Below the pieces are notes generated by a model. That model was not told the origin of the DNA and ran no database searches. It saw nothing but the letters and a program-made list of their open reading frames with translations. DNA of 64,000 nt from Lactiplantibacillus plantarum (GTDB taxonomy: Bacteria > Bacillota > Bacilli > Lactobacillales > Lactobacillaceae): NCBI RefSeq assembly GCF_014131735.1, contig NZ_CP039121.1, forward strand, positions 2,108,001 through 2,172,000. Direction: 5' to 3'. The translations under genes and the position numbers were made by a program. Shown one piece after another: positions 1 to 64,000 of this stretch. Position 1 is the stretch's first letter, and every line of letters begins with the position of its first letter.

Positions 1-26
1 TCAAAATCTTCAAGTGTTAAACTCAT
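1..26 (-). CDS. queA: QueA N-terminus (tRNA ribosyltransferase-isomerase), cut by window edge
   Basis: Only the first eight or so codons are inside the window, reading MSLTLEDFD on the minus strand from an ATG at 24-26, with a GAGGT ribosome binding site just upstream. The peptide resembles the N-terminus of QueA, which transfers and isomerises the ribosyl part of S-adenosylmethionine onto 7-aminomethyl-7-deazaguanine in tRNA during queuosine synthesis. The position directly after ruvB is the usual ruvA-ruvB-queA order of lactobacilli. The call rests on this very short peptide plus gene order. Confidence 0.6.
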
Positions 27-43
27 GTTGTGACCTCTTATCT

Positions 44-1054
44 TTATTTATTTTCTGGGTATGGGAATCCCAAATGCTGATAACCTTTAATTGTAACAAC
101 GCGTCCACGTTGTGTTCGCTTCAAGAACCCAATCTGGAGTAAGTACGGTTCGACCACTTCCGCGATTGTATCCGTTTCTTCACCAATATTGGCCGCAATC
201 GTAGCAAGCCCGACCGGACCCCCGTCATAATACTCTAGCATCGTTCGTAAGAGCTTATTGTCAGTCTCGTCCAAGCCGGCATCATCTACGCGTAAATATG
301 TCAGTGATCGCGCCACAATGGCCTCATCAATGGCATCTTGATCCGCCACTTCTGCAAAATCACGAATTCGCTTGAACAAGCGATTAGCAATGCGGGGCGT
401 TCCCCGTGAGCGACGCGCAATTTCGTGGGCACCCGATGGTTTGATACTCGTTTGAAAAATATCTGCAGTCCGCTTAACGATATCTTCCAAATCAGCAACT
501 TCATAGTACGCCATATGTTCGACGATTCCAAATCGGTCACGTAACGGAGCTGACAGCATACCAGCTCGGGTGGTCGCGCCAATCAGCGTAAACGGCGGCA
601 GTGGAAAGTGCACGGGATGGGCGGTTGGCCCCTGTCCGACCACGATATCGACAAAAAAATCTTCCATGGCCGAATACAACATTTCTTCAACGATTTTCGG
701 TAACCGGTGAATTTCGTCAATAAATAAGATATCACCCGGCTCCAGTTCATTCAAGAGCGCAACCAAATCACCTGGCTTTTCGATTGCAGGGCCACTGGTC
801 GTGCGGATATTGACCTGCATCTCGTTGGCGATTACCATCGCTAGCGTGGTCTTCCCTAATCCCGGTGGACCATACAGCAAAACGTGATCCAAGGATTCCT
901 CACGCTTGCGGGCCGCTTCAATATACACTCCTAATTCGTGCTTGACCCGGGCCTGACCAATATACTGGGCTAACGTTTGCGGACGGAGCGATTTTTCTAA
1001 TGACGCCTCTTCGTCATCGGCTTTGTCACCGGATAATAACTTGTCATCGTCCAT
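44..1054 (-). CDS. ruvB: Holliday junction branch-migration ATPase RuvB
   Basis: RuvB is the hexameric AAA+ motor that, with RuvA, moves Holliday junctions during recombinational repair. The 336-residue protein has the usual length. The Walker A motif GPPGLGKTT is at residues 62-70, Walker B with FIDEIHRL at about 111-118, and the sensor region with ATTRAG and RDRFGI at about 160-177. The C-terminal winged-helix part ends with the typical FPYPENK-like tail. The ATG follows a GGGAGGGG binding site. It lies 17 bases after ruvA and almost certainly shares its SOS-controlled transcript. Confidence 0.97.
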
Positions 1055-1071
1055 TTAGTTACCCCTCCCAT

Positions 1072-1683
1072 CTACTTCTTCATCAATAGTCGTAGTCCTT
1101 CACTCAACAAGGTGTTCGTATCGGCCCCTTGTGTCTGACTAAACGTCTCCAACTTCTTAGTGACCTTCTTGACATCCGCTTTCGAATAGCCAAGAGCTTC
1201 CAGAGCCGCCAACGCGTCCGCTAACGCGCCATCAACAGCAGGAGCATCCACATCGAGCGCAGTTTGACCAGTAACATCAACGTTTAGATCGTTTAATTTA
1301 CCTTTCAAGTCCAGCACGATTTGCTGAGCTGTCTTCTTGCCCACGCCAGGAAAACTCGTCAGATAAGTCGCATTCTCTTGATTGATGGCTTGGATCAGAC
1401 CTGCATGGTCGTTGTTGGCCAAAATCGCGAGGGCCGACTTCGGACCAATTCCCGAAACCCCGAGCAACTTTTCGAACAACGCCTTCTCGTCAGCATCAAA
1501 AAAGCCAAATAGGCTCATGCCATTTTCGCTGACGGCTTGATGGATATACATCTTAACTGCTGTTGGGCCCACCTGGTAACGGTATGGATTAGCCGTTAGC
1601 ACTTTATAACCAATGCCGCTGACCTCAATCACCACATAACCGGGGGTTACATCGGTCACTTGACCGAGAAAATATTCGTACAC
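1072..1683 (-). CDS. ruvA: Holliday junction DNA-binding protein RuvA
   Basis: RuvA binds four-way junctions as a tetramer and loads RuvB. I place the start at the GTG at 1681-1683 (VYEYFLGQV), eight bases after a GGAG binding site; upstream in-frame ATGs would add about 31 residues unlike the family. This gives 203 residues, normal for RuvA. The N-terminal OB fold is followed by two helix-hairpin-helix motifs near residues 74-89 (GVSGIGPKSA) and 111-125 (FPGVGKKTA), and the flexible C-terminal RuvB-binding domain. A LexA-type box lies just upstream at 1703-1716. Confidence 0.96.
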   Translation of the reverse strand: MYEYFLGQVTDVTPGYVVIEVSGIGYKVLTANPYRYQVGPTAVKMYIHQAVSENGMSLFGFFDADEKALFEKLLGVSGIGPKSALAILANNDHAGLIQAINQENATYLTSFPGVGKKTAQQIVLDLKGKLNDLNVDVTGQTALDVDAPAVDGALADALAALEALGYSKADVKKVTKKLETFSQTQGADTNTLLSEGLRLLMKK

Positions 1684-1702
1684 CGAAAAAACTCCTTTAA
1701 AT

Positions 1703-1716
1703 AAAACGTATGTTTG
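1703..1716 (-). promoter_or_regulatory. Putative LexA (SOS) box of ruvAB
   Basis: On the minus strand the sequence CAAACATACGTTTT matches 12 of 14 positions of the Gram-positive LexA/DinR consensus CGAACRNRYGTTYG. It lies just downstream of a good -10 hexamer (TACAAT, about 1724-1729) and upstream of the ruvA ribosome binding site, where bound LexA would block transcription. SOS control of ruvAB is known in Bacillus; here it is inferred from the motif. Confidence 0.65.
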
Positions 1717-1831
1717 CTTGCTAAATTGTACCACATTTTCACAGTGGCTTAACACTGGTGCACCGATAAAAACCAAATTTTAATGTTAAATCAATTTCAC
1801 CTCGATTGACGGATTTCGTGGCAAGAAATGC

Positions 1832-1860
1832 TTGCCGCCACGTTAACGTCATGCTATGCT
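1832..1860 (+). promoter_or_regulatory. Sigma-A-type promoter
   Basis: TTGCCG at 1832-1837 and TATGCT at 1855-1860 are separated by 17 bases and point at the gene starting at 1884. The divergent ruvA promoter lies about 100 bases away. Confidence 0.6.
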
Positions 1861-1883
1861 CAAAGTCCTAGGGAGGTCTCGCT

Positions 1884-2402
1884 ATGCAACTCAAACCGTT
1901 TAAAGCGGTGTTACCGACCACAACTGGTCAAACTAAAATTCAAACAGCTGCGACCAATTGGGACAGCCAGGATACAATGACGACAACCGAAGCCAGCTAT
2001 TACTGGTACGAACTCACACTCAACGGTGTTCACCAGTGGCGCTTAATTGGCAGCTGGCCGGTGGATCAAACCGTGACGACCATGGTTCCCGGCATGATCA
2101 ACACAGTCCTTTACCCACAGCAACCCGTTATCGAGATGTTGATTGACGACTGGGTCGGTCATTTTGCCCCGGTCGTCGAGGTGACGGATACCGCGCACGT
2201 CACACATCGACTTTGGCAGATTACTGAGTCTGAGGTCAATACCGACATCACAACGGCCATGGCACCCGTTACTCCGCAGAAAACGTGGTTGACAACGGTC
2301 AGCACGCCACTCGTCATGTTAGTCTCAACCAGTGAATGGCAAAAATTAGCCACCGCACCAGTCATTCCCGAACAGTTAATTGCGTTAGCGACAACCTCAT
2401 AA
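1884..2402 (+). CDS. Conserved hypothetical protein, 172 aa
   Basis: I do not recognise this protein. It begins MQLKPFKAVLP after a strong GGGAGG binding site and its own promoter, so it is very likely translated. It has no signal peptide or membrane segment. It is rich in Thr, Val and Trp, with many short beta-prone stretches, and contains the segments YYWYELTLNGVHQWRLIGSW and VGHFAPVVEVTD, compatible with a small beta-sheet domain. It is a single-gene plus-strand unit between ruvA and a converging yfhO-like gene, bounded by a shared hairpin terminator. No function can be given. Confidence 0.85.
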   Translation: MQLKPFKAVLPTTTGQTKIQTAATNWDSQDTMTTTEASYYWYELTLNGVHQWRLIGSWPVDQTVTTMVPGMINTVLYPQQPVIEMLIDDWVGHFAPVVEVTDTAHVTHRLWQITESEVNTDITTAMAPVTPQKTWLTTVSTPLVMLVSTSEWQKLATAPVIPEQLIALATTS

Positions 2403-2473
2403 TTAACCAGTCGTGGCTGTTAATTGTGAATTTCGCTATGGCATACATTCGTTTGTGTTCCATCTAACGTTAA

Positions 2474-2516
2474 ATAGGCTTCTTAGGAATCAAAGTTAAT
2501 TCCTAAGAAGCCTATT
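2474..2516. terminator. Bidirectional intrinsic terminator
   Basis: A perfect 18-base stem (AATAGGCTTCTTAGGAAT and its complement) with an eight-base loop lies between converging genes. A T-rich tail follows on the plus side and an A-rich one precedes it, so it can stop both transcripts. Confidence 0.9.
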
Positions 2517-2535
2517 TTAATACCGATTTACTCAA

Positions 2536-5500
2536 TTAAGATTGTCTGACACGTTTGTGAAGCCCCCACCAGCAGGCAATCAGTATGCTAATCACACCAC
2601 CAATAATACTCGACCATATGCCGATTTTTAGTCCTGGTGTGTGATACGTCAATCGAATCTGGTGCCGGCCGGCTGTCAACTTGGCCCCCACAAACCCTTT
2701 GTTGACAACTTGAGTCCTAACGGTTTGACCGTCAACTCGTAGCTGCCAACCAGTCGAATACGGAATTGACGTTGTTAACACGGTTGCTGTCTTAGTCAGC
2801 GTGGTTCCCGTAATCTGGTTGTTCGTCACTTGTTGATGCTTCAACCCACTCGTCTGTAGTTGCCGCGTCCGTTGACGATAAGTCTTCCCAAGCGGTACAG
2901 CGATCAGTTTAGCGGACTTAAAATGCAAACTACGAATGCTCGTAAAGTTCAGCGTAATCAGCTTACGCGCGTACTTGCTATACCCTAAGTTGATTACTGC
3001 TGATGTCCGGGGCTCATAGTCTGACATATTCGTGGTACCCAACTGACTAAAACTCGTCAAGTTATCCGTTGTCTGAGCAGTTAAAGAATACCCACTAGCG
3101 CTCAAATTGCCCTTCAGACCATCGCGAACATCATCTAGATAATCGACTTTGGTATACGGACGGGCCGTGAACACGTTGATATTTTGACTCGTTGTCAAGG
3201 CGTGCTTGATTGAGGAACGCCGATAACTGATGCCATCTAGCACAAGATAGAGTTCCGTATTTCGATACTTCTTAGGGTGTTGAATGGTCAATTGGTACGG
3301 TATCTGGTGCCCCTGCACATCACTGACCATGCTCGTTAACTCGTCGGCATTGTTTTCCTGATTTTTCTGGACTAACTTTTGATTAGCTGCAATCAAGTTC
3401 AACACGCGGTTTGACGGTGTCGTCAGGCCAGTTGCCGGCGTCAAACTTTCTCGTTGTTCCGGCGTTAATGTGATCGTATCTGCCGGTAACTTAGTCAACG
3501 CGTTGTTCGACGCTCCCGTTGCATGTTGATTGCGGTAAATAATCACCTTGTCCAACGTATCCAAAACATTCGTCGTATCCGCTTGAACCGTATAAGCGAC
3601 GTTTTTTCCGGTAACGGTTGGCTTGACAGTCTTAACACCACTAACCTGCTGCGTAGTGACTGCACCTTGTAACAAGGCTTGCTCGCGGTCAACTGCGTTC
3701 AAGCGATTAAATTGGCGTTGACTAATCTGATGCTGCTGTGTATAAACTAACGGCAACGCATTCTTGGATTTTAACAAGATCGTGCCGGTATGATTACTCA
3801 TGCCATAAATAAACTTGTCCGCAAAAATCTTCGGTTCGCCAGTTTTCATCTTAACAACCTCATATCCGGCTGGTAAGGCTTGTTTCTTCAACTGGTCCTC
3901 ACGTGCAAATAAATATTTAACACCTAATAAGTTATACATCGTCGTCCGACCGTCCAACGAACCGAGTGGCGAGTTCATCGCATACTCTGAGTTGCCTAAG
4001 GCCTGACTAAATGCCCCCACGTAACCATTTTGAACTGAAAAATACGATCCAACCGTGTGAGTTCCTAACACCATCGGCACATCACTCTCAGCCGAACGCA
4101 TCGTATAGTAGTTGGGTGCCAAAGCCGTTCGATAAAATTGGCTAGTCGTGGTTAAACTTTTTTGCGCGCCATCAAAATAATTTTTGACCCATTTCATTGC
4201 CGCGCCCTGCCGCAACTGCTCAGTACTATTAGAATTAGTATTGATACTCAACCAGCCCAGTCCGTTATTCGCCAGGTTCAGCGTGACAATTCCCAGTAAT
4301 AACACATAAAATTGCCGATTGGTCAATTTTAAGGATTGTTTGGCCAGCAGGACCCCAATTAACGCTAACAAGATGAGATATGTCGCAATATCATGTTTGC
4401 GGATATTGAGATAGAATCCATTGATCAGCCAAATAATGACAAGCAGACCGCCACTAATACCAGCCAACCATTTTAAATCAGCCGCTGTCAGAGCAGTGAC
4501 TTGGTCCATAAATGCCATCGTCGCATAAGCAAACACGAGGGTTGCCATCAACAACCATCGATTAGAAGGTGTTGAAAAAACGTTGAATACGGCCGCAAAT
4601 TGAGGCAACAAAATACCCAACATCATCACGACCAGTACCCAATTAAGCACCCAATAGCGTCTGAAATGACGTAGTGTATAAATAATTGCAATAAAGCTAA
4701 TGCTACTCAGCCCGAGGGTCACCCAGTATTGGACACTGCCACCATTGGTCAACAGTCGATTGGGTAAATTAACGTAATAATTGATGGGATAACTTGTCAA
4801 GCCATTCGCAAAGTTAAAACTCGCACGCGTTGCCGTCAACATCGCGAGCAGCGTGGGCACTAGTAAGATGCCTGCCATCGTGACACCAAGACCAACCGCC
4901 ACTAGTAACCGCCAAAATAACTGTCCAAACGACCGCATCGTTAAATGATCACGACGACGTGACCAGAAACGCACCAAAGCATAGACTAAGCCGCCCAATG
5001 CGAGTAAGTAAGCAAAATAGAAGTTACTCAAAATTACAACGGCGGTAATCAGACTGAGTGGTAACCAATGTCGGCCTCGTAAGACCCGTTCAATCGCCCA
5101 ACACAGTAGCGGAAACCAAATCATTGGTAACAAGAAAAACGGGTGGTGCATCCCAACATAGAACGTATACGCGGTAAACGTATACGTCAAAGCTCCAATC
5201 AATTGACTGACACGTTTGAACTTGAACTGCCGACTGAAACCTAGAAAAGTAAGTCCAACGAAGTACAATCGCAGCAAGATCAACGCTTGGTAGGCCCATT
5301 CCAAATGAGCGCGCGAAACAAACGCCACTAAATAATTAAACGGATCACCGACCACGTAGTAGGAAAAAGTCGTCAGTTGATCGGCCCCCAAGCCGAGATT
5401 CCATGACCAACTGAATAATTGTTGTGGGTGGTGCTGTAAGATCCGCTGAAATTCCAATAAAATCGGGAAGTGTTGGGCGATGCCATCCACTTCCCAAATC

Positions 5501-5604
5501 AATGTCCGGCCGGCTAAGAAAAGCCCACTGTAAGTAATCGTCGCAATAACCACAAACATCGCCGTATACCAGACGACTAGTGGTATCTTCCGTACTGTCT
5601 TCAA
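2536..5604 (-). CDS. YfhO-family large polytopic membrane protein
   Basis: A roughly 1020-residue membrane protein. A first hydrophobic segment is followed by a long array of transmembrane helices over about residues 10-460 (a dozen or more), a large extracytoplasmic domain of about 500 residues rich in Thr, Gln and Asn, and one final helix near the C-terminus before a basic tail (HKRVRQS). This architecture is that of the Bacillus YfhO family, linked to glycosylation of lipoteichoic acid and other cell-surface polymers. The open frame extends to a TTG at 5641-5643, but the TTG at 5602-5604 is better placed behind AGGGG. It ends at the terminator shared with the 1884 gene. The polymer modified cannot be deduced. 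Confidence 0.9.
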   Translation of the reverse strand: MKTVRKIPLVVWYTAMFVVIATITYSGLFLAGRTLIWEVDGIAQHFPILLEFQRILQHHPQQLFSWSWNLGLGADQLTTFSYYVVGDPFNYLVAFVSRAHLEWAYQALILLRLYFVGLTFLGFSRQFKFKRVSQLIGALTYTFTAYTFYVGMHHPFFLLPMIWFPLLCWAIERVLRGRHWLPLSLITAVVILSNFYFAYLLALGGLVYALVRFWSRRRDHLTMRSFGQLFWRLLVAVGLGVTMAGILLVPTLLAMLTATRASFNFANGLTSYPINYYVNLPNRLLTNGGSVQYWVTLGLSSISFIAIIYTLRHFRRYWVLNWVLVVMMLGILLPQFAAVFNVFSTPSNRWLLMATLVFAYATMAFMDQVTALTAADLKWLAGISGGLLVIIWLINGFYLNIRKHDIATYLILLALIGVLLAKQSLKLTNRQFYVLLLGIVTLNLANNGLGWLSINTNSNSTEQLRQGAAMKWVKNYFDGAQKSLTTTSQFYRTALAPNYYTMRSAESDVPMVLGTHTVGSYFSVQNGYVGAFSQALGNSEYAMNSPLGSLDGRTTMYNLLGVKYLFAREDQLKKQALPAGYEVVKMKTGEPKIFADKFIYGMSNHTGTILLKSKNALPLVYTQQHQISQRQFNRLNAVDREQALLQGAVTTQQVSGVKTVKPTVTGKNVAYTVQADTTNVLDTLDKVIIYRNQHATGASNNALTKLPADTITLTPEQRESLTPATGLTTPSNRVLNLIAANQKLVQKNQENNADELTSMVSDVQGHQIPYQLTIQHPKKYRNTELYLVLDGISYRRSSIKHALTTSQNINVFTARPYTKVDYLDDVRDGLKGNLSASGYSLTAQTTDNLTSFSQLGTTNMSDYEPRTSAVINLGYSKYARKLITLNFTSIRSLHFKSAKLIAVPLGKTYRQRTRQLQTSGLKHQQVTNNQITGTTLTKTATVLTTSIPYSTGWQLRVDGQTVRTQVVNKGFVGAKLTAGRHQIRLTYHTPGLKIGIWSSIIGGVISILIACWWGLHKRVRQS

Positions 5605-5757
5605 ATCAGGTGCCCCTATCTTGTAATTACGTCGACAACGCAATCCCCATATTTTGCCATCTCAAACAATGTTTCTATTTTACCATGAACAATTTCGTCT
5701 CGTGATGTTCAGTTTGAATCTTAATAAATTCGTGATTCACAGCTGTCCCATCAACAA

Positions 5758-6165
5758 CTAACGCCAATCCCAGTTATCTAAAGTTTCAATCTTAGTAGTC
5801 GCCGGATAACTCCCAAACAACTGTACTAAAGGTTGTAAGCCACTCACAGCATTATCACGTTGTAAGTTGATCGTAGCGATTGCCGCTTGATCATGACGGT
5901 TAGGATCGAGCTCAAAAGCAGCAACTTGCTCATATAAATTCAGCGTAATCAATTTGGCGTCCCGCGCACTTGGATGCGCATTTAATTCCCACAGCGTCTT
6001 GCGCCCGGCCACGAACGCGGGCGTGGCCTCTGGTAAATCTGCCAAAAAACAATATGCCGAATAAACCTGGCGATAATAAAGTTTGGTCATATCCAAAACA
6101 ATCAACTCCCAATCATGTTGAGTGGTCCAAGCACCCGATACGCGCTCACCACTCATTTTAATCAA
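5758..6165 (-). CDS. Hypothetical protein, about 132-135 aa
   Basis: I do not recognise this protein. It is soluble and has no signal peptide. It contains several aromatic-rich stretches (LYYRQVYSAYCF, LYEQVAAFELDP) and ends in LDNWDWR. The start is uncertain: TTG at 6165 or the ATG three codons later (MSGERVSG), and neither has a strong ribosome binding site. Codon use and even amino-acid composition speak for a real gene. It is a single-gene unit between the yfhO-like gene and repeat element A. The gap of about 150 bases to the next upstream signal holds only a hairpin. Confidence 0.65.
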   Translation of the reverse strand: MIKMSGERVSGAWTTQHDWELIVLDMTKLYYRQVYSAYCFLADLPEATPAFVAGRKTLWELNAHPSARDAKLITLNLYEQVAAFELDPNRHDQAAIATINLQRDNAVSGLQPLVQLFGSYPATTKIETLDNWDWR

Positions 6166-6286
6166 TGATAGCTAACTATTTAAACCAATTCAATCTGAAA
6201 TTTTACAACTCAAATTAGTGTCACAAACGCCACTTCCCCAATCTTAAAGTTGTTTTTTAGACCGCAATACTGGCGACAATAAAAGT

Positions 6287-6312
6287 GTCCCTAGGTTTTT
6301 TAACCCAGGGAC
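6287..6312. terminator. Hairpin, possible terminator at the edge of repeat element A
   Basis: GTCCCTAGGTT pairs with AACCCAGGGAC (one mismatch) around an all-T loop, with TTTT following on the minus strand. It could stop transcripts leaving the repeat region toward the gene at 5758. Confidence 0.5.
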
Positions 6313-6474
6313 TACTCAACATTGCTATTTTTATTCGATAACACATTCGGTTCGTGATTATTCAGTATCAGTCATGATTAAAACGTGCCATTTCTTAAGT
6401 TCAAAAGCAACCAGCTTAAGACCGCTGGAAAAAGTTCGGACTAGCGTAGACTTGCTTGGTGTGTGCGCCTTACA

Positions 6475-6632
6475 CCGACTTCCAGGCATTTCTGCCAATT
6501 GCCGGAACGTGGTGGGCACAGATTTGAGCCGAAAAATCACGTCTCAAATACTGGCCTTTCACTAACCAAGCACAAGACGCTTGCTAAGTGAAATTTCACC
6601 ACTGAGCATTGGCCGAAACGCCTTCCAGTCGG
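6475..6632 (+). ncRNA. Cloverleaf-like structured module A-X (candidate RNA or DNA structure)
   Basis: The outer arms CCGACTTCCAGGC... and ...GCCTTCCAGTCGGG pair over about 25 bases. Inside are a helix GTGGTG/CACCAC (6509-6514 with 6597-6602), a hairpin ATTTGAG/CTCAAAT (6522-6528 with 6543-6549) and a hairpin from TTTCACTAACCAAGC to GCTTGCTAAGTGAAA. Three of these helices are matched by compensatory changes in the copy at 23996-24152. The module is followed 12 bases later by ATGGCAGAC. Confidence 0.5.
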
Positions 6633-6644
6633 GACAGTATTCGA

Positions 6645-6674
6645 ATGGCAGACGGTGAGGTACCCAACTTTTGA
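6645..6674 (+). pseudogene. Decayed short frame MADGEVPNF after module A-X
   Basis: ATG at 6645 opens MADGEVPNF and meets TGA after nine codons. The peptide resembles the start of the longer frame on the other side of the element (MADERPPNL), and the base context TTCGAATGGC is the same. It is either a decayed copy or a very short leader peptide. Confidence 0.35.
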
Positions 6675-6777
6675 TGAATTGGTCGTTGCTTTTCATAAAC
6701 GGTAATTTTGTCAATCAACTGTCAGACTAAAAATAATATTGAGATGGCTCACTAATCCTGAATCGGTATAGTAGGAT

Positions 6778-6885
6778 TTAATCTCTTGACAGAGTGCTTA
6801 ATGCACCTAGCGCTTTGTTTAAACTTCCAGCATCAAAATAGTCAGCGACTAATTGTACCAAATTAGGTGGTCGTTCATCAGCCAT
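6778..6885 (-). CDS. Small protein of repeat element A, 35 aa
   Basis: A 35-codon frame, too short for most gene callers, starts at the ATG at 6883-6885 directly after palindrome A-Y and ends at TAA at 6778-6780. It begins MADERPPNLV and continues through an amphipathic, helix-prone stretch (QLVADYF, AGSLNKALGAL). It has no Cys and no membrane segment. The corresponding position in element B keeps the start but has GAA to TAA and CAA to TAA changes, so that copy is broken. There is no strong ribosome binding site, only a weak GGGAAA about 10 bases upstream. Translation is unproven. The frame could also be the relic of a longer gene. Confidence 0.4.
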   Translation of the reverse strand: MADERPPNLVQLVADYFDAGSLNKALGALSTLSRD

Positions 6886-6897
6886 TCGAGCAGTTTC

Positions 6898-7067
6898 CCG
6901 ACCGGAGGGGCTGGGTGGACAATGCTCAGTAGCCAAATTATTCTTAGCTGGAAGTGGTCTGCTTCCGGCTTAGAATAAGACTCGTATTTGAGATGACGCG
7001 GGTTATGCGTTAGCTCAAATCGACGTCGGCTGCGTTCCAGCAATTGTCACCCAGCCCCGGAGGTCGG
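6898..7067 (-). ncRNA. Cloverleaf-like structured module A-Y (candidate)
   Basis: Read on the minus strand, arms CCGACCTCCGGGGCTGGGTG and CACCCAGCCCCTCCGGTCGG form the outer stem. Two inner hairpins follow, ATTTGAG/CTCAAAT and a long one with TTATTCT and AGAATAA at its base. The plan is the same as module A-X although the outer and second helices have different sequences. It lies between the right terminal repeat and the 35-codon frame. Confidence 0.5.
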
Positions 7068-7203
7068 CATAGGACGCACACCGGCTGACGAACAACAATC
7101 TAAACTTGGCACGTTTTAATCATAATTCATGAAATATTTACTTGCACAATGCGGATCGATTACGAATCATACTAAAGTAACGAGTACGCCGCCAATAATC
7201 ACT

Positions 7204-9240
7204 TTAATCACGTGCTTCATGACTATCCTGAATTCGTTTGAACATCCGTTCCATGTCTGAATTCGTGAAGTGTACCGTCACCGGACGGCCATGTGGGCAA
7301 TTGAACGGATTCTCGCAGGTCGGTAACTTGGCTAATAACGCGCGGGCCTGCTGATCATCCAAATGGTGATTGGCCTTGATTGCCCGTTTACAGGACATCA
7401 TGATAGCTGACTTTTCCCGAAATTGGGCGACCGTCAACTTATCATCCTGTAAGAGCCAATCAATCATTTCACGAATCGTATCTTCTTCTTGCCCAGCTTT
7501 GAACCAGGTCGGATGGGCATGAACAATGAAGCTGTTGCCGCCGAATGATTCCAGATGAATCCCTAATTCTGCTAGTAACGGCAATTTTTCCTTGATCTTT
7601 AAAACATCGCTCGTCGGGTAATCTAAAATAATCGGAACCAATAAATTTTGTTGATCCGCACTAACCTCACCTATCGCTTGGCGATAATATTCATAGTTGA
7701 TTCGCTCCTGGGCCGCATGCTGATCCAAAATGTACATACCATCATCCGCCTCAGCTAACAGATAAGTCCCGTGCATCTGACCAAGATAGCGTAACTGTGG
7801 AAAACGTTCCGTATCCGGCGCTTCACTAGTCGGCGCGCTTGCAGCCGTGCTGGTTTCTAACGGTTCAGCAGTTTCACCAAAGGGTAAAGCGCCTGATTCT
7901 GACTGGTAACGCTGGTCAAATGCTTGAACTGGAGTAGCTGTCAGTTCGTCGCGATGGCTAATCATAATCGGCGGGTTGGCAGAACTTGCCGCTGATTCTG
8001 ACGGAACAACCGCACTAACTGCTGCACGGTTTACCGCTGATGGCTGTGCTGAAGTAGTACTTACCATGGTCGTTGCCGAGCTGGGCTGCATGGTTGCCGC
8101 TGCCAGCGAGGCTGCAAACTGCTCAGTCGATGCCGGCGTTGTCTTATCCGCTACTTGATACTGTGACGAAACGGCGTTCAAATCCATCGCCAGCTGGTCT
8201 GTATTTAGATGTTCACGCCGATGGCTGCCAAGATTGGTCAATGCTGACGGAATCAAGTTCACATCCACTAACCGGTCCGTAATCGTGGTGCTGACCAGTT
8301 TGGCTAATTCTGGTTCCTTACTCAAACGGACTTCTTGTTTCGTGGGATGAACATTGACGTCCACCAATAAAGGATCCATTGTTAAAGCGATCACCGCGAT
8401 TGGATAACGGCCGACCATCAACTTAGAACCGTAACCTTTGATGACGGCTTTGGTCAATTGCTGGTTCTTGATAGCACGACCATTAATCAGAACAGTAATA
8501 TACTGGCGACTGGCCCGCGTCAGCTCAGGTAAAGCCACAAAGCCACTCAATTTAAAATCAGTGGTCGATCCTTGAATGGCAACCATCTTGCGCGCATTTT
8601 GGACACCGTAAATACCAGCAATGACTTGTTGTAAGTCACCGCGACCAGCCGTTTTTAATAGCTCTTTCGCATTATGAACTAACCGAAATGCCACCGCTGG
8701 ATAGCTAAGTGCGATGCGGTTAACCACGTCTAAAATATTCGCTAATTCCGTTTGGGGGGACTTCAAATATTTTAGTCGCGCAGGTGTATTAAAAAACAAA
8801 TCAGTGACGGTAATGTCCGTCCCTTGCCGCAACGGAGCGGGCGATTGTTGTAATAGTTTACCGCCGCGATAATGAATACTCGTCCCAGTGGCGCCGGTAC
8901 TCGTATTCATCACCACGTCCGCTACTGACGCAATACTTGGCAACGCCTCACCGCGAAAACCTAAAGAATGGACGCGAAACAAATCTTCACGTGATGTGAT
9001 CTTACTCGTCGCATGCCGTTTAAAAGCGGTCAGGACTTCAGCGTCATCAATACCGTCACCGTCATCGATAACCCGAATTGACTGAACACCCGACTCTTGC
9101 ACCAAAATATCAACCTGCGTCGCGTGCGCATCAACAGCATTTTCAACCAGTTCTTTAACGACCGAGGCGGGCCGCTCCACAACTTCGCCGGCAGCAATCT
9201 GGTCGGCCAGCACAGAAGATAACTCATGAATTTTTCCCAT
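7204..9240 (-). CDS. mutL: DNA mismatch repair protein MutL
   Basis: MutL couples mismatch recognition by MutS to strand removal. The GHKL ATPase domain is clear: [11 protein letters not shown] near residues 36-46, DDGDGI near 65 and [12 protein letters not shown] near 93-104. A long low-complexity Ser/Thr/Ala linker spans about residues 350-480, and the C-terminal dimerisation/endonuclease domain has [24 protein letters not shown] and [11 protein letters not shown], typical of metal-dependent MutL endonucleases. I start at the ATG of MGKIHELS (9238-9240), nine bases after AAAGGA; the earlier in-frame ATG is too close to that site. mutS lies 167 bases upstream in the same direction. Confidence 0.97.
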
Positions 9241-9407
9241 TTCCATCGGTCCTTTCACATAAAATAATTAAGCTCGTGTCCTGCACGAACATTTTCGATT
9301 ACCACAACTAGCAATAACTGACTAGTGTCGACCTACCTGTCCGTCAGACGCACCAATAGCTCATCATAACAGCTTATTGCGCTCATTTATGATGAGTTAA
9401 AATGCGC

Positions 9408-12098
9408 CTACTTACCTAATTTTTGTTGCCATTTATACAGCTGGTTCATTACATCCATCGGAGTCATCGCCATCAAGTTCAACGTCTTCAGCTGTTGTAA
9501 AACCTTTTCACCCTTCGCATCCGTCACCGCCGGCTCAGCAAATAACGACAGCTGTTCATCACCGGCTTCAGCGACCGGAGCTTCGGCAACCGGGGTCTCC
9601 GATTCTACTGGCTGTGACTCATCGGCGGCCTCAACCGGCATTGAAGCCGCTGTGTTAGGTGCCACGCTATTAGCAGCATCACTAGCAGCAATCGAAGCCG
9701 CTGTCGTCGATACCGTACTCGTTTGATTTTCCAAACTCGTTAAAATCTTATTGGCCCGTTCCAATAAACTCGTTGGCATCCCAGCCAACTTGGCAACGTG
9801 CACCCCGTAGGACTTATCGGCGGCCCCGGGCTCAACTTTATGCAAGAAGACGAGCTCGCCATCCTGTTCAGTCGCACCCACATGCACGTTTCGTAACCCG
9901 GATAATTCTTGATCTAACGCGGTCAACTCATGATAATGCGTCGAGAACAGTGTCTTGGCATGAATATGGTTATGCACAAACTCAATAATTGCTTGGGCAA
10001 GCGCCATGCCATCGTAAGTCGCCGTCCCCCGGCCAATCTCGTCAAACAACACTAGACTATTGGCTGTCGCATGTTGCAAGGCATTATTGGCTTCCTGCAT
10101 CTCCACCATAAACGTACTTTGACCGGAAATTAAGTCATCCGTGGCACCGATACGTGTAAAAATTTGGTCAAAAATTGGAAGTTGCGCTGATTTAGCCGGT
10201 ACAAAACAACCAATTTGCGCCATGATGACCGTCAATGCTAATTGACGCATGTACGTACTTTTACCGGACATGTTAGGACCAGTAATCAAAAGGACCGTCT
10301 CATCAGGTGACATTGTCACGTTATTTGGGACGTAACTCTGGTTACCCATCACTTTTTCAACGACCGGATGACGACCATCAACGATCTTCAAATCATGTGA
10401 TTTAGTTAATTTCGGTCGAACAAAGTGGTAATCTTCACTAACGACGGCGAAACTTTGCAAGACATCAATTGCTGCGACCGCCTTCGCCAATGTTTGTAGC
10501 CGCTGAATTGCCTTTTTAACCGTTTCACGAACCTTTGTGAAGAGTTGATACTCAAGATCCGTAGAATGGCTCTCAGCTTCTAAAATCAGGCTTTCATGCG
10601 ATTTCAGTTCAGGAGTACTAAAGCGTTCAGCATTCGTTAACGTTTGCTTACGTTCATAGCGGTCCTTCGGTAATTGGGCCAAGTTGGCCTTCGTGACTTC
10701 AATATAATAGCCGAAAACCCGGTTAAACCCTATCTTAAGATTCTTGATACCGGTTGTCGCCCGTTCCTGGGCTTCCAACTCAGCAATCCATTTTTTCCCA
10801 TTATTCATAGCATCCCGATATTGATCGAGTTGCTCGTTATAACCATCCTTGATCACACCACCGTCCGTTACTGACAAAGGCGCGTCTTCAACGATTGCCG
10901 CGTCAATCAAATCCGCAACGTCTTCGACTGGATCCAGCTGATTAACTTCATCATTAAATACCTGCGTATCTAATTCCGATAAGATATACCGAATCTTTGG
11001 AATCTGACGCAAGGATGTCTTGAGTTGCACTAAGTCACGCCCATTCACGCTACCAAAAGCCACCCGGCCAGCTAAACGCTCCAAGTCATAAACTTTAGTC
11101 AACTCTTCTTGTAAGTTACTACGTTCAAAATAATGATCTAATAACGTCGCAACCTTATTTTGACGCGTTTCAATATCGGCCTTCACAATCAATGGCCGGT
11201 CGATCCACTGCTTTAATAGTCGTCCGCCCATCGCCGTCTTAGTTTCATCTAATAGCCACAGGAGAGTTCCTTGCTTTTTACCAGTTCGGATGGACTTCAT
11301 TAATTCCAGATTATACTTGGAATTATGATCGAGTTTCAGGAAGTATGACGGCTCATAAGCGATCGCCTTTTGTAAGTGCGCGAGGCTCCGCTTTTGAGTC
11401 ACCGTAATATACATCAATAACCGTTCCACGACCTGTTGTTCCAAATCGACCGTCAAGTCCTGAGTCAAGTAGCTCAATTCAGCCTGGGGGGTGACGTTAT
11501 TCTGTTCTGAAATTAGAATTCCTAGCGTCTTAATTTGATCGCGCAAATCGCTAGCAACAGAGTCGTCGACCACAATTTCTTTAGTTTGCAAGCTGGTCAA
11601 CTCGTTAATTAGGGTATCGTTAGTCGTTAAGACACTCGTTTTTAGTTCCCCAGTCGACAAGTCGGCGTACGCAAAACCATATTGTTGATCACGCTGAATC
11701 AGCGCAGTCAAGTAATTGTTCGTCTTAGCTTGTTCCGCGCCCCGTTCCAACGTCGTACCAGGTGTCACGAGCTGAATCACTTCGCGTTTGACCATGCCCT
11801 TGGCTAATTTGGGATCTTCCATCTGTTCACAAATAGCGACTTTGTAACCTTTATCTACTAAAATATCAATATAATTTTGCACGGCTCGATGGGGAACCCC
11901 ACACATCGGTATAGGGTTTTCCGCCGAATGATTCCGCGTCGTTAAGGTCAACTCTAATAACTGAGCACCTTTAATCGCGTCATCAAAAAACATTTCATAA
12001 AAATCACCAAGTCGGTAAAATAAAAACGCATCGGGATATTGATTTTTAACTGCAAAATATTGACGCATCATCGGTGTATCTTTTGTTTTCTGTGGCAC
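9408..12098 (-). CDS. mutS: DNA mismatch recognition ATPase MutS
   Basis: MutS recognises mispairs and small loops. The 896 residues include the N-terminal mismatch-binding domain with the GDFYEMF motif (Phe-x-Glu wedge) near residue 33, the connector, lever and clamp domains, and the ABC-type ATPase with Walker [10 protein letters not shown] near residue 610, signature STFMVEM and Walker [12 protein letters not shown] long Ala/Ser/Val-rich low-complexity insert near 800-860 precedes the C-terminal helix, longer than in many relatives. The start is GTG after TAGGA. It is followed downstream by mutL and preceded by the ymdB-rny group. Confidence 0.97.
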
Positions 12099-12125
12099 GC
12101 TTAATCCTACTTTCTATCGTAAATC

Positions 12126-12932
12126 TTAGTCATCAAAATATGGGTGGTCCGGATTAATCAAAATCCGGGCAATCTTTTTCGCCCGACCACTCTGACCATC
12201 AACGTCGATCACACAACCCGACAACACTGCCGGACTATCCTCTTGCACGTTGAAACGGGTCGGCATTTGTTCCAAGAAACGCTGAATAACATTCTCACGG
12301 GTCATTCCTAAAATACCATTATACGGACCCGTAAAACCAACGTCACTTAAAAAGGCCGTTCCATTGGGCAATACGCGTTCATCACTCGTCTGCACATGGG
12401 TATGGGTGCCGACTACCGCACTCACCTGACCATCCAAATACCACGCCATGGCTTCCTTTTCACTTGTCGTTTCAGCGTGAAAGTCGATGAAGATGTTAGG
12501 TGTCTCTTCCCGCAGTTGCTCGACCAATGGTTGGACAGTCGTAAAAGGATCCGCTAAATTTTGCCCCATAAAGACGTTTCCTTGAAGATTAATCACGGCC
12601 AACTTCACCGTATTGACCTTCACGATCGTATAACCAACCCCCGGAGTCGTCGCTGGCGGAAAGTTCAACGGTCGAATCAACTTCTTAGCACCATTAATAA
12701 AATCAAAGATTTCATTATTATCCCAGGTGTGGTTGCCCATCGTAATGACATCAGCCCCCGCAGTCAAGATGTCCTTATACACTTCCTGATTAATGCCGCG
12801 GCCGCGGGTGGCATTTTCCCCATTAACAATAGTAACTTGTGGCTTGTAGCGCCGTTTTAACTTAGGTAAGTACGTGGTGACCGCCGTTTGGCCGACATTG
12901 CCCATGACATCCCCAACAAATAGAATTCGCAT
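12126..12932 (-). CDS. YmdB-type metallophosphoesterase
   Basis: The 268-residue protein belongs to the YmdB (TIGR00282) calcineurin-like family. The Bacillus member hydrolyses 2',3'-cyclic nucleotides and affects biofilm versus motility decisions. Metal-binding motifs are in order: FVGDVMGNVG at residues 5-14, VNGENATRGRG near 37, TMGNHTWDN near 65, IDFHAETTSEK near 149 and VGTHTHVQT near 174. The 27-base spacing to mutS and the rny gene immediately upstream give the familiar rny-ymdB order, so it probably takes part in RNA turnover with RNase Y. Confidence 0.93.
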   Translation of the reverse strand: MRILFVGDVMGNVGQTAVTTYLPKLKRRYKPQVTIVNGENATRGRGINQEVYKDILTAGADVITMGNHTWDNNEIFDFINGAKKLIRPLNFPPATTPGVGYTIVKVNTVKLAVINLQGNVFMGQNLADPFTTVQPLVEQLREETPNIFIDFHAETTSEKEAMAWYLDGQVSAVVGTHTHVQTSDERVLPNGTAFLSDVGFTGPYNGILGMTRENVIQRFLEQMPTRFNVQEDSPAVLSGCVIDVDGQSGRAKKIARILINPDHPYFDD

Positions 12933-13014
12933 AGATTGCTCCCTTGTTTTAACGTTATACCAATTATTTTAGCATTATTTAGCCTTGAAAACGTGATTGA
13001 ATTCTGCTGGCAAC

Positions 13015-13050
13015 TAAAAAAATGAGCTTAGGTCAAGACCTAAACTCATT
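13015..13050 (-). terminator. Intrinsic terminator after rny
   Basis: On the minus strand AATGAGTTTAGGTC pairs with GACCTAAGCTCATT and is followed by TTTTTTT. It lies between rny and ymdB, so ymdB must be reached by read-through or have its own promoter. Confidence 0.85.
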
Positions 13051-13056
13051 TCCCGG

Positions 13057-14616
13057 TTATTTAGCGTAATCCACTGCTCGAACTTCCCGAATAACCGTAA
13101 CCTTAATATGACCGGGATATTCAAGTTCATTTTCAATCTGCTTTTTGACATCGTGCGCCAAAACCGTTGCCTGTAAATCAGAAATCTCGTTTGGCTTAAC
13201 GATGACTCGAATTTCACGACCAGCTTGAATCGCATAGCTCTTCTTGACGCCATCCTCATTATTAGCGATCGCTTCCAGCTTCTCGAGCCGATGAATATAA
13301 TTCTCCAGCGACTCACTCCGAGCACCTGGCCGGGCGGCTGAAATTGAATCAGACGTCGCAACCAACACCGCGATAATCGACTTAGCTTCCACATCACCAT
13401 GATGGGAGGCAATCGTGTTAATCACGACGGGGCTCTCTTTGTACTTCGTTGTTAATTCCACGCCAATTTCAACGTGGGAACCTTCGACCTCATGATCGAC
13501 GGCCTTACCAATATCGTGTAATAATCCTGCGCGTTTCGCGAGTGTAACATCTTCACCAAGTTCAGCGGCTAAAACGCCCGCTAACTTCGCAACTTCAATT
13601 GAGTGATTCAAAACATTTTGACCATAACTGGTCCGATAATTCAGCCGACCAACAAGCTTGATCAAGTCAGGATGCATCCCGTGCAATCCTAAATCAAAGA
13701 CAGCTTGTTCACCAGTTTCACGGATCTTTTCGTCCATTTCCTTACGCGCTTTTTCAACCATTTCTTCAATTCGAGCTGGATGAATCCGCCCATCTTGAAT
13801 CAGCTTTTCAAGCGCGATCTTTGCGATTTCACGACGAATCGGATCGTAACCACTTAAAACGACGGCTTCCGGCGTGTCATCAATAATTAAATCAATTCCC
13901 GTCAGCGTTTCCAACGTTCGGATGTTACGACCTTCCCGACCAATAATCCGGCCTTTCATGTCGTCATTCGGCAAAGAAACGACCGAAACCGTGGTTTCAG
14001 AAACCATATCGGCAGCACTTTGCTGAATCGCTTGGACAATTAAGTTTTTGGCTTCTTTTTCAGACTGCGCTTTCACTTCGTCCGTATTTTCTTTAATTAA
14101 CACGGCCCGTTCATGCGTTAATTGTTCGCGCGTTTGGGTCAAAATCTGATCGCGAGCTTGTTCTTGCGACAAGGCGGCGACCCGTTCTAACTCAGCTTGA
14201 CGTTGCGTGATTAGTGAAGCTGCACTTTGTTGCTGTTGTTCAACGCGTTTTTGCTCATTGGCAATCTTATCTTCTTTTTTACCTAAAGCATCCTCGCGCT
14301 TTTCAAAAGTATTCTCTTTGTGATCTAAAGTTTCTTCACGTTGAAGCAACCGGTCTTCTTGCTTTTGAACTTCATTCCGACGTTGCTTTAACTCCGTTTC
14401 AACTTCAGCCCGGTAGCGATGACTCTCTTCCTTAGCTTCAAGGACTTTTTCTTTCTTATGAGTCTCCGCTGCCCGTTTGGCCTCAGAAATAATACCTTCG
14501 GCTGTGTTCCTGGCAACGTCCAATTCTTTTTCATGGACGTTCTTGCGTACATAGTAACCAATCCCATAACCGACAACAATTGCGATGACTGCGAGGATTA
14601 TACCGAAAACATTCAT
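13057..14616 (-). CDS. rny: Ribonuclease Y
   Basis: RNase Y is the membrane-anchored endoribonuclease that starts mRNA decay in Firmicutes. The ATG at 14614-14616 ([10 protein letters not shown]) stands seven bases after GGAGGTG; an upstream in-frame ATG lacks such a site. The 519 residues comprise an N-terminal membrane helix (residues 2-20), a long Glu/Lys/Arg/Gln-rich coiled coil to about 200, a KH domain with [12 protein letters not shown] near 222 and an HD domain with [12 protein letters not shown] near 366. It is followed by a terminator and then ymdB. Confidence 0.97.
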
Positions 14617-14800
14617 GTTTCCACCTCCGCACCACCAAAATCCAGTTAACATAAAATCAACTACAAATTTTCAGATGTTATATTTTGATTATTTACACAC
14701 TTGTTATTCTAATGTTAGAAACGAATAGTGTCAACTTAAAGTCTTATGGCAACCGCTCTCTGCAGGCTACTTTTGTCGTGCAAACAAGCTAAGTATGTAC

Positions 14801-14832
14801 AAAAAACGCCCAAAATAAATATTTTGGGCGTT
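14801..14832 (-). terminator. Intrinsic terminator after recA
   Basis: On the minus strand AACGCCCAAAAT and ATTTTGGGCGTT pair around a short loop and are followed by a TTTTTT run, 15 bases after the recA stop. Confidence 0.9.
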
Positions 14833-14846
14833 GCATAACAAACTGT

Positions 14847-15989
14847 CTATTTTTCGGTTGGTTGGTCGCCGAGATCGAGAGCAGTTTCCGCTGGTGTCGC
14901 TTTAGTGGACTTACTTTGACCCTTACTGCCATTCTTAGCAGTTCCCTTATCCTTAGCTTCTTTGGCCTGATCATCAGTTTCAGACGTTTCTTCACCAGTT
15001 GCATCCATACCATATGCATCACGAACCTTTTGGCGAATCTCCGTCATGACATCAGGATGCTCGTCCAAATACTTCTTGGCATTTTCACGGCCTTGACCAA
15101 TGCGATCGTCACCATATGAATACCAAGAACCACTCTTCTTAACAATATCCTTTTCAGCAGCCATATCAACAATTTCACCAGTTTGTGAGATACCTTGACC
15201 ATACATGATATCCACTTCGGCACGCTTAAATGGCGGTGCAACCTTGTTCTTAACGACTTTGATCCGGACACGGTTACCAATAATATTGGTTCCTTCCTTG
15301 ATCTGTTCTGCCCGCCGTACTTCCAAACGAATCGTGGCGTAAAATTTCAAGGCCCGACCACCAGGAGTCGTTTCAGGATTACCAAACATCACACCAACTT
15401 TTTCACGAATTTGATTGATAAATAACGCGATTGTCTTGGTTTTGTTCAATGTCCCTGATAACTTCCGGAGCGCTTGTGACATCAGCCGCGCTTGTAACCC
15501 AACGTGTGCGTCACCCATTTCACCTTCAATTTCGGCACGTGGCACTAAGGCCGCCACCGAGTCAACAACTAAAATATCGACCGCACCACTGGAAACTAAG
15601 GCATCTGCAATTTCAAGCCCTTGTTCACCAGTATCTGGTTGCGAAAGTAACAGGTCATCAATGTTGACCCCTAGGTGTTCCGCATAAACGGGGTCTAGTG
15701 CGTTTTCAGCATCGATATAGGCCGCCGTACCACCCTGCTTTTGAACTTCAGCAACCGCATGTAGTGCCACGGTCGTTTTACCTGAACTTTCAGGACCGTA
15801 GATTTCCACGATCCGACCACGTGGGTAGCCGCCGACACCCAACGCGTCATCTAAGGCCAACGATCCACTTGAAATCGTTGAAATAGTCGTCTGGGCAGCG
15901 TCACCCATCCGCATAATCGCCCCTTTACCGAAATTCTTTTCGATCTTTTTCAGGGCGGTATCTAGTGCTGCTTTCCGTGCATCAGCCAA
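14847..15989 (-). CDS. recA: Recombinase RecA
   Basis: RecA forms filaments on single-stranded DNA, pairs homologous strands and triggers LexA self-cleavage. The 380 residues show Walker [10 protein letters not shown] at 65-73, Walker [12 protein letters not shown] near 139 and the [13 protein letters not shown] and [14 protein letters not shown] motifs of the DNA-binding loops. The C-terminal tail of about 50 residues is acidic/Lys-rich and variable, as usual. The start is TTG behind a strong AAAGGAGG site. It has its own terminator and a LexA box at 16065-16078. cinA lies directly upstream in the same direction. Confidence 0.98.
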
Positions 15990-16064
15990 ATTATTTCCTC
16001 CTTTGGTGCTCGTTTCTAACTCTTAATATCATAGCTGTTCAAAGTTAGAATTGCAAGCAAAAAG

Positions 16065-16078
16065 CGAACAAAAGTTCG
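16065..16078 (-). promoter_or_regulatory. LexA (SOS) box of recA
   Basis: CGAACAAAAGTTCG is an almost perfect match to the Gram-positive LexA consensus CGAACRNRYGTTYG (one mismatch). It lies between the cinA stop and the recA start. RecA is the classical member of this regulon. Confidence 0.85.
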
Positions 16079-16080
16079 TA

Positions 16081-17343
16081 TTATTTTTTTAAGTCCGTAT
16101 CTTCATTCAATGCATGTCTCAATAGGTCTAACCCGGCCATCACACTGCGTTCCCGAATTTGTTGTCGATTACCAGCAAAATGGTACTGCTTGGCCTTCAC
16201 GGGTCGATCACGGTAAGCAAGACCAATCCATACCGTTCCAGCCGGTTGACCTTCCAAGGTTCCTGGACCGGCAACGCCTGTAAAACTGATACCAACATCA
16301 GTATTTAGCTGCTGCTTAGCACCACTCGCCATGGCCTTAGCGGTCGCTTCTGAAACCACGCCCTCAGCGTCAATAATTGCTTGTGGAACGTTCACTAGCT
16401 GATGTTTGGCCTCATTCGCATACGTTACAAAGCCGCCCGGAAAGATTGCGGAGACCCCGGACACACTGCCGATGGTACTCTGAAACAGCCCAGCTGTTAA
16501 GCTTTCAGCGGCTGTAATACTCAGCTTAGCCGCAATCATTTGATTAATAACAGTAGTAACTAACGAGTTATCGTCTCCATAACCGTAAAAGTACGGCCCA
16601 ATGGTAGCCTTGATCTGGTGGTCAACTTTGTCGATCATTCCCCTTGCAGCCGTTTCCGTCATAGCTTGGGCACTCAATCTGAGGGTAACCTCGTTAGTCT
16701 TGGCATAGGGTGCGATCGTAACCGCCTGCTGTTCATCAATCAAGGGGTGCAACCGGGTCGCCAATTCAGACTCACTGATGCCATAAAAACGCATCACTCG
16801 CGAATAGATTTGGGCTTGTTCCCCATATGCAGCTGCCAATTTCGGTTTTGCCTCAGAATCAAACATTACGGCTAACTCACGGGGTGGACCTGGCAATAAC
16901 AAGAAATCAGCACTATTTTCTGACTGATAAAACGCACCAACAGCCATTCCGTTATGATTAGTCAACGGTTGCGCGCCTGCCGGATACAATGCCTGTAATC
17001 GGTTGTTGGCCGTCATTACTTTGTCATTAGTGGCAAACCAGGCCGTAATTTTTTGCATTGCTGCCTGATCTTCAACCAAGGCAACATTCAAATAATGCGC
17101 GAGCGTCTGCTTCGTCAAGTCATCCTTGGTCGGCCCCAAACCACCCGTTAAAATAACTAAGTCATTCCGCTGGGCCGCAATTTCAATGACGGTCGACAAA
17201 CGTTGCCGATTATCACCAACCACCGTTTGATAATAGCTATCAATTCCTAATTCGGCCAATCCACGTGCGATGTACGTACTATTCGTGTTCGTAATCTGAC
17301 CCAGTAAAATCTCGGTACCAACCGCGATTATTTCTGCTTGCAT
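16081..17343 (-). CDS. cinA: CinA: competence/damage-inducible protein, NMN amidase family
   Basis: The 420-residue protein has the two-part CinA layout. An N-terminal MoaB/MogA-like domain carries VGTEILLGQI at residues 7-16 and LTGGLGPTKDD near 63-73. A C-terminal nicotinamide-nucleotide amidase-type domain carries AAESLTAGLFQ near 274 and SFTGVAGPGTLEGQPAGTVW near 351. In other bacteria this family recycles NMN or acts on ADP-ribose, and in streptococci CinA is co-transcribed with recA in competence. The order cinA-recA is kept, but the LexA box and 91-base gap suggest that recA also has its own start. Confidence 0.95.
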   Translation of the reverse strand: MQAEIIAVGTEILLGQITNTNSTYIARGLAELGIDSYYQTVVGDNRQRLSTVIEIAAQRNDLVILTGGLGPTKDDLTKQTLAHYLNVALVEDQAAMQKITAWFATNDKVMTANNRLQALYPAGAQPLTNHNGMAVGAFYQSENSADFLLLPGPPRELAVMFDSEAKPKLAAAYGEQAQIYSRVMRFYGISESELATRLHPLIDEQQAVTIAPYAKTNEVTLRLSAQAMTETAARGMIDKVDHQIKATIGPYFYGYGDDNSLVTTVINQMIAAKLSITAAESLTAGLFQSTIGSVSGVSAIFPGGFVTYANEAKHQLVNVPQAIIDAEGVVSEATAKAMASGAKQQLNTDVGISFTGVAGPGTLEGQPAGTVWIGLAYRDRPVKAKQYHFAGNRQQIRERSVMAGLDLLRHALNEDTDLKK

Positions 17344-17565
17344 GCCATATATGCCTCCCCGTAATCCTATCGATTACACTCAGTGTGGGCGCGATGATTA
17401 GCGTCCTACATTAAGTATATACGAAAATGACGATCGACCCCATTAAAAAGATTAGCATTTTCAAATACCTTCATTTGACATAACCTGCCAACGCGACTCA
17501 TCGTTAAAATTATCGACTGACAGGAGTCATGATTAATTAATAAGGGCAACACGTTAATGGTATAC

Positions 17566-17600
17566 AAAAACGTCTCACCGAATGCAAGACTCGGTGAGAC
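17566..17600 (-). terminator. Intrinsic terminator after pgsA
   Basis: On the minus strand GTCTCACCGAGT pairs with ATTCGGTGAGAC and is followed by GTTTTTG, 15 bases after the pgsA stop. Confidence 0.85.
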
Positions 17601-17614
17601 GCTCATGATTAATT

Positions 17615-18199
17615 TTATTTGAAGCCATCTGCAAACACGTCACGATTCTGAACAAAATAATCAATGCCAGAATAAATAACGAAGAATAAGCAGATATATA
17701 ACATAATTGCCGCAAATGGAATGTGGATTGCCGCAAATAAGACATTGTTCAGCAGCAGGAAGATGATGGCAATCATTTGTGTCGTTGTCTTAATCTTCCC
17801 GGGCATAGCAGCAGCCATCACTTTACCATTATTTTCAACAATCAATAATCGTAACCCCGTTACCGCGAGTTCACGACACATGATAATGGCAACGACCCAA
17901 TCAGGGGCCGCATTTAACCGAACTAAGATGATGAACGCGGTCATTACTAACATCTTATCTGCCAGTGGATCCGCAAACTTCCCAAAATTCGTAACCAAGT
18001 GTTGACCCCGGGCAATCTTGCCGTCCGCTAAGTCAGTTAATGACGCAACCGCAAAAATGACAGTTGCAACCACTTGGGTGACTGGAATTGTTGTTCCAGC
18101 CCACACAACCTGTCCCCAACTAAGGGGTAACACCATAATAAGAATGAAAACTGGAATCAGAATAATCCGAAACACCGTTAATTTATTAGGTAAATTCAA
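17615..18199 (-). CDS. pgsA: CDP-diacylglycerol-glycerol-3-phosphate phosphatidyltransferase
   Basis: PgsA makes phosphatidylglycerophosphate, the committed step to phosphatidylglycerol in the membrane. The 194-residue protein starts at a TTG after GGAGG (MNLPNKLTVFRIILIP). It has several membrane helices and the CDP-alcohol phosphotransferase signature, here LTDLADGKIARGQHLVTNFGKFADPLADK at about residues 55-83, with all the metal-binding Asp residues. It sits 22 bases after the RodZ-like gene in an ymfF-ymfH-ymfM(rodZ)-pgsA cluster, an order common in Firmicutes. Confidence 0.96.
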   Translation of the reverse strand: MNLPNKLTVFRIILIPVFILIMVLPLSWGQVVWAGTTIPVTQVVATVIFAVASLTDLADGKIARGQHLVTNFGKFADPLADKMLVMTAFIILVRLNAAPDWVVAIIMCRELAVTGLRLLIVENNGKVMAAAMPGKIKTTTQMIAIIFLLLNNVLFAAIHIPFAAIMLYICLFFVIYSGIDYFVQNRDVFADGFK

Positions 18200-18221
18200 A
18201 GTACCCGCCTCCTCCGCAACG

Positions 18222-19094
18222 TTATTTGATGGTCAAGGTAATCGTCCGAACTTGTGACGTACTGTTCTTCGGATTAAAATTGAACGCCTTACCATTGATT
18301 GTTACGGTCGTGGCAGTTGCGTTCCCAAACTGGAACTTAACCGTCGTAGCATTACTTGGTAACGTTAATGTATGTGAGCCATCCGCCTTTAGCGTTCCTT
18401 GCCAAGTCTGAGTACCGTTAGTCGTAACGGAAGTCCAAGCAGCCTTAGTAGACTTGATGACCACTTTGTTCTTATCCGCACCATTCGTCAAAGTATAAGC
18501 CGTATCGCTACTGCCGTTAGCCTTGATTGTTTGTTCCTTGGCAGAAGACGCTTTAGAACTAGACTTTGCTGATGAACTAGCTTTCGACGAACTCGATTGC
18601 TTCTTAGAACTCGAAACTTGTACAGAAGAACTGTCCGCACTCGTGCTAGAGCTTGAACCAGCGTGCGTGCGAACCGCCATAAACCAAATAAATAACAAAA
18701 TCAAAACCACAATGGCAGTGACGATGATCGTTGGTAAATAATTACGCACGCGGCTCGCTGGTGAAGCAGGTTGTTCGCGACTAGCAACCCGGGTAGGTTG
18801 AACTTCATCAACATTTTCAACGATGGTTTCAGTATGAACACTCGGTAATTGGTCTCGATATTCTTCTAACAACGCGTTACCATCTAAATCGACAGTTTCC
18901 GCATATTGCTTAACAAACGCCCGAACGTAAAAATCACCGGGAAGTTTATCGAACTGTTCATCTTCGATTGCAATCAAATAGCGTTTCTGAATCTTGGTGA
19001 TTTGTTGCAAATCATCAATTGTGAGGCCTTTCGCTGTCCGGGCAGCCTTTAAGCGCGCCCCAATCGTTGTTGTTTCTTCGTTATTTTCACTCAT
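18222..19094 (-). CDS. RodZ-like protein (YmfM family): HTH, one membrane helix, outer domain
   Basis: RodZ-type proteins tie the MreB elongation machinery to the membrane. The ATG at 19092-19094 (MSENNEETT) is nine bases after GGTGGAG. The 290 residues comprise an Xre-type helix-turn-helix domain (GARLKAARTAKGLTIDDL, residues 12-29), a linker, one membrane helix near 122-140, a Ser/Lys-rich spacer of about 45 residues, and a C-terminal domain like DUF4115. This domain order is diagnostic. It is co-directional with pgsA downstream and the M16 pair upstream. The mreBCD genes themselves are elsewhere in this window (28529-30980). Confidence 0.9.
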   Translation of the reverse strand: MSENNEETTTIGARLKAARTAKGLTIDDLQQITKIQKRYLIAIEDEQFDKLPGDFYVRAFVKQYAETVDLDGNALLEEYRDQLPSVHTETIVENVDEVQPTRVASREQPASPASRVRNYLPTIIVTAIVVLILLFIWFMAVRTHAGSSSSTSADSSSVQVSSSKKQSSSSKASSSAKSSSKASSAKEQTIKANGSSDTAYTLTNGADKNKVVIKSTKAAWTSVTTNGTQTWQGTLKADGSHTLTLPSNATTVKFQFGNATATTVTINGKAFNFNPKNSTSQVRTITLTIK

Positions 19095-19197
19095 TGACTT
19101 TTTCTCCACCCTAAGTCTATTTTCAAAATCTTACGGTTAATAGTATATCACAGCAACTAAATTTAGCAGCCCCATGACCATTAAATTTCAGATTTCC

Positions 19198-20499
19198 TTA
19201 ACTCTTTGCTTGTGGTCGAATCTGGTATTCACTGATTGCCTGAGAAGTCAATAATTGTTCAGCAACCGTCTGCAAGTCTGCAAGGGTCAACTGATCAATT
19301 ATACCCGGTTCATCAAAGATTGTCGCCGTCCCGAATAGCCGTTGATCATACCGGTTCGCGATTGCCTCCAAGGAGTTCGCCATGAAGACGACCCGCCCAA
19401 TCATTTCCTTCTTGACTAATGCGAGTGCTGCTTCCTGACCAACTACAGCCGTCCGCCAGTTTTCTAGCACATCAATGATGGCTGCATCAAACTGGGCTGG
19501 ATCATCCGTTTCACCACTAAAAGTGACAAAATTAAATCCAGACTGTAATTCGAAATCATAACCAAACGTATCATCGATGATACCCTGATCATATAATCGC
19601 AAATAATCTGCTGACGTATCGCCAAACAATAATTCTAATAAAACGTTAACCGCTGCACGGTACTTCAAAGCAGCAGCCCCCGCTTCAATCGGCAGCAAGC
19701 CTTTGACACCAACGATTGATTTGGCCCGATTGACTGGCATATCAATCGTCCGATAAGGAATAATGTCATGTCCATCCGTTGCGGTTTCAGGAATCTTACG
19801 TTCAATCGGTTGAAAGGCAGCAAATTTTTTAGTTGCTTGATTAGTCGTAATCCACCCTAACACTTCGTCTGGATCAAAATTACCAACCACAAATAACGTC
19901 ATGTTCTCAGGATGATAGAACGTCCGATAAGCGGCGTACAAGTCATCAGCCGTTATCTTAGCAATCGACTCAGTCGTCCCCACAATATCATATTGTAGTG
20001 GGTGGTTCGGATATAGATTACCAATCATTCCGAAATACAGGCGCCAACTTGGATCATCATCGTACATCTCAATCTCTTGCCCAATAATGCCCTTCTCCTT
20101 GTCAACTGTCGCTGGCGTAAAATACGGATCTTGAACAAAATCTAAGAGGGTCATGAGGTTGTCCTGCAGGTGCCGGGTAGCTGAGAACAAATAGCTCGTC
20201 TTCGTGAAGCTAGTGAAGGCGTTCGCGCTCGCCCCGTACTGACCAAAAATTTGAAACGCATCATGGTCAGCCTTCTCAAACATTTTATGTTCCAGAAAGT
20301 GGGCAATTCCATCTGGGAAGCGTTGCATTTCAGTACTTCCGGCTGGAACAAAGGTATTGTCGATCGAGCCATAGTTCGTTGTAAACGTTGCGTACGTTTT
20401 GTGATAACCGGCCTTAGGTAACAACGTCACCGTCAGCCCATTATCCAACTGAGCTTGATAACAACTTTCATTAAATTGATCATATTTTTTTACTTTCAT
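19198..20499 (-). CDS. M16 family metallopeptidase, YmfH type (active-site motif present)
   Basis: A 433-residue insulinase-family protein related to Bacillus YmfH. The inverted zinc motif HFLEH lies at about residues 67-71 in the context PDGIAHFLEHKMFE, with the distal Glu expected in the EKGIIGQEIEMYDDD segment near 144-154. It overlaps the upstream ymfF-type gene by four bases (ATGA), implying coupled translation and probably a joint complex, as in M16B heterodimers where one partner is catalytic. The substrate is unknown. Confidence 0.93.
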   Translation of the reverse strand: MKVKKYDQFNESCYQAQLDNGLTVTLLPKAGYHKTYATFTTNYGSIDNTFVPAGSTEMQRFPDGIAHFLEHKMFEKADHDAFQIFGQYGASANAFTSFTKTSYLFSATRHLQDNLMTLLDFVQDPYFTPATVDKEKGIIGQEIEMYDDDPSWRLYFGMIGNLYPNHPLQYDIVGTTESIAKITADDLYAAYRTFYHPENMTLFVVGNFDPDEVLGWITTNQATKKFAAFQPIERKIPETATDGHDIIPYRTIDMPVNRAKSIVGVKGLLPIEAGAAALKYRAAVNVLLELLFGDTSADYLRLYDQGIIDDTFGYDFELQSGFNFVTFSGETDDPAQFDAAIIDVLENWRTAVVGQEAALALVKKEMIGRVVFMANSLEAIANRYDQRLFGTATIFDEPGIIDQLTLADLQTVAEQLLTSQAISEYQIRPQAKS

Positions 20500-21761
20500 G
20501 CGGTTACCCCACTCAAGAAGAACCCATTATTAAGGGTCACCATCTTCGCGACTGCAATGATCTGTTCACGCGTCACACTTTGAATCTGCCGTAGCCATTC
20601 AGTATCCGTAACGCGTTGTTGCGTTAAATCATCGATCAAGGCTTGCACAGCGAATGTCCGTTGACTATCCAAACTGGACTCAAAATCGTTGATCAAGCCC
20701 AGCTTCAGCTGTTCAACTAAATCATCCGTAAAATCACCGGCTTGAATCGCCGTTAATTGGGCCGCAATAATTGCTAACACTTGGTCATGATTTTTGCCAT
20801 CAATCCCAGCTTGCACCTTAAGCACCCCACGGAAAGTATCCAATGAGCTGCTGGCATAGTAAGCCAGACTCGCCTTTTCACGTACATTCATAAACAATTT
20901 AGACAGCGGTGACCCACCAAATAGTTCGTTGAAAACCAAGGCCGCGTAATAATGATTGCCACGATAAAAGACTGGCAAATCATAACCTAAATTTAGCTTT
21001 GCTTGGCTGAGTGCCTGTTGTTCACTCACTTCGACGTACTGGTTTGTATTATGATGTTGATAAAATGGCCGTGGGCGCCCCGCCAGTCGATCCTCAAAAC
21101 CAGCTTGTTGCCACTGAGCTAAAACGGCCGCCTCATCAACGTCACCCGTCACGATAATATCGATTTGATCATTTTGGATCATCATTTGATAATAGTCGTA
21201 CAAACCTTCCGCAGTGAGGGCTGCCAAATCACTCGCCGTACCGTAACTTGGCACTTGTTGCGCAGGTTCGTCCGCAAACAACGCCGTATTTAACTGCTGT
21301 GCAGCATAATATTGCTTATCATCAGCGACCGACATAATCGCCGCTTCCAAATTCTTTTTTTGGCGGTCAAACGTCGCTTGATCAAACTGACCGTCCGCCA
21401 CTAGCGGCTGTAAAACGACTTGTTGTAAAAACTGGATGGCCTGATTTGTCAGTGGCTGATCCGTTGCCAAATACCGTTCATTCGCAACGGTGATGGCTAA
21501 TTGCAAGTTATGCGTTGGTCCCTTACGACTAACACCCGCACCAAACGCAGCACCATACATGGCAGCCAATGCGTTGGCTAACGCTCGCTGATCTGGATAA
21601 TCACGAGAACTTGTTTCTAATAAATTCGATAGTAGCGACCGCTGAGTAATTGTTTCACGTGCAAGCGGTGCCCGAAAATTGATAATAATCTGGTTGGTTT
21701 TAAATTGATGACTCTGAACCGTCGTCAATTGGACCCCTTTTGCTAACTGAGTTTGCAACAT
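20496..21761 (-). CDS. M16 family protein, YmfF type (catalytic motif absent)
   Basis: A 421-residue relative of the neighbouring peptidase. The start is the ATG of MLQTQLAKGV (21759-21761) after AAGGAGG. The expected HxxEH region is replaced (LSNLLETSSRDYPDQRAL near residues 43-60), so it should not hydrolyse peptides. The rest of the two-lobed M16 fold is kept, including the Phe/Tyr-rich central strand and the REKASLAYYASSSLDTFRG segment near 294-312. An inactive subunit next to an active one is typical of M16B pairs. The four-base overlap supports joint production. Confidence 0.92.
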   Translation of the reverse strand: MLQTQLAKGVQLTTVQSHQFKTNQIIINFRAPLARETITQRSLLSNLLETSSRDYPDQRALANALAAMYGAAFGAGVSRKGPTHNLQLAITVANERYLATDQPLTNQAIQFLQQVVLQPLVADGQFDQATFDRQKKNLEAAIMSVADDKQYYAAQQLNTALFADEPAQQVPSYGTASDLAALTAEGLYDYYQMMIQNDQIDIIVTGDVDEAAVLAQWQQAGFEDRLAGRPRPFYQHHNTNQYVEVSEQQALSQAKLNLGYDLPVFYRGNHYYAALVFNELFGGSPLSKLFMNVREKASLAYYASSSLDTFRGVLKVQAGIDGKNHDQVLAIIAAQLTAIQAGDFTDDLVEQLKLGLINDFESSLDSQRTFAVQALIDDLTQQRVTDTEWLRQIQSVTREQIIAVAKMVTLNNGFFLSGVTA

Positions 21762-21908
21762 GTTTCCTCCTTGCATATGTAATAAATAATAAGCGAAAGG
21801 CCGGATTGACGCAACTTTCCGTCCTATTGTTTTTTTTATTTTCAGATTATGGTCGCCAAAATGATTATTTTCACGATTAAATTAAATTCTCGTGAGTGGC
21901 AATTAACA

Positions 21909-21937
21909 TTGCCAAGTCGCGATTTGTCTGCTATTCT
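21909..21937 (+). promoter_or_regulatory. Sigma-A-type promoter of the aspartokinase gene
   Basis: TTGCCA and TATTCT are separated by 17 bases, about 30 bases before the GTG start. No lysine riboswitch or T-box is visible in the 190-base divergent spacer. Confidence 0.6.
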
Positions 21938-21970
21938 TTTCATTATTGATAAAATTAAGGAGCGGTTAAT

Positions 21971-23323
21971 GTGAAAGTAATTAAATTTGGTGGCAGTTCC
22001 CTTGCTAGTAGTCAGCAACTGCAAAAAGTCCTCGCGATCGTTGAGGCTGATCAAAAACGTAAATATGTGATTGTATCGGCACCTGGTAAACGGTTCGATG
22101 GCGACACCAAAGTCACTGATTTACTTATTCAATATGCCCGTCAAACGATCCATCATCAAGATACGCAAGCCGTTACCGCAGCTATCATTGACCGTTATGC
22201 AGAAATCGGTCACGGGTTTAACGTTCCCGAAGCACAATTGACTCCGATTTTTGAAACGATTCGCAACTTACCAAAACAATCATACGCCGACAACACCTAC
22301 TTGATGGCAGCTTTCAAAGCGCACGGCGAACGTCTCAATGCGCAACTGGTCGCCGCTGTTTTTCAACAAAGCGGCCTCAACGCTCGCTACCTTGACCCTA
22401 AAGATGCGGGAATGGTCGTTACGGACGTTCCTGATGACGCTCAGATTATCAAGAGTAGTTATGACCAGCTCGCTAAGTGGGCCAACAGCGAACAAATCCT
22501 AGTTATCCCCGGATTTTTCGCCTACAATCGTAACGGCCAAATTTGTACCTTTTCACGCGGTGGCTCCGACATTACTGGCGCGATCATCGCTCGGGGTGTC
22601 CATGCTGAACGTTATGAAAACTTTACCGATGTCGATGCAATTTACGCGGTCAATCCTAGTTTGGTCGCAAAACCAGCGGCCATTAGTGAAATGACGTTTA
22701 CTGAGATGCGCGAACTTTCTTACGCTGGCTTTTCTGTCTTTCACGACGAAGCGTTGATTCCAGCAATCGAAGGCAACATTACCGTCAACGTCAAGAATAC
22801 GAACCATCCCGAGGCTCCGGGAACTTTGATTCAGTCAACTCGCGAACCCAATCCCCACTACCCGGTGACTGGGATTGCCAGTTCTTCTAGTTTTTGTTCA
22901 CTATACTTACGTAAGTATCTGCTCAACAAAGAAGTTGGGCTGGGCCGTAAAATTCTAACGATTTTAGAAAATCATCATATTAGTTATGAACACATGCCAT
23001 CTGGGATCGATGATTTGACCATCATCTTTGATGAACATCAGTTGACGCCCGAATTAGAGAAAACGTTAGTTGCAGAAATCTCAACGGCCATCAATCCCGA
23101 TGAAATTTACTTTACGCACGACTACTCAATCTTAATGCTCGTTGGCGAAAACATGCGCAACCGCGTCGGCATCATGTCACGTGCCGCCACCGCATTAGCC
23201 AACGACAATATTAAATTAATCATGGTCAATCAAGGCGCATCCGAAATTTCTATTATGTTCGGTGTACACGACAATGATGCCGATCAAGCCGTTATTGCGT
23301 TATATAAAGAATTTTTCGATTAA
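21971..23323 (+). CDS. Aspartate kinase (YclM/LysC class)
   Basis: Aspartokinase phosphorylates aspartate, the first step toward lysine/diaminopimelate, threonine and methionine. The 450 residues start at GTG after AAGGAG. VIKFGGSSLASSQQL at residues 3-17 is the kinase N-terminal signature, followed by SAPGKRF near 37, FSRGGSDITGA near 196 and two ACT regulatory domains over about 300-450 (LGRKILTILENHHISYEHMPSGID and GIMSRAATALANDNIKLIMVNQG). It is monofunctional and of the length of Bacillus YclM. It stands alone, with its own promoter and terminator. Confidence 0.95.
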   Translation: MKVIKFGGSSLASSQQLQKVLAIVEADQKRKYVIVSAPGKRFDGDTKVTDLLIQYARQTIHHQDTQAVTAAIIDRYAEIGHGFNVPEAQLTPIFETIRNLPKQSYADNTYLMAAFKAHGERLNAQLVAAVFQQSGLNARYLDPKDAGMVVTDVPDDAQIIKSSYDQLAKWANSEQILVIPGFFAYNRNGQICTFSRGGSDITGAIIARGVHAERYENFTDVDAIYAVNPSLVAKPAAISEMTFTEMRELSYAGFSVFHDEALIPAIEGNITVNVKNTNHPEAPGTLIQSTREPNPHYPVTGIASSSSFCSLYLRKYLLNKEVGLGRKILTILENHHISYEHMPSGIDDLTIIFDEHQLTPELEKTLVAEISTAINPDEIYFTHDYSILMLVGENMRNRVGIMSRAATALANDNIKLIMVNQGASEISIMFGVHDNDADQAVIALYKEFFD

Positions 23324-23330
23324 CCCATAC

Positions 23331-23362
23331 GTCCGACTAGTCAACTAGTCGGGCATTTTTTA
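23331..23362 (+). terminator. Intrinsic terminator after aspartokinase
   Basis: GTCCGACTAG and CTAGTCGGGC pair around TCAA and are followed by ATTTTTTAT. Repeat element B begins about 20 bases later. Confidence 0.9.
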
Positions 23363-23446
23363 TGGCCGTGTTTTTCATCAATTGTTGTTGAAAGGTGCCG
23401 GCAATTGACCCCGGATACTCGTTCGTCAGCATGTACGTGTCCTATT

Positions 23447-23613
23447 CCGACCTCCGGGGCTGGGTGACAATTGCTGGAACGCGGCCGACGTCGATTTGAG
23501 CTAATGCCCAACCCTCATCATCTCAAATACGAGTCTTATTCTAAGCCGAAAGCAACCCACTTTCAGCTAAGAATAATTTGGCTACTGAGCATTGTCACCC
23601 AACCCCTCCAGTC
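23447..23613 (+). ncRNA. Cloverleaf-like structured module B-Y (candidate)
   Basis: Outer arms CCGACCTCCGGGGCTGGGTG and CACCCAACCCCTCCAGTC enclose hairpin ATTTGAG/CTCAAAT and a second hairpin with TTATTCTAAGC and GCTAAGAATAA. It is the reverse-oriented relative of A-Y. The right outer arm has drifted (AACCC for AGCCC), in line with decay of the frame behind it. Confidence 0.45.
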
Positions 23614-23747
23614 TAAAGTGTGCGAGGGATCACGGGTTGAATTTAAGCATTGCCTAGTCAACGGATTAATGCGGTTTGGGCATCAGTCCGTTGGCGTAGC
23701 AAGCACAGGATTCAGCGTCACCGCGCGCGTTTCGTTAAGCCGCTCGA

Positions 23748-23840
23748 ATGGCTGATTAACGGCCACTTAACTTGGTGTAATTGGTCTTTTAATACCGGAG
23801 CTTCAAATAAAGCGTCAGGTGTAAATCTCTATGTTTATCG
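23748..23840 (+). pseudogene. Broken copy of the 35-codon frame of element A
   Basis: The frame opens ATG GCT GAT like that of element A but has TAA in place of GAA at codon 4 and TAA in place of CAA at codon 11. The codons between still read R-P-L-N-L-V. Further stops follow. The end given is approximate. Confidence 0.4.
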
Positions 23841-23953
23841 AGAAGTTCAATTATTGCTACATTGGTTCAGAAATAGTGAACCATAACAATATCATTTTCT
23901 GTCTGACCGTTGCTTGACAAAGTTATCGTTTATAAAAAGTAATGACAAGTCCA

Positions 23954-23983
23954 TCACAAGTTAGGTACATCTTCGTCCGCCAT
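23954..23983 (-). pseudogene. Short frame MADEDVPNL after module B-X
   Basis: An ATG at 23981-23983 opens MADEDVPNL and then TGA. It has the same length and position as MADGEVPNF in element A. Nine-codon length in both copies suggests either one ancestral stop or a real leader peptide. Confidence 0.35.
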
Positions 23984-23995
23984 TCGAATACTGTC

Positions 23996-24152
23996 CCGAC
24001 TGGAAGGCATTTCGGCCAATGCTCAGCGGTGAAATTCCACTTAGCAAGCGTTCTTTGCTTGGTTAGTGGAAGACCAGTATTTAAGACGTGGTCTTCGGCT
24101 TAAATCTGTGTCCACCGCGTTCCAGCAATTGGCAGAAATGCCTGGAAGTCGG
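23996..24152 (-). ncRNA. Cloverleaf-like structured module B-X (candidate)
   Basis: It has the same helices as A-X but with paired changes: GCGGTG/CACCGC (24026-24031 with 24113-24118) for GTGGTG/CACCAC, ATTTAAG/CTTAAAT (24079-24085 with 24099-24105) for ATTTGAG/CTCAAAT, and TTCCAC/GTGGAA (24035-24040 with 24066-24071) for TTTCAC/GTGAAA. The outer stem CCGACTGGAAGGCATTTC pairs with GAAATGCCTGGAAGTCGG. Confidence 0.5.
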
Positions 24153-24305
24153 CTTAGGACGACGCTAGCCAAGCAAGTTTATGCAAAACTCGAACTTTTT
24201 CCAGCGGGCCTTAGCTGGTTGTTTTTGGCCTTATAGCGGCACCTTTCAACAATTTTTCGTGTATAAGTTTAAGCCTTCAATCCCAGTTTGTCTGCGTGCC
24301 AATAT

Positions 24306-24348
24306 AAATAGGCTTTCCAAGACATCGTCCGTCTTGGAAAGCCTATTT
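24306..24348. terminator. Strong bidirectional terminator hairpin
   Basis: An 18-base perfect stem (AAATAGGCTTTCCAAGAC) with a seven-base loop lies about 60 bases after the ABC transporter operon end. Confidence 0.85.
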
Positions 24349-24406
24349 ATGATTAGTTGCTCACCGATAACTGGGGTCACTGAATGACAAGTCCTGCCAC
24401 GTCACG

Positions 24407-25246
24407 TTAGTTTTCAACTTTTTGATTACCAAACCATTTCTTGTTGATCTTATCTAACGTTCCGTTAGCCTTCAACGTCTTTAGGCCGGCATTAATTTTG
24501 CGTTTCATCGTTTTGTCACCCTTACGCATCCCAACTGCGAAGTCTTCCGACTTAAAGGTGCCTTGCGTTTCTTGGTAATCCGCAGAGTTCGCTTCGTGCT
24601 TAATATAATAGCTCGCGTAGACGCTATCAATCAAGAGCCCTTTAATTCGTCCAGCATTCAAGTCGAGGAAGGCATTCGTGAAGGTATCGTATTGAACTGG
24701 CGTTTTCTTAGCAATCTTATCCTTCAGCAGTTTCGGATTGTTTTCCAATGACTCATAGCCCGAAGAACCTGACTGAACACCCAACGTCTTACCAGTCATA
24801 TCGTCAAATGAGTTAATATGATTTTTCTTTAAAGAAACGAGGACTTGCTTGTTCTTCAAATAAGTATTACTGAAAGCCACCACTTTTTCACGTTGGGGAT
24901 TTTTCGTGTAGCCGTTCCAAATCAAATCAATTGTGCCATTGCGCAATTCGGTCGCATTCATGGACCAGTCAATCGTTTGAAAGCTGATCTTAATACCGTA
25001 CAACTTAAAGACGGCCCGGGCGAGGTCGATATCATAACCAACTAGTTTCCCAGACTTTTCGCGAAAGCCCATCGGGACAAAACTGTCGTCCAAACCAACG
25101 ACAACGTAACCGCGTTTCTTGATTTTAGACCAAGTATCTTGGGTGTCAGCGCGTTTAGTCACATTTTGACCACAGCCACTTAACGTCGTTGCCATACCCA
25201 GGAGCATCACAACGATCAAACTGAGTGCAAATAATCTTTTCTTCAT
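24407..25246 (-). CDS. Amino-acid ABC transporter substrate-binding lipoprotein
   Basis: A 279-residue family-3 solute-binding protein. A lipoprotein signal peptide (MKKRLFALSLIVVMLLGM) ends at the lipobox LSGC at about residues 22-25, so the mature protein is anchored to the outer face of the membrane. The binding-protein fold shows GYVVVGLDDSFVPMGF near 46-61 and GYDIDLARAVFKLYG near 70-84. It is the last gene of a permease-ATPase-binding-protein operon. The T-box specifier upstream suggests histidine, but the ligand cannot be read from the protein alone; cystine or glutamine are alternatives. Confidence 0.92.
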   Translation of the reverse strand: MKKRLFALSLIVVMLLGMATTLSGCGQNVTKRADTQDTWSKIKKRGYVVVGLDDSFVPMGFREKSGKLVGYDIDLARAVFKLYGIKISFQTIDWSMNATELRNGTIDLIWNGYTKNPQREKVVAFSNTYLKNKQVLVSLKKNHINSFDDMTGKTLGVQSGSSGYESLENNPKLLKDKIAKKTPVQYDTFTNAFLDLNAGRIKGLLIDSVYASYYIKHEANSADYQETQGTFKSEDFAVGMRKGDKTMKRKINAGLKTLKANGTLDKINKKWFGNQKVEN

Positions 25247-25257
25247 TCTGACGCCCC

Positions 25258-25899
25258 CTATTGCTTCTTGGTTGGTTCAACGTGGAACATTTCATCCGCG
25301 ATATTTTCAGCAAAGGTTAAATCATGGGTCACCACAATTTGAGTCATGCCATCAGCCTTTAAGCCTAAAATCAACTTTTCAACTTCCTGTCGTAAGTTCG
25401 GGTCAAGTGCTGAAGTTGGTTCATCATAGCATAAGACATTCGGTTTCATGGCTAATGCCCGGGCAATCGCCACTCGTTGCTTTTGACCACCTGATAATTC
25501 GAAAGGATACTGGTCAGCGTGATCACCGAGATTCAAACGATCTAATAAAGTCTGCGCCTGCTGTTCTGCTTCTGCGCTAGACTGCTTTAAGACCGTGGTC
25601 GGTGCTAAAGTAATATTCTGCATGACTGTTAAATTGGGAAACAATTCAAAATTTTGGAATACAACACCAATCACACTATCGTTACTCCGATTAGTATAGG
25701 GGTCAAATGGTTGGCCGTCGACTAAGAACTCACCGGCATTCACCTTTTCAAGCCCCGTAATACAGCGTAATAACGTTGTCTTACCAGCACCTGAAGGGCC
25801 CACAATACTTAGAATCTCGCCATCCTTAACGGTTAAATTCAAATTCTTAATAATTGTCCGTGAACCAAAGCTTTTTGTAATATTTTTTAGTTCTAACAT
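25258..25899 (-). CDS. Amino-acid ABC transporter ATPase (GlnQ type)
   Basis: A 213-residue ABC ATPase of the polar amino-acid uptake class, somewhat shorter at the C-terminus than the common 240. Walker A GPSGAGKTT is at about residues 34-42, the Q-loop at VVFQNFELFP near 77, the signature LSGGQKQRVAIARAL near 131-145, Walker B VLCYDEPTSALDP near 151 and the switch His in VVTHDLTFA near 187. Gaps of about 12 bases to both neighbours indicate one transcript with the permease and binding protein. Confidence 0.95.
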   Translation of the reverse strand: MLELKNITKSFGSRTIIKNLNLTVKDGEILSIVGPSGAGKTTLLRCITGLEKVNAGEFLVDGQPFDPYTNRSNDSVIGVVFQNFELFPNLTVMQNITLAPTTVLKQSSAEAEQQAQTLLDRLNLGDHADQYPFELSGGQKQRVAIARALAMKPNVLCYDEPTSALDPNLRQEVEKLILGLKADGMTQIVVTHDLTFAENIADEMFHVEPTKKQ

Positions 25900-25911
25900 A
25901 TGATGGCCTCC

Positions 25912-26553
25912 CTATTTCCAGTAACTGTAGTGTTTTTCGATTCGTCCAAGCACAAAAGTCGTTACGGCTGTCAGTGCTAAGTAAATGATTCCGACTAATA
26001 CTAAGGGTACCAAAGTAACATCGCGCGCTGTCGCAACGTTACCGGCACGTAACAAGTCGCCGAGACCAATGACATAAACTAACGATGAATCCTTGACCAA
26101 GTTGATGACTTCATTGCCAACTGACGGTAAAACAATTTTGATCACTTGGGGAATAACGATTTTACGAATCGTCTGCCAGTAGCTCAGCCGCAAGACCCGT
26201 GCACTTTCATATTGACCATTGTCAATCGACTGTAACCCACCACGGAAGATTTCCGCGAAGTAGGCCGCGTAGTTCAGAATAAATGCGAATAACGCGGCGT
26301 AGTACCGTGGAAAAACAATCCCAATCAACGGTAAGCCGTAAAAGACAAAGATTAATTGCAGTAACAACGGGGTACCACGCATTAACCAAACGTAGAAATG
26401 CAATAACCATTGCAGCGGCTTGAAGTTAGACATTAATCCCAGACCAACAACTAACCCCAATGGTAGCGACCCAATCAGGGTCCAAATGAAAATTTTCAGT
26501 GTCATAACGGCACCGGATAATAATGATGGCAAAATTTCTAAAATATACTGCAT
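25912..26553 (-). CDS. Amino-acid ABC transporter permease
   Basis: A 213-residue inner-membrane permease of the HisM/GlnP family. About five hydrophobic helices are visible. The EAA loop, which contacts the ATPase, is in SARVLRLSYWQTIRKIVIPQVIKIVLPSVGNE near residues 137-168. The N-terminal part has the LLRGTPLLLQ-type motif (WLMRGTPLLLQLIFVFYGLPL) near 56-76. It is first in the operon and follows the T-box leader directly, so amino-acid starvation should raise expression of all three genes. Confidence 0.94.
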   Translation of the reverse strand: MQYILEILPSLLSGAVMTLKIFIWTLIGSLPLGLVVGLGLMSNFKPLQWLLHFYVWLMRGTPLLLQLIFVFYGLPLIGIVFPRYYAALFAFILNYAAYFAEIFRGGLQSIDNGQYESARVLRLSYWQTIRKIVIPQVIKIVLPSVGNEVINLVKDSSLVYVIGLGDLLRAGNVATARDVTLVPLVLVGIIYLALTAVTTFVLGRIEKHYSYWK

Positions 26554-26622
26554 GTACTTTCCCTCCCAAATTTACAGGTCACATTGTCCTGCGTCCACTA
26601 ATCGGTCACGACTCAAGTACAC

Positions 26623-26658
26623 AAAAAAGTCCCCTTGAGTCGAATACTCAAGAGGACG
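26623..26658 (-). terminator. Second T-box-controlled terminator
   Basis: On the minus strand GTCCTCTTGAGT pairs with ACTCAAGGGGAC, followed by TTTTTT. It is the last hairpin before the permease gene and competes with the second antiterminator. Confidence 0.85.
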
Positions 26659-26662
26659 GTTA

Positions 26663-26990
26663 TCCGTGGTGCCACCTCACTTCGTAATAACTTCACAGTT
26701 ATTACCTCAGGGAGTTTTGTGATAATAAAAAAATCGTCCTTAGGCCAGCATGCCTAAGAGGACGATTTAATCGCGGTTCCACCTCATATTCACTAGTTGC
26801 TCACACAACTAATCTCAACGAGTTTATCACTAAACTCCGCCGCTAACGAGGCCAACCGAAACAGCTTACTAACTTCAGCTGTCCAACTCACAGATGTGGT
26901 TCGTTGTAATCCTTGGTCATCTTCCCATCATCGATAACTCGCTCGGCAAGGTCCTTACAACTACTCTTCTGTTCCCTGTTTTTTAATGTT
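26663..26990 (-). promoter_or_regulatory. T-box leader with one specifier stem and two antiterminator platforms
   Basis: A tRNA-sensing leader of the ABC transporter operon. Stem I begins with helix ACAGA/TCTGT and the AGAGTA loop strand. The opposite strand reads GAAC-CAC-A, so the specifier is CAC (His) at 26896-26898; the aligned valS leader reads GAAG-GTA-G (Val). The first T-box sequence AGGTGGAACCGCG is at 26772-26784 with a terminator at 26732-26768. A hairpin GTAATAACT/AGTTATTAC follows, then a second T-box sequence AGGTGGCACCACGG (26664-26677) and the second terminator. The gap between platforms is far too short for a second stem I. The variable bases (A, then C) do not fit the C73 of usual tRNA-His, so specificity is tentative. 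Confidence 0.85.
26732..26768 (-). terminator. First T-box-controlled terminator
   Basis: On the minus strand AAATCGTCCTCTTAGGCA pairs with TGCCTAAGGACGATTT around a short loop and is followed by a seven-T run. Confidence 0.9.
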
Positions 26991-26996
26991 GAGTTC

Positions 26997-27025
26997 ATAC
27001 TAATCGAAAATTAATCAACCGTCAA
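26997..27025 (-). promoter_or_regulatory. Promoter of the T-box-controlled transporter operon
   Basis: On the minus strand TTGACG (27020-27025) and TAGTAT (26997-27002) are separated by 17 bases. It lies immediately after the minD stop. Confidence 0.8.
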
Positions 27026-27032
27026 GCCTTTT

Positions 27033-27839
27033 TTACTTGCCACGATGAAAAATTCCGGCGATTCGTGACCAAACACCCGGTTTAGGTGTATCCAAATTCA
27101 TTAATGGCACCGTTTCACCTTCGATTCGGCGGGCAATGTTGCGGTAGCCTTGTGAGGCTGGATTCTTAGGATCAAGAACGATCGGTTCACCGTTATTTGA
27201 AGTCCGAATGACGGCATCGTCATCGAAAACGATTCCTAGCAAGTCGATCGATAAGTGATGCGTAATTTCATCAATATCCATCGTCTCACCATCTTGCATC
27301 ATGCGCGTCCGGATTCGATTAATCACTAACTTAGGTGCTTCGGCTAACGGATATTGTTCCAATAAGCCAACGACCCGATCCGCATCACGAATTGCTGAAA
27401 TCTCGGGTGTCGAGACGATAATAGCCGCATCCGCACCAGCAATCGCATTCATGAAACCTTGTTCAATTCCGGCGGGACAGTCGAGCAAAACGTAATCAAA
27501 ATCTGGTTTCAACTCGTCTACGATTGCCCGAACTTGGTCAGGATTCAATGCATCCTTGTCCGCATTTTGTGCAGCTGGCAATAAAAACAATAAGTCATCA
27601 AACCGCTTGTCTTTGACCAACGCCTGCCGTATTTGAGCACGACCGGCAACTACATCCACAATATCATAAAGGATCCGGTTATCGAGACCCAAAATAACGT
27701 CTAAATTCCGCAATCCAATATCTAAATCAACTAAGCAAACTTTCTTGCCCATCAAAGCAAGGGCCGTCCCTAAATTGGCCGTAGTGGTCGTTTTGCCGAC
27801 CCCACCCTTACCAGAGGTGATGACAATTGCTTTTCCCAT
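27033..27839 (-). CDS. minD: Septum-site ATPase MinD
   Basis: MinD is the membrane-associated ParA-family ATPase that positions the division inhibitor MinC. The deviant Walker A GKGGVGKTTT is at about residues 9-18 (MGKAIVITSGKGGVGKTT). LVDLDIGLRNLD near 38 is the MinD signature, and LLDCPAGIEQG lies near 118. The C-terminal segment (GVWSRIAGIFHRGK) is an amphipathic membrane-targeting helix. The ATG at 27837-27839 overlaps the minC stop by one base, so the two are translationally coupled. Confidence 0.97.
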   Translation of the reverse strand: MGKAIVITSGKGGVGKTTTTANLGTALALMGKKVCLVDLDIGLRNLDVILGLDNRILYDIVDVVAGRAQIRQALVKDKRFDDLLFLLPAAQNADKDALNPDQVRAIVDELKPDFDYVLLDCPAGIEQGFMNAIAGADAAIIVSTPEISAIRDADRVVGLLEQYPLAEAPKLVINRIRTRMMQDGETMDIDEITHHLSIDLLGIVFDDDAVIRTSNNGEPIVLDPKNPASQGYRNIARRIEGETVPLMNLDTPKPGVWSRIAGIFHRGK

Positions 27840-28507
27840 CAAACACGTCCTCCATTTCGAGTAAATAGCTTCGGTCGTACCCGTTTTAATTGCTGGAGCG
27901 GCTGGTAGTCCAACGCTTGAATGTCATTAATATAGACGACGTTCGTCCCATCAACAACTTTTTCAAGGTCCACTAATTCTAACAATTCACCGACTCGAAC
28001 CCGCGGGACGGTCGCTAAGGGGCTAACGATCACCGCATCATTGTGATCGGGATAACCGGCCTCAAGCGCACCGTTTACCTCACCCATCACAAAGATACTA
28101 CCCGTCGCCCGGAGCACCCCACCTTCATGGATCTTACCGAAGAACAACACGTCCCCCGTAATCTCAACGACCTGACCGTTGCGAATAATCTGATTAACCA
28201 GATGCACCGTATCACGTTCAATCATCGCTAAAGCATCCGCCGTCAAAATAACATCTGCCGTTAGCTTATGAATACTGAATAACGGATATCGTTGAATCAA
28301 CTGTGTCACTTTTTGATTTTGTTCCGCAGTCAGTAGTCGACTAGCCGTATCCAGGTCAAACGAGATTTGTTTATCAGTCGTATTATCAGCCTGCAACCGA
28401 TCCAACAAGACCTTCAAGTCGATCATAATATCATCGAAACTTGCTTCTTGCCGTAAAATCAGTTCATAGCCGTCATTACTGGCCTTTAAAACTACACTCT
28501 GTTGCAT
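27839..28507 (-). CDS. minC: Septum-site inhibitor MinC
   Basis: MinC blocks FtsZ assembly away from mid-cell. The 222-residue protein has an N-terminal FtsZ-interacting domain (to about residue 100) and a C-terminal beta-helix dimerisation domain with the repeats VVEITGDVLFFGKIHEGGVLRATGSIFVMGEVNGALEAGYP near 112-152, which also binds MinD. It lies 21 bases after mreD and overlaps minD. The mreB-mreC-mreD-minC-minD order is the classical Firmicute cell-shape cluster. Confidence 0.95.
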   Translation of the reverse strand: MQQSVVLKASNDGYELILRQEASFDDIMIDLKVLLDRLQADNTTDKQISFDLDTASRLLTAEQNQKVTQLIQRYPLFSIHKLTADVILTADALAMIERDTVHLVNQIIRNGQVVEITGDVLFFGKIHEGGVLRATGSIFVMGEVNGALEAGYPDHNDAVIVSPLATVPRVRVGELLELVDLEKVVDGTNVVYINDIQALDYQPLQQLKRVRPKLFTRNGGRV

Positions 28508-28528
28508 GTTAGAATTCCTTTCTGCCGA

Positions 28529-29047
28529 CTAATTAACACTCAGATATAACCGACGCATTGGATAATATAATATGACAAAGATGGCTAGGTTGACCGCAAT
28601 CGTCGGTCCTAGCGTGTACACCGCAAAGTCTGCTAACCCACTAGAGATCACATGGCTCATCGTGTACCAAATATACGTAAATGCTTCCAAAATGGTCAAA
28701 TTAATAATATAGATCATCAGTAACGTTAAAAAGTTCAGGTCGATCCATGGCTTGATTTGTCGACATATATAGACTACCAACGGTAAGCCAATCATGTAAA
28801 CGCCTAAAATCCCAGTATAGTACCAGTCAAACACCAAGCCCACGAATGCAGACCAAATTCCAACCGACAGATTATCACGGTCATCTAAAAAGACAGCGAA
28901 GACAATCCACAGTAAAACTAGGTGTAAGACACTGGCGTAGGGGTAACTAAATAGTTTACCGGCAAAAACATTTGACACCGAGCCGTCTAAAAAGAGTGCA
29001 ACAAATAACCCAATTGGAAAGATGATTTTTAATCTTGAGTAACGCAC
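28529..29047 (-). CDS. mreD: Rod-shape membrane protein MreD
   Basis: A 172-residue, strongly hydrophobic protein with about five membrane helices, the usual size and profile of MreD, the membrane partner of MreC in the peptidoglycan elongation complex. A basic start (MRYSRLKIIFPIGLFVALFLDG) and conserved charged residues in loops (FLDDRDN near residue 54, GLVFDWYYTGILG near 70) support the family call. It is 12 bases after mreC and 21 before minC. Sequence conservation in this family is low, so position carries much of the weight. Confidence 0.93.
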   Translation of the reverse strand: MRYSRLKIIFPIGLFVALFLDGSVSNVFAGKLFSYPYASVLHLVLLWIVFAVFLDDRDNLSVGIWSAFVGLVFDWYYTGILGVYMIGLPLVVYICRQIKPWIDLNFLTLLMIYIINLTILEAFTYIWYTMSHVISSGLADFAVYTLGPTIAVNLAIFVILYYPMRRLYLSVN

Positions 29048-29059
29048 CGTTGCACCTCC

Positions 29060-29905
29060 CTATTGTTCAGCGACCGTCACAACTGTTAAGTCACTAAGGT
29101 CCGCTGCGGGTGTGATTTCCACTTCGGATGCTAGCCCGTAATCATCCTGCTTGACACTAGCAACCGTGCCGACATAAAGTCCCTTCGGCGTATTGCCGCC
29201 TAAACCACTCGTCACGACTTTATCGCCTTTTTTGATTTTAACGTTAGACGTCACGGAACCCATCTCTAAAAGATTATTGCTCTTATCATAACCTGAAATA
29301 ATCCCGTTAACAGTCTTACCAGCACTATTCGTAATCTGAATAGCAAACTTATTCGAAGACGAACTCGTATTAGAAATTAATTCAACCTTAGAATTCGTTT
29401 GGTTAACTTCCACGACCCGGCCAATTAAACCCTTTTGTGACATGACAGGCATATTCTTCTTTACACCGGATGTCGCACCCTTAGAGATCACGAGTTGGTT
29501 CATCCAAGATGATGGTGTCCGCGTCAAAACATTGGCGGTCACCGTCGTATAATCAGATAACGAATTATTTAATTTCAACTGCTTGCGTAACTGCTTGTTT
29601 TCCGCACGCGTCGTCTGGGCACTAACCTTGGCCTGCGCCAGTTGGTCAACTTGCTTCTTCAATTTTTGATTTTCTTGATAGGTGTTCAACAAGTCAGAAA
29701 CTGAGTTGGTCGCACTCTGTAAGCCATTGACTGGCCAAGCAATCACCCGGTCAACCGCACCAGCCACATCGTTTCCGAATTGTTGGATCAATGGTGGTGT
29801 CGATTTCTTATCACGAATGGCTACTGAGACACTCATCAAGCCGAAACTAATAATGAACACGACAATCGCAATCACTAGTTTTCGGTTAGAAAAAAACTTT
29901 TGCAT
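29060..29905 (-). CDS. mreC: Rod-shape determining protein MreC
   Basis: MreC is a bitopic protein whose outer domain organises the cell-wall elongation enzymes. It has 281 residues: a short basic N-terminus (MQKFFSNRKLVIAIVVFII), one membrane helix at about 9-27, a coiled coil over roughly 70-110 (LLNTYQENQKLKKQVDQL), and the double beta-barrel domain with KGLIGRVVEVN near 160 and GDKVVTSGLGG near 229. It follows mreB after a 70-base gap that contains a perfect palindrome. Confidence 0.96.
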   Translation of the reverse strand: MQKFFSNRKLVIAIVVFIISFGLMSVSVAIRDKKSTPPLIQQFGNDVAGAVDRVIAWPVNGLQSATNSVSDLLNTYQENQKLKKQVDQLAQAKVSAQTTRAENKQLRKQLKLNNSLSDYTTVTANVLTRTPSSWMNQLVISKGATSGVKKNMPVMSQKGLIGRVVEVNQTNSKVELISNTSSSSNKFAIQITNSAGKTVNGIISGYDKSNNLLEMGSVTSNVKIKKGDKVVTSGLGGNTPKGLYVGTVASVKQDDYGLASEVEITPAADLSDLTVVTVAEQ

Positions 29906-29947
29906 AATGAACCCCCGGTCGAAAATTCAATGATTTAACAATAAATA

Positions 29948-29969
29948 AGCGGGAAGACGTCTTCCCGCT
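29948..29969. other. Perfect 22-base palindrome between mreB and mreC
   Basis: AGCGGGAAGAC followed directly by GTCTTCCCGCT. It forms a GC-rich hairpin in the mRNA but lacks a strong T run (TTATTTATT follows), so it may be a partial terminator or an RNA stability/processing element that lowers mreC expression relative to mreB. Confidence 0.6.
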
Positions 29970-29975
29970 CACCTG

Positions 29976-30980
29976 TTATCGCTTTTTCATAACGTCGATG
30001 CTCTTGAGTGATTCACCGGTCCCAACTGCAACACAGTCAAGCGGTTCGTTAGCGATGAAAACCGGTACTTTGGTTTCGTCCGCAATCACTTCGGAAAGAT
30101 TCTTCAATAAGGCACCACCACCGGTCAAAACAATCCCGTGGTCAATTACGTCAGAGGCAATTTCTGGGGAAGTTTCTTCAAGGGTTTCTTTAATGGCTGA
30201 AATAATTTCAGAGACCACTTCTTGGATGGCTTCTGAAACATCTACAGATGAGATTTCAACCGTCTTTGGTAAGCCCGACAAAAGATCTCGTCCACGAATC
30301 GTTGACCCTTCCAAGTCTTCAGCGGCTTCCAAAGAAGCTGAGCCACAGTCGATTTTAAGTTGTTCGGCTGTGCGTTCACCAATTAAAAGATTAAACTTCT
30401 GGCGAACATGGTAAATGATTGAGTCATCGATCTTATCGCCAGCCATTCGAATTGAACGACTTGATACGATTCCACCTAAGGAAATTGTCGCAACATCGGT
30501 AGTCCCACCACCAATATCAACGACCATGCTCCCAGTTGGATCCATGACTGGAAGCCCTGCACCAATAGCGGCTGCAAATGGTTCTTCAATGACATATGCA
30601 TCCCGCGCACCTGCAACCCGTGTTGCATCAATAACGGCCCGCTTTTCAACTTCGGTAACCCCACTTGGTACACAAACCATGACGTATGGCTTACCATTTG
30701 AGCGGCCGAGTGTCTTTTGAATAAAGTACTTCATCATCGCAACGGTCGTATCGTAGTCCGCAATAACGCCATCCTTCATTGGCCGAATCGCCACAATGCT
30801 TGCTGGGGTTCTCCCAATCATATCCCGTGCTTCTGAACCAACTGATACAATTTCACCAGTTTTCGTGTTCTTCGCAACTACGGATGGTTCACGTAATACG
30901 ATGCCCTTGCCGTCAACGTACACAATTGTGTTGGCCGTACCGAGATCGATCCCGATATTCTTTGTCCCAAATCCGAACAC
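29976..30980 (-). CDS. mreB: Actin-like rod-shape protein MreB
   Basis: MreB filaments guide lateral wall synthesis. I start at the GTG at 30978-30980 ([15 protein letters not shown]), nine bases after AAGGG; the ATG three codons earlier abuts the binding site. The 334 residues carry the actin-fold nucleotide motifs: [14 protein letters not shown] (phosphate 1) near residues 9-22, [18 protein letters not shown] (phosphate 2) near 160, and [14 protein letters not shown] (adenosine) near 284. It is first of the cell-shape cluster, 200 bases after radC and behind the radC terminator. Confidence 0.97.
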
Positions 30981-31142
30981 TACATTCATCCCTTCATCAT
31001 TAACAAATTTAATTTTTTATTTAGTCATAATAGTAAGTATTATAGCATAGTCGCACTGCATTAAAAAAGCATTGCCTGAGTCCTAGCATACCGTAAATTA
31101 ATGAAAAATACAGTCCCACTATTTAACTTAGATAAAATTTAA

Positions 31143-31190
31143 CAAAAAAACGCGATCAGGCCGATTAAATTATCGGTCCTAACCCCGTTA
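31143..31190 (-). terminator. Intrinsic terminator after radC
   Basis: On the minus strand AACGGGGTTAGGACCGAT folds against ATCGGCCTGATCGCGTT, with one bulge and some mismatches, followed by TTTTTTT. Confidence 0.75.
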
Positions 31191-31205
31191 TTTTACCACA
31201 TTCTG

Positions 31206-31841
31206 TTACGAATCCGTATTACAATTTAACACGCCCTGCTCGGCAAAACTAAAGTAATCGTTTACACCGATAATAAAGCTATCCAAGAGCGGTAACCCCA
31301 TCAGTTCACAAGCCAGTTGTAACCGCTTGGTAAATTCAACGTCTTTTTTTGACGGCGTCACATCACCACTCGGATGATTATGTGCAATAACGACCCGGGC
31401 AGTCGGTGTCGTTAGGGCAACTTTAATAATTTCCCGCGGTTGAGCCGGACAACTATTGAGCGTGCCCTGAAAGACGACCTGGCGTTTGATCACTTGATTT
31501 TTCGTATCTAAGCATAACAATTGCAACTGTTCCTGCTCTAAGTTGGCAAAGTCCCGTGCTAAAACGGCTCCCAGTTGTTCACTACCATATACCTGCCCCA
31601 AAATTAATCGACTTGGCCGGGGTAATAGTTGCCCACATCTGAGCGCCACGATTAAACCTTGCCAGCGCGGATTTTCAGACGACTCATGTAACCACTCTAT
31701 AGCGTCCTCTATCGGGTACTCACGCTCAAAGGCCTGCATCGCGCTAGTCACCGCGTCGTTGGGTAAAAACGTCCCAAAGTAGGCTTGCATTAATTCACGA
31801 ACTTGTGCTGTCGGTATTTGTTCTTCGCTGATCATCGTCAT
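31206..31841 (-). CDS. radC: RadC-like JAB1/MPN-domain protein
   Basis: A 211-residue protein of the RadC family. The N-terminal helix-hairpin-helix region is weak. The C-terminal JAMM metalloprotease-like domain has the motif AHNHPSGDVTPSKKDVEFTKRL near residues 151-172, with the two His and the Asp that bind zinc, and a Glu upstream. Despite the name, a role in DNA repair is not established. The ATG at 31839-31841 (MTMISEEQ) is nine bases after AAAGG. Its position upstream of mreBCD is standard in Firmicutes. Confidence 0.93.
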   Translation of the reverse strand: MTMISEEQIPTAQVRELMQAYFGTFLPNDAVTSAMQAFEREYPIEDAIEWLHESSENPRWQGLIVALRCGQLLPRPSRLILGQVYGSEQLGAVLARDFANLEQEQLQLLCLDTKNQVIKRQVVFQGTLNSCPAQPREIIKVALTTPTARVVIAHNHPSGDVTPSKKDVEFTKRLQLACELMGLPLLDSFIIGVNDYFSFAEQGVLNCNTDS

Positions 31842-32012
31842 TGAAACCACCCTTTCTACCTAGTAGTTTCGTAAAGTGACCGGCTAACCATTAATTCACC
31901 GACATTTTAACGCAATTTTTTCAGTTAACTCACAATCATCTTTGATAATATCAGTACCAGGGACGCAGTATTATTTCTTGCGCAATTGTCTTCTAAGCAT
32001 CCGTGTCAGCCC

Positions 32013-33347
32013 CTAATCAGTTTCTGAGTCGCTGCCATCCTTGAAATAAGCCCGTACGTCACTAATAAAGTACAGCGACCCCGTTAGTAGTAACGCATCA
32101 TCACTCGACATTTCTTGGAGTGTCTGCATCAAGGCAGCTTGCCAATTATCAAATACTTCAGCGGTCCGGCCATTTGGCATTTCATGTGCCAACATCGTCG
32201 GGTCGGTCGCTGGACGTTTTGCGTTCGGACCTTCGAATTGTGTCAACCGTAATTGAACATTAGGTAATGCGCCCAAGGTCTGAATCATTTGTTGATGCTG
32301 CTTATCCGCTAAGACCGCAAAGATGACATAAACGGTTTGCTGTCCAAATCGCTCACTCAAAGTAGCTGCTAATTCAGTTACTGCCGGCTCATTGTGCGCA
32401 CCGTCAATCATGATCAGTGGGTCCTGATTCAAGCGTTCGAAACGGCCAGGCCATTGTGTTGCTGCCACAGCCGCTTTGACGTCGCTAGTGACCACGGGTA
32501 GCTGAGTCGCTTGGTGGTAAGTTAGGTACGCCGCTATTGCAACGGCCGCATTATCAACTTGATAGTCTCCCAGTAGCGGAGTTGTCAAGTCTTTAAAATG
32601 CGCCTCTAACCCGTCAAAGTTAAACCGTTCTTGCCAGCCTTGGGGCGGTAATAATTTGGTTGTAAAATCAACTCCCAACGTCCGCAACGGCGCCCGTTTG
32701 CTCATGGCGGTATCAATCATCACTTGCTGTGCTTCAGCCGGTAATTTACCAACAATTACCGGCACCTGCGTCTTAATGATACCTGCTTTTTGAGTCGCAA
32801 TCGCCGTCAATGTATTACCTAGAATTTGCATATGATCATAACCGATCGTAGTAATCACACTAACGGCTGGTGTCCAAACATTGGTAGAATCGTATAACCC
32901 ACCCAACCCAACTTCAATAATGGCAATATCGATTGGCTGAGCAGCAAAGTAAAGAAACATCATTGCGGTAATGATCTCAAATTCTGTGGGGCCCCCACTT
33001 GCCAATGTCGCGTCAAGCTTGGCAACGATCGGTTGAATCTGTTGCACCAGACCAACAAGTTCTTCATCGCTGATGGGGGTGCCGTCAACACTGATCCGTT
33101 CATTGAAGCGAACAATGAACGGCGACGTGAAAGTTCCCACCGTTAGCCCATCTGCCATAAATAATTCGCGTAAATTCGCAACCGTCGACCCCTTGCCATT
33201 GGTCCCCGCCACGTGAATGCCGGCCACCTTTAACTGTGGATCACCCAATTCATGTAAGAATTGGCGCATACGACTGAGTGTCGGGGCTTTTTTGAACTGA
33301 GTCCGGCCGTGAATAAAGGCTAATGCTGCTGAATAAGTGTCAATCAT
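32013..33347 (-). CDS. folC: Folylpolyglutamate synthase / dihydrofolate synthase
   Basis: FolC adds glutamate to folates, keeping them in the cell, and may also make dihydrofolate. The 444-residue Mur-ligase-type enzyme has the P-loop HVAGTNGKGST at about residues 45-55, the family motif FTSPFIVRFNERI near 76-88, the EVGLGGLYDSTN region near 146-157 and IDGAHNEPA near 319. ATG follows a GGAAGG site. It lies downstream of valS behind that gene's terminator, the usual valS-folC order. Confidence 0.95.
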   Translation of the reverse strand: MIDTYSAALAFIHGRTQFKKAPTLSRMRQFLHELGDPQLKVAGIHVAGTNGKGSTVANLRELFMADGLTVGTFTSPFIVRFNERISVDGTPISDEELVGLVQQIQPIVAKLDATLASGGPTEFEIITAMMFLYFAAQPIDIAIIEVGLGGLYDSTNVWTPAVSVITTIGYDHMQILGNTLTAIATQKAGIIKTQVPVIVGKLPAEAQQVMIDTAMSKRAPLRTLGVDFTTKLLPPQGWQERFNFDGLEAHFKDLTTPLLGDYQVDNAAVAIAAYLTYHQATQLPVVTSDVKAAVAATQWPGRFERLNQDPLIMIDGAHNEPAVTELAATLSERFGQQTVYVIFAVLADKQHQQMIQTLGALPNVQLRLTQFEGPNAKRPATDPTMLAHEMPNGRTAEVFDNWQAALMQTLQEMSSDDALLLTGSLYFISDVRAYFKDGSDSETD

Positions 33348-33444
33348 GTTGGTCTTCCTTCCTGTAAACCGCGCGAATCATCATTTGGCCGTTTGCTCAC
33401 CATACTTCTAGCTAATGAGCCCTTATATTTTACGTTTTAATAAT

Positions 33445-33484
33445 AAAATGGTAACCATCCCAAAACGGGACGATTACCATTTTA
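33445..33484 (-). terminator. Intrinsic terminator after valS
   Basis: On the minus strand AAAATGGTAATCGTCCC pairs with GGGATGGTTACCATTTT around a short loop, followed by a T-rich tail. Confidence 0.85.
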
Positions 33485-33520
33485 CCAGTAACACACATTT
33501 CAGTTAACTATTATCGCAAA

Positions 33521-36190
33521 TTAAGCTTCAGCCTTAATATCAACTAAACGTTGCTTTAAGGCAGCTAGTTTTGTCTGATTGTCCGCTAACTTCTCTTTTT
33601 CACTATTAACGACGTCTTCAGGGGCATTGGCAACAAAGCGTTCGTTACCTAACTTCTTCGTCGCCCGTGCGACTTCGCTTTCAAACTTGGCTTGTTCTTT
33701 TTCAAGTTTTTTGACTTCTTCATCGAGGTCAACAAGTTCAGCTAACGGAATGTAAACTTCCGCATCACTAATCACTTGTGTCATGGCTAACTTCGGTGCA
33801 ACCACGTCGGCGCCAATTGACAGTGTCTTCGGATGTGCAAACCGTTGAATATAATCTTCATTAGCTTTGAAAACAGCTTGTAACCGAGTGTTGTCCGTCT
33901 TAATTAATAGATCCACGGCTGATGACATCTTCGCATTAGCTTCTGCTCGAATGCTCCGAACGGCCGTAATCAATTCAATAAGTGAGGCCATATCACTTTC
34001 CGCCGTTTCGTCATCAAATTCAGGATGGTCAACAGGATAAGCAGCGACTACTAAGGATTCACCAACGTGTGGCATTGATAACCAAATCTTTTCGGTCACA
34101 AATGGCATGATTGGGTGCAATAACCGTAAGATTTGATCCAAGACATAGGCTAACACGTTTTGGGTATTGGCCTTGGCTTGAGCGTCATCACCGGTCAAGA
34201 CTTCCTTACTCATTTCGATATACCAGTCACAGAAGTCATTCCAGATAAAGTTGTACAAGGCTCGACCAGCTTCACCAAAGTCAAACTTATCAAAGGTAGT
34301 CGTCACTTGTTTGACCGTCGCGTTCAAACGACTCAAGATCCACTTATCTGCTAACGTCCAGTCACTTGCAGCTGGTAATTCCGGTTTGTCCATGGTGCCC
34401 AGGTTCATGATAACGTAACGGCTGGCGTTCCAAATCTTGTTAATAAAGTTCCATGCAGCATCCATCTTCGTATAGCTGAACCGCACATCTTGGCCAGCCG
34501 TCGACCCGTTAGATAAGAACCACCGTAATGCATCGGCCCCGTACTTTTCAATCACATCCATTGGATCGATCCCGTTACCGAGTGATTTGCTCATTTTGCG
34601 ACCCTGTTCATCACGAATTAAACCGTGTAAAAGCACGTGTTTGAATGGCCGTTTGCCAGTAAATTCCAAACTCTGGAACATCATCCGTGATACCCAGAAG
34701 AAGATAATGTCGTAGCCGGTAACCAGCGTATCCGTTGGGAAGTAGCGCTTAAAGTCTTCCGCATCAGTGTTTGGCCAGCCCATCGTTGAAAATGGCCAAA
34801 GTGCACTTGAGAACCAAGTGTCCAACACGTCTGGATCCTGTTCCCAGTTTTCTGGATCTTTTGGTCCATCAACACCGACATACGTTTCGCCGGTCGTCTT
34901 GTTATACCAAGCTGGAATCCGATGTCCCCACCAGAGTTGGCGTGAGATAACCCAATCGTGGACGTTCTCCATCCATTGATTGAATGTGTCTTCAAACCGA
35001 TCAGGCACAAATTCTACTTTATTATCAGTCTTTTGATTCTTCAACGCTTGCTCAGCTAGTGGCTTCATCTTAACAAACCACTGAGTTGAGAGCCGCGCTT
35101 CAACCTGAACGCCAGTCCGTTCAGAATGCCCAACGCTATGCACAATTGGGTCGATTTTAATCATCAAATCTTGATCTTCAAGATCCTTGACCATCGCTTT
35201 ACGTGCTTCAAAACGGTCCATACCTTCGTATTTACCCGCATTGGCGTTCATTGAAGCGTCATCATTCATGGTGTTAATCCGTTTCAAATCATGCCGGTTG
35301 CCGACCTTAAAGTCATTCGGGTCATGAGCAGGCGTGATTTTCACCATTCCAGTTCCAAACTCAGGGTCAACGTACGCATCGGCGATAATTGGAATTTCAC
35401 GTTCTGCTAATGGCAAGATGACTTTTTTGCCAACCAATTCCTTGTAACGGTCATCACTCGGATTAACCGCAACGGCGGTATCGCCCATCATGGTTTCAGG
35501 ACGAGTCGTGGCAATTTCAATGTAATGCTTACCATTGAAAGTATAGTCTTTGTCAGCAAATGGGTACTTGACGTGGTAGAACGCACCCTTGTCATCCTTA
35601 TGAATCACTTCGATATCAGACAAAGCCGTCCGTGCTTGAGGATCCCAGTTGATGATGTATTCACCACGATAAATCAAGCCCTTGTTGTAAAGATCAACGA
35701 AGACTTTCTTAACCGCATCTGACAGACCATCATCCATGGTGAACCGTTCACGAGAATAATCCAATGACAGTCCCATCTTAGCCCACTGTTGTTTGATAAT
35801 CGACGCGTATTCGTCTTTCCAATCCCAAACTTGTTGGACAAACTTCTCACGACCAAGATCGTAACGGCTGATCCCTTGTTCGCGCAGTTTGGCCTCAACC
35901 TTTGCCTGCGTGGCAATGCCGGCATGATCCATTCCTGGTAACCATAAAGTATCAAAACCTTGCATTCGTTTCTGACGAATAATAATATCTTGTAACGTGG
36001 TATCCCAAGCGTGGCCTAAATGCAGCTTACCCGTAACATTTGGCGGTGGAATCACGATTGAATAGGGTTTAGCTTTCTTGTCGCCCGAAGGCTTAAATAA
36101 ATCTTGGTCTAACCAAGTCTGATAACGACCCGCTTCCACGGCGGTCGGATCATACTTAGTTGGCATATCAGTAGTTGGTTCTTCTGACAT
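33521..36190 (-). CDS. valS: Valyl-tRNA synthetase
   Basis: A class I synthetase of 889 residues that charges tRNA-Val. The HIGH motif appears as [20 protein letters not shown] (HLGH) near residues 49-68, the editing domain region with [17 protein letters not shown] near 220, and the KMSKS motif in [14 protein letters not shown] near 528. The C-terminal coiled coil ([17 protein letters not shown] near 820-836) is typical of ValRS. Expression is controlled by the T-box leader directly upstream, whose specifier GTA encodes valine. Confidence 0.98.
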
Positions 36191-36215
36191 TGGGGCACAT
36201 CCTTTCTTTTGGCAC

Positions 36216-36475
36216 TAAAAAAGCCCACTCATCCTATTAGACTAGGACGAATGGACTTCGCGGTACCACCTAATTTTAAAGCCATCACAAGTGATCGCTT
36301 TACAGCTTAAACATCGTTGTTAACGAACGGTGTATCCCGTCCGGCTATTCCTACTAAAACAGTTCAGAATAGCAGCTCGCAAGCTACCTTCACGCTAAAA
36401 CCGCCAAGCGTGTTTCACTGTTCACGCTCTCTCTGTTGACGTTGTTTACCGCTACTCTCTTGCTCATTGCTGGTT
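36216..36475 (-). promoter_or_regulatory. Valine T-box leader of valS
   Basis: Stem I carries helix GCAAG/CTTGC, the AGAGTA strand and the specifier strand GAAG-GTA-G with GTA (Val) at 36385-36387. The T-box sequence AGGTGGTACCGCG is at 36259-36271; its variable base T pairs with A73 of tRNA-Val. The terminator at 36216-36255 has CCATTCGTCCTAGT folding on the complementary arm, followed by TTTTTT. Uncharged tRNA-Val should allow read-through into valS. Confidence 0.95.
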
Positions 36476-36481
36476 GTCACT

Positions 36482-36510
36482 ATTGTAATGAATTTCCTGA
36501 GTGCCGTCAA
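36482..36510 (-). promoter_or_regulatory. Promoter of the valS leader
   Basis: On the minus strand TTGACG (36505-36510) and TACAAT (36482-36487) are separated by 17 bases, directly behind the tpx stop codon region. Confidence 0.8.
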
Positions 36511-36513
36511 TCC

Positions 36514-37008
36514 TTATTCGAATTGTTTTAAGGCATCCAGTGCCGCAACGTAATTTGGCTCGTGACTAACATCTGGCACGATTTCATGATAAACGATTTT
36601 ACCGGCCGCATCAGCGACATAAATCGCCCGGGTCAACGTCCCATTGTTGGGCAAGTATAGATTGGTGGCGTAACCAAAGGATAGTTCTTCATCGGAAGCC
36701 ACCGTTAAGTTCTTAACGCCTTCCTTAGCGCACCAACCAGCTTGGTCAGCAACCGCGTTATTGGAAATGGCTAAAAATTGAACGTGGGGGTACTTATCAG
36801 CCTGTTGATTGAACTTCTTTGTTTGAATAGAACAAACTCGCGTATCAATATCTGGCATCACACTTAACAAGACAGGCTTACCTAGCAAGTCCTTAGTCTT
36901 AATCTTTTCATCATGGGTAGTGAACACTTTGAACTTCGGTAACTGGTCACCATCTTGTAACGGTTCACCGACTAAGTCTAACGCTTGATCATGAAATAAT
37001 ACTTGCAC
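36514..37008 (-). CDS. tpx: Thiol peroxidase Tpx
   Basis: Tpx reduces hydroperoxides with electrons from thioredoxin. I place the start at the GTG at 37006-37008 (MQVLFHDQALDLVGE) after GAAGGGG; the long open frame upstream has no family similarity. The resulting 164 residues match the usual size. The peroxidatic Cys is residue 59 in MPDIDTRVC and the resolving Cys residue 93 in GWCAKEG, the spacing of atypical two-Cys peroxiredoxins. It stands between the valS leader and the repeat fragment near 37.2 kb. Confidence 0.95.
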   Translation of the reverse strand: MQVLFHDQALDLVGEPLQDGDQLPKFKVFTTHDEKIKTKDLLGKPVLLSVMPDIDTRVCSIQTKKFNQQADKYPHVQFLAISNNAVADQAGWCAKEGVKNLTVASDEELSFGYATNLYLPNNGTLTRAIYVADAAGKIVYHEIVPDVSHEPNYVAALDALKQFE

Positions 37009-37155
37009 GTAAAACACCCCTTCGATAACTAATGGTTTTCTAATATTTGTGGTAGTAATAGTATAGCTCAAATTTAACGCAATTTCAGTTTCCGCGCAAA
37101 TAATCGTCTCAAAAATTATCATTCTTGACATGCGACGCGTTATTTGACGTTAGTC

Positions 37156-37214
37156 ATGGTTTAAACGTGCTTATTAGTTGGTTTGTTGTTCGTCAGCCGA
37201 TGTGCGTCCTAACG
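37156..37214 (-). repeat. Solo end fragment of the A/B repeat family
   Basis: About 60 bases match one end of element A: ATGGTTTAAACGTGC resembles the terminal repeat ATGATTAAAACGTGCCA, and TTGTTGTTCGTCAGCCGATG matches the adjoining segment of A at about 7075-7096 (complement). The palindromes and the other end are missing. It lies 34 bases after the gshA pseudogene. Confidence 0.6.
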
Positions 37215-37247
37215 TGCCAACATGTGTGTACGCCGATTTCAGTATAT

Positions 37248-38486
37248 TCAAGCATTAAAATGTGGTGTCGTCGCCAGCTGGAGTGCAAGTTGGGTTGCAC
37301 GTTCGAGCGAATCGTTTGTTTGTTGTTCCCAGCGGGCAGCGAGTGTGTTGGCCGGGTCGTGCAGACTAGTTAAAATATGTTGGGCGACTTGCAACGCGTG
37401 TGGTTGATGTAAACTGGTAGCCATAGTTTGTAGCGCGTCAGCTAGTTGTTCGCCTTCAGTTAGCTGTCGAGTCACTTGCATAGGGGTTTCGATGGCAACT
37501 TGTTCGTTGGCGTGCTGACCCGCCTGAATCCAATTATCCGTACTAGCTGGCACTGGTAACCAGAGCATCAGTAAAACGAACCACGTTAAGCAGGTCAGTT
37601 GGGACAGATCGATGCCCGCACCGGCCCATGGGTTCAGATCTAAGTTACGTAATTCCAAGTATTGAATCCCATCCTGACATAGTTGTGAATGACCACCAGC
37701 ATGACGCAACCGAACCTGACCGTAAAATTCCTTGGTCGCACTTAATTTTCCATTATCAACGGCCGCTTGCAGTGTTTGACAATAATCATTTAACGACGCG
37801 TACGAGACCGTAACACCCGGCCGATTGGTATACCCGCTAGAACTGTTGCGTAAGCTTCGAACGGGCTGGGCTGGTGGCGTAAGACCAGACTGTGGCCAGC
37901 AGCATGGTGAGCAGCCATAAAGATACGTCAGTAGCCAGCGATAGTGCAAATAATTCTGCGCAATGTGCAGGTAACAGTGATTTTGAAAGGTGGTGAAATC
38001 ACGACTATCTGTCTGGGCCTGATACAATCCCATCATCAGACTAGCCGCCAAGCTCACATTACAGTGAACACCTGACAACATTTGACGTCGTCGGCCATAG
38101 CGGTGAGCAAGTCCTTGTCGATAGGCGACAGCGGCCGCATCCAACTTAGCGATTGGAATATCCCGGTCTTATCGTGGAAGTGTGGGCGGCATGCTTAGCG
38201 GCCAAATCAGTTCAGGCAGAAGCCTTTGCCGGACTTGTTGTGTGAGCATCGTTAAGGCGTGCAACGCAGCAACCGCACTTGCTTGCGGTTGGGTGACTAA
38301 CTCCAACTGTGTCTCCGCAAAGTCCCGTTGCAGGCCGGACAACTCGCTGATAAGTGTTGGTGATAATGCCGTATCCGCCAAATGACCGGTCACCGTTACC
38401 CGCTGGCCTTCCCGTTCCAGCCCAATCTGAACAACCTGTGCATTGATCAACGCCGTATTTTCCATTAATAATTGTTGCCACTCCAT
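37248..38486 (-). pseudogene. Glutamate-cysteine ligase gene interrupted by an in-frame stop
   Basis: A stand-alone gamma-glutamylcysteine synthetase of the Firmicute GshF N-terminal type, 412 codons from ATG 38484-38486 (behind GAGGTGAG). The first part carries IGLEREGQR, RDFAETQLELVT and WPLSMPPTLPR; then TAA at 38169-38171; the same frame continues DRDIPIAKLD, LAHRYGRRRQMLSGVH, YLELRNLDLNP and RWEQQTNDSLERATQLA. The stop falls inside a well-conserved block and replaces what should be a Glu or Gln codon. No frameshift is needed to join the halves. It is shorter than the bifunctional enzyme at 52500 and has no ATP-grasp half. Downstream restarts (TTG at 38144) could at best give a fragment without the N-terminal active site. 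Confidence 0.85.
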
Positions 38487-38618
38487 CCACTCACCTCGCT
38501 GATTCAATCTAAATTTATCGTAGCATAGTCCCGACCTTGGTTGGCTGATTATGACCTATTATTTAGCTGACTTACCATTACGAAATGAGCTTCCGCGCTT
38601 GATCATCCAAAGGATCAA

Positions 38619-38655
38619 AAAAACGAGTACCCAGTATTACCGGGTACTCGTTTTT
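38619..38655 (-). terminator. Intrinsic terminator after thiI
   Basis: AAACGAGTACCC pairs with GGGTACTCGTTT around an eight-base loop and is followed on the minus strand by TTTTTTT. It lies 28 bases after the thiI stop. Confidence 0.85.
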
Positions 38656-38682
38656 AGGGTAATAATATCACCCGTTTTTGAC

Positions 38683-39900
38683 CTACAATAGTTCAGCAAA
38701 AACGTCTTCTTGTGTATTCAAATAATTTTCACCCGGCTTGATCTCAGTCATTTTAACACCAGCCAAAGCGCGTGCCATCAGTCCTTCAACATCAATCCGT
38801 TCTTCGTAGGACCGTGAACGGTCTAGCTTCGGATGCGTCTTGGGTGCTGGCGGCGCAAAAATCGTACAACAATCTTCAAATGGCATGATCGACAAGTCAT
38901 AGGTATCAATATCTTCGGCAATCTTAATAATTTCCGTCTTGTCCATGGAAATCACTGGGCGCAAAACCGGCAAGGTGGTCACATCATTGATGGCAATCAT
39001 GCTATCCATCGTTTGTGAAGCCACTTGCCCTAATGATTCACCATTAAAAATCGCCTTACCATGCCGTTGACGCGTAATGGCGTCCATCAAACGCATCATT
39101 AGGCGCCGTTGAACGGTCATAAGATAACCCTCGGGCACTTTTTCTTTGATTTCTTCTTGAATCTCAGTGAATGGAATCTGAATAAACTTCACGCTACCAG
39201 AGTAACTTGCTAGCGTTGACGCTAACTGCTTGGCCTTTGCTAACGCCTGTTCACTCGTGTATGGCGGACTGAAGAAATGGACCATTTCCATGTCCACACC
39301 ACGCTTCATGCCAAGGTAGCCGGCAACTGGTGAATCAATCCCACCAGAAAGCATCAGCATTCCCTTGCCAGCGGTGCCGACCGGTAATCCCCCGGCACCC
39401 TGAATCGTTTCTGATGATAAGAAGATACCGTTTAACCGAACTTCAACACGTAACACAATGTCCGGATTCTTCATCTTAACTTGAATCCCGTCAACGTGGT
39501 CCAAGATTTGCCCACCGAGCATGTCATTGATTTGATTTGTATCGTATTCAAACTGATGATCGGAGCGCCGTGTGTAAATTTTAAAAGTCATCCCCGGTTT
39601 AAACTGGGCTTTGACCATCGCAATCGCCGTTTCATAGACGGCATCCATGTCGGCATCGACGCGAATACTTGGTGAAAAGTTTTGAATTCCAAAAACTAGC
39701 TTCAAACGGCCCATGACTTTATCGGCATCCTCACCATTTAACATGATGTGCATCCGGTCACGGTTCGCGTGGACCTTTAGTTCTGGAAAGTCGTGCAACG
39801 CTTTGCGTACGTTACGGCCTAAGCTATCGATAAAGTTCCGCCGGTTTTTGCCCTTGGTCGATAGTTCACCATAACGTACCATGATTTCAGTGTACTGCAT
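38683..39900 (-). CDS. thiI: tRNA 4-thiouridine synthase ThiI
   Basis: ThiI adenylates U8 of tRNA and transfers sulfur to it, and in some bacteria also serves thiamine synthesis. The ATG at 39898-39900 ([13 protein letters not shown]) follows AAAGGAA by seven bases. The 405 residues comprise an NFLD/THUMP domain and a PP-loop pyrophosphatase domain with [18 protein letters not shown] near residues 178-195, and a Cys pair in [11 protein letters not shown] near 340. No C-terminal rhodanese domain is present, as in other Firmicutes, so sulfur must come directly from the neighbouring cysteine desulfurase. Confidence 0.96.
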
Positions 39901-39917
39901 GAACAAGTTCCTTTCCG

Positions 39918-41072
39918 TTATGCGTCTGCATTAATTTTTGAGAATTTTTGATAAAGTTGATCAAATACTTTAATAAACTGGTCAGCTTCTGCCAGCGTAT
40001 TATTCTCATCGAGGCTGACCCGCACAGCACTCGTCGCAATGTTTTCTTGCACGTGCATCGCCATTAAAGTACTGGAGGCCAAGTGTTTCTTCGATGAGCA
40101 GGCACTCGTTGTTGAGATATAAATGCCCTGATCTTCAAACGCGTGAACAATGGTCTCGCCCCGCACACCGTTGATCGTAAAACACAGTATGTGGGGTGCG
40201 AACCCCGTCGTTGGCTGACTAAAAATCGTCACTTTAGGAAACGACTTAATGTGCTCGTAGATTCGCTGTTTGATAGCTCGCTCACGAGCTACCTTACCAT
40301 CTTCATCCGTGAGCAACAATCGCAGGGCCTTCGCCATGCCGGCAATTGCTGGTAAGTTCTCAGTTCCAGAACGCCAGTTACTTTCCTGACCGCCGCCATT
40401 CATTAATGGCGCTAACTTACGACCATTGCGCGCGTAAATAAAGCCAACCCCGCGAGTCGCATGAAACTTGTGCCCTGAAAAGGTCACAAAATCCACCCGG
40501 TCATTCATGATCATGTTCTGAATTCCTTTACCAATTCCTTGGACTGCATCAATATGAAAATGAATTTTCGGATATTGTTTCAGTAGTTCCGCCACTTCAA
40601 GTAAAGGCTGAATCGTACCGATTTCATTATTGACTGCCATCGTTGACACTAAAATCGTGTCAGGCCGAATTGCCGCTTTCAAGTCCGCCACGTTGATGCG
40701 GCCTTCCTGATCGACCGGTAAGTAAGTCACTTCATAACCAAGTTCCTTCAATTGTTCCATCGAATTATGAATGGCAGGATGTTCCACCGCCGTGGTAATT
40801 AGATGCTTCCCAAAGGCCCGCTTTTCAATCGCTGTACCCTTCAAAACCCAATTATCGCCTTCCGTCCCACCAGACGTGAAGAAAATTTCGTGGGCTTGCA
40901 CACCTAGTAAGCCGGCAATTTGTTGACGTGATTGTTCCAACAAATGAAAGGCCGTTTCACCAAAGTTATGCAAACTAGACGGATTACCCCAAATTTTTTG
41001 GGAAACCGTTGTATACGTCTCCAGTACGGCAGGAGCAGCTTGCGTCGTCGCACTATTGTCAAAATAAATCAT
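39918..41072 (-). CDS. Cysteine desulfurase (IscS/NifS family, ThiI partner)
   Basis: A PLP-dependent enzyme that takes sulfur from cysteine as an enzyme persulfide. The ATG at 41070-41072 ([10 protein letters not shown]) stands after AGAAGG. The 384 residues show [10 protein letters not shown] at 2-11, [15 protein letters not shown] near 67, the PLP-binding Lys in [11 protein letters not shown] near 199-209, and the active-site Cys in STTSACSSK near 321. It lies 17 bases before thiI in the same direction, the NifZ-ThiI arrangement of Bacillus, so it most likely serves tRNA thiolation rather than iron-sulfur cluster assembly. Confidence 0.94.
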
Positions 41073-41288
41073 TACTACGCCTTCTCTTTCCAAGAAAGTG
41101 TGCATTGCACTTACTTTCGATAAGAATTCTTTGCAATTATACCAAATATTACTAGTGAAACAAGGGTTTTTGTTTCAAATTTCTGATTAATCACACGACA
41201 ATTGCGTCCTAAACACCATTTTTGTTGGCCGTTCCCAGTCACCCTTCTCAGAACCATCACGATTACTTGCATCATGATGCCAACTAAA

Positions 41289-41334
41289 AACCAGCTGGTG
41301 GCGGTTGTCATTTAACAATCACCACCAGCTGGTT
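41289..41334 (-). terminator. Intrinsic terminator after ezrA
   Basis: AACCAGCTGGTGG and CCACCAGCTGGTT form a long stem with further pairing inside, followed on the minus strand by TTTTTAG. Confidence 0.85.
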
Positions 41335-41383
41335 ATTTTCAGTTAACTAAAATTTTGCATATGGGCGGTCCCAACTATCCTCG

Positions 41384-43105
41384 TCAGGCCTCATCGTTCA
41401 TCTTATCAGCTTGTTTATTCGCATAGTAACTGTCCTCAATCCGTTTATAGGACCCCGGATCAACTTTATCCACAGCTGTTGCAATTACTTCTAAACTCCG
41501 CGCGTAGTCATGAGTCTCGGTAAACAACCGTTGTGCTTCCACGCTGGCTTCTTGCACCTCTTCATGATTCGTCTTGTAACGGTTAGCGTATTGTAAGAGC
41601 TGTTCCGCCATAACCGCAGCATCCGTTAAATCACTGGTCTTTTCCTTTAAGGTCGCCATGTCCGCCTGAATAACAATCAACTGTTTCGTGATGTCGTCCA
41701 TATTGATCACAAGCTTATTAATATCATGGTCAAGCCGTTCGATTTCCTTGGCAACTACTTTGAAATAGTCCAAATAGTCTTTCGGTAGTCCAGGCAAGTT
41801 CAAATTTTCAACCTGGCGTTTGATCGCGTGGATTTCAAAATCGAACCGTTGCAACGTCTCGTGGGCTTTGGACTCTTCAGCGGTCAAACTCGCCACACCT
41901 TTGTTAATTGCCACTTGTTCTTCTTCAATGCCTTTCAACTGCTCATCTTGTTCGGCAAAATGAGCTGCGATCTCACTAAAGACAGCTTGCTTACTAGTAA
42001 TAGCTGTGACGTCCGCCTGATAAACAGCTTCGATATTCTTCAGTTGTTCGTTCAATTCACGCGTCCGTTCAACTTCGCCATTATTCAACGTATAGCTTTG
42101 TGCTAATCGATCCAACTCAATTTGTAAGCGGTGATTCTGATTCATGGCATGTGTCAAGAACTTACTGATTTCTTCTTGTTGTTGATCAACAACGGCCTTA
42201 GCATCGATCTCTGCTTGCATCACGTCATATAAGTGGTCGATCCGCTTTTCAATCGCATGATTGCCGTTTTCAGCATCCGTAACTTTCAAATCACCAAGTA
42301 ACGCAATATTATCGTCGATTGCTTGCTGTAACGCTTTGATTTCTGGTTCAATCGATTCGACCTCAAAGTGAAAATGTTGAGCCGTTAATTGTTGATAACC
42401 ACTAGCCAGTTCGGCTAACTGATCAGGAAACCCACTCACTAGGTCCTTATAAATCGGTGGAATCCGATCAATATCCATTTCAAGAGTGCCAGTATCGTGA
42501 TGTAACTGATCCAAAACCTTTTCAGCCGCGTCATGATCGCCAGCCTTGGCTAATTCGGAAAAATGATCAAAATCACTTTCTAAGTTAGCTAACTGATCCT
42601 CCAATTTGTCGATGCTCGGACCAAATGAAAAGTTTTGCGATAATAACGTCTTCCGTATGTTTTGGTACTTCTTCTCTAAACTAGCCACTGCTTGGCGGTG
42701 CGCGGCATCCGCGTCATCTAAGGCCTGCAAGCCCTGACGAATTTCTGCCTGTCGTTGTTCAATCGTATCTAATGTGGCCGCAACCTTCTTCAGATTCTGC
42801 TGAGCATCGAGAAATCTGATGCCCCGCGCCTGCGAAGTAATGGCCGTTAATTGCTCACTAACGGCGGGTAACTGATCATTATCAACTTCTTGACCAGCGC
42901 TCTGCAACGCTTCCAACTTCGCTAACGATCCGCCCGTTAGTCCGAGTTGTTCAATTTTTTCGAAATCTGTGGTCTGCGATTGCTTGACTAGCGCCTGTTG
43001 CCGTTCCGTCAATTGACGGACTTGCTTGTCGATATAAAATTGAAAGCCTTTGACCGCCGCGTAGATGACAATCGCAACCACAACAATGCCGATTGCTACT
43101 TGCAT
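41384..43105 (-). CDS. ezrA: Septation ring formation regulator EzrA
   Basis: EzrA is a membrane-bound inhibitor of FtsZ ring assembly that also recruits wall-synthesis proteins to the septum. The 573 residues begin with one membrane helix (MQVAIGIVVVAIVIYAAVKGF) with the body in the cytoplasm, followed by an all-helical, Gln/Glu/Asp/Leu-rich spectrin-like body of about 540 residues. EzrA lengths near 570 are standard. The site between a cysteine desulfurase and a divergent GAF-domain gene is the same as in Bacillus, supporting the name. Confidence 0.95.
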   Translation of the reverse strand: MQVAIGIVVVAIVIYAAVKGFQFYIDKQVRQLTERQQALVKQSQTTDFEKIEQLGLTGGSLAKLEALQSAGQEVDNDQLPAVSEQLTAITSQARGIRFLDAQQNLKKVAATLDTIEQRQAEIRQGLQALDDADAAHRQAVASLEKKYQNIRKTLLSQNFSFGPSIDKLEDQLANLESDFDHFSELAKAGDHDAAEKVLDQLHHDTGTLEMDIDRIPPIYKDLVSGFPDQLAELASGYQQLTAQHFHFEVESIEPEIKALQQAIDDNIALLGDLKVTDAENGNHAIEKRIDHLYDVMQAEIDAKAVVDQQQEEISKFLTHAMNQNHRLQIELDRLAQSYTLNNGEVERTRELNEQLKNIEAVYQADVTAITSKQAVFSEIAAHFAEQDEQLKGIEEEQVAINKGVASLTAEESKAHETLQRFDFEIHAIKRQVENLNLPGLPKDYLDYFKVVAKEIERLDHDINKLVINMDDITKQLIVIQADMATLKEKTSDLTDAAVMAEQLLQYANRYKTNHEEVQEASVEAQRLFTETHDYARSLEVIATAVDKVDPGSYKRIEDSYYANKQADKMNDEA

Positions 43106-43276
43106 ACGAATACCCCTTACATTATTTATTCCGTTTTAATTGCGTTGCGCCTCACCCTGTTGAGAACCGTAACCTTGCTTTTTTCTGAAAATCCAATTAA
43201 AATCTATCTTAAATTATAACATAGACGTAACTAACGGACAGTAACAATTTGTTAACATTCAAGGAGGATTTTTTAC

Positions 43277-43738
43277 ATGGCTACCACGGAAACATCACTT
43301 ATGAACCAACAACTCGACGCCCTACTGTTTCAAGAAACTAACCTGGTCGCGAACTTAGCTAATGCTAGTGCCCTCCTCAACAGTACTTATGACAACCTTA
43401 ACTGGGCCGGCTTTTACTTATTTAACGAACAAACTGGCGAGCTCGACTTAGGTCCCTTCCAAGGCAAAGTCGCTTGCATGCACATCAAAGTTGGGGCTGG
43501 TGTCGTCGGAACTGCTTTTGAAACGCAAACGAACCAACGGGTAGCCGATGTCCATCAATTCCCCGGCCACATCGCTTGTGACAGCGCCAGCAACTCTGAG
43601 ATCGTGGTCCCAATCACCAAGGACGGCCACCAAATCGGCGTACTCGACGTCGACTCTCCATCATTAGATCGATTCAATGCTGATAACGAAGCTGAATTGA
43701 CCGAATTTGTGGCGATTCTGACGTCACACATTGACTAA
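43277..43738 (+). CDS. GAF-domain free methionine-(R)-sulfoxide reductase
   Basis: A 153-residue single GAF domain of the fRMsr (YtsP) type, which reduces free methionine-R-sulfoxide. A strong AAGGAGG precedes the ATG. Two of the three usual cysteines are present: Cys67 in QGKVAC and the catalytic Cys101 in HIACDSASNSEIVVP. The middle one, normally in a VCGT context, is Val78 here (GVVGTA). Since the essential pair is the one kept, activity is still plausible. It is divergent from ezrA and just upstream of rpsD. Confidence 0.92.
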   Translation: MATTETSLMNQQLDALLFQETNLVANLANASALLNSTYDNLNWAGFYLFNEQTGELDLGPFQGKVACMHIKVGAGVVGTAFETQTNQRVADVHQFPGHIACDSASNSEIVVPITKDGHQIGVLDVDSPSLDRFNADNEAELTEFVAILTSHID

Positions 43739-43760
43739 TCAGCATTAAACGTGTTATGCT
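43731..43760 (+). promoter_or_regulatory. Promoter of rpsD
   Basis: TTGACT (43731-43736, overlapping the end of the preceding gene) and TATGCT (43755-43760) with an 18-base spacer. Confidence 0.75.
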
Positions 43761-43774
43761 ACTCTTTGTGTAAA

Positions 43775-43925
43775 ATAATGCAGCAGTGAGTGGGTAAGCT
43801 CGTCAACAGATTGGTGCCAATATTTTGGTCAGTTAGTAACCTGCGGCTGCAATGGTGAAACCTGCAGTCCAATCTGAACGAATATCGAACTTACATCGGA
43901 TTATTTTACTCCAACTAAAATTATT
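43775..43925 (+). promoter_or_regulatory. Structured 5' leader of rpsD, probable S4 autoregulatory site
   Basis: About 170 bases lie between promoter and start codon. CAGATTGG (43807-43814) pairs with CCAATCTG (43869-43876) and encloses further stems. Bacillus S4 represses its own mRNA by binding such a leader; the same is inferred here from position and folding. Confidence 0.55.
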
Positions 43926-43939
43926 GGAGGAAACATTTT

Positions 43940-44548
43940 ATGTCTCGTTATACAGGTCCAAGTTGGAAAATTTCCCGTCGTTTGGGAATGTCCCTTTCAG
44001 GTACTGGTAAAGAATTAGCTCGTCGTCCTTACGCACCTGGTGATCATGGCCAAGGTCGTCGCGGTAAGCTTTCTGAATACGGTACACAATTACGTGAAAA
44101 GCAAAAGTTACGGATGATGTACGGTTTAACTGAACGTCAATTCGCTAACTTATTCATCAAAGCTGGTAAGATTCGCGAAGGTAAGCATGGTGTTAACTTC
44201 ATGATCTTACTCGAACGTCGTTTGGATAACATGGTTTACCGTTTAGGCTTAGCAACAACTCGTCGCCAAGCTCGTCAATTAGTAAACCATGGTCACATCA
44301 CTGTTGATGGCAAGCGTGTTGACATCCCTTCATACGAAGTTAGTGTCGGCCAAGTTGTCTCAGTTCGTGAAAAGTCCAAGAAGTTGGCTGTTATCACTGG
44401 TGCTGTTGAAGCCGTTGTTGCACGCCCTAACTTCGTTCAATTCGATGCTGATAAGCTTGAAGGCTCATTAACTCGTTTACCAGAACGTGAAGAACTTGAA
44501 GCAGATATCGACGAATCATTAATCGTTGAATACTACAACAAACTTTAA
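43940..44548 (+). CDS. rpsD: Ribosomal protein S4
   Basis: S4 nucleates assembly of the small ribosomal subunit and binds 16S rRNA. The 202 residues start [26 protein letters not shown] after TTGGAGG, followed by the S4 RNA-binding domain near residues 93-155 ([28 protein letters not shown]). It lacks the N-terminal CxxC zinc motif (C-minus form). Codons are strongly biased (CGT, GGT, GAA), as expected for a highly expressed gene. It is monocistronic, with its own promoter, leader and terminator. Confidence 0.98.
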
Positions 44549-44560
44549 TTTCCGGTATTT

Positions 44561-44590
44561 AAAAACCGTCGCGTTTGCGGCGGCTTTTTT
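44561..44590 (+). terminator. Intrinsic terminator after rpsD
   Basis: ACCGTCGC and GCGGCGGCT pair around GTTT and are followed by TTTTTT. Confidence 0.9.
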
Positions 44591-44606
44591 GTATGTTCTG
44601 TTAATT

Positions 44607-45233
44607 TCAGACCTGACGCTCAGCACTCACAGCCGCCATGACCGGTTGATAAATCGACAATAATTGTTTGAATGTTGTGATGATCAATTTATTCAACGTA
44701 TCAGCATCTTCAAATAACGGATCACCGACCAAGACTGCGCGGCCCACGACCAACTCGCTGTGTTTATACTGATCGAATTTCTTGATGGCCTGCGTAATAT
44801 TGGCCGGTGTTGCAAGTTGCGTGGCCGGCACCCCATGATTATTACTGATAACATAGCCCGCCGGCAAGGCCTTCAAAAGTGGTGTTAAATCTGCGAGTTG
44901 CATCTTTGCCTGCACGGCCGGTTTACACTCATCCAAAATATCAAAATAGATAAACAAACGGTCAGGCCATAGCCCCAATTCAAAATGTGGCCAGGCTTTG
45001 TAGCTCCGTTTGTTTTGACTAAAAGCGACCCAAGTGTCTACCGGCGGATTCTTAAATCGCCGTAAATGTTTGGCAACGTGCGCGTAGAACGGTGGCTCGC
45101 TAGGTGTTTGTAAACTCGCTATAATCGTTGGTGCGACCTGTTCGAACTTAGGATCGATCACCGTTTTGATTAAATGCATGCGGCCCGCTAACGTCTGGTC
45201 ATTAAAAATTTCAAAATCTTGATTTGTAAACAA
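44607..45233 (-). CDS. YktB family protein (UPF0637/DUF1054)
   Basis: A 208-residue soluble protein that resembles Bacillus YktB throughout. Recognisable blocks are FTNQDFEIF at the N-terminus, HVAKHLRRFKNPPVDTWVAFSQNKRSYKAWPHFELGLW at about residues 53-90, and the DILDECKPAVQAKM stretch after it. The function of the family is not known. The start is a TTG at 45231-45233 behind GGGGA. It converges on rpsD and is divergent from the yueI-like gene. Confidence 0.9.
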   Translation of the reverse strand: MFTNQDFEIFNDQTLAGRMHLIKTVIDPKFEQVAPTIIASLQTPSEPPFYAHVAKHLRRFKNPPVDTWVAFSQNKRSYKAWPHFELGLWPDRLFIYFDILDECKPAVQAKMQLADLTPLLKALPAGYVISNNHGVPATQLATPANITQAIKKFDQYKHSELVVGRAVLVGDPLFEDADTLNKLIITTFKQLLSIYQPVMAAVSAERQV

Positions 45234-45366
45234 GTTTTATCATCCCCAAAACTAATTTAGATTAACCATACCGCATTCACTAACGCAACGCTACCCCCCT
45301 TCCCTTCGCTATTATTGGAGGAACATGCTACAATGATAATTACTATCAAGGAAAGGATGTTAGACA

Positions 45367-45831
45367 ATGGCTGAAACAGATAAACAACCAGTTGACCGCA
45401 TCGAAACGGCCATGCACGGGACGCCAAAGTTGCATCCCGACGAACAACGCAAGTACCTGGGGACCTTTCGGGAACGCGTCGAAGTCGCAGTGACCGTTGC
45501 CCAAATTAAACAGGCCAATTACGTCGACTCACTTCACCAAGCATTTACGAGCCATCCGGATGACCAATTATATATTAATGGTAATTTAGACCAGGAACTG
45601 ATTGGGCCGTATATCAAGGCGGCTAGTCAAGCCAATATCAAATTCACTATCAAAACGGATGACATCTACCATACTGCTGATGATGATTACGCGCTTATCT
45701 TCACTGCTGCAAGCGCCATTAACCAAGATATTATTGATGTTGCGCAGCGTTATCCCTCGCAGACTTCATCAGCAACACCCCAGGCCGAGAAAACACCTGG
45801 GTTGCTAGATAAATTCAAAAAGTTACTTTAA
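45367..45831 (+). CDS. YueI family protein (DUF1694)
   Basis: A 154-residue soluble protein matching Bacillus YueI: HGTPKLHPDEQRKYLGTFRERVEVAVT at about residues 17-43 is the family hallmark. A Rossmann-like alpha/beta fold is suggested by alternating blocks and the LYINGNLDQELIGPYIKAA segment near 56-74. A short Pro/Ala/Gln-rich linker leads to a conserved C-terminal LLDKFKKLL. The function is unknown. It starts at ATG after AAAGGA and ends at a terminator shared with the converging sdpI-like gene. Confidence 0.9.
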   Translation: MAETDKQPVDRIETAMHGTPKLHPDEQRKYLGTFRERVEVAVTVAQIKQANYVDSLHQAFTSHPDDQLYINGNLDQELIGPYIKAASQANIKFTIKTDDIYHTADDDYALIFTAASAINQDIIDVAQRYPSQTSSATPQAEKTPGLLDKFKKLL

Positions 45832-45837
45832 TACAAC

Positions 45838-45873
45838 AAAGGTCCCCATCCACGCACGGATGAGGACCTTTTT
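45838..45873. terminator. Bidirectional terminator
   Basis: AAAGGTCCCCATCC and GGATGAGGACCTTT pair with one mismatch around a short loop and are followed by TTTT. It sits between converging genes. Confidence 0.85.
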
Positions 45874-45886
45874 ACGTTTGACTGCG

Positions 45887-46513
45887 TTAATTACGCGCTA
45901 GAGTGCCATAAAGACTCATGATAACTAAGGCCGCAACAATGATCCCCATGAGGCTGACTGAAACCCATGCTGTTGTGACGATACTCAGTAGTAACAATAT
46001 CCCACCACCAACTAGCGTATAGCCCAACCAATAACGAACACGCCGCCAAATCATTGGCCGAATCGTGTGACCACCTCGGTGCATCTGCGCGTATTGATTT
46101 GCACTGATTGTTGGCAAATAATTCCCGATGGCCATGAAAATAAAGGCAATCAAACTAACGGCAATACGCCAAATATCCAATTGATGGCCTAAGTTATAAC
46201 TGATAGTTGTCGCATAGATCACACTTGATAGTACAGGCACGATCCAAATGATCATCTGTTCAAACCGTGGCGCCGGTGCCTTATGATTGGCATTCAACCG
46301 TGTCACCCCAACGCAAATCAGCTGAAACGCCATCATCATAATTGGAAAGCCAACGACCACTAATAATTTTGTGGCCATTCCATTAGGTTGATTATCCAAA
46401 TTAAAATGAATAGCCATTTTGGCGGGCAAGGCCGCATAATTCACGACGCCGTAGCTCATTGGTAACAGAATAACAATATAGCTCAGCCACAACTGCAAGT
46501 TCCTTTTTGTCAT
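45887..46513 (-). CDS. SdpI-like membrane protein (DUF1648/SdpI)
   Basis: A 208-residue protein with about six membrane helices. The N-terminal DUF1648 block with YAALPAKMAIHFNLDNQPNGMATK at residues 26-49 is typical of SdpI, the Bacillus immunity protein and signal receptor against the SdpC toxin. The ATG overlaps the stop of the ArsR-type regulator by one base, so the two are co-translated as in the Bacillus sdpRI operon. No toxin gene (sdpC-like) is visible nearby, so it may protect against foreign peptides or have another role. Confidence 0.88.
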   Translation of the reverse strand: MTKRNLQLWLSYIVILLPMSYGVVNYAALPAKMAIHFNLDNQPNGMATKLLVVVGFPIMMMAFQLICVGVTRLNANHKAPAPRFEQMIIWIVPVLSSVIYATTISYNLGHQLDIWRIAVSLIAFIFMAIGNYLPTISANQYAQMHRGGHTIRPMIWRRVRYWLGYTLVGGGILLLLSIVTTAWVSVSLMGIIVAALVIMSLYGTLARN

Positions 46514-46791
46514 CACTTTTCATCCCCCTGCTTTGGACTAAAACGATATAGCCACGTCAACATTTCCTCAAATACGCTCGCATTTAGCTCATAGTACACA
46601 TAATTTTTTTCCTTGGTCACGGTAACTAAACCAGCTTGCTTCAAAAGCTTGAGATGATAAGACACCGTTGCATTGCTTAACTTGAAATGAGCCGCAATCT
46701 CACCAGCCGATTGCCGATTCTGGCGTAAATCTTCCAAAATCTGGCGTCTGACAGGATCTGCAATTGCTTTAAAGGTCGTATTCAACGCCAT
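46513..46791 (-). CDS. ArsR/SdpR-family transcriptional repressor
   Basis: A 92-residue winged-helix regulator. The ATG (MALNTTFKAIADPVRRQIL) is eight bases after GGAGG. The recognition-helix region is SAGEIAAHFKLSNATVSYHLKLLKQAGLV at about residues 29-57, and the C-terminal part matches SdpR (YVYYELNASVFEEMLTWLYRF). No metal-binding CxC motif is present, so it is not a metal sensor. A 24-base perfect palindrome 20 bases upstream is the likely autoregulatory operator. Confidence 0.93.
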   Translation of the reverse strand: MALNTTFKAIADPVRRQILEDLRQNRQSAGEIAAHFKLSNATVSYHLKLLKQAGLVTVTKEKNYVYYELNASVFEEMLTWLYRFSPKQGDEK

Positions 46792-46810
46792 ACGGGCTAC
46801 CTCCAATCAA

Positions 46811-46834
46811 CTATTTAGATATATATCTAAATAG
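46811..46834. promoter_or_regulatory. Perfect 24-base palindrome, likely operator of the sdpRI-like operon
   Basis: The half-site CTATTTAGATAT is followed by its exact complement. It lies directly upstream of the regulator's ribosome binding site, and a related half-site (ATATTTAGATA) recurs about 30 bases further upstream. Confidence 0.75.
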
Positions 46835-46942
46835 AGTATAACAGGCAACCAGGAATTCAACAAGAGATATTTAGATAAAATTCGAAATAGGTGTTTTCAA
46901 TCACGACACCGTGTATTGACTATAATCCTTTATATAAAATAA

Positions 46943-46983
46943 AAGGCTAACACTGGACAACTCGATTGTTGCACTGTTAGCCT
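46943..46983 (-). terminator. Intrinsic terminator after the PTS/GH13 operon
   Basis: AGGCTAACA and TGTTAGCCT close a hairpin of about 41 bases with further inner pairing, followed on the minus strand by TTTTATTTT. Confidence 0.85.
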
Positions 46984-46992
46984 CTGTTAAAT

Positions 46993-48696
46993 TTAATCAA
47001 TACTGAACAAATAAGCAACAGCACCATATGCTGGTAAAACAACACTGTTAGTCTCTTCTGCAATGTTTTGATCATTACTAATGATCTTCTCACATGGTCT
47101 ATTCTGCAGTTCTGTTGGCAAAACAATTTTTTTTGGTTTTTCGGTAAAATTCCCGGCGACTAATAGTATCTGCTTCTGATCTCGTCTTAAGTATGAAAAT
47201 ACTTGTTCATTGTCGGGATCAAGCAACTCAAAGTCACCCATTGTCACAATCGATAAAGAATGACGCAACTTGATCAGTTGCTGATAATAATAGAAAATTG
47301 AGTCTTTATCCTTTAACGCTTGTTCCACATTAATTCTAGTATAGTTAGGATTGACGCTAAGCCATGGCGTTCCCGTTGTAAAACCGGCATTATGTTTGCT
47401 GGTCCACTGCATCGGGGTCCGCGCATTATCCCGTGACTTCAAATAAATGGCCTTCATTGTGTACTCTTTGCTGAGATGTTTATGATTAATAAAGTCTTGA
47501 TAGATATTATGTGTTTCAATATCTTGATAGTCATCAATTGAGGTGAACTTGGCATTTGTCATTCCTAGTTCTTCACCTTGATAAATAAACGGTGTTCCTT
47601 GTTGAAAATGTAACACAGTCGCCAACAGCTTCGCAGATTTAACTCGGTACTCAGTATCATCGACACCAAACCGAGTTACCGGACGTGCTTGATCATGATT
47701 GCTCCAATACAAGCTATTCCAGCCATGATGTTCAGCCATGCCTAATTGCCACTTATTAAACACTTGTTTTAGTGCGGATAATTTGAAGCGTCTCGTAGAA
47801 AACTTACCATTTTCATCATAATCTAAATGCATATGGTCAAAGTGGAAAACCATGTTTAATTCTTTACGTCGTTCATCCGTATATTTTTCAGCCTCAGCAA
47901 CACTAGTATGGGGTGTCTCGCCAACAGTCATAATGTCATAATGACTTAATACTTGCTGATTCATCTCACGTAAATAATCATGGATTTTAGGCCCATTGGC
48001 TGCACCATAATAATAACTGCCATACGCTTTATTTTGAATGACCGGACCATCCGGATAAGTTGGTTTTTTCGACAACAGACTGATGACATCCATCCGAAAA
48101 CCATCAACGCCTTTGTTCAACCAAAAACGCATAATTTCATATACATCCTGACGTACTTTAAGGTTTTCCCAATTTAAATCAGGCTGTTGCTTTGCAAACA
48201 AATGTAAATAGTATTGACCGAGTTGATCAACATATTCCCAAGCTGAGCCGCCAAATGAGGAACCCCAGTTGTTAGGCAACTGTTCTTTACTCCCATCTTT
48301 CCAAATGTAATAATCATGATATTGATTGCTTGTACTTTGCTTAGCCGCCTTGAACCACGGATGTTCACTTGATGTGTGATTGACGACTAAATCCAAAATT
48401 AATCGCATATGTCGCTGATGTACTGCATCTAGTAATGCAGTGAAGTCCGCTAACGTCCCGAACTGATGGTCAATTTCTCGGTAATTGCTAATATCATAAC
48501 CATTATCAACTTGTGGAGATTGATAGATAGGATTCAGCCAAATAACGTCCACACCAAGTTGCTTCAAATAATCTAACTTTTCAATGATACCTCTTATATC
48601 GCCAATTCCATCGCCATTACTGTCATTAAAGCTTTTCGGATAGATTTGATAAACAACACTCTTCCGCCACCACTCTGTTTTATTCATCATCATCAT
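46993..48696 (-). CDS. GH13 oligo-1,6-glucosidase-type alpha-glucosidase
   Basis: A 567-residue intracellular glycoside hydrolase of the oligo-1,6-glucosidase group (GH13_31). The group marker QPDLNWEN is near residue 168. The nucleophile Asp is in GVDGFRMDVIS near 197, the acid Glu in TVGETPH near 257, and the third Asp in WSNHDQARPVTRFG near 329. The Val after the nucleophile is typical of enzymes that prefer alpha-1,6 bonds. The start is one of four consecutive ATGs that overlap the end of the PTS IIA gene. As last gene of the PTS operon it should cleave the imported, phosphorylated or free, alpha-glucoside. Confidence 0.92.
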   Translation of the reverse strand: MMMMNKTEWWRKSVVYQIYPKSFNDSNGDGIGDIRGIIEKLDYLKQLGVDVIWLNPIYQSPQVDNGYDISNYREIDHQFGTLADFTALLDAVHQRHMRLILDLVVNHTSSEHPWFKAAKQSTSNQYHDYYIWKDGSKEQLPNNWGSSFGGSAWEYVDQLGQYYLHLFAKQQPDLNWENLKVRQDVYEIMRFWLNKGVDGFRMDVISLLSKKPTYPDGPVIQNKAYGSYYYGAANGPKIHDYLREMNQQVLSHYDIMTVGETPHTSVAEAEKYTDERRKELNMVFHFDHMHLDYDENGKFSTRRFKLSALKQVFNKWQLGMAEHHGWNSLYWSNHDQARPVTRFGVDDTEYRVKSAKLLATVLHFQQGTPFIYQGEELGMTNAKFTSIDDYQDIETHNIYQDFINHKHLSKEYTMKAIYLKSRDNARTPMQWTSKHNAGFTTGTPWLSVNPNYTRINVEQALKDKDSIFYYYQQLIKLRHSLSIVTMGDFELLDPDNEQVFSYLRRDQKQILLVAGNFTEKPKKIVLPTELQNRPCEKIISNDQNIAEETNSVVLPAYGAVAYLFSID

Positions 48697-49096
48697 CCAT
48701 TTCTATACTCATTTGATTAACTGAAACAATTGATTCTTGAGCCTGGGTGATTAAATCGCAAACCCGCTGATCTGTTAACTCGTGATCAGTCGGTTCTAGT
48801 GCAATTGCCAACGCTAACGGAAGATTCATGCCACTAATAATTTGTGTGTGGGGGCGCATTCGATAATTAAAAAATTGCTGATTTACACTGCCCGCCAGCA
48901 TATCTGTCAAAATAACGATCTCCACTTCTGCAGGAATACTAGCCATTAATGATTTAACTTGTTGTTCTACTGGCTGGTTATCCATGTATGCCGTTAAAGC
49001 AACAATATCAGCTGCATTATTAGAAATAAAATTAACGGTGTCAGCCAGCCCACTAGCAAATTGATGATGTGATGCTAAAATAATTTTACGTTTCAT
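48680..49096 (-). CDS. PTS EIIA component, mannose family
   Basis: A 138-residue soluble phosphotransfer protein. The phosphorylated His is expected in the N-terminal motif ILASHHQFASGL at residues 6-17; in this family the residue next to the short hydrophobic strand is used. It takes phosphate from HPr and passes it to the IIB protein encoded three genes upstream. It ends in an acidic run (MDDDDE) whose codons overlap the start of the glucosidase gene by about 17 bases, which implies translational coupling. Confidence 0.93.
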   Translation of the reverse strand: MKRKIILASHHQFASGLADTVNFISNNAADIVALTAYMDNQPVEQQVKSLMASIPAEVEIVILTDMLAGSVNQQFFNYRMRPHTQIISGMNLPLALAIALEPTDHELTDQRVCDLITQAQESIVSVNQMSIEMDDDDE

Positions 49097-49112
49097 AATT
49101 CACAACTCTCCC

Positions 49113-49928
49113 CTATGCCTTAAAGATGCCTAAAAATGTTCCTACCAGTGATATTGCAATAACTAGTAAGATTATTTTTGTTGGTGTCCATTTCTTATTG
49201 CCTAACAAATGATAAATTAATAAAGTCAGTAATGCCGGCAACAATGCAGGCATGATTTTATCAAAAATTCCGGTTTGAAGATTAAGCGTTACTTTACCTA
49301 CCGCAAATTTAACAGGCATTGAAATTTTAACCACCGTTGCAACCAGAGCGCCAACAACACTTAGTCCGACAATTGAGGCAGATTCTGTAAAAATATTTAG
49401 TCGTTCACCCAATGACGTAATAAGCTTCGTACCACTGGTAAAGCCAATATCAAACATTTTAAGTTTCACAAACCAAAAAACAATGTTTGCAATCAACCAA
49501 ACGATTGCACCTAATGGGTTTCCTTGTAAGGCCATATACCCTGAAATCGATCCCATAATTGTCGGCCACAATACCCAGACAAGCGTATCACCAACACCAG
49601 CCATCGGTCCCATTAAACTTGTCTTCAATGATTGAACTGCTGTCTTAGCCTTAATACCATCACGCTCTTCCATGGCTAATGAAGCGCCCAAAATCAGCGA
49701 AGACATTACAGTTGTCGAATTATAATAATTAAAATGATTTTCTAATGCTTCTTGATACTCATCGTCATCATCATAAATTTTTCGTAAGGCTGGTGCCAGT
49801 GCCCAAGCCACCGCAGGTCCCATTTGGGATTCATAATTAAAGATATTGCAAGCCATAAAATTATAGCGTACCGCGGCCCGCCGACGATCTTTTTTCGTAA
49901 TCTTAGTTGTTGGTTGCTTATTCATCAT
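49113..49928 (-). CDS. PTS EIID component, mannose family
   Basis: A 271-residue membrane subunit that forms the sugar channel together with IIC. The start is the ATG at 49926-49928 (MMNKQPTTK) behind AAGGGG, inside the end of the IIC gene. The N-terminal cytoplasmic part has KKDRRRAAVRYNFMACNIFNYE and MGPAVAWALAPAL, and the family motif LMGPMAGVGDTLVWVLWPTI is near residues 110-130. Several membrane helices fill the C-terminal half. It overlaps iiC by 11 bases. Confidence 0.94.
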   Translation of the reverse strand: MMNKQPTTKITKKDRRRAAVRYNFMACNIFNYESQMGPAVAWALAPALRKIYDDDDEYQEALENHFNYYNSTTVMSSLILGASLAMEERDGIKAKTAVQSLKTSLMGPMAGVGDTLVWVLWPTIMGSISGYMALQGNPLGAIVWLIANIVFWFVKLKMFDIGFTSGTKLITSLGERLNIFTESASIVGLSVVGALVATVVKISMPVKFAVGKVTLNLQTGIFDKIMPALLPALLTLLIYHLLGNKKWTPTKIILLVIAISLVGTFLGIFKA

Positions 49929-50715
49929 AATCGTCCCCTTCATCTTCAACCACACCGGCATTTGTTGCTACTTGACTGACCTTTTTGGACTCGCTTAAGA
50001 AGTACCAATAAGCTGCAGCAAATCCAATTAAGGCAACACCCAAGACATCAATCTTCAAATATGCCGCTAGCACAAAGCCAACAATAATGTAACTAAGGAA
50101 CTTTTTGACTGGCATATACCGTAATAGCATGCCAACTCCGACTACAGGTAACATACCGCCAGCAACAGTTAGTCCGTTTGTAACCCAACTAGGCACAACG
50201 TTCAAAATAAATTTGACAACATCGGCGCCCCAGAAAACAATTAGAATTGCAGGTAAGGCAGTTTGCAAACTGAACAAGGCCGGACCCCACCAGGCTTCAC
50301 GACGCATTTTCTGAAAATCATGCTTTTGAACATCACCTAACATCTTATGCGCTAAGAAATTGACGATGATCCGTGCAATGACTTCTAACTGGATTGCTAA
50401 TAATCCAACTGGTAACCCAACAGCAATCGCTGACTTAATCCCAGATCCAGTTCGTACAGCAATAAAAATACCGACAATTGTTGCCAATCCGTAATTAGGC
50501 GCAGACGCACCACCTAAAGCGGCGACACCTAACATCATTAATTGAAATGTCCCAGCAATAGTTAACGCAGTGGGTAAATCTCCCATAATCAAACCAGTAA
50601 TCGTTCCGACAATTACCGGGAACCAAGACATAATCACAAGACCGTTCTGATCAATCGTCATATACCCTGCTAACAAAACAATAAGAATATCTTGTAATAT
50701 TTGAATACCTGACAT
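49918..50715 (-). CDS. PTS EIIC component, mannose/sorbose family
   Basis: A 265-residue integral membrane protein with about seven to eight helices. The N-terminal GYMTIDQNGLVIMSWFPVIVGTITGLIMGDLPTAL stretch at residues 17-51 and GGASAPNYGLATIVG near 78-92 are typical of the IIC proteins of this family. It ends with a very acidic tail (EDEGDDYDE) that overlaps the next gene. It begins 17 bases after the IIB gene behind GAGGAGG. The sugar is not evident from the sequence; the neighbouring GH13 gene points to an alpha-glucoside. Confidence 0.93.
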   Translation of the reverse strand: MSGIQILQDILIVLLAGYMTIDQNGLVIMSWFPVIVGTITGLIMGDLPTALTIAGTFQLMMLGVAALGGASAPNYGLATIVGIFIAVRTGSGIKSAIAVGLPVGLLAIQLEVIARIIVNFLAHKMLGDVQKHDFQKMRREAWWGPALFSLQTALPAILIVFWGADVVKFILNVVPSWVTNGLTVAGGMLPVVGVGMLLRYMPVKKFLSYIIVGFVLAAYLKIDVLGVALIGFAAAYWYFLSESKKVSQVATNAGVVEDEGDDYDE

Positions 50716-50732
50716 TATTAGTTCCTCCTCGT

Positions 50733-51200
50733 CTACGCTTTAAAAGGTTCTTCTGGATCAGTTGGCACGTACTGGATTACCAAAGGGACATTTTTCTGTT
50801 CCAATATTTGCAAATCACGACGTTCCTCATCATCTAAGGCAACAAACTTCGTAACTGGTTTGCGACCGCTTTCATTAAATAGAATACCAAGATCAACTTT
50901 AGGAATTTCGACGCCACCTTCAATAAGCTTAATCAATGTAGCGGGTTCTTTTACTAAAACAAATACCCGTTGATTATCATACTTACCAGCGTTGAAGTTA
51001 GTAATAGCTTTTTCCGTATTGATAATAGACATCCCAGTTCCGGCTGGCTTAGACATCCGCATACTTGCTTTAATGGCCTCGTTAGTACTTAATTCATCAT
51101 CAACCACCATAAACCGTTTAACTTGTAATGCTTGTGCCCATTGATTAACAATTAATCCATGAATCAAACGTTGGTCTACCCGTGCTAAAATTACTGACAT
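50733..51200 (-). CDS. PTS EIIB component, mannose family
   Basis: A 155-residue cytoplasmic phosphotransferase protein. The ATG at 51198-51200 (MSVILARVDQRLIHG) is eight bases after GGAGG. The phosphorylated His is residue 14, in RVDQRLIHGLIVNQW, exactly as in other mannose-family IIB proteins. It is the first PTS gene after the LacI-type regulator, and an 18-base palindrome ends about 16 bases before its start codon. Confidence 0.94.
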   Translation of the reverse strand: MSVILARVDQRLIHGLIVNQWAQALQVKRFMVVDDELSTNEAIKASMRMSKPAGTGMSIINTEKAITNFNAGKYDNQRVFVLVKEPATLIKLIEGGVEIPKVDLGILFNESGRKPVTKFVALDDEERRDLQILEQKNVPLVIQYVPTDPEEPFKA

Positions 51201-51216
51201 AATTAATTCCTCCATT

Positions 51217-51234
51217 TTTGGTATCGATACCAAA
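51217..51234. promoter_or_regulatory. Perfect palindromic operator before the PTS genes
   Basis: TTTGGTATCGATACCAAA is a perfect 18-base palindrome with the central CG of LacI/GalR-family operators. It lies between the regulator's end and the IIB gene, immediately next to its GGAGG site, so bound repressor would act as a roadblock. Confidence 0.85.
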
Positions 51235-51244
51235 TTATTTATTT

Positions 51245-51270
51245 TAAAAAGAGCATTAGGCTGATGCTCT
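51245..51270 (-). terminator. Terminator overlapping the end of the LacI-type gene
   Basis: On the minus strand AGAGCAT and ATGCTCT form a seven-base stem with a seven-base loop that contains the regulator's TAA, followed by TTTTTAAAAT. It separates the regulator from the PTS genes, with leakage possible. Confidence 0.6.
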
Positions 51271-52260
51271 CTTAATAACCTTTAGCTCAAATACTGTTTC
51301 AGTAGACGTTTCTGTGCCACTGATCTGTTTTAACATGACTTCGGCAGCTGCTTGTCCCATTCTTTTAACCGGTTGTTGTACAGTTGATAACGGGATTTTT
51401 AGATTCGCAGACATTGGCTGGTCGTCCACGCCCAATACTCCAATGGCACTAGGAACATTAATTTTGCATCGTTCTGCCTCTTGAACAACACCCATGGCAA
51501 CTTCATCGCTCCCCGCAATCAACACATCGGGTCGTACATTCAGTGTCAATATTTGTTGTAATATTTTACGACCATCTTCAAAAGTATGAGCGCCAGTGAA
51601 TAACCACTGCCGATTGAAACGTAATTGATGCTCATTTAATGAATCTTGAAAACCTGCAAACCGGTCCGAATCAAAATCCTCTCCACGTTCTGTAATCACG
51701 ATATTCTTACGGCCAGTAGCATAGGCAATTTTACGATACCCTTGATCATATAAAAAACTGGTTGCCATATAAAAACCCTTATATTGATTCGAACGAATAA
51801 CGGGGACATCTTTTTCTTTTAGATACTCATTAACTAGGACAATCTTTCCATATTTTTGATATGCTCCAATAACTGCCCATGAGTTTTCAATTGAGCAAAG
51901 AATCACACCATCAACTTGTTGATTTTTCAATAAATTTAATGCTGTCACCTCTTCTTCTGGTCGACCAAAAGTCTGAACAATCAGCGTACTATAACCTTGC
52001 TCATCTAAAACCCGTTCAATAGCATCTACCAAATATGCAAAGAACGGATTCACGATTCGTGGAATTGTAACCGCAATTGTATTCGTTTTAGACCCGCGCA
52101 GTTGCCGAGCGGCCGGCCGTGGAACGTAACCCAATTCGGTCATTGCTGCTTTAACAAGATTTCTCTTTTTACTTGATACGTGTGGACTGTTATTGATAAC
52201 CCGTGAAACTGTTGAGACTGACAAACCCGCTAACTTTGCGACGTCTGAAATCGTTGCCAT
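51256..52260 (-). CDS. LacI-family transcriptional regulator of the PTS/GH13 cluster
   Basis: A 334-residue regulator. The N-terminal helix-turn-helix ATISDVAKLAGLSVSTVSRVINNSPHVS at residues 2-29 and hinge YVPRPAARQLRG near 45-56 are canonical. The rest is a periplasmic-binding-like effector domain with IVNPFFAYLVDAIE near 71-84 and GVLGVDDQPMS near 281. It likely represses the adjoining PTS/GH13 genes through TTTGGTATCGATACCAAA and itself through the imperfect site at about 52333-52348. The effector is unknown, presumably the imported alpha-glucoside or a phosphorylated product. Confidence 0.93.
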   Translation of the reverse strand: MATISDVAKLAGLSVSTVSRVINNSPHVSSKKRNLVKAAMTELGYVPRPAARQLRGSKTNTIAVTIPRIVNPFFAYLVDAIERVLDEQGYSTLIVQTFGRPEEEVTALNLLKNQQVDGVILCSIENSWAVIGAYQKYGKIVLVNEYLKEKDVPVIRSNQYKGFYMATSFLYDQGYRKIAYATGRKNIVITERGEDFDSDRFAGFQDSLNEHQLRFNRQWLFTGAHTFEDGRKILQQILTLNVRPDVLIAGSDEVAMGVVQEAERCKINVPSAIGVLGVDDQPMSANLKIPLSTVQQPVKRMGQAAAEVMLKQISGTETSTETVFELKVIKRASA

Positions 52261-52329
52261 TTACGCCCTCCTTAATAGAACTACTTTCTTCATTCATCAT
52301 AATACAAGCTTATATTTTGATTGTCAACA

Positions 52330-52350
52330 TTTTTTGGTATCGTTTTCATA
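52330..52350 (-). promoter_or_regulatory. Imperfect operator or cre-like site before the LacI-type gene
   Basis: TTTGGTATCGTTTTCA shares its left half and centre with the perfect operator at 51217-51234. It also agrees at 12 of 14 positions with the CcpA cre consensus TGWAANCGNTNWCA, so it could serve autorepression, catabolite control, or both. Confidence 0.5.
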
Positions 52351-52415
52351 TTTTCTGTTGTATTTATTTAAACGTAAATTTTATCTAAGAATGTCCAAAT
52401 GCGTTTTCCAGGGAT

Positions 52416-52457
52416 AAAAAATGAGCTTAACAAGATTACCTTGTCAAGCTCATTTTT
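52416..52457. terminator. Intrinsic terminator after gshAB
   Basis: AAAAATGAGCTTAACAAG pairs with CTTGTCAAGCTCATTTTT (one mismatch) and continues into T runs on both strands. Confidence 0.9.
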
Positions 52458-52499
52458 TCGGTATAATTCCGTATGATTACAGCTTAAATCAATCGCAAC

Positions 52500-54755
52500 T
52501 TAATCTTCATTTTTAAACAATGCATCCAACAACTGCCCCGCCACTGGTTGGGCAGTACCAAACATTGGGAACAAGTGCGGATACAAGTACGGCGCCGCAT
52601 GAATACCCAAGTATACCGCCATTTCAGGATGCTCTGGCACTAATTCGGCATAGAGATTGGGAATCATCACGTCGACCCCAGCGACCGCTAAGTGTAAGTC
52701 TGCTACCAACTTTTCCACCGCCTGCACATAGGATTGATGCATATCAGCCGTCGCGTCTAGCACGTCCGCCCCGTTACCAAAAGTCGCATCCTCTCGTAAT
52801 AAGATCTGAGTTCCCCGGCTGACCACAGAATCTAAGGTCAAGTGATATGAGTCCAGGCGATACCGTTCGATCGTTCCTAACTGTAGCGCTGATTGAGGCC
52901 ACTTAAAAGCGGTCCCGCGCAACGCTCGACCATTTTTGCGATCAAGTAACGTCTTGACCGTTGAGCGACCATCACCAACAATATTGGCTGGAATTCGTTC
53001 GACGATTGCTTGCACACGACCATCGATAACCAAAAAGCGATAACTTGATGCGACTACCACTTCCTCGGCCATTACCGCGGACGTTTGCTCGAATAGTTGC
53101 CGGACGACTTGTTCAAACAGTCCGCGTTCGGGCATAATCCGAAAGACAATTACTTTGTGCGACTCATCCGCCGCTTTTAATACGATCCCACCAGCTTGAA
53201 CGTATCGATCATAATCAGCAATCAACTGATTAGCTGTATGATATGTCTGTGAAGCCGGCACCGGAACCCCGTGCTCAGCCAGAATTTGTTTGGCCGCTGC
53301 TTTATGTGTCAGTACGGTCGTTAGCGCCTGTGGATTTAAATCCGTTCCGCTCCCATTCACAACTAATTGCGACCGTCCTAACTTAGTCAATCGTAAAATG
53401 TTAGCGTGTGGGTCAACAACGTCCACCTGCACTCCCCGCGTCAAGGCCTGCTGGGCTAGTTGCTGGCTCGATAGATCTAGCGCGGTAAAGCCCGCAAGTT
53501 CAAACGGACGTTCATTGCTCGATTCCTGATAGCGTGCAGCCCGTTCGAGTGCCCATGCTAACGGATCGGCTTGCATGGCAATCTGCGCACTCAGCGTCTT
53601 CTTTGGATCAGTGACCCGCGACTTCAACTGTTTGAGTAACACGGCATCTTCATTTGGTAGGCCATAGGTTTTAACAAAATCAGCAAGTGCATCTAAAACT
53701 TGAACAGCCGGCACGGCCTGAGCACTAGCCGTCGTTGGATTTTCACCCAAAACTTGACGGGTCAATTGGTCAGCTTGAGCGTTGACTTGGGATACCATCT
53801 TAGCTGGAAGTGCCGGCATCATTACGAAATAACTCGCCAACAAACGAACAAATGCCACCGCGTTCGCGTCCACCCCGACTGGACTAGTTGGATCGAGATC
53901 CAAGCCCCGGTATTCAAGATAATAGACCCCCTGCCGGGCCATCATAGCTAGCTGCCCATTACTCCGAAGCCGAACTGGCCCGTCAAAATCATTGACCGAC
54001 AACAACTGCTGTTGACGAACAGCCGCCGTCAACTTGGCCACGTAGCGATCAATTGACGTATAGTCTCCCGTCACTTGACTGTAGCGACCATCGGGATGTT
54101 GAACACTACTGCGCTGTGGACGACTCGTAGTATCCGTAACGGCTAGGCGTGGTGAAGCGCCAAATAAATACTGAATCAGCCAGTTCATGCGCACCAATCC
54201 CTGAGCGACTTTCAGATAAATTGCATTGCGAAAGTCAACATAACTGTGATACTGCTGATGGAAAGTCTCAGTATATAAACGGGTGAATAAAGCTTCATTC
54301 AAGCTCATATTCACGTGACTACCAGTCGTCATTAATCGCTGTAACTCATACTTACGAGCTAAGTCGCGACGACGCTGATAGCTGACTTGATCAACATCAG
54401 CCAGTGGCACGTTCGTTAGATCATCCGGCAACACAGGCGTACTCGACAGTGGCCAAAGTCGTTCGTCCGCATCGAGTGACCACCGTGCTGCGGTATTCAA
54501 GCCCTTCAGATACGCCATCAATGCAGGAATGTCACGACGCACCGGCGTAGTAAACTTTAAAGCACTTGCGGAAAAGCCCGGACGTAACTGATGATTTTGT
54601 TGCGCTGATCCAAACGCTTGCGGGTGTGCTGTCGTCGCTAAGTGACCATGGTCGTCCACCCGGTGCATGGTGACCTCTAGTCCTAAATTAGCCTGATGAA
54701 CGAGTGGGACTAAGTGATACTGTACAATTGCCTTACCAACGGCATCTAATTCCAT
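52500..54755 (-). CDS. gshAB: Bifunctional glutamate-cysteine ligase/glutathione synthetase (GshAB/GshF)
   Basis: A 751-residue fusion enzyme for glutathione synthesis. The N-terminal glutamate-cysteine ligase part has NLGLEVTMHRVDDHGHL near residues 23-39, RLWPLSSTP near 100, GSHVNMSLNEALF near 144 and YLEYRGLDLDP near 283. The C-terminal part is an ATP-grasp domain with ILAEHGVPVPAS near 490 and AAPYLYPHLFPMFG near the end. The ATG at 54753-54755 is nine bases after AAAGGA. It is divergent from rarA. The shorter ligase gene at 37248 is a broken paralogue of the first half. Confidence 0.95.
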   Translation of the reverse strand: MELDAVGKAIVQYHLVPLVHQANLGLEVTMHRVDDHGHLATTAHPQAFGSAQQNHQLRPGFSASALKFTTPVRRDIPALMAYLKGLNTAARWSLDADERLWPLSSTPVLPDDLTNVPLADVDQVSYQRRRDLARKYELQRLMTTGSHVNMSLNEALFTRLYTETFHQQYHSYVDFRNAIYLKVAQGLVRMNWLIQYLFGASPRLAVTDTTSRPQRSSVQHPDGRYSQVTGDYTSIDRYVAKLTAAVRQQQLLSVNDFDGPVRLRSNGQLAMMARQGVYYLEYRGLDLDPTSPVGVDANAVAFVRLLASYFVMMPALPAKMVSQVNAQADQLTRQVLGENPTTASAQAVPAVQVLDALADFVKTYGLPNEDAVLLKQLKSRVTDPKKTLSAQIAMQADPLAWALERAARYQESSNERPFELAGFTALDLSSQQLAQQALTRGVQVDVVDPHANILRLTKLGRSQLVVNGSGTDLNPQALTTVLTHKAAAKQILAEHGVPVPASQTYHTANQLIADYDRYVQAGGIVLKAADESHKVIVFRIMPERGLFEQVVRQLFEQTSAVMAEEVVVASSYRFLVIDGRVQAIVERIPANIVGDGRSTVKTLLDRKNGRALRGTAFKWPQSALQLGTIERYRLDSYHLTLDSVVSRGTQILLREDATFGNGADVLDATADMHQSYVQAVEKLVADLHLAVAGVDVMIPNLYAELVPEHPEMAVYLGIHAAPYLYPHLFPMFGTAQPVAGQLLDALFKNED

Positions 54756-54864
54756 AATGATCAATCCTTTATAATTATTTTGTTCGTTAAACTGATTATT
54801 CGGTGTCCTTCATTGTAAATGCTATAATAGTTGGGACTAGTTTTGCAAGGAGGGATTTCAAACG

Positions 54865-56145
54865 ATGCAACAACCATTAGCCTACCGGATGCGACCAAAA
54901 ACGCTGAAAGACGTTGTCGGCCAGCAACAATTGGTCGGCCCAGGCAAGATCATCGCCCGGATGGTCAAAGCCAAACGACTATCATCAATGATTCTATACG
55001 GCCCACCAGGTACTGGCAAGACTAGTATCGCGAGTGCCATTGCCGGTTCCACCAAGTATGCTTTTCGCATGCTGAATGCAGCTACCGACAGTAAAAAACA
55101 ACTTCAAATCGTAGCCGAAGAAGCCAAAATGAGCGGGACGGTCATTCTTCTGCTGGATGAAATCCACCGGTTGGATAAAACTAAACAAGACTTTTTATTG
55201 CCTCACTTAGAAAGTGGCCGCATCATTTTGATTGGTGCTACGACCGAAAATCCATATATTAGCATTAATCCAGCCATCCGTAGTCGAACGCAGATCTTTC
55301 AAGTTTTCCCGCTCACTGACGATGATATTCAGCACGCGGTGGAACGAGCCCTCGCTGACGAAAAAAACGGTCTTGGCAGTTACCACGTTGATTTAGCACC
55401 CGCGGCCATGCACCACCTGTGCACCGCTACCAACGGTGATTTGCGCAGTGCCCTCAATGGGTTAGAATTGGCCGTATTATCATCGTCTCCGGCCGATGAC
55501 GGCACCATCGCCATTTCACAACAAACGATTGAAGAATGCTTGCAAAAGAAAGCCTTATCCGCAGATAAAGATGGTGACGCCCACTACGACGTGATCTCGG
55601 CCTTTCAAAAGTCCATACGCGGTTCCGACGTAAACGCTGCATTACACTACTTAGCCCGGCTAGTTGAGGCGGGGGATTTAAAGAGTATTATGCGTCGGCT
55701 GATGGTGATTGCCTATGAGGATATTGGATTAGCTAATCCAGCCGCGTGTGCCCACACCGTCGCAGCTGTTCAAGCTGCCGATCAATTGGGATTTCCTGAA
55801 GCACGGATTCCGCTAGCTGACGCTGTGATTGAATTAGCCTTATCGCCAAAGTCAAATTCAGGGATCAGTGCCATTGATGCCGCGCTCACAACGGTCCGTG
55901 ACGGCCATTTCGGTGATATCCCGGCCGACATCAAGGATGCGCATTATCAAGGCGCTGCCAAACTCGGTCATGGTGTTGGATACGATTTTCCACACGATCA
56001 CCCGGGTGATTGGGTCGCTCAACAGTATTTACCAGATGCCATCAAATCAGCCAAGTATTACGAGCCCAAAACAAATGGCCGCTACGAAACAGCCCTTGCG
56101 CAACAATACGAAAAATTATTAAAGGCTAACGAGAGAAATCGCTAA
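54865..56145 (+). CDS. rarA: Replication-associated recombination protein RarA (MgsA) family AAA+ ATPase
   Basis: RarA acts at stalled replication forks and binds SSB. The 426 residues have Walker A LYGPPGTGKTS at about residues 46-56, Walker B LLLDEIHRLDK near 91-101, sensor IGATTENPYISI near 115, and the C-terminal tetramerisation domain with RRLMVIAYEDIGLANP near 278 and DYPHDHPGDWVAQQY-like FPHDHPGDWVAQQYLP near 375. ATG follows AAGGAGGG. A likely 6S RNA gene lies directly downstream, the same neighbourhood as in Bacillus. Confidence 0.95.
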   Translation: MQQPLAYRMRPKTLKDVVGQQQLVGPGKIIARMVKAKRLSSMILYGPPGTGKTSIASAIAGSTKYAFRMLNAATDSKKQLQIVAEEAKMSGTVILLLDEIHRLDKTKQDFLLPHLESGRIILIGATTENPYISINPAIRSRTQIFQVFPLTDDDIQHAVERALADEKNGLGSYHVDLAPAAMHHLCTATNGDLRSALNGLELAVLSSSPADDGTIAISQQTIEECLQKKALSADKDGDAHYDVISAFQKSIRGSDVNAALHYLARLVEAGDLKSIMRRLMVIAYEDIGLANPAACAHTVAAVQAADQLGFPEARIPLADAVIELALSPKSNSGISAIDAALTTVRDGHFGDIPADIKDAHYQGAAKLGHGVGYDFPHDHPGDWVAQQYLPDAIKSAKYYEPKTNGRYETALAQQYEKLLKANERNR

Positions 56146-56168
56146 CAATACCTTGGTTGTGCTAATAA

Positions 56169-56197
56169 TTGCAACTTTTATTTTTATATGCTAGACT
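56169..56197 (+). promoter_or_regulatory. Promoter of the 6S RNA candidate
   Basis: TTGCAA, 17 bases, then TAGACT with an extended -10 (TGC) directly before it. It follows the rarA stop by about 25 bases. Confidence 0.6.
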
Positions 56198-56202
56198 AAG
56201 AG

Positions 56203-56438
56203 TCGAAATTACTAAGGTGTGCGCATTGCTCTAAACAAAGTGTTGCCGAACAATTAATACTACTTTGGGATGTCCGTTAGCTAATTCCATAACATGCCTT
56301 ATCCTTTGGTAGTTAGCGAATTAGTCAGAACGTCCCACCTGCCTTAAAGCGGGTCAATACTGAAGGGCGATTAACGGCACCACTAGTTTTTCCGGAAGTT
56401 TACTTCCGTTGGTCAGGACTTGTTCCTGGCCTTTTTTT
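56203..56438 (+). ncRNA. ssrS: Probable 6S RNA (Lacto-usp motif)
   Basis: A roughly 235-base transcription unit without open frame, with a promoter (56169-56197) and a terminator, lies between rarA and the universal stress protein gene. It can fold into a long hairpin: TGGGATGT near 56267 pairs with ACGTCCCA near 56328, with GTTAGCTAATT against AATTCGCTAAC-like pairing inside. The Lacto-usp motif, recognised as lactobacillar 6S RNA, is known to lie near usp genes, and Bacillus bsrA lies near the rarA homologue. 6S RNA binds housekeeping RNA polymerase and acts as a promoter mimic. Confidence 0.7.
56411..56438 (+). terminator. Terminator of the 6S RNA candidate
   Basis: GGTCAGGAC and TTCCTGGCC pair around TTG and are followed by TTTTTTT. 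Confidence 0.85.
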
Positions 56439-56442
56439 GTGG

Positions 56443-56775
56443 CGTGAAAGCGACCCAAGTTCACAACGTCATTTTACTAACACCGTCCAAAACTCATGGG
56501 GAGAATGGTTAATTGGGAAGCCGGTTATACATGAATAATCTCGGCTATTGAAATACAGTCCATCACGCTGGTTTGGGTATTTCTGCAACAATCCGACACT
56601 CCTGAACAATTACTCATCCTCATAAAACCAGCATGACGTGTGTCGCAATCATTTGACGCTAAATTGTGTTGTGTGAACTACTAGTACTAATCGCTTATCT
56701 TTAGCTAGCATTGCATTTGTCTTCTCTTCCGGAATCAACTAAAATAAGATTAACATCACCTGTTGGAGGTTCATT
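56443..56775. other. Intergenic region without a gene
   Basis: About 330 bases between the 6S terminator and a small membrane protein gene. The only structure I see is an inverted repeat GCTGGTTT (56567-56574) / AAACCAGC (56625-56632) around a 50-base loop. No open frame with a ribosome binding site is visible. Confidence 0.5.
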
Positions 56776-57060
56776 TTGATTACATTACTGCTTGTCATAT
56801 ACACGCTCATTGCGGGTTGGCTCAGTTATTATCTGCTGACGCACCAGTCCCGACCATTTCTCTTTTTTGACCCGAACAAAGCGCCGACAATCAAACACGT
56901 CGCACGCTATGGTGGCGGCTTAATGTTACTAGTTACCATCGCCTGTTTCGTGACCATCTTTGTTCAAGCGACAATGCTAATTGCCATTGTACTGGCTAGC
57001 GGTTCACTGATTATGATGGCAATTGCACTAATTTTAGTGAGTTTCATGCAAATCTCATAG
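56776..57060 (+). CDS. Small membrane protein, 94 aa
   Basis: I do not recognise the family. The start is a TTG behind a strong GGAGG. The first helix (residues 2-24, LLLVIYTLIAGWLSYYLL) is followed by a hydrophilic loop (THQSRPFLFFDPNKAPTIKHVARYGG) and two closely spaced hydrophobic helices (about 48-68 and 69-91). The profile is that of a small integral protein with three membrane segments and no catalytic motif. It lies 63 bases upstream of the usp gene in the same direction; a promoter-like stretch between them suggests at least partly separate expression. Confidence 0.75.
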   Translation: MITLLLVIYTLIAGWLSYYLLTHQSRPFLFFDPNKAPTIKHVARYGGGLMLLVTIACFVTIFVQATMLIAIVLASGSLIMMAIALILVSFMQIS

Positions 57061-57123
57061 AAAACGCTTTTTATTTTTTGCGAAAACCTTTACAATATAG
57101 TTATAAAGTAATGAGGGGTGAGA

Positions 57124-57609
57124 ATGATGTTACAACAATACCAACACATTTTAGTTCCTGTTGATGGTTCTTATGAAGCGGAATTAGCATTTAAAAAGGC
57201 GGTTGCCGTCGCGAAACGGAACGGACCTAACGCCTCAGTTCACATGGTCCACGTGGTTGATACCCGTGCTTTCCAAAACATTTCTAGTTTTGATACGACC
57301 ATGGTTGAACAAGTGACCGATACTGCTCAAAAAACGTTGGACAAGTACGTTGCAGAAGCTAAGGCGGACGGCTTAGATAACGTGGATTATTCGATTGAAT
57401 ATGGCGCACCTAAGACGATTATTGCGCGCGACGTTCCTAAGGATATGGGCATCGATTTAATTATGATTGGCGCAACTGGTCTCAACGCGGTTGAACGCTT
57501 ATTGATCGGGTCAGTCACCGAATATGTCACTCGGATGGCTGTTTGTGACGTTCTCGTTGTCCGGACTGACTTGGAAAATAAGCCAGCTCCTAAACCAAAG
57601 AAAAAGTAA
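57124..57609 (+). CDS. Universal stress protein UspA family
   Basis: A 161-residue single Usp domain. The start is ATG 57124 (or the next codon, also ATG) after GAGGGGTGAG. The nucleotide-binding pattern is present: ILVPVDGSYEAELAFKKAV at about residues 8-26, and the ATP-type loop GATGLNAVERLLIGSVTEYVTRMAVCDVLVVR near 117-148 (G-2x-G-9x-G-S/T). Members bind ATP and help survival under starvation and acid stress. The C-terminal tail is Pro/Lys-rich. It ends at a terminator shared with the converging serine-hydrolase-like gene. Confidence 0.94.
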   Translation: MMLQQYQHILVPVDGSYEAELAFKKAVAVAKRNGPNASVHMVHVVDTRAFQNISSFDTTMVEQVTDTAQKTLDKYVAEAKADGLDNVDYSIEYGAPKTIIARDVPKDMGIDLIMIGATGLNAVERLLIGSVTEYVTRMAVCDVLVVRTDLENKPAPKPKKK

Positions 57610-57630
57610 TCTTTTGATACACGTACAATA

Positions 57631-57674
57631 AAAATCGGCTCAGTGAAGTTACTTACCTCACTGGCCGATTTTTT
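57631..57674. terminator. Bidirectional terminator
   Basis: AAAATCGGC...AGTGA and TCACT-GGCCGATTTT form an imperfect long hairpin with T runs on both sides, between converging genes. Confidence 0.85.
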
Positions 57675-57697
57675 ACTATTTGCCAAAATCATACCGC

Positions 57698-58828
57698 TTA
57701 CTGCTCTAAAATTGCCCGGTAAAGCGCCTGACCAAGATCATTCATCGCGACCGTTTGCGCGGTACGTTCCCCACTAGCAGTCATCATCGTCATGATAAAA
57801 GTTCCCTGACGATTCTGAACGATGGCCGCATCATTTTGAACACCGTATGCTTGATAGTCCCCAGTTTTGTTATAGATTGTCGCGCGTGTTGGCAGATTTT
57901 TGACCAACTTACTGTGATCCGTGTTCGCCTTCAAAATCGTTAACATCGCGTGATCGGCTTTGTTCGAGATCAAACGCAGGTTCGCCAGTCGTTTCAGCAC
58001 CGTTGCCACATCCCGAACCGAAGTATCGTTATCATGCCCGGCCTTTAGTGCGGCAGTATCCATTAACCGCCGAGCCATTTTTGTATCAGTCAGACCCAAC
58101 TGTGCAATTTCCGTGTTGACCGCCGAGAAGCCGCCAACACGATCCAACATGATATTAGCAGCCGTATTATCACTCTCCGTAATCATGCGTTTCGTGATTT
58201 CAGCATACGTCAACTGGCTTCCAGCTGGTAACGTGTGCAACGTCCCGGTTCCACCAACTTTATCGGCAGCACGCAGGGTATAACGATCCTGCATGCGCCA
58301 ATTATTTTGATGGACCTGATCAAAGGCAGTGACCATAATAAATAACGTGATCAAACTGCCAGCACGTTGCGCTCGATTATTCAAAACCACGGTCTGGCTA
58401 CCCGTTAATGGCATCACCGCTACCGAAGTTTGACCAGCCAACCCATTCGTTGCTTGCGCAACCAGATCAGTAACTGTCGTAGTCGGAAATGTCTGTGTTG
58501 CCTTCATCAGTGCGTCAGAATCGCTGGCAGCCGGCTTATGCACCTGGCTTTTACCTGCCGACTCGGCAGTTGCCGATGTCGTAGACGACCACAATAGTTG
58601 TCCCACGATATAGCCGCCACCCAGCAATAGTAACCCCGCAATTAATACCCCAAGGAGTGTTTGTGGCCTAAAGCGACTCGAAAAAGTTGTCCGCCGTGAT
58701 TGTTGACGCCGCCGCTGGACTCGGCTTTGCTGATTGACATCACCATTCACTGGCGTTAGACGATGACCACATTTTAGGCAAGTCACGGCATGCGGTGAAT
58801 TTTGGTAACCACAGTTTTGACAACTCAT
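57698..58828 (-). CDS. Zinc-ribbon membrane protein with class A beta-lactamase-like domain lacking the catalytic Lys
   Basis: A 376-residue protein. It has an N-terminal zinc ribbon (CQNCGYQN...CLKCGHRL, Cys 3, 6, 17, 20), a basic linker, a membrane helix at about 59-80 and an outer serine-hydrolase domain. The SDN motif (SDNTA, 219-221) and KTG (NKTGDY, 321-323) are intact. The SxxK motif, however, reads SLIT at 158-161: Lys is replaced by Thr through ACG at 58346-58348, one base from AAG. The usual beta-lactamase acylation would fail, so it may bind rather than cleave a wall substrate. The ATG at 58826-58828 follows GGGGGG. Confidence 0.88.
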   Translation of the reverse strand: MSCQNCGYQNSPHAVTCLKCGHRLTPVNGDVNQQSRVQRRRQQSRRTTFSSRFRPQTLLGVLIAGLLLLGGGYIVGQLLWSSTTSATAESAGKSQVHKPAASDSDALMKATQTFPTTTVTDLVAQATNGLAGQTSVAVMPLTGSQTVVLNNRAQRAGSLITLFIMVTAFDQVHQNNWRMQDRYTLRAADKVGGTGTLHTLPAGSQLTYAEITKRMITESDNTAANIMLDRVGGFSAVNTEIAQLGLTDTKMARRLMDTAALKAGHDNDTSVRDVATVLKRLANLRLISNKADHAMLTILKANTDHSKLVKNLPTRATIYNKTGDYQAYGVQNDAAIVQNRQGTFIMTMMTASGERTAQTVAMNDLGQALYRAILEQ

Positions 58829-58853
58829 CTTCACATTCCCCCCGGTATTAAAA

Positions 58854-58937
58854 ATAGGACAGTCAGCGGTGTGCCGTGCCTAATGGGAACCGCAATATCT
58901 CCCATTAAGCGCGGCCGTTCACCGCTAACTGTCCTAT
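58854..58937 (-). terminator. Long hairpin terminator after the PlcR-like gene
   Basis: ATAGGACAGT-AGCGGTG and CACCGCT-ACTGTCCTAT pair over nearly 18 bases, with an inner TAATGGGA/TCCCATTA hairpin; TTTTTAAT follows on the minus strand. Confidence 0.8.
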
Positions 58938-58945
58938 CACGTTAT

Positions 58946-59842
58946 CTAAGCGTCGTTAGCCACTTGCAAGGGTGCAATATGGTACTCGGCCATTTCTTTC
59001 GTGATTTTTTCGGTCAAACTACTGTTATGTGTCACCAGACTTAACGCATACGCCACGTAATAGTGATCATGCGCTGACTGGACATTATTTAAAACAACTT
59101 CATTGGCCGCCTTTTGTGCATACAAACGGTCTAATAAATAAAGTGACTGACTCTCCTGAGCCTTCTTGAGTGCCAAGTCGATCAACTCCAAAGCTTCCTC
59201 TGGAAAATTGATCTTAGCATACAATTGTGCGGCTGAGGCGTAAATCAAAATTTCATTTTGTAAGTAATCGTCGTCACCCATCGGCATTGCTTGCGCATCC
59301 ATTGTGTGTAAGGTAGCAACTGCCTGTTTGACAAAAATTTCAGCCTTGTCATAGGCCTGCTTACGTTCATAAGCTAAGCCGGTTCCAAGTGTGGCCAGGA
59401 TGGCAAACATATCGTGACTAGACTTGACGAACTGATTAAGCAACATCCCAAAGTTAAAGATGGCTTCGTCAGCATTGTCATTGAGCACTAATTGAAGATA
59501 GCCCTCATAGTAATAATACTGTTTCTTATCCGTATTACTACGTAACTGCTTCGGACGGATATGCTGGAACACATCCTGAGCCTCTTCCAGTTGTGTATGT
59601 CGAATCAAAGTATCAATTTTTTTGAAGGTCCGATATAACTGGTCGTCATTTTCAATAATGACTTCCGATAAACGAATTCCTAATCGATTACAAATTTTCA
59701 TCATAATCTTCATACTTGGAATTTTACTTTTTTTCTCGATTAGACTAATCGTTGCCTGAGTACAAATCCCATCAGCCAGTTCCTTCTGCGACATGCCCTT
59801 CCGCTTTCTGAACTGCCGCACTTTTTCTCCTAATATTCTCAT
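58946..59842 (-). CDS. PlcR/Rgg-like regulator (RRNPP family: HTH plus TPR)
   Basis: A 298-residue protein. The Xre-type helix-turn-helix GEKVRQFRKRKGMSQKELADGICTQATISLIE lies at residues 5-36, followed by about 230 residues of helical repeats of TPR type (for example EEAQDVFQHIRP near 85, YDKAEIFVKQAVATLH near 168 and EEALELIDLALKKAQ near 217). This is the design of RRNPP regulators, many of which sense imported peptides. No convincing cognate peptide gene is visible beside it, so it may be an orphan or have a different ligand. ATG follows GAGGGG. Targets are unknown. Confidence 0.9.
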   Translation of the reverse strand: MRILGEKVRQFRKRKGMSQKELADGICTQATISLIEKKSKIPSMKIMMKICNRLGIRLSEVIIENDDQLYRTFKKIDTLIRHTQLEEAQDVFQHIRPKQLRSNTDKKQYYYYEGYLQLVLNDNADEAIFNFGMLLNQFVKSSHDMFAILATLGTGLAYERKQAYDKAEIFVKQAVATLHTMDAQAMPMGDDDYLQNEILIYASAAQLYAKINFPEEALELIDLALKKAQESQSLYLLDRLYAQKAANEVVLNNVQSAHDHYYVAYALSLVTHNSSLTEKITKEMAEYHIAPLQVANDA

Positions 59843-60291
59843 GCTTAACCCCTCTTCATTGATTGCCTTAAACCAAACTCATTTTGTAACTCCCCTTGCT
59901 GCCCCCACTAAATGAACAAGGGTATCGTGACACCTAATCAATCCTCGTTAATCCGTTCGAATAATTGAGCACTAACCAATTGGACAATACCAATTACGCA
60001 TATAATTATATTCACATAACGGAATTTTAGCAAGAAATACGCGTAATTCTTATTTAATATTAAGTTTATACCATGATATCGGCCGAAGGTCATTTATTAA
60101 TTATCCAGGCTTACAGTTCGTTAACCACCCTAATCAAGGACTTGTTCATTAAAAGTGAGAACTACTGAAAGCGATTTAAAGGGGAGCAAATTAACCTTAT
60201 TAACAGCAAACATCAATTGTCATGACACCCTCAATTAATCGGTTGACGTGGCTTAATAATTAAGATTAGTTCTCATACTTCTTTCAGTAGT
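59843..60291. other. Intergenic region with a long inverted repeat
   Basis: About 450 AT-rich bases between the PlcR-like gene and the phosphodiesterase gene. ACTACTGAAAG near 60160 recurs inverted as CTTTCAGTAGT just at the end of the downstream gene (about 60282-60292), and AGTGAGAACTA recurs as TAGTTCTCAT in between. A 31-codon frame starting at an ATG near 60074 has no ribosome binding site and is not called. Confidence 0.5.
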
Positions 60292-61851
60292 TTATAACCA
60301 ACTAACTAACCAATTTATCAATTGATAAAAATAATAATGCTTAGATTGACCCTGTAATCTTCGTAGTTGGCCCGGTCGATTTGTGATCAGCCCGTCAGCC
60401 CCCATGGCCGTCAGTCGCTGCATTGCAAGCGGCCGATCAACAGTCCAGAAGTAGACGATCCGATGTTGGCGGTGGGCCGCACTGATCTGCTCACGGGTCG
60501 CGGTCAGTGCTTGTAAAGAATAAAATCCCGCGACGGAATTAGAAAAATCCGTCAGATAAAACGGCGTTATGAAGCCAACCGGTAGTTGCGCCGCCCGTTG
60601 ATGTAATCGTTCAATCACACGATAGTCCAAAGAGTGTACCGCCCCTTTTTGTTGTATCAGTCGTTGTGCATAGTTGTCGGCAAAAATCCCCATTAGTTGA
60701 TCAGCCGTCCCAACTGACTTGATTTCGACTAATAAAGGTTGCTGTAATTTGTGTGCCACCGCAAAGTACTGCTTAAACGTACTCAAGTAGCCTTTTTGAC
60801 CATGCTCCCGTAGTGGTAATCCACTCAACTTATCAACGGGGTACTCATGAACGGGACCGGGTTGACCCGCTAAAGCTTTCAGCGTTGGATCATGCATGAC
60901 GACCCAGTGGCGATCCGCTGTCGGCTGGATATCCATTTCGACCATATCAGGCTGAACTTGCTTTACAGTCCTTTTAAGCGCCGCTGTGGTATTTTGGACA
61001 CCGTCACGACCATTAACACCCCGATGTGCAATAATTGCTAGCGGCGCCGTTGGTGGCGTTCCTAGCCACCAGCCTGCGTAACCACCCAAGACTAGCAAAC
61101 CGGTCAACGTAAGTAGCCCAGTTTGCCAGTTAGAGTGACCGGCGATTGCTGTTTCTGGCCAAAGGCACGACCACCATCCCATAAACATTAACCAAGCCAG
61201 CAGTTGCAACCCAGTCATCATGAAAACTGCAATAAATTGACTGACCAGCTGGCTAACAGCGCCACTAGCCCACACTATGCCACCACTAATGATTGCCATA
61301 ACGAGCCAGCTAATCAGGAACAGCCACACATTTCGACTTTTTTTAAAGACTGTCCACCAGGAAATCCGCCAACCCGTTCGCCAATAATTACGCCAGCTGG
61401 TCGGAGCGGTCAATTGGCGTTGGAGTGCTGGTAACCACTTCCAGCTAATCAGCCAGCCCAACAGCCAAAGTGGTCCCGCCACAGGAAGCCAGTCATAACG
61501 CGTATTAAAGATTATATTTTGAACAGTCGCTGGCAATTGTATGCTCGCTTGTAAAGTTGCTAAATAGCCTAACCAACCGAGTGGTAACCACCACACCGCC
61601 GTAAACATTAACAGCACCCAGCGATACAAAAATTGACCGGCCTGCCACGACTCATGATTACTACGAGCGACCATGGCTGGTAACCAGGCACTCAAAAGCA
61701 ACAAGCCTAGCAAGCTGACTACCCCACCGACCAGAATCCCGAGCACCTTAGCGAGTACCGCCAGCAATATGCCGGCCAACCACCAGCAGGCTAGCGGTCC
61801 AGCCAGTTGGCGCGCTCCCTGCATCACTAAGTGCCATCCGCGACTTAACAA
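60292..61851 (-). CDS. Membrane-anchored glycerophosphodiester phosphodiesterase
   Basis: A 519-residue protein in two parts. About 280 N-terminal residues hold seven or eight membrane helices (glycerophosphoryl diester phosphodiesterase membrane domain type, many Trp). The C-terminal GDPD domain has IIAHRGVNGRDGVQNTTAALKR at about residues 278-299, MVEMDIQPTADRHWVVMHDPTLKAL near 308 and LLVEIKS near 364. The His and Glu/Asp metal ligands are in place. Such proteins cleave glycerophosphodiesters, probably lipid or teichoic-acid breakdown products, at the membrane. The TTG start follows GGAGGGG by seven bases. Confidence 0.92.
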   Translation of the reverse strand: MLSRGWHLVMQGARQLAGPLACWWLAGILLAVLAKVLGILVGGVVSLLGLLLLSAWLPAMVARSNHESWQAGQFLYRWVLLMFTAVWWLPLGWLGYLATLQASIQLPATVQNIIFNTRYDWLPVAGPLWLLGWLISWKWLPALQRQLTAPTSWRNYWRTGWRISWWTVFKKSRNVWLFLISWLVMAIISGGIVWASGAVSQLVSQFIAVFMMTGLQLLAWLMFMGWWSCLWPETAIAGHSNWQTGLLTLTGLLVLGGYAGWWLGTPPTAPLAIIAHRGVNGRDGVQNTTAALKRTVKQVQPDMVEMDIQPTADRHWVVMHDPTLKALAGQPGPVHEYPVDKLSGLPLREHGQKGYLSTFKQYFAVAHKLQQPLLVEIKSVGTADQLMGIFADNYAQRLIQQKGAVHSLDYRVIERLHQRAAQLPVGFITPFYLTDFSNSVAGFYSLQALTATREQISAAHRQHRIVYFWTVDRPLAMQRLTAMGADGLITNRPGQLRRLQGQSKHYYFYQLINWLVSWL

Positions 61852-61926
61852 CCTGACCCCTCCTCACAAAAAAAGGCGGCCGTGATGAATCGCTTCATCC
61901 CAACCACCACAAAACTCATTACTATC

Positions 61927-63039
61927 TTATTCCGCGTCTAACGCAACGAAATCATAGTGAATATCAGATTGACGTTTGAATTCATCAAAACCAAGTTGGA
62001 TCAATTGATCGATCAACGCCGTATAACTAATGCCCGAAACTTCCCATAGCTTTGGATATAAACTAATGTTAGTAAAACCAGGTAACGTATTGATTTCACC
62101 CAAGTATGGTTCACCATCTTCAGACACTAAGAAATCGACGCGTGCCATTCCTTTTAGACCAAGCGCTTTAAACGCGTCTAGCGACATCTGTTGAATCCGT
62201 TTCGTCAAATCAGCTGGTAATTCGACTGGTAATTCGAACGTCACACCACTTGCATCCACGAACTTATTATTATAGTCGTAGAACGTGTCCGTCTTCGGCA
62301 CATCAATGGCACCAAGCTTAGATGCCTTAGGATTTTCATTGCCTAAGATCGAGCATTCCACTTCACGCGGATTGTCAATCGATTCTTCAACTAAAATCTT
62401 GTAGTCATATTTGAACGCATCGGCCAAACCATCCAAGTATTCTTGTTCATTCTCAGCTTTATGAATCCCAATCGACGATCCTTGATTGGCTGGCTTAATG
62501 AATAAATGATCACCCACGTGGGCTTGTAAATAAGCGTACGTCATTTGGTCCCGGTTTTCCGGTGTAACCACCACGTACTTGGTGTTTTGAATATGATGAT
62601 GCGTTAAAATCTGCTTCGTAATATCCTTATCAAAACTAGCTGCCGACGCTAAGACACCACTACCAACATACGGCTTTTTCAATAACTTGAACAGCCCTTG
62701 TAAAGTACCATCTTCCCCTAAGTTACCATGAACCACTGGATAGAAGATATCAATATCTTTGGCCAGTGTCAGGTTCTTGATGGGAGCTAATGGATCACTC
62801 ATGTCCAACTTTGGCATTTCTTCGGCGACGACTTGATCTTCTGGTTCACCATCAAATACGCGCCGAGTTGCAGCATCACTCAAGACAATCCCGTTCTTCG
62901 TGATTAAAAACAAGTCAATCTCGTACTTATTCTTGTCCATGGCATCATAAATGTTGTGCGCTGAACGCTTCGAAACATCATGTTCTGAAGAGTTACCACC
63001 AAACAACATACCAACATGGATCTTTTTTTGTGTCTCCAT
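61927..63039 (-). CDS. ddl: D-alanine--D-alanine/D-lactate ligase
   Basis: Ddl makes the terminal dipeptide (or depsipeptide) of the peptidoglycan precursor. The 370-residue ATP-grasp enzyme has MLFGGNSSEHDVSKRSAHNI near residues 11-30, HGNLGEDGTLQG near 110, FIKPANQGSSIG near 180 and GEINTLPGFTNISLYPKLW near 317. The loop reads DYNNKFVDASG: Phe where D-Ala-D-Ala enzymes have Tyr, the mark of D-Ala-D-Lac ligases and of intrinsic vancomycin insensitivity in lactobacilli. The ATG of METQKKIHVG is preferred over the one four codons earlier, which abuts AGG. Confidence 0.96.
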   Translation of the reverse strand: METQKKIHVGMLFGGNSSEHDVSKRSAHNIYDAMDKNKYEIDLFLITKNGIVLSDAATRRVFDGEPEDQVVAEEMPKLDMSDPLAPIKNLTLAKDIDIFYPVVHGNLGEDGTLQGLFKLLKKPYVGSGVLASAASFDKDITKQILTHHHIQNTKYVVVTPENRDQMTYAYLQAHVGDHLFIKPANQGSSIGIHKAENEQEYLDGLADAFKYDYKILVEESIDNPREVECSILGNENPKASKLGAIDVPKTDTFYDYNNKFVDASGVTFELPVELPADLTKRIQQMSLDAFKALGLKGMARVDFLVSEDGEPYLGEINTLPGFTNISLYPKLWEVSGISYTALIDQLIQLGFDEFKRQSDIHYDFVALDAE

Positions 63040-63140
63040 AATTTTGTTCATCCTATCAAGGTTTATTTCATACTACGGCTTAGTTAATTCTACAATATCT
63101 GAGCACAATTGAAAACATTTTTACAATAAAACGTTGTTTT

Positions 63141-64000
63141 TTACGCGTCAAATGGCGCAGTCAAGACAATCTTACCCAACATTTGCCCCGTCTCTACGAT
63201 TGTGTGCGCAGTTCGCAAATTTGCTGCATTAATTCCAGCTAAAGTCCGCTTGGTCGTCGGTACAATCACCCCGGCATCGGCCAGTTGCGCTACCTGTGCC
63301 AGAATACTCCCCTGCGTCGCCATCGATGGCAACTGATAGTTAGCCTTCGTAAACATAAACTCCCAAGCAAAATTCAAACTTTTCGGCTTTAGTAACGCCA
63401 TTGGCAAGGGGTGCTGATTTGTCACTACGGCGACGATTGTGCCAAGTGGCCGGACTAGCGGTGTCACTAATGGCAAGTATTGATCCGTAGAGTGTAATAG
63501 TATCGCATGATCGACAGCCTGCAAACCGGCCGCAGCTAATTGCGATCCCAGATCCTGATGGTAATCTAAGACGATATCAGCACCTAACCGCTTAACCCAT
63601 TCAGTGGTTTCTGGCTTACCAGTCGTCGTAATAACTTGAAGACCCGCCCACTTTGCCAACTGGATGGCCATCGAGCCAACCCCACCAGCACCATTGATGA
63701 TAAGGACGCTCTGACCAAGATTCGCGTCAGCCGCTGCAGTGAATGGTAATTTTTCAAACAATGCTTCCCAAGCTGTCAGTGTCGTTAGCGGCAGACCAGC
63801 TGACTGCGCCGGCGACCACGTTTTCGGGGCACACGCAACTAACCGTTCATCAACCAATTGATACTGAGCATCACTCCCCGGCCGATCGACGGCGCCAGCA
63901 TAATAAACGACATCATCTGTCATAATCGTTGTCACTGCTTCACCGACCGCCAACACTTTAGCAACGGCATCAAAACCTAGTATTCGCGGCGTTGTCACTG
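63141..64000 (-). CDS. Zinc-type alcohol dehydrogenase / NADPH:quinone oxidoreductase-like, N-terminus outside window
   Basis: A medium-chain dehydrogenase/reductase of the quinone-oxidoreductase kind. The visible part starts inside the N-terminal catalytic domain (RILGFDAVAKVLAVG, compare the GxDxxGxV pattern), followed by AGLPLTTLTAWEALFEKL and the nucleotide-binding fold with INGAGGVGSMAIQLAKWAGLQVITT. No Cys/His zinc ligands are seen, which fits the zinc-free branch. The frame runs off the right edge, so roughly the first 50 residues are missing. The substrate cannot be deduced. It lies 100 bases upstream of ddl in the same direction. Confidence 0.88.
   Translation of the reverse strand, partial: VTTPRILGFDAVAKVLAVGEAVTTIMTDDVVYYAGAVDRPGSDAQYQLVDERLVACAPKTWSPAQSAGLPLTTLTAWEALFEKLPFTAAADANLGQSVLIINGAGGVGSMAIQLAKWAGLQVITTTGKPETTEWVKRLGADIVLDYHQDLGSQLAAAGLQAVDHAILLHSTDQYLPLVTPLVRPLGTIVAVVTNQHPLPMALLKPKSLNFAWEFMFTKANYQLPSMATQGSILAQVAQLADAGVIVPTTKRTLAGINAANLRTAHTIVETGQMLGKIVLTAPFDA

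Follow-up and report, generated by a model that had tools for sequence, protein, structure and literature searches.

What maintains a fold whose paired bases differ from copy to copy? The question is raised by two related noncoding regions in the window, the 64,000-nucleotide stretch of Lactiplantibacillus plantarum DNA that was analysed as a whole. According to the initial annotation, positions 23996-24152 and 6475-6632 differ by paired substitutions in three separate helices, and all three differences are present as described: GCGGTG/CACCGC in the former region against GTGGTG/CACCAC in the latter, ATTTAAG/CTTAAAT against ATTTGAG/CTCAAAT, and TTCCAC/GTGGAA against TTTCAC/GTGAAA. We found that 23996-24152 is one half of a dispersed, noncoding, nonautonomous mobile element that carries two divergent homologous modules, X and Y.

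The order of parts in these elements is outer end, inner repeat, X (directed leftward), middle region, Y (directed rightward), inner repeat and outer end. X on the left and Y on the right are homologous structures on opposite strands, with their 5′ ends facing each other. Two copies with decayed ends, A and B, lie in the window. B is inverted relative to A, and the strand on which X folds best is the minus strand of A and, equivalently, the plus strand of B. The features of both copies are as follows (bit scores are those of covariance model R1):

6341-7157, plus strand: element A with decayed outer ends; the outer limits are approximate, and an IS982-type terminus is recognisable at 7140-7156
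6374-6390, plus strand: left arm of the inner terminal inverted repeat of A, ATGATTAAAACGTGCCA
6411-6428, minus strand: terminator-like hairpin 3′ of X of A, CCAGC..GCTGG followed by a short T run
6475-6632, minus strand: module X of A (172.2 bits), which folds on the minus strand
6633-6897, no strand assigned: middle region of A, between the divergent modules
6898-7067, plus strand: module Y of A, paralogue of X (184.9 bits), which folds on the plus strand
7107-7123, plus strand: right arm of the inner terminal inverted repeat of A
23385-24252, minus strand: core of element B, long form, inverted relative to A
23385-23400, plus strand: inner terminal inverted repeat of B, TTGTTGAAAGGTGCCG, the same variant as in its partner arm
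23447-23615, minus strand: module Y of B (163.7 bits)
23616-23731, minus strand: extra module Z of about 118 bp, found in long copies at the edge of Y; limits approximate
23996-24152, plus strand: module X of B (171.1 bits), with the limits used by the initial annotation
24237-24252, plus strand: other arm of the inner terminal inverted repeat of B

Module Z, also present in L016, L017, L020-L024, L026 and L028, contains a long hairpin and a possible pseudoknot (by eye). Another copy, L013, cleanly lacks X. Short direct repeats (CTTCCAG) flank the module and the loss apparently took place between them, which fits what is expected of palindrome loss by slippage. The minus strand of the window also carries two T-box leaders, at 36240-36476 and 26755-26985 (Rfam RF00230, 117.2 and 115.1 bits).

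Model R1 detects exactly four modules in the window, with E below 1e-40; the score of a fifth match, 15.8 bits, is no better than chance. Element A has 77 matches in the home genome, grouped by hand into about 40 places, and the 28 longer copies there span 605-990 bp between matched ends. A survey of the genus found matches to element A in 15 of 21 genomes (home included). The covariance-model search of genomes proposed alongside the initial annotation carried the family further: R1 matches at least 42 of 201 Lactobacillaceae genomes (home included), in 9 of 40 genera. In a sample of 295 genomes from the order it matches at least 11, every one of them within Lactobacillaceae. These genome counts are lower bounds, since at most 14 and 9 candidates, respectively, were scored per genome and the filters were strict. 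Among the matches listed, the exact pattern occurs in Lactiplantibacillus, Companilactobacillus and Lacticaseibacillus, as well as in Pediococcus argentinicus, Loigolactobacillus bifermentans and an uncultured Lactobacillus. Y matches lie in nine plasmids, seven of Ligilactobacillus salivarius and two of L. plantarum. Opposite-strand pairs were seen at 19 distinct places among 49 sources, and all 19 point outward, with the left module on the minus and the right module on the plus strand; the remaining places hold a single module.

Some individual arrangements were also recorded. L204 has an outward pair together with a weak third match facing inward (27.8 bits), three modules lie in tandem on one strand at G098:C4:201750-202226, and several copies in genome G144 (L214-L224) have a hairpin 5′ of the module, variable in sequence and with its pairing kept (by eye). 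The covariance models of Rfam 15 gave no match over the elements. A phage origin was rejected: element A had no match in phage records, and the exact pattern was absent from viral contigs.

X and Y cross-match, and pure sets were obtained by removing 17 Y-type sequences from 108 X matches and 8 X-type sequences from 106 Y matches, leaving 91 and 98 modules; the mixed sets gave the same covariation picture. In the 91 X modules, which come from four genomes, the three base pairs at issue read on the folding strand U-A 58, C-G 30 and U-G 3 for the first, U-A 50, C-G 39, U-G 1 and C-A 1 for the second, and A-U 71, G-C 17, G-U 2 and A-C 1 for the third, so that the exceptions amount to a few cells, mostly wobbles on one strand. 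X of A and X of B represent two sequence types, each common to many copies, and mixed copies exist as well (for example, L016 and L020). Because both types are so widely shared, the contrast between A and B reflects few events and is no proof by itself.

The assertion that these changes prove conservation of the fold was thus too strong for two copies; larger alignments bear out conservation of the fold as opposed to the sequence. The first comprised 20 of 26 representatives of both modules, with partial and some redundant ones left out. Its paired cells are complementary in 98.7% of cases, against 84.1% after shuffling and at most 41.9% with partners slid; the covariation score is 0.453, against 0.179 shuffled and at most 0.072 slid, and both sides change in 25 of 50 pairs. 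The second contained 53 matches from 35 further loci: 22 belong to other genera and 8 to this genus (two of the latter are plasmids), and 5 were unassigned to either; two places occur twice. In this alignment, which was fitted to the model and so leans towards it, both sides change in 48 of 50 pairs, 95.6% of cells pair and the covariation score is 0.707 (0.165 shuffled). When 50 distinct sequences of the second alignment were aligned with MAFFT, independently of the model, both sides changed in 41 of 43 pairs. Chance pairing is ruled out by the shuffled and slid controls of the first alignment and by the second one. A larger alignment without excess covariation had been named in advance as the refuting outcome; the excess is present. 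Across genera, both X and Y retain a single fold, in each case on the module's own strand.

The two strands of a module differ markedly in folding. For the 91 X modules the folding energy is -79.0 kcal/mol on the minus strand versus -57.7 on the plus strand, and for the 98 Y modules it is -65.8 on the plus versus -25.0 on the minus strand. On the better strand, the paired cells of X comprise 4952 Watson-Crick, 150 G-U, 14 A-C and 50 other combinations, and those of Y 5025, 403, 16 and 23, an excess of G-U over A-C of about 11-fold in X and 25-fold in Y. The second alignment has 66 G-U and 23 A-C wobbles; its MAFFT counterpart has 71 G-U, 33 A-C and 88 other mismatches on the sense strand, and Watson-Crick covariation appears on the antisense strand also (35 of 37 pairs). 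Since G-U far exceeds A-C, it is one strand that folds, and the folding molecule is most likely RNA.

Beyond the inner repeats we distinguished two types of outer end, T1 and T2. Among 88 elements the ends were called as T2-T1 in 21, T1-T2 in 16, T1-T1 in 9 and T2-T2 in none, with no call in 42. Thirty-five elements, 33 from G013 and 2 from G000, are bounded by T1 and T2 and measure 325-1077 bp; the module adjoining T1 is X in 17 of them, Y in 17 and uncalled in 1. Perfect 8-mer target duplications flank 7 of the 35, and 12 have duplications at 7 or more of 8 positions, compared with a mean of 0.23 (maximum 3) and no perfect ones in 1000 shuffles; in the other 23, no duplication reaches 7 of 8. 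Outer ends of the Lactiplantibacillus elements match inverted repeats of the IS982 family, many copies having decayed ends, and fragments of IS982 transposase lie beside such termini (NF033520, E 1.4e-18 and 4.5e-11). Elements of about 1 kb with a related transposase, found in other genomes of the genus, have the inverted repeats ACGCATTGTGCTAGTTAA / ACGCGTTGTGCTAGTTAA, and one of them (L371) has a 9-bp duplication. The only IS982-type match in the home genome is an interrupted relic (L363 1841-4188) with the same ends as the repeats, broken by reading frames that resemble a disrupted IS3 element. Repeats in G144 and G068, from other genera, have different ends, so IS982 does not move all elements; an ISL3-family source of the G144 ends was rejected, as the ISL3-family copies there end differently. 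At L357 1205-1259 lies a 55-bp palindrome in which two outer ends stand face to face with no core, perhaps a core-deleted copy. It is unlikely that the core was inserted into a widespread palindromic repeat: none of the end-to-end pairs among the 35 elements is below 325 bp, and L357 gave the one 55-bp palindrome.

The core occurs in both orientations. A comparison of flanks in two species pairs yielded 13 orthologous insertions, 10 matched on both flanks and 3 on one only (L014/L076, L085/L117 and L091/L114). In 6 of the 13, of which 4 are matched on both flanks, the core runs the opposite way with respect to the flanks. In L080/L099 (both flanks matched) the flipped cores are each other's best matches in left end and middle (0.95 and 0.84), and in L085/L117, where one flank is matched and the contig ends, in X, middle and left end (0.99, 0.96 and 0.90). 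By this similarity, the flipped core in these two pairs is recognisably the same one; in the other inverted pairs, replacement by another, oppositely oriented core is possible.

Such inversion, together with the marks of transposition and the fact that each element is a large imperfect palindrome, would suit modules that act as single-stranded DNA hairpins or cruciforms for a nuclease, transposase or replication protein, with any RNA incidental. Nor is the strand bias proof of RNA, because G-T pairs are tolerated in single-stranded DNA hairpins too. We nevertheless regard a DNA role as rather unlikely: a cruciform exposes both strands equally, whereas the modules are strand-biased and placed on opposite strands, and the fold is kept in genomes where the element ends are different. 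Of the options listed in the initial annotation, a structured single strand therefore fits the modules, and a double-stranded cruciform, which predicts no strand bias, does not.

At orthologous loci (12 of the 13 pairs could be ranked), the ortholog is the best match for the right end in 7 of 11 comparable pairs and for the left end in 6 of 12; for the middle this holds in 4 of 12, for X in 3 of 12 and for Y in 1 of 11, the ranks of modules being noisy as modules are alike everywhere. In L021/L077, for example, ends and middle agree at 0.95-0.98, and X, at 0.91, ranks eighth. As the ortholog is so seldom the best match for X and Y, these rankings suggest that modules have been exchanged between copies. 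They also lend something to the idea that transposition, together with the exchange of modules, spread a small number of founder types whose paired differences are inherited and without present function at most loci, and so do the two main types of X with their mixed copies. We consider this unlikely as a full account, although it is in part compatible with our main reading: freely diverging copies should break pairs, and few are broken, while the model matches span 9 genera.

The inner terminal repeats behave differently from the outer parts of the arms. In 80 two-ended copies, agreement between the arms over their inner 16 bp is 0.880 for arms of one copy and 0.767 for arms of different copies (permutation maximum 0.801), and the outer 10 bp show no coupling. 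Of 182 deviations of the left arm from the genome consensus, 96 recur in the right arm of that copy, where 30.2 would be expected, and mismatches between the inner repeats have no strand bias (52 versus 58). Two sources of this coupling are possible: the arms may recombine or convert each other, a process that would flip the core as well, or pairing may be under selection. The coupling is also what quasi-palindrome correction predicts, in which template switching copies arm onto arm and produces paired changes with no selection on the fold, and the co-change is seen at fixed loci too (L018/L067 and L025/L064). Arm correction, another of the options first listed, thus stays a live explanation for the terminal repeats, given their covariation within copies and the inverting core. 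For the modules we find it quite improbable: correction would tend to erase loops, and the modules keep persistent, non-complementary internal loops along with 98.7% pairing and wobbles on one strand. It may hold for the ends and not for the modules.

Signals of transcription were sought around the modules. A hairpin with the same 5-bp stem (CCAGC..GCTGG) and a short T run lies 3′ of X, on its outward side, in 22 of 28 home copies and weakly hints at a transcript end. Promoter matches in element A are near the shuffled level (3 versus a mean of 1.4), with no clear promoter, and so are terminator matches (1 versus 0.8). At 38 single-module loci, the gene on the 5′ side lies on the module's strand in 18 cases and on the opposite strand in 19, and the gene on the 3′ side in 16 and 21, respectively. 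A cis-acting leader, 3′-UTR stabiliser or two-way terminator of adjacent genes is therefore very unlikely, single modules having no orientation preference towards either neighbour, even with the terminator-like hairpin after X and with 25 of 78 elements (those with both neighbours called) lying, in raw counts, between convergent and 11 between divergent genes.

We lean, with somewhat better than even confidence, towards modules that encode a trans-acting RNA carried on a nonautonomous transposon, or an RNA serving the element itself, which we take as the best remaining reading. An IS982-family transposase, to judge from the ends, would move the element in trans; the modules would be made as two divergent RNAs; copies would swap modules; and the RNA would act in trans or serve the element, since module orientation is unrelated to the neighbouring genes. 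A bolder version, which we hold to be improbable, is a mobile RNA system spanning the family, with conserved structured RNA genes often paired head to head, interchangeable insertion-sequence ends (IS982-type in Lactiplantibacillus, other types elsewhere), a flipping cassette, homogenised modules and an RNA perhaps involved in exchange or mobility.

The elements are most likely the L. plantarum supermotifs (LPSMs) of Wels et al. 2009 (J Bacteriol 191:3420, doi 10.1128/JB.01672-08), an identity drawn from the description of that work in PMC5643018. There, LPSMs are described as intergenic, conserved, noncoding sequences of 800-1000 nt with many copies and a cruciform structure, reported to be transcribed, of unknown function and absent from other Lactobacillus species. 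The intergenic repeats described here, 605-990 bp long, at about 40 home places and with a cruciform-like fold, agree with this, but related modules occur in other genera, against the reported absence; strand bias, IS982 ends, target duplications and inversion come from the present analysis and do not figure in that description. A search of the open literature, with subscription papers outside its scope, recognised no other description of the elements, and the parts consulted of PMC2267715, PMC2527527 and PMC10969869 contain none. The elements resemble IS982-family insertion sequences and their nonautonomous derivatives in their termini and in the target duplication, which is 8 to 9 bp long; they differ in lacking a transposase, in their paired structured modules and in a core that inverts within inner repeats. 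The BOX and RUP repeats of Streptococcus pneumoniae are modular or IS-mobilised intergenic repeats able to fold; they may be likened to the present elements by description and are much shorter. ROOL, GOLLD, OLE and HEARO are large ornate noncoding RNAs, some of them found in lactobacilli, whereas the elements studied here have no match among the Rfam 15 models.

Compared with that description of the 2009 report on L. plantarum, the additions made here are the wider spread, the insertion-sequence ends and the core that flips. They concern a family of structured molecules, probably RNA, that reaches dozens of copies in certain genomes of bacteria common in food and the gut and has no matching entry in Rfam 15. 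Its strand bias, IS982 ends and core inversion open sharp tests of which protein binds it, what moves it and why its modules stand head to head.
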